Shown: positions 1 to 19,267 of the stretch, piece by piece
Layout: each line of letters opens with the position of its first letter
How positions within the stretch are numbered: position 1 is the first letter of the stretch
Source: Eubacterium sp.
Lineage (GTDB): Bacteria; Bacillota_A; Clostridia; Lachnospirales; Lachnospiraceae
Direction of reading: 5' to 3'
DNA length: 19,267 bases
Assembly: GCA_023663915.1 (NCBI GenBank)
Contig: JAMPGN010000062.1
Location: 1-19,267, forward strand
Notes under the pieces: model-generated
The model's database searches: none
What the model was told of the DNA's origin: nothing
What the model saw: only the letters and a program-made list of their open reading frames with translations
Program-made: the position numbers and the translations under genes

Positions 1-61
1 GTGAACTTTTGTGCAATCTGCCAGTCCAAGTTTCGTGAAGGAGCTTTTGACACCCAAATCG

Positions 62-116
62 TAATAGAAAATTTCTACGCTTACTTCGAGTTTGCGAAGC
101 TCGTTTTTTTCTATTA
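62..116 (+). terminator. Structured intergenic element, probable terminator of an upstream gene
   Basis: A 10-bp inverted repeat (TAATAGAAAA at 62-71, TTTTCTATTA at 107-116) encloses an inner hairpin, CTTCG (84-88) with CGAAG (95-99), followed by seven Ts at 104-110. A hairpin followed by a T run fits a Rho-independent terminator for a gene lying before the window. The inner stem is short, so this is a moderate call. Confidence 0.45.
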
Positions 117-361
117 TATAAATCACAACGCGCAGCGTCAAGTCAACTCCCCGCAGTCAGCCGACCAGATATAGTAATCAAAACTACCAAAAACAGTTTA
201 AATATCTCTACTTCGTAATATTTATGTACAAAAATATTGCATTCACCGCGCAAACGTAGTATTCTATATATCAACAAACAACATGAATCCGTGTGGGGTG
301 ACGAGGCACGATACACTTCCCCGTCACGCACAAATATATGATGTAAGGAAGTTTTTGGAAC
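117..361 (+). promoter_or_regulatory. Leader region of degV with a possible promoter
   Basis: No gene is supported here; an open minus-strand frame of 78 codons has no family resemblance. A weak sigma-A-like promoter can be drawn as TTGCAT (237-242), a 17-nt spacer and TATTCT (260-265), giving a leader of about 90 nt. The leader holds a 6-bp inverted repeat, GTGACG (298-303) and CGTCAC (322-327), with no T run after it. An AAGGA ribosome binding site lies about 11 nt before the degV ATG at 362. Confidence 0.3.
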
Positions 362-1267
362 ATGAGAGAAGCATTTCATATTATCAGCGACGGCTCCTGC
401 GATCTGTCCTCCGAATTAGTGCGGGAGAATAACATCACGGTTGTGCCGTTCTATGTATCCTTCGACGACGAACATTATTTTAAGGAAAATGTAGAGATCG
501 GCATTCGGGATTTCTATCAGCAGATGGTTGACCGCAAGGGCGTATATCCGAAATCCTCCATGCCCTCTATTCGGGATTATGAAGAGGCGTTTTACCCCTT
601 TGCGGAAGCGGGAACACCCGTGATCTGCATCTGCATCACCACGAAATTCAGCGGCTCCATGCAGTCTGCATTAAACGCACGGACGCTGGTTTTAGAGAAA
701 TATCCGCAGGCGCAGATCACTGTCATCGACTCCACCATCGATACGGTCCTGCAGGGACAGTATGTGCTGGAAGCAGTCGCGCTGCGGGATCACGGCTTCA
801 GTTACGCGGATGCCGTGGCACGTTTGGAGGCAATCAAAAGCACCGGCAGGATTTTCTTTACGGTGGGAAATATGGAATATCTAAGACACGGCGGCCGCAT
901 CGGAAAAGTGGCGGCGCTCGCCAGCGGCGCGCTGGATATCCGTCCGATCATCACCTTAAAACAAGGAGAAATCTTCCCTTCCGGTATCGATCGGGGACGG
1001 AAACGCACGCTTAAGAAAGTGATGCGTCTTCTCTTAGACTATCTGCAGGAAAGCAGCCTTGGCATCGACTGCTACAGCATAGCGGTCGGATATGGCTACG
1101 ATCTGGAAGAAGGAATCGCTTTCCGCGATCAGGCGCTGTCCGTACTGCGGGAAAAAGGATATGCCGTCACAGAAATACCCACCTATCAGATCGGCGCCAC
1201 GATCAGCGTACACACCGGTCCTTTTCCGCTGGGCTTCGGCATCATCGAACGGGGAATCCATGCGTGA
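362..1267 (+). CDS. DegV family fatty-acid-binding protein
   Basis: This 301-aa protein is full length for the DegV (EDD fold) family, whose members bind a fatty acid and in some Firmicutes (FakB) present it to the kinase FakA for phosphorylation. Visible family signatures are the N-terminal ISDGSCDLS (about residues 8-16), TTKFSGSMQSA near residues 93-103, which matches the conserved S-G-T/S-x-x-S-A stretch, and EYLRHGGRIGK around residues 172-182. There is no signal peptide, so the protein should be cytoplasmic. It stands alone, convergent with the esterase gene; the gap between the two stop codons is 36 nt with no clear terminator hairpin. Genomes of this type usually carry several DegV paralogues, so the ligand cannot be told from sequence. 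The ATG start is supported by AAGGA about 11 nt upstream. Confidence 0.9.
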   Translation: MREAFHIISDGSCDLSSELVRENNITVVPFYVSFDDEHYFKENVEIGIRDFYQQMVDRKGVYPKSSMPSIRDYEEAFYPFAEAGTPVICICITTKFSGSMQSALNARTLVLEKYPQAQITVIDSTIDTVLQGQYVLEAVALRDHGFSYADAVARLEAIKSTGRIFFTVGNMEYLRHGGRIGKVAALASGALDIRPIITLKQGEIFPSGIDRGRKRTLKKVMRLLLDYLQESSLGIDCYSIAVGYGYDLEEGIAFRDQALSVLREKGYAVTEIPTYQIGATISVHTGPFPLGFGIIERGIHA

Positions 1268-1303
1268 AACACTTCTTCCCCGTCGTATGACCGATAGGCT
1301 TTT

Positions 1304-2860
1304 TTAATGCTGGATATTCTGCTCTTCTGACATCTGTGCCATGTTAAACGGCGGAAGAATGCTGTCGATCTTCTCATATAATGCATCGTCAAACTGATAG
1401 CGCACCTCGCACTCCCTGTCGAAGATCATGGTCGGTTCCTGCTCCTTCGTCACCGGCTTCCACTCCGGCAGCCTGTCGCTGTGTGGTCTGCCAGTCTTCA
1501 CAAAGGACATGAACGCCTCGAACATCTGCGCTTCCAGCCTCTCTCCCACCTCCGGGATCTGACACACTTCCACCAGCTCTGTATTATGGAAGAAAAATGG
1601 AATATCAGAACAGTGCCACGCGATTTTATCATGGTAGAGCGGAAATTCCAAGGTAAACTCGTACAGATACGCGCTGCCGCCGCCCTGCGCATGCTGTCTC
1701 GCCAGACGTTTGGAGGGCTGTCGCATCACGCGGTCGATCAGCAGCAGATCCGTGGGATTTTTCCCCGGAAAAGTCTTCTGAAACAGCGCGATCAGCTCGT
1801 CGGTATGCGCCCCGTATACGGGTTCGATGACCTCGCGGATCTGCGCCTTGGTCAGCTCATTTTTGGCAAACGACGCGGGCATGAACGCAAACTCCCCGAA
1901 AACGCTTCCCACCATGATCGGAATCTCATATGCCCGCTCCCTGAAGCCATAATCCAACGGATTCCCCCGGTAGTAATCGCCGACTAGCGGCGCGCCGCCG
2001 ACATAGCCTCCCTGCGCCACAATCGCGGGGCTGACCTTCTTGTATGCGCGCACCAGATCAAAATAAGGAATCGTTTCCAGTCTCCCGATCTCTTCTGCGG
2101 GAATATCCAATTCCTGTAACATCGCCGTGACAACCGCTCTCCCATCGCCCGTGCATGCCGGCATAAGCGACGCCTCGTTTACGCCGCTCATGATAAGCGC
2201 CTTATGGAACAATCCGTCCGCCGCCGCAATCTGCATCAGATCCGCCGCCTTCATGCCGCCGCCCGACTGTCCGAAGATCGTTACATTGTCGGGATCCCCG
2301 CCGAAGAGCGCAATATTGTCGTGTATCCACCCAAGCGCCGCAACCAGATCGGCATGACCTGCATTACCCGAATTGCGATATTTTTCCCCAAAAGGCGACA
2401 GATCCAGATAGCCGAGAATGTTCAGCCGGTGGTTCACGGACACGACCACCACCCCGCCCTCCATGCACATATGGAAGCCATCATAGGCAATCTGCTCGAT
2501 CGAAGAGCCCGCCTCATATCCGCCGCCGTGCAGCCACACGACGACAGGCATTTTCTGAGCGCCGTCCAGACTCGTCGTCCAGATGTTCAGATTCTGGCAA
2601 TGTTCGTCCTGCGGCCAGTAGCGGTGCGGCACCATCAGCTCCACACTCGGCGTGTCAGTCGTCATCAGCGGACAGACGAACCCGTAGGAAGCCGCTTCCT
2701 TCACACCCTCCCATTTTGCCGGTGTCGGCATCTGAAACCTGTCCGCGTGCGCATAAGGCACGCCCTTAAAAATATATGCGCCGTCGTAAAAATACCCTTT
2801 CAGTTTCCCGCCGGTCGTCTTAAGCACCGGTGCATCGTCAAATCGAAATGTCTTCACCAT
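1304..2860 (-). CDS. Type B carboxylesterase (para-nitrobenzyl esterase-like)
   Basis: This 518-aa alpha/beta hydrolase is of the carboxylesterase/lipase type B family, at the family's usual length. The oxyanion-hole motif HGGG is at residues 111-114 and the nucleophile elbow GQSGGG places the catalytic serine at 199. The usual acid and histidine are plausibly in GSVFGEFAF (about 318-326) and WHCSDIPFFFHN further on, which matches the family's H-x-x-x-I/L-P-F/Y-x-F pattern. No signal peptide is seen, so it should be a cytoplasmic esterase of broad substrate range. The start is supported by GAGGT about 6 nt upstream and by a TGC-TATAAT promoter at 2922-2930. It is divergent from the MerR-type regulator, which could affect its transcription. 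G+C-rich coding, similar to degV, suggests both belong to the resident chromosome. Confidence 0.9.
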   Translation of the reverse strand: MVKTFRFDDAPVLKTTGGKLKGYFYDGAYIFKGVPYAHADRFQMPTPAKWEGVKEAASYGFVCPLMTTDTPSVELMVPHRYWPQDEHCQNLNIWTTSLDGAQKMPVVVWLHGGGYEAGSSIEQIAYDGFHMCMEGGVVVVSVNHRLNILGYLDLSPFGEKYRNSGNAGHADLVAALGWIHDNIALFGGDPDNVTIFGQSGGGMKAADLMQIAAADGLFHKALIMSGVNEASLMPACTGDGRAVVTAMLQELDIPAEEIGRLETIPYFDLVRAYKKVSPAIVAQGGYVGGAPLVGDYYRGNPLDYGFRERAYEIPIMVGSVFGEFAFMPASFAKNELTKAQIREVIEPVYGAHTDELIALFQKTFPGKNPTDLLLIDRVMRQPSKRLARQHAQGGGSAYLYEFTLEFPLYHDKIAWHCSDIPFFFHNTELVEVCQIPEVGERLEAQMFEAFMSFVKTGRPHSDRLPEWKPVTKEQEPTMIFDRECEVRYQFDDALYEKIDSILPPFNMAQMSEEQNIQH

Positions 2861-2921
2861 GATCTACCTCTTTTCTGCGTTGTGACGGATATCCGCTTTG
2901 CGTCGCTCGTTTTTCTCATAC

Positions 2922-2930
2922 ATTATAGCA
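2922..2930 (-). promoter_or_regulatory. Extended -10 promoter of the carboxylesterase gene
   Basis: On the minus strand the bases read TGC-TATAAT, a perfect -10 box with the TGn extension. No good -35 box lies 16-18 nt upstream, which is common with extended -10 promoters. The predicted leader is about 55 nt. Confidence 0.6.
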
Positions 2931-3020
2931 TCTCCATGTTTTCTTTGCTAGCGGATCACGCAAATCCAGTCTTCTGAATTGGCATAGAACCTAAAAAGAA
3001 AATGTTATGCAAAAAAAGTA

Positions 3021-3051
3021 TTGACTCCAACGTAACGTGATACGGTATGCT
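3021..3051 (+). promoter_or_regulatory. MerR-type promoter with 19-bp spacer, likely autoregulated
   Basis: TTGACT (3021-3026) and TATGCT (3046-3051) are separated by 19 bp, the lengthened spacer typical of promoters twisted into activity by MerR-family proteins. A dyad ACGTaACGT lies inside the spacer (3030-3038), where such regulators bind. It directly precedes a MerR-family gene, so autoregulation is the natural reading. Confidence 0.65.
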
Positions 3052-3123
3052 TTTCCTAGGAAGGCGGTGCAGATATCAGCCGGCGGTATCCCTGCTTTCT
3101 ACGATAACAAAGGAGCTGATCAG

Positions 3124-4041
3124 ATGAATCCAAAAAATTGCCCTCACCAAAATGGGGAATCCCTGCGAACCATAAGCCAGATAGCGGAAATAACAGGCAT
3201 CAGCACACGCACGCTGCAATATTATGATGAAATCGGATTGTTGAAGCCAAGCTGCCTGACGCCGTCCGGGTACCGCATGTATGACGACGAAGCCCTGCAG
3301 ACGTTACAGCAGATTCTGTTTTTCAAGGAACTGGATTTTAAGTTAAAGGACATCAAAGAAATCCTTGCCAAACCCGATTTCGATCAAATTGCCGCTTTCC
3401 AAAAGCAAAAAGAGCTGCTCCTGCTAAAGCGCAGGCGGATGGACCGGCTGATCCAGCTTCTCGACCGCTTAGAGAAAGGAGAAGCATGTATGAGTTTTCA
3501 AGAGTTTGACCTGTCCGATTATATCAACGCATTGGAGGATTTTAAAAACAACAGCACCGACGAGGTGATCCGGCATTGGGGAAGCGTCGAGAATTATGAC
3601 CTGTTTATCCAAAAAATCAAAGACGAGGAAGATGAGGTCGCGAAACAGGCAATCAGACAGTTCGGCAGTATCGAGAAATACACTGCCGCCATGAAATATA
3701 ATCTGGCGCATTTCTCCGAATTGATGGAACAATGGCAGGCACAAATACCAGAAGAGCTGAAAATAGAAGATAAGTTTCTTCTATTGGCTGCGCACAGGGA
3801 CGAAGATGCCGCCTCGGACAGCGTCCAGCAGCTGGTTGGGGAAATCATCGCCTCTGCGCGGGAAAATGTTTCCTCTGCACTCATCGGAGGCGAGGAGCAT
3901 TACTGCCAGACGATCATGAAGCTTTACGCCAACGATTACCTAAAAGCCATAAATGACGCCAAATACGGCGCTGGCAGCTGTGATTATATCGTGACGGCAT
4001 TCCGCTATTATTTGGAGCAAAAACACGCGCAGAATCATTAA
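3124..4041 (+). CDS. MerR family regulator with TipAS-like effector domain
   Basis: This is a 305-aa transcription regulator. The winged-helix DNA-binding domain is at about residues 14-80 (ISQIAEITGISTRTLQYYDE, then a G-Y-R-x-Y wing), followed by a coiled-coil linker at about 85-118, and a C-terminal region resembling TipAS, the drug-sensing domain of TipAL-type activators. That region contains two similar blocks, EVIRHWGSVENYD and QAIRQFGSIEKYT. The open frame continues upstream to 3037, but the ATG at 3124 is preferred: AAAGGAG lies 8 nt before it, and the upstream 29 codons begin inside the promoter. Known relatives bind drugs or other hydrophobic ligands and switch on efflux or self-synthesis. 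The target here is probably its own promoter and perhaps the divergent esterase. The gene ends at a strong hairpin terminator. Confidence 0.88.
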   Translation: MNPKNCPHQNGESLRTISQIAEITGISTRTLQYYDEIGLLKPSCLTPSGYRMYDDEALQTLQQILFFKELDFKLKDIKEILAKPDFDQIAAFQKQKELLLLKRRRMDRLIQLLDRLEKGEACMSFQEFDLSDYINALEDFKNNSTDEVIRHWGSVENYDLFIQKIKDEEDEVAKQAIRQFGSIEKYTAAMKYNLAHFSELMEQWQAQIPEELKIEDKFLLLAAHRDEDAASDSVQQLVGEIIASARENVSSALIGGEEHYCQTIMKLYANDYLKAINDAKYGAGSCDYIVTAFRYYLEQKHAQNH

Positions 4042-4050
4042 CGGAACCGG

Positions 4051-4111
4051 AAAAGCCGAGTGCGGGCGGCAGTTCAATCGCCGCGTTTTATGACAAAGCA
4101 CTCGGCTATTT
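4051..4111 (+). terminator. Terminator of the MerR gene, with nested hairpins
   Basis: GCCGAGTGC (4055-4063) pairs with GCACTCGGC (4098-4106), extended by flanking As and a TATTTT tract. A second hairpin, GCGGC (4066-4070) with GCCGC (4080-4084), is nested in the loop. The 3' half is also the end of the decayed acetyltransferase frame on the other strand. Confidence 0.7.
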
Positions 4112-4196
4112 TCTCAAAGCCCAACTTTTCCGCTAGTCTTTCTGAAGCAGTATTTTGATAGTGGCACGCCCATACAGGCGCTTTTCCCTGCTGCAT
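4074..4196 (-). pseudogene. C-terminal remnant of a GNAT acetyltransferase
   Basis: On the minus strand an open frame of 40 codons ends in TGA. It reads like the tail of a GNAT-fold acetyltransferase: GKAPVWACHYQNTASERLA is followed by EKLGFEKIAECFVIKRGD. The pattern of N-x-A-S-x-x-L-A-x-K-L-G-F-E is the typical motif B and end of a 'GNAT acetyltransferase' of about 250 aa. Upstream, a TAG stop (4203-4205) and unrelated A+T-rich sequence follow at once, so the N-terminal three quarters are missing. The break lies next to the A+T-rich gene block that starts at 4264, suggesting the block's arrival removed the rest. Recognition is by eye from motif pattern. Confidence 0.7.
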
Positions 4197-4263
4197 GGCA
4201 TACTACAATAATATTTTAAGCCTATCAATTATTCATTTCTTTGCCGCCCCAAATTAAGCGCCT

Positions 4264-5706
4264 CTACTCAAATGCAGATTTAAAAAAATCTTCCTTCTTC
4301 AATAACGCAGGAATATAGCTTCTTAACACTTCAAGATACTGATACTCATATCCTTTCATCTCTATATACCCCTTCGCTGAATCTGCTCCCACATTAACGA
4401 CTCTTCTTGCATCATTGGCGATTGATGTAATTTTATTACTCATTTCAATATAGGTCTTTGTATTTTTTTGATCTATGAATAGCACTTCTAAATGCTTGTT
4501 CACCTCAAATATCAAATCTGGGTTATCTTCACTGGCATTTTGAACAGCAAAAGGAAGAACTCCCTCCGCTTCAAGCATAATGTCCGAAATACCATTTTCA
4601 CCATTTATATAGTTAAGATCTATTCCCGGCTGAACATTGTAACAATATCTATTGAAACAGATTCCAGCCCCAGAATCTTCCACGGAATACGCTTCTAACT
4701 GAACTCCCGAAGCGAGTTTATTATCCCCTTTGTAAATTGGTGTAGCACGATATAAAACATGGTTATTGGTTTCCCAAATGTATTCCGCCACATCATCTTC
4801 AAATGATTTCATCCCATCTATATTCAAGTATCGCGTACCCGTAATAAGATTTATTTCACTATCCTCTCCGACGAGTTGATGCGCAATCAAGTGACATCTG
4901 TTATACAAATATGGAGGATTTGAATTTACAAATCCCGAATATTTATTTTGGTTCCATCCAGAAGGCTTGATCATTCCAATATCCTGTCTGGAATTACTTG
5001 GCGGCATAATATCCGGACCAATATTCGCGATTGCTACGCCTGCTCTTCCCAGTTTATCTAATTGACTAAATTCACAAAAAGACGCGGTACTCTTTTTCTG
5101 ACTTGCTGAAAATGACGGCTTGTCACCGTTAATAATAATAGATGCCTTCCCAGTATAGGAAGGAACCATCTTTCCGTTCATATTGACTTCTGTTTCATTC
5201 GGACTGTCTGCTAAATAGTCCGAAAGAATATGCGAATAGTAAAGCAGCGCCGCAAAACTATCACATTTTTCACCGCCACTTCTGAACCAGTTATTAAGCA
5301 CACCAAAATCAAAGACCTTATTAACCGTATCCTGTAATAATTCTTTTCTTTCTTCCTGCTCCTTTTCCACAGTTTGGCTTTTATATTCCCAACTATTGTG
5401 TGAGCATTCCAGCAACTCATCTTCCTTTACGTCTAATTTGAAAAGTTTTGGAATACTCGATACCCCTTCAACCTTTAAATAATCAAGCTTCTCCTGTCCT
5501 CTCCCATCTGACTGCTCACTACACAGATAAAGTGCATTCATAAGCATTTTTACATTTTTATCTGTTTCATTTATTGGATTATTACCAAACAATATCTGCA
5601 CTACATAGGTATTTGTCTGCTCTTCATCACAGGCAAATGCTGTCGTTCCATGAACAGAAAACAATAGAATTATCGCCAATAAAGAAGCGAGCAAACGTTT
5701 TCTCAT
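4264..5706 (-). CDS. Secreted DNA/RNA non-specific endonuclease (EndA/NucA type)
   Basis: This 480-aa protein is predicted to be exported and to cut nucleic acids. A signal peptide (residues 1-25: basic start, LLASLLAIILLF core, AFA cleavage site) leads. The beta-beta-alpha metal nuclease domain spans about 180-365: NRCHLIAHQLVGE (269-281) stands at the D-R-G-H catalytic box with H272 as the general base, and the metal-ligand asparagine would be N286 in NLITGTRYLN. The glycine of the usual box is cysteine here. NHVLYRATPIYKGDN and VQLEAYSVED continue the fold. The region before it (about 30-175) carries YYSHILSDYLAD, and a further 110 residues follow the nuclease; I recognise neither. It is last in a three-frame chain: its ATG overlaps the previous stop as ATGA, with AAAGGG upstream. 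Roles could be DNA scavenging, biofilm DNA cleavage or attack on neighbours; no immunity gene is obvious. Confidence 0.82.
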   Translation of the reverse strand: MRKRLLASLLAIILLFSVHGTTAFACDEEQTNTYVVQILFGNNPINETDKNVKMLMNALYLCSEQSDGRGQEKLDYLKVEGVSSIPKLFKLDVKEDELLECSHNSWEYKSQTVEKEQEERKELLQDTVNKVFDFGVLNNWFRSGGEKCDSFAALLYYSHILSDYLADSPNETEVNMNGKMVPSYTGKASIIINGDKPSFSASQKKSTASFCEFSQLDKLGRAGVAIANIGPDIMPPSNSRQDIGMIKPSGWNQNKYSGFVNSNPPYLYNRCHLIAHQLVGEDSEINLITGTRYLNIDGMKSFEDDVAEYIWETNNHVLYRATPIYKGDNKLASGVQLEAYSVEDSGAGICFNRYCYNVQPGIDLNYINGENGISDIMLEAEGVLPFAVQNASEDNPDLIFEVNKHLEVLFIDQKNTKTYIEMSNKITSIANDARRVVNVGADSAKGYIEMKGYEYQYLEVLRSYIPALLKKEDFFKSAFE

Positions 5707-6104
5707 TCTTCTACCCTTTCAAAATCGATTCCATTAAATACAAATGCCTTTTTCGCTGCTATAACATCATATTCAAATTCAACATATTCATCAGGTGATT
5801 CTTCCACTGGAATCACCTTTATCGTTACACGATCGCCTACTTGGTATTTATACTTTTTTCCTATTTCACTTTCAAGAGAAACTACAAATTCTGAGCAACT
5901 GGCATCTTTCGGTCTCTTCACATTGGTCACTACCCAATCTTCCATCGCTGTTCCCGTCACTGTCACATTAATAGCAGATCGATCCGTAATACATATCGCC
6001 GGAATAGACAGTTCTCCACCCTCAAATGAAACTTCAATTTCTGCAGCATTGAAACCTGCATGGTTATTCTCAAACCAAAATCTATCATCTAACGCGTGCG
6101 TCAA
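5703..6104 (-). CDS. Beta-rich 133-aa frame, possible C-terminal domain of the lipoprotein
   Basis: I do not recognise the family. The sequence has short alternating hydrophobic strands (EIEVSFEGGELSIPAI, INVTVTGTAMEDWVV, DRVTIKVIPV, EYVEFEYDVI), the look of an Ig-like or similar beta sandwich. It has no signal peptide, which is odd because its neighbours on both sides are exported. The only start at the head of the frame is TTG, which overlaps the TGA stop of the lipoprotein gene (TTGA), with GGTGA about 10 nt upstream. The junction lies in a run of six Ts. One extra T, or a -1 slip on TTT, would join this frame to the lipoprotein as a 732-aa protein. Its own stop overlaps the nuclease ATG. 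So it is either a translationally coupled small protein or the detached domain of its neighbour. Confidence 0.6.
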   Translation of the reverse strand: MTHALDDRFWFENNHAGFNAAEIEVSFEGGELSIPAICITDRSAINVTVTGTAMEDWVVTNVKRPKDASCSEFVVSLESEIGKKYKYQVGDRVTIKVIPVEESPDEYVEFEYDVIAAKKAFVFNGIDFERVEE

Positions 6105-7900
6105 AAAATACTATCACCGTTTTCATGCAAAATGGAACTTATCTTGCTCCGTTCTGCTGAAGAAATATTTCTTTTCTCAGCTAAAGCAAACAGCAAATCG
6201 CAATTCAAATATAACGCCTCGCTAACTGGTGGCAACGCTACCTTGCGTTCTTCCTTGATTAGCTTATTGTATTCCTTGACTTCTTTTTTCTCTCGTTTTG
6301 TAGCGTCTTTGTCAGCTTTTTCCTCCTGTATTTCTGCAAGATATGAATCATTCAATGCTCTCTGTTCATCTACAAGAATGATTACATTATCGAGGGCTAT
6401 TTTATATGCCTTGTCCAAATATAAGGACTCTTTTGTAATGGCATAAAGGTCTAAATATGCCTGAGCCACAAAATACTTAAGACTCCAATCGGCATCTTTT
6501 GTATTTGTGAGAATCTCTGCACAATACTGATCCGTCATCTTAACGTAATCAGATTCGCCCTTAGTTTCCTTCGCCGAAATAATTGCCATCGGAAGAACTG
6601 TTGCATAATCAATATCTTTTCGGAATATGCGTGTAGAAACCGCCTTATACTGATTGATAGCTGCGAGACATTTTTCATACTCATTGGCATTATAATAGTC
6701 TTTTGCAATTTCAAGCCAATACAAGCCAAACTCTTTATAAGTATCCTGATGAGATTCTAACCATGCAATTTTACTGACAAGCTGTGAATCCGGCTTATTC
6801 GACCATAATACAAAACTTTCCACAGATTCTTGATTTAAAGCATGATCCCCCGGCAGATCATAATCCCGTACCATATTGAACATATATGACAAAGCATTCT
6901 TTGTGCTGCTATGTAATTCAGCAGATTCTTCATCATCAAGTTCCCAGCTATTCTGTAAAAATTGAAGATCAGCCTGTGAAGTTGTCGATTTATAACTCGA
7001 AACAAAATCAACTGTCATATAAAGAACAGATGCCGCCGATTTGAGCGCACTACCTGACTGAACCACACTAAGTAATCCCACCGGATTTGGAATCGCCTGT
7101 CTTAATGCTTGGGCACAATTCTGCTCATATATATATTCAAGTCGATCCCTTTTCACGGTGATCATACGATATCCGTCAATCGTATCCATCAAACTGGTAA
7201 TTTGCGCTTGTGTTTTTGTATCGACCGCATTGGGATAAACATCATTAACCAAAGATGAGTATACCGACTCTAAAAAAATCTGATTTCCCTTTGCTTCATT
7301 TATCTCTTGCGTTAAAACAGTCATATAATTCAACATATTTATTGAATTACGCTGCGTTTCCGTTAATGTTTCATCTTCTTCTATATCATAAATATCTTCT
7401 GGCTCTTCAACATCATGAGTCAAAACTTCTTTAGGGAAGGAAACATTTCCTTGTTCTACATTCTTTTCGTCATTGTTGTTGGGAATATTTTTGCCCATAT
7501 TTTTAGGCGTATTATTATTTACCGTTTTCGCGACATCTGCTAATTCTTTATCATCAATTTTCTTATCTTCTTTCGCCATTCCCACATCATCTATTGATCT
7601 CTCATCTTCTATTGATGTCACACTATCAACTGGTTCCTTGTTATCGGAATCATTCTTAGCTTCAACATTATCTACAGAATCATCAATCGCAGTCTCTGTA
7701 ACATCGACTAGTGCAGACGAATTATCTTCTTCCTTCTCATTCTCACTCTGCTCATCAACATCTGGTATAAAAACATCTGCGGAAGCGCTATAAGAAGTCT
7801 CTTCATTTTGAGCCTCGTCGTTAAAAGCACACCCTACTACTGACAACGCCATAAATAAAGCCAACATCAATACAACAAATCTTTTTTCATTTGTCTTCAT
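6101..7900 (-). CDS. Lipoprotein with acidic linker and helical-repeat body
   Basis: This 599-aa protein is unknown by family. It starts with a lipoprotein signal peptide: KTNEKRF, a hydrophobic core VVLMLALFMAL, then the lipobox SVVGC with lipid attachment at Cys24. Residues about 28-180 are low-complexity and rich in Asp, Glu, Ser, Val and Asn, a spacer that would lift the body off the membrane. From about 185 the protein is alpha-helical, with TPR-like pairs around residues 385-500 (YWLEIAKDYYNANEYEKCLAAI, with alternating A/Y/L positions), and ends with a charged coiled-coil stretch (EEKADKDATKREKKEVKE) plus a final helix. RBS GAGGAAAAT precedes the ATG. It leads the tightly overlapping frames 5703-6104 and 4264-5706. 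A role as surface anchor or scaffold for the nuclease is inference from operon structure only. Confidence 0.78.
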   Translation of the reverse strand: MKTNEKRFVVLMLALFMALSVVGCAFNDEAQNEETSYSASADVFIPDVDEQSENEKEEDNSSALVDVTETAIDDSVDNVEAKNDSDNKEPVDSVTSIEDERSIDDVGMAKEDKKIDDKELADVAKTVNNNTPKNMGKNIPNNNDEKNVEQGNVSFPKEVLTHDVEEPEDIYDIEEDETLTETQRNSINMLNYMTVLTQEINEAKGNQIFLESVYSSLVNDVYPNAVDTKTQAQITSLMDTIDGYRMITVKRDRLEYIYEQNCAQALRQAIPNPVGLLSVVQSGSALKSAASVLYMTVDFVSSYKSTTSQADLQFLQNSWELDDEESAELHSSTKNALSYMFNMVRDYDLPGDHALNQESVESFVLWSNKPDSQLVSKIAWLESHQDTYKEFGLYWLEIAKDYYNANEYEKCLAAINQYKAVSTRIFRKDIDYATVLPMAIISAKETKGESDYVKMTDQYCAEILTNTKDADWSLKYFVAQAYLDLYAITKESLYLDKAYKIALDNVIILVDEQRALNDSYLAEIQEEKADKDATKREKKEVKEYNKLIKEERKVALPPVSEALYLNCDLLFALAEKRNISSAERSKISSILHENGDSIF

Positions 7901-8078
7901 ATTTTCCTCAATTCTTTATATCTTTCAATCGTATCCATTACTTTTTTGCAAAATTTAGATCACCAAACCACCACGAATAAATTTGTCCAATATAAAAAAG
8001 GCATAACGCATCCAAAAATGTCCAATATCGTCATAACCGAATATAGGAAAAATGCCACCTTAAATTGACAAACCTCTA
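7901..8078 (-). promoter_or_regulatory. Spacer before the lipoprotein gene
   Basis: This A+T-rich gap holds no gene. On the minus strand the motif TATTGGACA occurs twice, about 37 nt apart, which could be a binding site or weak -35 boxes; no well-spaced -10 box goes with them. Whether the lipoprotein operon has its own promoter or is read from the genes upstream is not clear. Confidence 0.2.
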
Positions 8079-8249
8079 CTACTTTAAAGACTTTCTCTGC
8101 AATATGAGCGGCGTCATTTTCTCCATTAACGCATCGGCAAGACGTTCACTTTTTTCATTCATAATTTTTCTCTGTTGTTCTCTGCCCCACTCAACTGCTT
8201 TTCTTAAATCCTCTGGTCTTTCACTTAAGATAACGTGTTCTTCATGCAT
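8079..8249 (-). CDS. Small hypothetical protein, 56 aa, partner of the JAMM protein
   Basis: The frame starts at ATG 8249 with an excellent AGGAGGTG site 6 nt upstream and ends at tandem TAG stops. The protein is charged and probably all-helical: MHEEHVILSERPEDLRKAVE, then WGREQQRKIMNEKSERLADA, then LMEKMTPLILQRKSLK. It has no membrane segment or signal. It begins 11 nt after the stop of the JAMM-domain gene, so the two are almost surely cotranslated. No family is recognised. The strong ribosome site and small helical product are what one sees in antitoxin-like or regulatory partners, but that is inference. Confidence 0.65.
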   Translation of the reverse strand: MHEEHVILSERPEDLRKAVEWGREQQRKIMNEKSERLADALMEKMTPLILQRKSLK

Positions 8250-8260
8250 AACCACACCTC

Positions 8261-8881
8261 CTAGCGATTGTTGTACTCTATGCCTATCTTATAGCTGTTT
8301 TTCAAAAAATAATTAGCGGCATCATGCAAATCTTTTAATTTTTCTGCCTTATTATTTTTATCGACAGCTTCATTAAAAAGAGCGATCGCTTTTTTCCAGT
8401 CATATTTCTTGCTTTTAACCAAATAAGATATGCTACCTAAATTTGTTACAACTACCATCATTTTTACACTATCATATCTCAATAAAAATTGCACGTCTGT
8501 CAAAGAAAAATCTGACAATGACGGATGGTTATGCAATACAATAAGCACACACTCTTTAGTAGAAGCAATCAAATGATATGCTGTCGTATCACTCAATGGA
8601 TCCACATTATGCTCATCGCCAAATGTAATAGCGATATATCTTTCTCCCTGTTCAATTAATTCGGCACTGTCAAGGCTATACGTTATTGCCACTTCATTAG
8701 AATCGTTTTCTTCTTTCGATATCTTCAAAATATTTTTTGCTAAATCCCAAAGATTATCATATTCACTTTCTGGTATCTCTCTATACTTTATTCTTGGAAT
8801 CTTATTTATGGCCTCTTCTGTAATTATAATCTTATGATCACGTTTCTTTGCCATTTCAAGTTCATATAAGTTATGGTTCAT
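8261..8881 (-). CDS. JAB/MPN (JAMM-motif) domain protein, RadC-like
   Basis: This 206-aa cytoplasmic protein carries a JAMM zinc motif: HNHP at residues 117-120 with SLTD at 126-129 (H117, H119 and D129 as ligands), and a likely acidic residue upstream in SNEVAITYS (E63). The core VLIVLHNHPSLSDFSLTDVQ and the strand MMVVVTNLG match the MPN fold seen in RadC and in deubiquitinase-like metallopeptidases. The H-x-H-P to S-x-x-D gap is one residue shorter than in RadC. The N-terminal 55 and C-terminal 45 residues are unfamiliar. No ubiquitin-like or E1/E2-like gene is nearby, so the substrate is unknown. It has the small 56-aa gene directly downstream and a TTGAGA-N17-TATAAT promoter about 220 nt upstream. 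An internal ATG at codon 10 is a possible alternative start. Confidence 0.75.
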   Translation of the reverse strand: MNHNLYELEMAKKRDHKIIITEEAINKIPRIKYREIPESEYDNLWDLAKNILKISKEENDSNEVAITYSLDSAELIEQGERYIAITFGDEHNVDPLSDTTAYHLIASTKECVLIVLHNHPSLSDFSLTDVQFLLRYDSVKMMVVVTNLGSISYLVKSKKYDWKKAIALFNEAVDKNNKAEKLKDLHDAANYFLKNSYKIGIEYNNR

Positions 8882-8993
8882 ACAAAATCTTCTTTCCCTT
8901 TACCATTTTTCTTTTAATAACCACACGTTCTGTCAATGCCCATATAATATCTGCTGTACAGCATCTTCCTATTTTCTCAAATCCCCATCCCAC
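8871..8993 (-). CDS. Possible 40-aa leader ORF overlapping the JAMM gene start
   Basis: A GTG-initiated frame of 40 codons ends in a TAA that lies inside the first codons of the JAMM gene, the arrangement of translational coupling. It reads WGFEKIGRCCTADIIWALTE, then RVVIKRKMVKGKKILYEP, which looks like protein sequence, and the frame is open for about 12 more codons upstream. No good ribosome site precedes the GTG. It may be a small gene, a leader peptide, or the tail of a lost gene. I do not recognise it. Confidence 0.3.
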   Translation of the reverse strand: MGWGFEKIGRCCTADIIWALTERVVIKRKMVKGKKILYEP

Positions 8994-9102
8994 ACTTTTA
9001 TCATAACATACACGAACAATACATGCACATATTTAGGATAATAACCGTTTGAGAAAGTTCCATATACAGTTTATCCGCCAAAGCCGATTTTCTATCGTCT
9101 TA

Positions 9103-9131
9103 ATTATAATATATTTAAAGCAATTTCTCAA
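9103..9131 (-). promoter_or_regulatory. Sigma-A promoter upstream of the JAMM gene
   Basis: On the minus strand TTGAGA (9126-9131) and TATAAT (9103-9108) are separated by exactly 17 nt, a near-consensus promoter. It sits in the 309-nt gap after the primase-helicase gene and fires towards the JAMM gene, giving a leader of roughly 215 nt. This makes the JAMM gene and its partner a transcription unit of their own. Confidence 0.65.
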
Positions 9132-9190
9132 TAGAAGTGGTCGCTTAAAGCAAACCGCTCCCGACAGCAGATTCCTCTTGTCACATATCC

Positions 9191-11611
9191 TCATATGCTC
9201 TCTATGATTTCATACCCCATACTGCGATAGCCCCTGCTCCGCTTTCCATACATCTTCATTGCCATCTCAATCTTCGTATCAAGGTAATCATAAATACGTA
9301 CTTCCTTTTTCTCATGATACTCTCGATGTAGACGCCCCGCATATTGTTTCACCCGTCCGCTCCATGAGATCGGCAATGTCAAAAACAAGGTGTCTAAAAT
9401 CGGATAATCAAATCCCTCTCCAATATACTTGCTTGTTGCAATAATAACTCTGCGTGAATCTTCAGAAAGATTTTGTAGCTCGTTCATAACCGCTTCTCTT
9501 TCCTTCTTTTTTAATCCGCCATACAACTTGAAAACCTGCACATATGGGGAAAGCTCTTTTTCAAGCAGTTCCATATGTTCTGTTCGCTCTGTCAGAATAA
9601 TCGGATAGCGGTTCTCGTCCAGACAATTTCTAACATCCATCACGATCTGCATATTCCGAACCGTACTGCCAGATAAATAATCATACAGTTCGTTCGTCGT
9701 ATATTCATCTTTCAAATGATCGGCTGCAATCCCTGTTTCCTGCACAAAGACTTTGTGTTCCAGATCGCTTGCAACCTTGGACAAATCCTTATAACATACC
9801 GGTCCAAGCTGCATAAGCACAATCCTTTCTTTCCCATCTTTGCGCTTTAACGTGGCAGTCAGCCCGTACTTATATTTTGCGGGACTCGTCTTAAGAATCT
9901 GCTCAAATCCTACCGCAGATACATGATGACACTCGTCACATATGATTTGCCCATATCCTTTCACCAGCTCCGAAACCTTGTTATCTCTATATAGACTCTG
10001 ACTTACCGCCACATCAATTCTTCCAGTTGGACTTTTCTTCCCGCCGCCTATCATCCCAATCTCCTTTTTCGAAAGATTAAGAAATACCGCCAACCGTTCA
10101 CACCACTGATTCAACAGACTCACCCGATCCACGATAATCAGAGTATTGACCTTTCGCTCCGCAATCAAGGCAATGGCAGTTATTGTTTTTCCAAAAGCAG
10201 TATTGGCATGTAAAATCCCGCCTGTCACAACCAGCATTTCTTCCACAGCTTTTACCTGTTTTTCCCTCAAATCACCATGAAAACTAACATCTATAGGTTG
10301 CCCTGCGAAACGCTTATCCACACTCTCTACTCTGATCTGGTAGCTGTCGCAGATTGCTCTCAAAGTTGTTTCGAGTCCAATTGGAAGCATCAGATAATCT
10401 GTATCTTCATCAAAACACTGAATCCACATTGGAATATCCTGAACGCTTTTTCTTAAATTACGCGCCAGATAATACTCCGGATTGTGGAATACCGTCATTC
10501 CGATCAGTTTCTTTTTCAAAAAAGAATGTAATTTTGCTTTCGGAATATATATTTTATCATAAAGGACAATGTCTATGTAATCCGGCAAATCCTTTGGTAT
10601 CTTTTCTTCTTTTTTCTTTTCCCATGGAAGCGTCTTATCTTCTTCCTCAATTTCTCTGTCATTCACATCTTCCAGAATGACATCGGGAAACATTTTTAGC
10701 GCATGAACAATCTCTGTTCTGCTGTATCGTCGAATATTCTGTAATACAGCGGTCTGACTTGCATACATATGAAATGTATCGTCCACAAAAACACTGTTTT
10801 CTTTTTCTACTGACTGACGCTGTAAGGGCAACGCAATCAAGTTTCCATAGCCGCCTTTCGGCATATGATCTTGATTCGGAAACAGCCGGTCAAACGACTC
10901 AAATTTTGAATTTCCAGCTCTGTTCATCGCCGTTTCAAGAACTTTTATACCGAGCTTTCTGGCAATATGCGCCTCAATCTGCTCACTAAAAAACACCCAT
11001 AGATGCCCGCCATTACCAGAACGCGACCGTTCCATGTAACTATCAATTCCATACTCTTTGAAAATTGATTTCGCTGATAAGATTTCATCCTGCCAGCCTG
11101 TTTTATCAAAATCGATCGCAAGAAATCTGCACATTTCATTTTCAAGCAACGGATATATTCCCATAACAAGAGCATTTCTTCCAGTTCCCATAAAATGTCG
11201 CTGCACAAAGCTGTCTGTAATCTCCTGATTCTCCCGATAAGCACAGTTTTTACATGCACCTTTTATCTTATGCGACTTCCCACAAATATCCCACTCCCAC
11301 TCATTTTTGCATTTCGGTGCATATCCATGCACTCCGGTCTTTTCATTCTCCCATCGGACTGCAAAAACATCCTGCCTTCCGTAAAATAAATCTCTGTATA
11401 ATGCGATCAGTTCCGGCATTTCCAATCGCTTGTCCGTCTGGTTTAAATGATCTGTTTCGCGATTTGACATATCTATTTGAGGAATTTTCGCGGAACAGCT
11501 TTCTTTGATTCGCGCCCATTCATCGTAAATTAACTGTTCTGCAGCATCCACTGTAATATTCTTGTCCAGTGATTTGATATATGAGATAAACTGTTCTTTC
11601 CAATGAGTCAT
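9191..11611 (-). CDS. TOTE-type primase fused to SF2 DEAD/DEAH helicase
   Basis: This 806-aa protein fuses two enzymes. The N-terminal half (about 65-310) is an archaeo-eukaryotic-type primase domain of the 'TOTE conflict system' class: cysteines C101, C110, C120 and C123 form a likely zinc knuckle, DFD at 167-169 gives catalytic acids, SGNGGH (198-203) and DRLFPNQD (241-248) are the conserved nucleotide-binding and core motifs. The C-terminal half (about 440-790) is a superfamily 2 helicase: Walker A ANTAFGKT (469-476), DECH (559-562), TAT (585-587) and QYAGRLHR (756-763). A linker of about 130 residues sits between. All key residues are present, so it should be active. Such proteins are predicted to act in conflict with foreign DNA; the exact role is unproven. 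RBS AAGGAG lies 7 nt before the ATG, and the gene follows the transcarbamylase by 31 nt. Confidence 0.87.
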   Translation of the reverse strand: MTHWKEQFISYIKSLDKNITVDAAEQLIYDEWARIKESCSAKIPQIDMSNRETDHLNQTDKRLEMPELIALYRDLFYGRQDVFAVRWENEKTGVHGYAPKCKNEWEWDICGKSHKIKGACKNCAYRENQEITDSFVQRHFMGTGRNALVMGIYPLLENEMCRFLAIDFDKTGWQDEILSAKSIFKEYGIDSYMERSRSGNGGHLWVFFSEQIEAHIARKLGIKVLETAMNRAGNSKFESFDRLFPNQDHMPKGGYGNLIALPLQRQSVEKENSVFVDDTFHMYASQTAVLQNIRRYSRTEIVHALKMFPDVILEDVNDREIEEEDKTLPWEKKKEEKIPKDLPDYIDIVLYDKIYIPKAKLHSFLKKKLIGMTVFHNPEYYLARNLRKSVQDIPMWIQCFDEDTDYLMLPIGLETTLRAICDSYQIRVESVDKRFAGQPIDVSFHGDLREKQVKAVEEMLVVTGGILHANTAFGKTITAIALIAERKVNTLIIVDRVSLLNQWCERLAVFLNLSKKEIGMIGGGKKSPTGRIDVAVSQSLYRDNKVSELVKGYGQIICDECHHVSAVGFEQILKTSPAKYKYGLTATLKRKDGKERIVLMQLGPVCYKDLSKVASDLEHKVFVQETGIAADHLKDEYTTNELYDYLSGSTVRNMQIVMDVRNCLDENRYPIILTERTEHMELLEKELSPYVQVFKLYGGLKKKEREAVMNELQNLSEDSRRVIIATSKYIGEGFDYPILDTLFLTLPISWSGRVKQYAGRLHREYHEKKEVRIYDYLDTKIEMAMKMYGKRSRGYRSMGYEIIESI

Positions 11612-11642
11612 CCGAGGTCTCCTTATTATATTAACCCATAAG

Positions 11643-12479
11643 TTACCGTTCCATCAGATAGCACAGAACCGCCTGCTGTACCTCGATCAAATATTTCTTA
11701 AACCCATAACCCACGAAATAATCGCTGTTTATGACCTCTTCTGAAACCTCTTCCCCTCGAAAGAACGGCGGGCATGGATTCAAGATCGCACCTGCATTTG
11801 CCTTTTTCATATGCTGTAAAGTAATCTGATAAGCTTTAAAATCCGTCTTCGCCCGATCTGGTATGGCATCCGTACATATGATGTCTTTGCCTAAAACGGC
11901 CTCCTCTAAATTCGTGTGTACTTTCACATTTTCCAGTTCATATCCTGCCGGGCAGCATTGTTCCAGCGCAAATCCCATTAATTCCGATGCCTCTTTCCAT
12001 GTATTCCCGATATTGCCTCTCGCACCGACAAAGAGAAATCGCTGATTTGCAAGCTCGCGGTCAAGCTTAGATAACGCATATAAGTCCGCAAGGATCTCAC
12101 ACGGGTGATTTTCTGAAGTCATTGCATTGATGACCAGAATCCTCGCATATTCTGCCATATTTTTTAGCACTTCAATCTGACTGTGGCGTACCACGATAGC
12201 ATCCACCCAGTTCTCCAAATATCCGATCACGTCTTCCAGCTTCTCTTTTTTATCGAGTGCCGACGGCGGAAAAAGAATCGTCGTTCCGCCAAGCTCCCGG
12301 ATTCCTTTTTCAAAAGTTACCCTTGTACGGATACTGCTTTCTGGAAAGAACAATACGACCGTTTTCCCCTCCAGCGGTCTTCCGGTGGCTTCTTTTTCCA
12401 CGAGCCGGTCAGCGAGTTTAAATATTTCATATATTTCTTCTTTTGAAAAATCATTTAGGAAAATCATCTTATTCGTCAT
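11643..12479 (-). CDS. Aspartate/ornithine carbamoyltransferase-like protein, variant
   Basis: This 278-aa protein has the two-domain transcarbamylase fold but is shorter than usual (about 305-340 aa). The carbamoyl-phosphate motif S-x-R-T-R is kept as SSIRTR (48-53) and RH is present at 98-99. The next catalytic box reads HPCE (125-128) where ornithine and aspartate enzymes have HP-x-Q, so the glutamine that touches carbamoyl phosphate is glutamate. The ornithine-binding HCLP loop is replaced by LNPCPPFFRGEE. The acceptor is therefore uncertain: it may be a transcarbamylase for another amine, or have lost the classical reaction. No arginine or pyrimidine genes are adjacent. Its ATG overlaps the HIT gene stop (ATGA), and the primase-helicase follows 31 nt later. 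Confidence 0.8.
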   Translation of the reverse strand: MTNKMIFLNDFSKEEIYEIFKLADRLVEKEATGRPLEGKTVVLFFPESSIRTRVTFEKGIRELGGTTILFPPSALDKKEKLEDVIGYLENWVDAIVVRHSQIEVLKNMAEYARILVINAMTSENHPCEILADLYALSKLDRELANQRFLFVGARGNIGNTWKEASELMGFALEQCCPAGYELENVKVHTNLEEAVLGKDIICTDAIPDRAKTDFKAYQITLQHMKKANAGAILNPCPPFFRGEEVSEEVINSDYFVGYGFKKYLIEVQQAVLCYLMER

Positions 12480-12874
12480 ATTTCCATCTGTCTCTTGATC
12501 CGCTCCGCTGCCGCTGCATTGACGTCCTTTGTCCCGCTGCCATGGGTCCAGCCGAATCCATCTCCTTCATACCTTGGAAAAATGTGGAGATGATAGTGCC
12601 CTATATCATTAAACGCGCCGCCGTTCTGCATAATACTGTAACCATCGGGGTGGTATACGTTTTTTAACGCGGTTACGATCTTCTTAGATACAATCATCAA
12701 ATGCGCCAGCAATTCATCTGGAATTTCATCAACATCTAAATAATGCTGTTTCGGAACCAATAATACATGTCCTTCATTAATTGGATCCATATCCATAAAA
12801 GCCATTACAAGCGCGTCTTCATAGATAAAATCTGTTACAATCTGCTCCCTATGACAAAATACACATTCGCTCAT
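12476..12874 (-). CDS. HIT family nucleotide hydrolase/transferase
   Basis: This 132-aa protein has the histidine triad as GHYHLHIFPRY (H-x-H-x-H), with the middle or last histidine acting as the nucleophile on the alpha-phosphate of nucleotides such as AMP-lysine or dinucleoside polyphosphates in known relatives. The N-terminal CVFC resembles the Cys-x-x-Cys of zinc-bearing HIT proteins. The conserved DMDPINEGHVLLVPKQHY stretch is complete, so the enzyme should be active in the cytoplasm. It is first in an operon with the transcarbamylase (4-nt overlap). AAAGGA precedes the ATG, and a TGA-TATAAT promoter lies about 110 nt upstream. Confidence 0.92.
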   Translation of the reverse strand: MSECVFCHREQIVTDFIYEDALVMAFMDMDPINEGHVLLVPKQHYLDVDEIPDELLAHLMIVSKKIVTALKNVYHPDGYSIMQNGGAFNDIGHYHLHIFPRYEGDGFGWTHGSGTKDVNAAAAERIKRQMEI

Positions 12875-12984
12875 CTGCCGTTTCCTTTCACTTCTATTTC
12901 CTTATTCTGCAGGTCATTTTATTTTTCTCCCCATCTTTTGGATTTATTTCTTTGGGTCTGTAACGGTAGCATTCATTTCTCTGC

Positions 12985-13016
12985 ATTATATCACTTCCTA
13001 TTTCCATTTACCACAA
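12985..13016 (-). promoter_or_regulatory. Extended -10 promoter of the HIT operon
   Basis: The minus strand reads TTGTGG (13011-13016), a 20-nt spacer ending in TGA, and TATAAT (12985-12990). The spacing is too long for a standard -35, so the TGn extension probably carries recognition. The promoter of the hydrolase gene at 18984-19015 has the same arrangement. Confidence 0.55.
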
Positions 13017-13063
13017 GAAAATCGCTTCGCGATTATCTTGGGAAGAATGCTTCGCATTCTTCC
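13015..13063. repeat. Tandem small palindromes upstream of the HIT operon
   Basis: Two adjacent hairpins share the apical CTTCG. The first is AAGAAAATCG-CTTCG-CGATTATCTT (13015-13039, one mismatch); the second is GGAAGAATG-CTTCG-CATTCTTCC (13041-13063, perfect). They do not carry a T run. They look like short palindromic repeat units rather than a terminator. Confidence 0.6.
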
Positions 13064-13092
13064 ACTCTTTGACGGAACTTCCTGTTACAGAA

Positions 13093-13123
13093 CAAAAAGA
13101 GAGTTCGCAGCAGACTCCCTCTT
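13093..13123 (-). terminator. Terminator-like hairpin on the minus strand
   Basis: On the minus strand AAGAGGGAGT pairs with ACTCTCTT (two-base bulge), followed by TTTTTG. No minus-strand gene ends just upstream of it, so it may be part of the surrounding palindromic repeat cluster or a relic of a lost gene. Confidence 0.4.
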
Positions 13124-13207
13124 GACTGCATTCATATATTCTTACGCACTTTGCAACAAATGCAAGGGCTGAACGGCTACGCTCCTCCTTATTGCTCGCG
13201 GAAGTCA

Positions 13208-13269
13208 AATACCCCGCAGCAAGCTGACGGGTATCAAAAAACTTGCAACGCGACAAGCTACGGGGTATT
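13208..13269. repeat. Inverted repeat with two alternative pairings
   Basis: AATACCCCG (13208-13216) can pair with CGGGGTATT (13261-13269). Part of the same arm, ATACCC, can instead pair with GGGTAT (13229-13234). The rest of 12875-13426 has no supported gene; a minus-strand frame at 13008-13256 runs through these palindromes and is not convincing. Confidence 0.5.
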
Positions 13270-13281
13270 AGACCCTCGCGG

Positions 13282-13353
13282 CAGTCGTCAAAGGTTAAGA
13301 GAACCTTCGGTTCTCCGCAAGCATGACTTTGACTCGTTGCTCGCGGAAATAAA
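13282..13353 (+). repeat. Dispersed palindromic repeat, copy 1 of 3
   Basis: About 70 bp shared with 15666-15737 and 17002-17070. The layout is GTCAAAG (13287-13293), the hairpin GAGAACC-TTC-GGTTCTC (13299-13315), then CTTTGAC (13327-13333), which pairs with the first block, and a tail TTGCTCGCGGAAATAAA. It lies just before the promoter of the acetyltransferase gene at 13427. The tail motif TTGCTCGCGGAA also occurs near 13193-13204 as a partial copy. Confidence 0.85.
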
Positions 13354-13379
13354 TTTTTGTCGCTGTATGTCCTGCATTA

Positions 13380-13388
13380 TGCTAGAAT
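13380..13388 (+). promoter_or_regulatory. Extended -10 promoter of the acetyltransferase pair
   Basis: TGC-TAGAAT at 13380-13388 is an extended -10 box. A TTGTCG at 13357-13362 is 20 nt upstream, rather far for a -35 box. It immediately follows repeat copy 1 and would give a leader of about 32 nt for the gene at 13427. Confidence 0.45.
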
Positions 13389-13426
13389 GTAGATAGCGCA
13401 CTGAAAATGGATTTGAGAGGGCAGCC

Positions 13427-13900
13427 ATGGACTATACGATACGGGAAATACACAAACAAGAGTATCCGCTATTAGACGATTTTCTATATGAGGCAATTTT
13501 TATTCCAGAGGGCATCGAACCTCCGCCCAAGACCATTACCGTCTCTCCCGCATTGCAGGTTTATGTGGCGCATTTCGGGGAATCAGAAGACGATCGGGGC
13601 TTAGTGGCTGAGGTTGACGGCAAGATTGTCGGTGCCGTCTGGATCCGCATAATGAATGATTACGGACATGTCGATGACAGGACGCCCTCTCTGGCGATTG
13701 CCCTATACAAAGAATATCGCGGTCTTGGCATCGGAACCGCCATGCTGAAGGAGCTGCTTGCCCTGCTGAAAACGCATGGATATCAACAGGTTTCGCTTTC
13801 CGTCCAGAAAGCCAATTATGCGTTAAAACTGTATCTAAAGGTCGGTTTTAAAATCGTACAAAAGCATGAAGATGAATACATTATGGTCTACCATCTGTAG
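13427..13900 (+). CDS. GNAT family N-acetyltransferase
   Basis: This 157-aa acetyltransferase carries the acetyl-CoA-binding motif A as EYRGLGIGTAMLKELL (R98-G-L-G-I-G), preceded by the strand TPSLAIALYKEY, and motif B as SLSVQKANYALKLYLKVGFK. The whole GNAT fold is present. The substrate cannot be told; relatives acetylate small molecules or protein N-termini. GAGAGGG precedes the ATG. A second acetyltransferase gene begins 18 nt after the stop, so the two form an operon, transcribed from an extended -10 promoter just after a dispersed repeat. Confidence 0.9.
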   Translation: MDYTIREIHKQEYPLLDDFLYEAIFIPEGIEPPPKTITVSPALQVYVAHFGESEDDRGLVAEVDGKIVGAVWIRIMNDYGHVDDRTPSLAIALYKEYRGLGIGTAMLKELLALLKTHGYQQVSLSVQKANYALKLYLKVGFKIVQKHEDEYIMVYHL

Positions 13901-13918
13901 TAGGAGGAATTAGAGCGC

Positions 13919-14374
13919 ATGAACTTCTTATCCATCACAGCAGCTGATCCTATGTGGGCGGAAGTGAGCCGTTTTGCACGAAACTGCTCATGGAGTGCCG
14001 GAAAATCTTTATCCCAAAATATGTCTGACAACATTTTTACAGATTGGGAGCGCGTGATCGCTGCTATACATGAAAACGAAATTGCAGGTTACTGCACCGT
14101 TGCCAGACAGGATTGCATTCCAGATGTTCCTTATACGCCTTATATTGGATATATGTTCGTTGCTGAAAAATATAGAGGACACCGCCTAAGCCAAAAACTG
14201 ATTTCTTACGCCATGTCATATCTGCGAACCTTGGGATTTCATGAGGTCTTTTTGGTGAGTGACCATGAAAACCTATATGAAAAATATGACTTCAAGGTCA
14301 TCGATCAGAGACTCGCGCCTTGGGGCGCAATGGAAAAAATCTATCGGCGGGAAATCAAGGGGTTGATGACATAA
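13919..14374 (+). CDS. GNAT family N-acetyltransferase
   Basis: This 151-aa acetyltransferase has the motif A region YIGYMFVAEKYRGHRLSQKL, where R86-G-H-R-L-S stands for the usual R/Q-x-x-G-x-G/A. The last glycine or alanine is serine, a tolerated change. The C-terminal half (LGFHEVFLVSDHENLYEKYD) has the motif B helix with E-K-Y-D-F. It follows the previous GNAT gene with AGGAGG 11 nt before its ATG. Its 3' end abuts, head-on, the decayed hsdS start at 14375-14458, so the acetyltransferase pair probably replaced the body of hsdS. Confidence 0.86.
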   Translation: MNFLSITAADPMWAEVSRFARNCSWSAGKSLSQNMSDNIFTDWERVIAAIHENEIAGYCTVARQDCIPDVPYTPYIGYMFVAEKYRGHRLSQKLISYAMSYLRTLGFHEVFLVSDHENLYEKYDFKVIDQRLAPWGAMEKIYRREIKGLMT

Positions 14375-14458
14375 TTATTTCTCGTTGTATCTCCAAAGGC
14401 TTTATACTCCATCCCATTCGTACAAAAGTTCCTTTATCAGTTCATCTAACTTACTCAT
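14375..14458 (-). pseudogene. hsdS: N-terminal remnant of type I restriction specificity subunit hsdS
   Basis: On the minus strand an ATG at 14458 overlaps the last 8 nt of rhuM and begins MSKLDELIKEL, the standard start of Firmicute HsdS proteins. The next codons run to an early stop, but removing one T from the TTTT run (14423-14426) restores LCTNGMEYKAFGDTTRN, which matches the usual continuation L-C-P-N-G-V-E-Y-K. After about 28 codons the sequence runs into the convergent acetyltransferase gene and homology ends. Only the head of the gene remains, with a 1-nt frameshift. Recognition is from memory of the family's N-terminus. Confidence 0.75.
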
Positions 14459-15482
14459 TTTTCATCATCTCTTTTCCAAGCACTTCTTTCACCATCTCAT
14501 CAAAATCCGAATGAATGATTTGCGTTTTGTTAAAAATGTCATACTCAGCCTGTGCTTTCTTCCAAGCATCCTGCCTTGAAATTTTGCCCTTACTCTCTTC
14601 TGGCAGTATTTCATATCTGCGAAATGCCAAAAATTCATTTACACTAGATGCAAATTCCTCCATAGTGAATGTATTTTCTCTTTCAATCAAATCTTCTATA
14701 TAGTCAAAATAACCTGTTACCGCCCTCTCTAACTGACGGATCTGCTTTTCATCCAGATAATTCTTTGCCACAGTGACATCCGACTTCAAGATACGTCCAT
14801 CTGGGGAATTCTTCCATGTTGTCAGCCCCATATTCTCTTTTTCATGGTCTGCTCCATGATAAATAATCTCCGCCGCTGTATGCTTCGTAATCGCATAATG
14901 AAACTTATTCTGAACCATCGCATAAAACGCTTTCGTAACTGGAGAATCCTTATCATAATCAATGCTACATTCTGCAAAAATATCTGTAATCTGCTGCCAA
15001 ATTCTGCGTTCGCTCGCACGAATAGAACGAACTCGTTCCAACAGTTCTTTAAAATAATCTTTTCCGAACACTGTTTTTCCTTGCTTTAGGCGTTCGTCGT
15101 CCAAAGCAAATCCTTTGATCATATATTCTTTTAATACTCCGGTAGCCCATTTACGAAACTGAGTTGCACGCTTGGAGTCAACTCGATATCCTACAGATAT
15201 AATAGCATCCAAATTATAATAATTTGTTAGCGATAACTGTTCTTTTCCCTCGATTGCTCCATGTTTTGTGGGTATTGCAATTTTTGCAACAACCACTTTT
15301 TCATCCAATTCCCCACTTTCAAAAATTTTTTTCAAATGTCGGCTTATTCCTGATTTGTCTATTCCAAACAATTCTGCCATAGATTTTTGTGTCAGCCATA
15401 TTGTTTCATCTTTAATAACCGCATTAACGGAAACATCATCTTCCTCTGCCTTATATATTAAAAAATCAAAATTTTTTATCAT
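14451..15482 (-). CDS. rhuM: RhuM family protein
   Basis: This 343-aa protein is of the RhuM family (named from a Salmonella pathogenicity-island gene), widely found inside type I restriction-modification operons. The helix-turn-helix-like N-terminus WLTQKSMAELFGIDKSGISR (30-48) is followed by the family's LTNYYNLDAIISVGYRVDSK and RATQFRKWATGVLKEYMIKG (about 85-125), complete to the normal C-terminus. A perfect GGAGGTGA site precedes the ATG. The molecular role is not established; it may modulate restriction. Here the partners are gone: the hsdM tail upstream and hsdS head downstream are remnants, each overlapping rhuM by a few bases, so rhuM is an intact orphan. Confidence 0.9.
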   Translation of the reverse strand: MIKNFDFLIYKAEEDDVSVNAVIKDETIWLTQKSMAELFGIDKSGISRHLKKIFESGELDEKVVVAKIAIPTKHGAIEGKEQLSLTNYYNLDAIISVGYRVDSKRATQFRKWATGVLKEYMIKGFALDDERLKQGKTVFGKDYFKELLERVRSIRASERRIWQQITDIFAECSIDYDKDSPVTKAFYAMVQNKFHYAITKHTAAEIIYHGADHEKENMGLTTWKNSPDGRILKSDVTVAKNYLDEKQIRQLERAVTGYFDYIEDLIERENTFTMEEFASSVNEFLAFRRYEILPEESKGKISRQDAWKKAQAEYDIFNKTQIIHSDFDEMVKEVLGKEMMKNE

Positions 15483-15598
15483 ACATTCACCTCCATCTTC
15501 GCAATGATCTTAGCTATTTCCTTTCTCAACACCTATTCTCTTGCCGCAATCTGCTCAATCTCAACATTCAGTACTTTAATATCTATCTTTGCTTTGTA
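15479..15598 (-). pseudogene. hsdM: C-terminal remnant of type I methyltransferase hsdM
   Basis: On the minus strand a frame reads YKAKIDIKVLNVEIEQIAAR, E, a TAG stop at 15533-15535, then VLRKEIAKIIAKMEVNV and TGA. Apart from the stop (CAG to TAG would do it) this has the coiled-coil look of an HsdM tail, and its TGA overlaps the rhuM start as ATGA, the usual hsdM-rhuM junction. Upstream, resemblance fades towards repeat copy 2 at 15666. Sequence similarity alone is weak for such a helical tail; position before rhuM and the hsdS head after it make the case. Confidence 0.55.
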
Positions 15599-15665
15599 CC
15601 TTCCTGCTGCACATAAGAGGAAACGGAAGGATTGTCTGTAACCTTTACACACTCTTTTGGTACGT

Positions 15666-15737
15666 CAGTCGTCAAAGGTTAAGAGAACATTCCGTTCCCT
15701 GCAGGCATGACTTTGACTCGCTGCTCGCGCAAATAAA
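15666..15737 (+). repeat. Dispersed palindromic repeat, copy 2 of 3
   Basis: Same orientation and layout as the copies at 13282 and 17002: GTCAAAG (15671-15677), hairpin stem GAAC-ATTCC-GTTC, and CTTTGAC (15711-15717), with the tail CTGCTCGCGCAAATAAA. The hairpin stem is more diverged than in the others. It ends at the 3' end of the acetyltransferase gene at 15740, and its other side marks the broken end of hsdM. Confidence 0.85.
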
Positions 15738-15739
15738 CC

Positions 15740-16204
15740 TTACTGAACCTTCAGCTTCTTTTCCATAATCTCATATACCAATTTTACGTCATTTTCCAAT
15801 TCATAACTTCCGTGTCCTACCGTTTTATAACCTCTATGCTCATATAGAAATACCGCCGAAAGCGAAGCATCCAAAACTGCTGTATCATGTTCTTTTGCAA
15901 TTTCTGCTTCCAGACAATTCATAATATAGGAGCCACAGCCCCGATTCTGAAAATCCGGCAACACATACACGCCGGTAATATGGTTTCCATCATAGCATCC
16001 CGTTCCAACGGTCACATCCTTTTCCACCAACACTCCCATATTTCCAGAAGCTATTCCTTCTAAAATATGTTCCCTACTATGATGTTGGCAAAAGAAGTCG
16101 GTAACTTCTTTGGGATAGTACTTTGGATATACCGTTCTGATTGTTGTATGTAAAATATCGTGTATGGTCTCCGCCATTTCTGCTGTTGCCGTTAGATACT
16201 CCAT
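15740..16204 (-). CDS. GNAT family N-acetyltransferase
   Basis: This 154-aa acetyltransferase has motif A as VYVLPDFQNRGCGSYIMNCL (Q-N-R-G-C-G-S at 86-92) and motif B around VLDASLSAVFLYEHRGYKTV. The N-terminal part (HTTIRTVYPKYYPKEVTDFF) resembles the many small acetyltransferases of this type whose substrate is unknown. GGGAGTG lies a few nt before the ATG. Its stop codon abuts repeat copy 2. The nucleotidyltransferase gene ends 88 nt upstream on the same strand, so the two could be cotranscribed. Confidence 0.9.
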   Translation of the reverse strand: MEYLTATAEMAETIHDILHTTIRTVYPKYYPKEVTDFFCQHHSREHILEGIASGNMGVLVEKDVTVGTGCYDGNHITGVYVLPDFQNRGCGSYIMNCLEAEIAKEHDTAVLDASLSAVFLYEHRGYKTVGHGSYELENDVKLVYEIMEKKLKVQ

Positions 16205-16292
16205 GCCTCACACTCCCAATCCGTCAAACAGCTAATCTGTTTCTGCCATCCGTCCACTTTTCCCGATCCGCTGTCAATTCAAGTACGCGAAA

Positions 16293-16958
16293 TCATATTC
16301 TCAACAATGCATTCTGACACCAATGAAACAGTACAGAAAACGCCCTGTCAAAGTCATAATCCGTATGATTTTGTAATGATATGCTCAATTCCAGAACAGC
16401 CTGATCTTCGCCTTGTACGCGCGCAAGCAATTCCCGTTTGGTCGGGATAAAATGACCACTGCCCAAATAATACAAATGCTGCATAATGTAAAATACAGAT
16501 TTACAAGTGCTCGGCAGCTTTGCAATGTTATATGCCCTGTCGGCGTGTATATAACGGTGACAAATTTCGTGATAGAGATTGTTTAAACTGAATTTCACAT
16601 AGTTCTTTTCATCTTCAATGGTATATGCTGGAACAAGTTTTTTTAATGCTCCATAATAATCTTTCGTCGTGTTCAATAAATGGCATATTTCCAACGGATT
16701 CCAATGCCCTAAATCAGCTTTGCCACAAATAAAGCCACAGGACTGATCAAAATTTCCTACTGAAATAAGCGCGTTTTGATAGGTCTGCAAATCCTCTACC
16801 GATATATTGTCAATCACAGCCATAATATCAATATCGCTGTTTTTTGTCTCTTCGCCACGAAGATAGCTGCCTTGTAATCCTACATATACCAGCCTTTCGC
16901 CAAAAGCAGCTTTTAATGTATCTATCAACGCATCCATATATTCGTCTATTCTAAGCAT
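16293..16958 (-). CDS. Nucleotidyltransferase domain protein, aminoglycoside adenylyltransferase-like
   Basis: This 221-aa protein has the polymerase-beta-type nucleotidyltransferase signature: GS (30-31) followed by SDIDI with D42 and D44 as metal ligands, all intact. The C-terminal helical half (EICHRYIHADRAYNIAKLPS and AFSVLFHWCQNAL) resembles that of ANT-like or uncharacterised stand-alone nucleotidyltransferases. It might adenylylate a small molecule such as an aminoglycoside, or a protein; resistance cannot be claimed. AGGTGA lies about 9 nt before the ATG. Repeat copy 3 lies just upstream, so the gene is bracketed by copies 2 and 3 together with the acetyltransferase at 15740. Confidence 0.8.
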   Translation of the reverse strand: MLRIDEYMDALIDTLKAAFGERLVYVGLQGSYLRGEETKNSDIDIMAVIDNISVEDLQTYQNALISVGNFDQSCGFICGKADLGHWNPLEICHLLNTTKDYYGALKKLVPAYTIEDEKNYVKFSLNNLYHEICHRYIHADRAYNIAKLPSTCKSVFYIMQHLYYLGSGHFIPTKRELLARVQGEDQAVLELSISLQNHTDYDFDRAFSVLFHWCQNALLRI

Positions 16959-17001
16959 TCGGGATCACCTACTCCTTTATCAATATGGCGTTTTGCGGTT
17001 A

Positions 17002-17070
17002 GAATCAAAGCTTAAGAGAACCTGCGGTTCTCTGCAGGCATGACTTTGACTCGTTGCTCGCGGAAATAAA
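17002..17070 (+). repeat. Dispersed palindromic repeat, copy 3 of 3
   Basis: ATCAAAG (17004-17010), hairpin GAGAACC-TGC-GGTTCTC (17016-17032), CTTTGAC (17044-17050) and the tail TTGCTCGCGGAAATAAA. The hairpin arms equal those of copy 1 while the loop differs, so pairing is conserved. It lies in the 191-nt gap between two minus-strand genes. Confidence 0.85.
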
Positions 17071-17149
17071 AATACTGGCTCATAAAATTTAATCTTTTTC
17101 ACTCTTCCGCTCTTTCGTACTGGAAATTGCAGATACTAAGAATCTGATT

Positions 17150-17674
17150 TTACTCCAAATCCATTATGTAAAATTTTGCCTTGAATGTCTGGCTGCCGTC
17201 AAGTTTTGTATATTCCTCATAATGGTCAAATTTCAATCCACATTTTTCCATAACTTTTCCCGAACGCGGATTATCTATTGCATGCTCTGAACAGATCTTT
17301 TTTATGCCGAGTTTTCTATATGCAAATTCAATAATAGCCTTCATTGCTTCCGTGCAATATCCCTTGTGCCAATAATCATAATGAAGATTATATCCTATCC
17401 CCCAATAATCTTTCACTTTTGCATATGGACCTATACCACCTGTTCCGATGACTTTATTTTCTTCTCTCAAAACAAATGCCCAATTCCACTCTTTTTCATC
17501 AACAAGCGTAGAATTGATCCAATCTATCGTTTGACTAATATCAGAATATGTGGAATATGCCATATACTTTGTCACTCTTTCGTCACTGTTCCAACTAAAA
17601 CAGGCTTCTGCATCATCAAGTGTTATGGGACGCAAAATCAATCTATCGGTTTCAATAATCGGTTCTTTACGCAT
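17150..17674 (-). CDS. GNAT acetyltransferase, RimJ/RimL type
   Basis: This 174-aa protein opens with ETDRLILRPITLDDAEACF, the hallmark of the RimJ/RimL branch, and has the acetyl-CoA-binding motif A near YDYWHKGYCTEAMKAIIEFA (H-K-G-Y-C-T) and ENCG-like motif B IDNPRSGKVMEKCGLKF. Relatives acetylate ribosomal protein N-termini or small compounds. The frame can be opened 5 codons earlier at a TTG (17689), but GGAGGG at 17682-17687 lies 7 nt before the ATG at 17674 and overlaps that TTG region, so the ATG is the true start. A TATAAT within an inverted repeat at 17700-17732 is the likely promoter. Confidence 0.88.
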   Translation of the reverse strand: MRKEPIIETDRLILRPITLDDAEACFSWNSDERVTKYMAYSTYSDISQTIDWINSTLVDEKEWNWAFVLREENKVIGTGGIGPYAKVKDYWGIGYNLHYDYWHKGYCTEAMKAIIEFAYRKLGIKKICSEHAIDNPRSGKVMEKCGLKFDHYEEYTKLDGSQTFKAKFYIMDLE

Positions 17675-17698
17675 GATCAAGCCCTCCAAGGCTGATTT

Positions 17699-17732
17699 AT
17701 TATACTGCAGGTTCTATTGATGTGCAGTATAA
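17699..17732 (-). promoter_or_regulatory. Promoter -10 box inside a 10-bp inverted repeat, possible operator
   Basis: TTATACTGCA (17700-17709) and TGCAGTATAA (17723-17732) form a perfect 10-bp inverted repeat with a 13-nt spacer. On the minus strand one arm supplies TATAAT (17699-17704), the likely -10 box of the acetyltransferase gene. The other arm covers the -35 area, where no consensus is seen. A repressor or activator dimer could bind here; no matching regulator gene is nearby. Confidence 0.45.
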
Positions 17733-18004
17733 CAACCATATATGCCTTAATTTTCCCACATCTTTTATTGTTCCTTATTTTGTAGTTCTAAGCTAGTGTA
17801 CCCAGATTATATCCAAGCATAGCTTCTTACTCTATTTTCGCATCTTGGTCACTTTGAATAAGATGCAGTTCACAAGTAGGAGGCATGGTCTGCTGATTTT
17901 CTGTTGCCATAATTGCTTTTCATTCTTCCATGACATAACTCCCATCAAATTTGTATTTTACAATTTTTTAATTCTATAAACCTAGATGCTGTATGAATCA
18001 TGAT
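17733..18004. other. Intergenic stretch without a firm gene
   Basis: A minus-strand frame at 17827-17910 encodes 27 aa (MATENQQTMPPTCELHLIQS, then DQDAKIE) and looks protein-like, but the nearest GGAAGA is 14 nt before its ATG and a stop lies just upstream in frame. It may be a fragment of a lost gene. Nothing else is supported. Confidence 0.25.
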
Positions 18005-18919
18005 TTATTCAAAAACGGAGCGAATCCACTGGATTCTTCTGTTTATGGACTCCGAAACTATCCTGCTTTCCATCGCCGCCTCAAAACCGTGGCAGGCGCC
18101 TTTTACTTCATGCAGTGCAACGGAAACACCCTTTAATTGTAGCTTTTCTGCAAAAGCGATTCCCTCGTCGTGAAGGCAATCAAATTCCGCTACCTCAACA
18201 TAGGTTTTGGGAAAATGCTTGAGGGAAGTAGCTTCCATAGGTGATGCATACTGTATTTGTTCTGGGGCTTGATCCTTTAAGTATATCTTCCAGAACAATG
18301 CTGTACAGTTGGCATCCCAAATGGGGGTATCCGTATATCGTTTCATGGATTCTGTATTCATACTTCTATCCAGCACAGGATATATCAATAAGGCGCCTTT
18401 TGGAGAGGGCTGCCCTCTATCCTGCAACATCATCGCTACGGCAGCGGCAATGTTTCCGCCTGCGCTGTCTCCGGCTACAATAATCTGATCGCTGTTTATC
18501 TGAATCTGTTCAGCATTGTGTACTGCCCAAAGATAAGTGTTATAACAATCTTCTATCGCAACCGGATACCTATATTTAGGGAGCAGCCTGTAATCTGTTA
18601 ATACCACTTTACAGTTCGCCCTTTTGGCATACCATTTTGCAATCTGGTAATGCGCCTTGGATGCCTTTAATAGAAAACCGCCGCCATGATAAAACACAAT
18701 GCACGGAAGCTTATTTGCACACTGCTTTGGTTCGATCACCAAGGTTGACAGTTCCACGCCATTATATCCGGGAGTAGAATACTTGTTTACTGTAACCCTG
18801 TCATCTGACTTGCAGCTACTTATCTGATAGGCAATGTTCAATAAGGGGTACAAATGAATGACTGCAGAACCTCTATATCTTGTGATTTTTTTCAATTCTT
18901 TATCGATATTGTATTTCAT
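18005..18919 (-). CDS. Alpha/beta hydrolase, hormone-sensitive-lipase-type esterase
   Basis: This 304-aa esterase has the HSL family layout: oxyanion HGGGF at 78-82, nucleophile elbow GDSAGG with Ser152, the acid Asp247 in AEFDCLHDEG, and the catalytic histidine H277 in CHGFEA. The family hydrolyses short-chain acyl esters in the cytoplasm; no signal peptide is seen. Length is normal. It stands alone, with a TGA-TATAAT promoter at 18984-18992. The ribosome site is weak (AGGG 13 nt before the ATG). The substrate is unknown; it is not closely similar to the type B esterase at 1304-2860. Confidence 0.9.
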   Translation of the reverse strand: MKYNIDKELKKITRYRGSAVIHLYPLLNIAYQISSCKSDDRVTVNKYSTPGYNGVELSTLVIEPKQCANKLPCIVFYHGGGFLLKASKAHYQIAKWYAKRANCKVVLTDYRLLPKYRYPVAIEDCYNTYLWAVHNAEQIQINSDQIIVAGDSAGGNIAAAVAMMLQDRGQPSPKGALLIYPVLDRSMNTESMKRYTDTPIWDANCTALFWKIYLKDQAPEQIQYASPMEATSLKHFPKTYVEVAEFDCLHDEGIAFAEKLQLKGVSVALHEVKGACHGFEAAMESRIVSESINRRIQWIRSVFE

Positions 18920-18983
18920 CTTCTCATCAAACCCTATTTTACCAGTTCGACAGATCCTGATTGCCTATATCTCTTATCTTTTG

Positions 18984-19015
18984 ATTATATCACTGTTTCC
19001 TTTTGTTTTCCACAA
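18984..19015 (-). promoter_or_regulatory. Extended -10 promoter of the HSL hydrolase gene
   Basis: Minus strand TTGTGG (19010-19015), 20-nt spacer ending in TGA, TATAAT (18984-18989), giving a leader of about 58 nt. The arrangement matches the HIT operon promoter. Confidence 0.55.
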
Positions 19016-19139
19016 AAAATATAGGGTATAGTAGTCACTTTATCCAATATCTGTTATCGTTTTAGTGTTTTTCATTTCTGCTCTTTCAAGTCACTCTGCC
19101 TCTTATACAGATTATTCCGCTCTTTGCAGCGTTTTTTCA

Positions 19140-19208
19140 TCATTTATTGTGGCTTACTGAATGGTACTGGCATTTCCATTTCGTATGTGATAAACTTTTA
19201 CTGTCCAT
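19140..19208 (-). pseudogene. N-terminal remnant of an IS200-type transposase (tnpA)
   Basis: After an excellent AGGAGGCGG site, an ATG at 19208 starts MDSKSLSHTKWKCQYH, the typical opening of IS200/IS605-family TnpA. The usual continuation I-V-F-x-P-K-Y is missing: the frame instead reads SVSHNK and stops. So only the first 16 codons of the transposase survive here. The rest of 19016-19139 has no recognisable transposase sequence, and the element's other end is not in the window. Recognition is from memory of the family N-terminus. Confidence 0.65.
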
Positions 19209-19267
19209 TTGAACCGCCTCCTATTCTTGAGATTGGCTTGCGACACCTTTCTCATATTACCATAGGA

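What the first reader, a model, noticed from the sequence alone, without database searches (positions are those of the whole stretch)
4264..7900. Uncharacterised surface nuclease module: lipoprotein, beta-rich frame, secreted nuclease
Three frames overlap by 4 nt each: a lipoprotein with a long acidic spacer and helical-repeat body, a 133-aa beta-rich frame, and an EndA/NucA-type exported nuclease with unfamiliar N- and C-terminal extensions. The overlaps mean the products are made together. A lipid-anchored scaffold beside an exported nuclease could make a surface-bound DNA-degrading complex (scavenging, biofilm or interbacterial). The overlaps and motifs are seen; the joint function is inference. 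No immunity-like gene is recognised.
Basis: partly seen in the sequence, partly recalled or inferred. Interest (0 to 1): 0.75.

Follow-up and report, generated by a model that had tools for sequence, protein, structure and literature searches.

The report
Two-gene surface module with inserted nuclease
Gut and rumen bacteria carry an undescribed pair of secreted-protein genes, and in some lineages a DNA-cutting enzyme sits spliced into the middle of the second protein; the supposed third gene in this window is really the broken-off end of the first.

Summary
Two of the three frames are real genes. The 133-aa "beta-rich frame" is the C-terminal domain of the lipoprotein, cut off by a frame break in a run of T near 6101-6110: 20 of 20 aligned relatives carry it in one continuous frame. 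The true unit is lipoprotein plus partner with an ATGA overlap. The partner follows the lipoprotein in 29 of 34 genome loci; no other gene family is shared by more than 5 of 35 loci. The partner has two forms: long (as here), with an EndA/Spd1-type PF13930 nuclease, and short, with the same two halves and no nuclease (17 of 29 loci). So the "unfamiliar extensions" are the conserved core and the nuclease is a cassette inside it. The short core is predicted all-alpha (pLDDT 92); members scanned matched no curated family and no fold at E<=0.001. H30, D68, H104 and R105 are invariant in 19 of 19 short forms and absent from 130 of 130 long forms, which keep H109, W112, R126, H171 and D175. The lipoprotein is TPR-like plus beta sandwich. 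Best reading: a mobile envelope two-component module that gained a tethered DNase; purpose unknown.

The parts
6104..7900 (-). Lipoprotein gene, main part (599 aa): signal peptide with lipobox Cys24, acidic low-complexity spacer (about residues 25-175), conserved helical body (about 176-599) whose last part looks like TPR repeats
6101..6110 (-). Run of T in which the lipoprotein frame breaks
   Evidence: sequence; 20 of 20 aligned relatives have one continuous frame
5703..6104 (-).
   Evidence: aligned to lipoprotein C-termini; strands in the model of the relative L004; divergence ratio
5703..5706 (-). ATGA overlap of lipoprotein stop and partner start
   Evidence: spacing in 29 relatives -29 to +4 nt, 11 of 29 exactly 4 nt overlap
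5185..5631 (-). Partner core, N-terminal half (about residues 26-174), predicted all-alpha from the short form; keeps H103, W106, R120, Y157, H159, D163
   Evidence: short-form-only profile A3 matches the N-half of 7 complete long forms at E 1.2e-29 to 8.6e-35; residues
4558..5184 (-). Inserted beta-beta-alpha-metal (EndA/Spd1/streptodornase-type, PF13930) nuclease domain, about residues 175-383; putative catalytic His272 and metal Asn295
   Evidence: PF13930 5.4e-18; PDB profile hits 5fgw 5.1e-20, 2xgr 2.5e-11, 3owv 1.4e-6; H272, N286 and N295 in 130 of 130 long forms; absent from short forms
4264..4557 (-). Partner core, C-terminal half (about residues 384-480), predicted alpha-helical from the short form, and stop codon
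   Evidence: A3 matches the C-halves of the same 7 long forms at E 8.8e-13 to 3.0e-17

Best explanation
This is the nuclease-bearing form of an undescribed two-gene envelope module. Gene 1 encodes a secreted, usually lipid-anchored protein with a TPR-like superhelix and a C-terminal beta sandwich. Gene 2 encodes a secreted, mostly helical partner whose start overlaps or nearly touches the end of gene 1. In one lineage an EndA/Spd1-type nuclease domain was inserted into the partner, in the variable stretch that follows its conserved YYxHxxxD helix, and the partner's own invariant polar set was partly dismantled. Shown by calls: two-gene unit, two partner forms, insertion position, absence of H30/D68/H104/R105, nuclease family and its key residues. 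Inferred: that the lipoprotein holds the partner through its TPR-like surface, so that the long form makes a DNase tethered at the cell surface; that it cuts DNA outside the cell (eDNA or DNA arriving from phage or other cells), which would explain the lack of an immunity gene; and that the short-form core is a metal-dependent hydrolase whose job the nuclease took over or changed. In this window the lipoprotein frame is broken, so this copy may be crippled or mis-assembled.
For: Adjacency in 29 of 34 loci and no third gene shared by more than 5 of 35. The short-form profile finds both halves of 7 of 7 complete long forms with a gap of about 200 aa between them. No nuclease in 17 of 17 intact short forms aligned. 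Long and short partners separate in the core tree with support 100, and short-form lipoproteins (with the partnerless L021) group with support 97. Inserted and free-standing nuclease domains separate with support 93. Correlated divergence r=0.784. PF13930 and PDB matches. H30, D68, H104, R105: 19 of 19 short, 0 of 130 long. TPR-like model. Phage carriage of the short form beside DUF2800, Enc34 ssDNA-binding protein and DNA polymerase A (L036).
Confidence: 0.62

Rival explanations
1. Shared transcript only: the partner is a free secreted DNase for scavenging nucleotides from extracellular DNA, and the lipoprotein does a separate job.
For: Relatives of the same nuclease domain occur in other exported proteins without the lipoprotein and elsewhere in three of eight carrier genomes; where record titles name a source the hosts are mostly gut or rumen bacteria.
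Against: In the one sample searched by the core, 9 of 11 genomes have the lipoprotein right beside it (the other two hits are at a contig start or on another contig), and the two proteins diverge together.
Confidence: 0.2
2. The ancestral partner had the nuclease, and the short forms lost it.
For: The trees are unrooted; long and short each form one side.
Against: Short forms have longer branches and a wider spread of host families, and keep the invariant set that long forms lack; the nuclease domain has abundant relatives elsewhere; L011, a broken short-form locus, branches among the long-form loci near the boundary of the lipoprotein tree.
Confidence: 0.12
3. Antibacterial toxin of the polymorphic or T7SS (EsaD/YeeF) kind delivered to neighbours.
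For: PF13930 is the toxin domain listed for EsaD/EssD, YeeF and RhsA (PMC9990079, passages seen).
Against: Signal peptide at the N-terminus, no LXG/WXG/RHS or other delivery domain in Pfam, no conserved immunity-like neighbour, nuclease in the middle and not at the C-terminus.
Confidence: 0.05
4. Superinfection-exclusion or DNA-entry barrier at the cell surface carried by phages and other mobile elements.
For: Patchy (lipoprotein in 1 of 291 of the class sample, the centre itself, and in 8 of 348 of one family sample; partner in 11 of 200 of another); short form inside a phage replication region (L036); export; no immunity gene.
Against: Only 2 viral contigs found by the lipoprotein scan, none in the phage or plasmid records; no PADLOC match for six relatives.
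Confidence: 0.2
5. Three-gene operon with a separate 133-aa protein, as first read.
For: The frames do overlap by 4 nt and TTGA is a possible restart site.
Against: 20 of 20 aligned relatives have it as the lipoprotein's C-terminus; no free relative found.
Confidence: 0.03

Closest known systems
EndA / NucA (GBS) / Spd1 / streptodornase SdaD2, beta-beta-alpha-metal DNA/RNA non-specific nucleases (PF13930, His-Me finger)
   Same: Catalytic domain: profile match, NRxH-type motif with His aligned to Spd1's NRGH histidine, metal-binding Asn aligned; the NRGH (Spd1) and DRSH (Sda1) variants are stated in PMC4220975 (passages)
   Different: Here the domain sits inside another protein, and the gene is the second of a lipoprotein pair; the known ones are stand-alone (recalled)
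Other exported clostridial-type PF13930-like proteins (L037-L053)
   Same: Closest nuclease domains found outside the family, 45-56% identity
   Different: No core halves seen in 15 frames inspected; many of the complete ones end in a CxxCxP motif instead
EsaD / YeeF / RhsA polymorphic toxins
   Same: Same Pfam nuclease domain (PMC9990079, passages)
   Different: They have delivery domains, a C-terminal toxin and immunity proteins (partly recalled); none found here
TPR proteins and lipoproteins (KLC, LGN, BamD)
   Same: Superhelix predicted for the lipoprotein body
   Different: No sequence match to any solved chain at E<=0.1; extra beta sandwich and, in many, an acidic spacer
Lipocone superfamily (PMC12419801: abstract, passages and sections 5, 7, 11, 12 read)
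   Same: Helical enzymes with a conserved polar pocket, some soluble, used in conflicts
   Different: Their ancestral H/E/D pattern on three consecutive helices does not obviously map on the core's H30, D68, H104/H109, H171-D175; compared by eye only

Membership tests
PF13930 / beta-beta-alpha-metal DRGH-type nuclease | Curated profile score above gathering cut-off | tested here: met
   65.9 bits vs 27; 10 of 10 other long forms scanned also above
PF13930 / beta-beta-alpha-metal DRGH-type nuclease | General-base His and metal-chelating Asn | tested here: met
   H272 and N295 align with His of Spd1 NRGH and the Asn that is Ala in 2xh3; both in 130 of 130 long forms
PF13930 / beta-beta-alpha-metal DRGH-type nuclease | Nuclease activity | not testable with these tools
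   needs protein
Polymorphic / T7SS toxin | Delivery domain (LXG, WXG, RHS, PAAR) | tested here: not met
   no such domain in Pfam scans of the window's and 10 other long forms
Polymorphic / T7SS toxin | Adjacent immunity gene | tested here: inconclusive
   no gene family besides the pair shared by more than 5 of 35 loci; a non-conserved immunity gene is not excluded
TPR superhelix (lipoprotein body) | Fold match to TPR structures clearly above background | tested here: inconclusive
Lipidated surface protein | Lipobox cysteine | tested here: met
   window VVGC; over the 120 listed proteins (window included) 92 lipobox by a crude rule, 26 signal-peptide-like only, 2 none
Zn-dependent phospholipase C / S1-P1-like metal enzymes (short core) | Fold and His/Asp metal site | tested here: inconclusive
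   no PF00882/PF02265 match at E<=5 in the 9 short forms scanned; not among listed fold rows; coordinates were not at hand to measure the cluster
Lipocone superfamily (short core) | His on H2, Glu on H3, Asp on H4 around a cone pocket | tested here: inconclusive
   pattern read in PMC12419801 section 7, compared by eye only
Known anti-phage system | Match to PADLOC models | tested here: not met
   no match for nuclease or 133-aa frame and one weak CARF match (E 0.0077, likely chance) for the window lipoprotein (E<=0.1); none for 6 relatives (E<=0.01)

The most novel reading that the evidence does not exclude
A mobile, partly phage-carried two-component envelope system (TPR-like lipoprotein plus all-alpha metal-dependent enzyme) that acts on material reaching the cell surface. 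In one lineage its enzyme was disarmed at half of its active site and rearmed by insertion of a DNase, so that one anchoring scaffold serves two unrelated chemistries against incoming DNA or phage.
Probability: 0.17. Interest if true: 0.75.

Novelty: new variant of a known kind. Interest (0 to 1): 0.5.

Why it matters
The lipoproteins and short partners scanned matched no Pfam family above its cut-off, no NCBIfam family above its cut-off and no PADLOC model beyond chance, although the pair occurs in Blautia, Butyrivibrio, Ruminococcus, Oribacterium and Christensenella. The two partner forms are a natural experiment: the same scaffold with and without a nuclease, with a defined set of residues that goes with the form. 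That gives a direct test of what the core does (compare short form, long form and site mutants) and of whether surface-tethered DNases guard gut anaerobes against incoming DNA. It also warns that a tidy 'overlapping operon' in a metagenome contig can be a frame break.

Tried and rejected

Ideas dropped: three-gene operon; toxin with conserved immunity gene; Lipocone membership (sections read, not convincing); zinc phospholipase/S1-P1 membership (not shown). The partner was not counted in the G002 family sample because that request did not complete.

Literature: 7 answered searches listed no title that names this pair. That is a search of open PMC text for chosen words, listings and abstract starts only, not proof of absence.

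Full report
What is in the window. On the minus strand there are frames of 599 aa (7900..6101), 133 aa (6104..5703, TTG start) and 480 aa (5706..4264) with 4-nt overlaps. The 599-aa frame begins with a signal peptide ending VVGC and has no Pfam family; the 480-aa frame has PF13930 at 215-340 (E 5.4e-18), and its flanks match nothing.

The middle frame is not a gene. The protein database search listed the best 120 of 708 lipoprotein relatives; 20 chosen from them were aligned with the window. All 20 continue past the window's stop with a domain that is the 133-aa frame. A crude motif finds the continuation in 117 of 119 listed relatives. The search with the 133-aa frame alone found only the window (candidates are limited by length). 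The break lies in a run of T. The tail has diverged no faster than in relatives (ratio 1.51; all 21 sequences 1.45-2.01), so the break is recent or an error of assembly. The lipoprotein gene is also damaged in other loci: split by a 531-aa minus-strand frame in L010, and present only as fragments in L030 and L031.

The pair. A genome scan with the lipoprotein profile gave 34 loci. The gene directly after the lipoprotein is the partner in 29 of 34: 11 long (L001-L010, L032), 17 short, and one short form broken by stops (L011). The five without are L016 (an EcsC-family gene follows), L021 (nothing related follows; none elsewhere in that genome), L028 (contig ends) and the fragments L030 and L031. 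No other gene family (frames of 80 aa or more, BLAST clusters) is shared by more than 5 of the 35 loci, window included. In a family sample around G002, 8 of 348 genomes have the lipoprotein; 7 of those 8 have the partner next to it, 4 long and 3 short, and G424 has none. In a family sample around G014, 11 of 200 have the partner, and 9 of 11 have the lipoprotein next to it; in G720 the partner lies at the start of its contig, and in G746 the two matches are on different contigs. By position four of the eleven are loci above. A class-wide sample gave the lipoprotein in 1 of 291, the centre itself. So the pair is rare, patchy and mostly a unit. Distances of the two proteins correlate over 30 loci (r 0.784; 0 of 9999 permutations reached it); within 11 long forms r is 0.803 (2 of 9999) and within 19 short forms 0.709 (0 of 9999).

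Two forms of the partner. Aligning 12 long (window included) and 17 short partners shows the same N-terminal and C-terminal halves, with about 200 residues between them only in the long form. A profile built from short forms alone (A3) matches the N-half (within profile 1-187) of seven complete long forms at E 1.2e-29 to 8.6e-35 and their C-half (within profile 171-285) at 8.8e-13 to 3.0e-17. The inserted part is the nuclease domain: window residues 183-370 match phrog_36807 at 1.2e-28, and the profile A2 matches streptodornase D 5fgw at 5.1e-20, Spd1 2xgr at 2.5e-11 and EndA 3owv at 1.4e-6. H272 aligns with the histidine of Spd1's NRGH motif (motif named in PMC4220975, passages seen) and N295 with the asparagine that is alanine in 2xh3; both are present in 130 of 130 long forms. 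The same domain occurs in other proteins on viral contigs (17 loci; 15 frames inspected by eye, two identical and three incomplete, none with the core halves) and elsewhere in three of the eight genomes. In a tree of 194 columns the free-standing and inserted domains separate with support 93.

What changed in the core. Over 19 short and 130 long forms (128 distinct; residue numbers of the L029 partner), 15 residues are invariant in the short forms: H30, D68, P90, H104, R105, H109, G111, W112, R126, Y168, Y169, H171, F287, F288 and F292; D175 is in 18 of 19. In the long forms H109, W112, R126, Y169, H171 and D175 are kept in 130 of 130, while H30, D68, H104 and R105 are kept in 0 of 130 (mostly T/S, E/M, L/V and L/I/M) and G111 in 1 of 130. 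Of the 130, 120 are the window and database hits at 55-65% identity to it; the ten from loci are 45-62% identical to it. The long forms are one lineage, so this is one or few events. The pattern looks like a two-part polar site of which one part was given up when the nuclease came in; that is inference.

Trees. The core tree separates long from short with support 100 (266 columns, 30 loci). In the lipoprotein tree the intact short-form loci, with the partnerless L021, group with support 97. The long-form L032 is next to them (56), the broken short-form locus L011 next again (84), and the partnerless L016 lies inside the long-form loci beside L003 (90). The trees are unrooted; insertion is favoured because the domain is abundant elsewhere and the short forms are more diverse, but loss is not excluded.

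Context and spread. Hosts named by the records are mostly Lachnospiraceae and other Clostridia, with Christensenellaceae, Oscillospiraceae and Erysipelotrichaceae; single MAG labels of Chloroflexota, Phocaeicola and an alphaproteobacterial lineage are likely mis-binned or mislabelled contigs (my judgement). Two IMG/VR contigs carry the short form. In L036 it sits beside DUF2800, Enc34 ssDNA-binding protein and DNA polymerase A, a phage replication region; the flanks of L035 were not scanned. No plasmid or phage record matched.

Mechanism. Export of both proteins and close spacing of the genes are read from sequence. The nuclease is very likely active, judged by its kept key residues. That the TPR-like lipoprotein holds the partner, and that the product is a surface DNase, is the best inference; lipidation is not general (92 of 120 with lipobox by a crude rule). 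A nuclease that works outside the producer's cytoplasm needs no immunity gene, which fits. Whether the aim is scavenging or a barrier to phage and mobile DNA is open; I give neither more than about one in three.

Verdict. The pair, and especially the nuclease cassette inside an otherwise conserved core, is not described by the curated libraries searched.

Noticed in passing
window 9191-11611 (-): 806-aa TOTE-type primase-helicase (PF22548 E 1.3e-82 plus ResIII and Helicase_C), with a JAB/RadC-like 206-aa frame (my reading of a HNHPS motif, recalled; no Pfam hit) at 8261-8881 between it and the lipoprotein.
   Followed up: no
window 14451-15482 (-): RhuM-family protein (PF13310 E 1.3e-101), often found on mobile islands (recalled).
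   Followed up: no
L016 1711-4689: The lipoprotein is followed by an EcsC-family gene (PF12787 E 1.7e-14) instead of the partner; its lipoprotein nests among the long-form loci.
   Followed up: partly
L069 3269-13592: In G439 the pair lies among M48 peptidase, TerB, macro-domain and vWA-like genes on the same strand; a similar vWA-like frame lies near the partnerless lipoprotein in L068 (by eye).
   Followed up: no
L010 9767-13773: Lipoprotein gene of Dorea sp. 5-2 split by an inserted minus-strand 531-aa frame, perhaps a transposase (not scanned).
   Followed up: no
L011 11851-12427: Short-form partner broken by stops beside an intact lipoprotein frame.
   Followed up: no
L037-L052: Exported PF13930-like nucleases in viral contigs, many of the complete ones ending in a CxxCxP-type tail.
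   Followed up: partly
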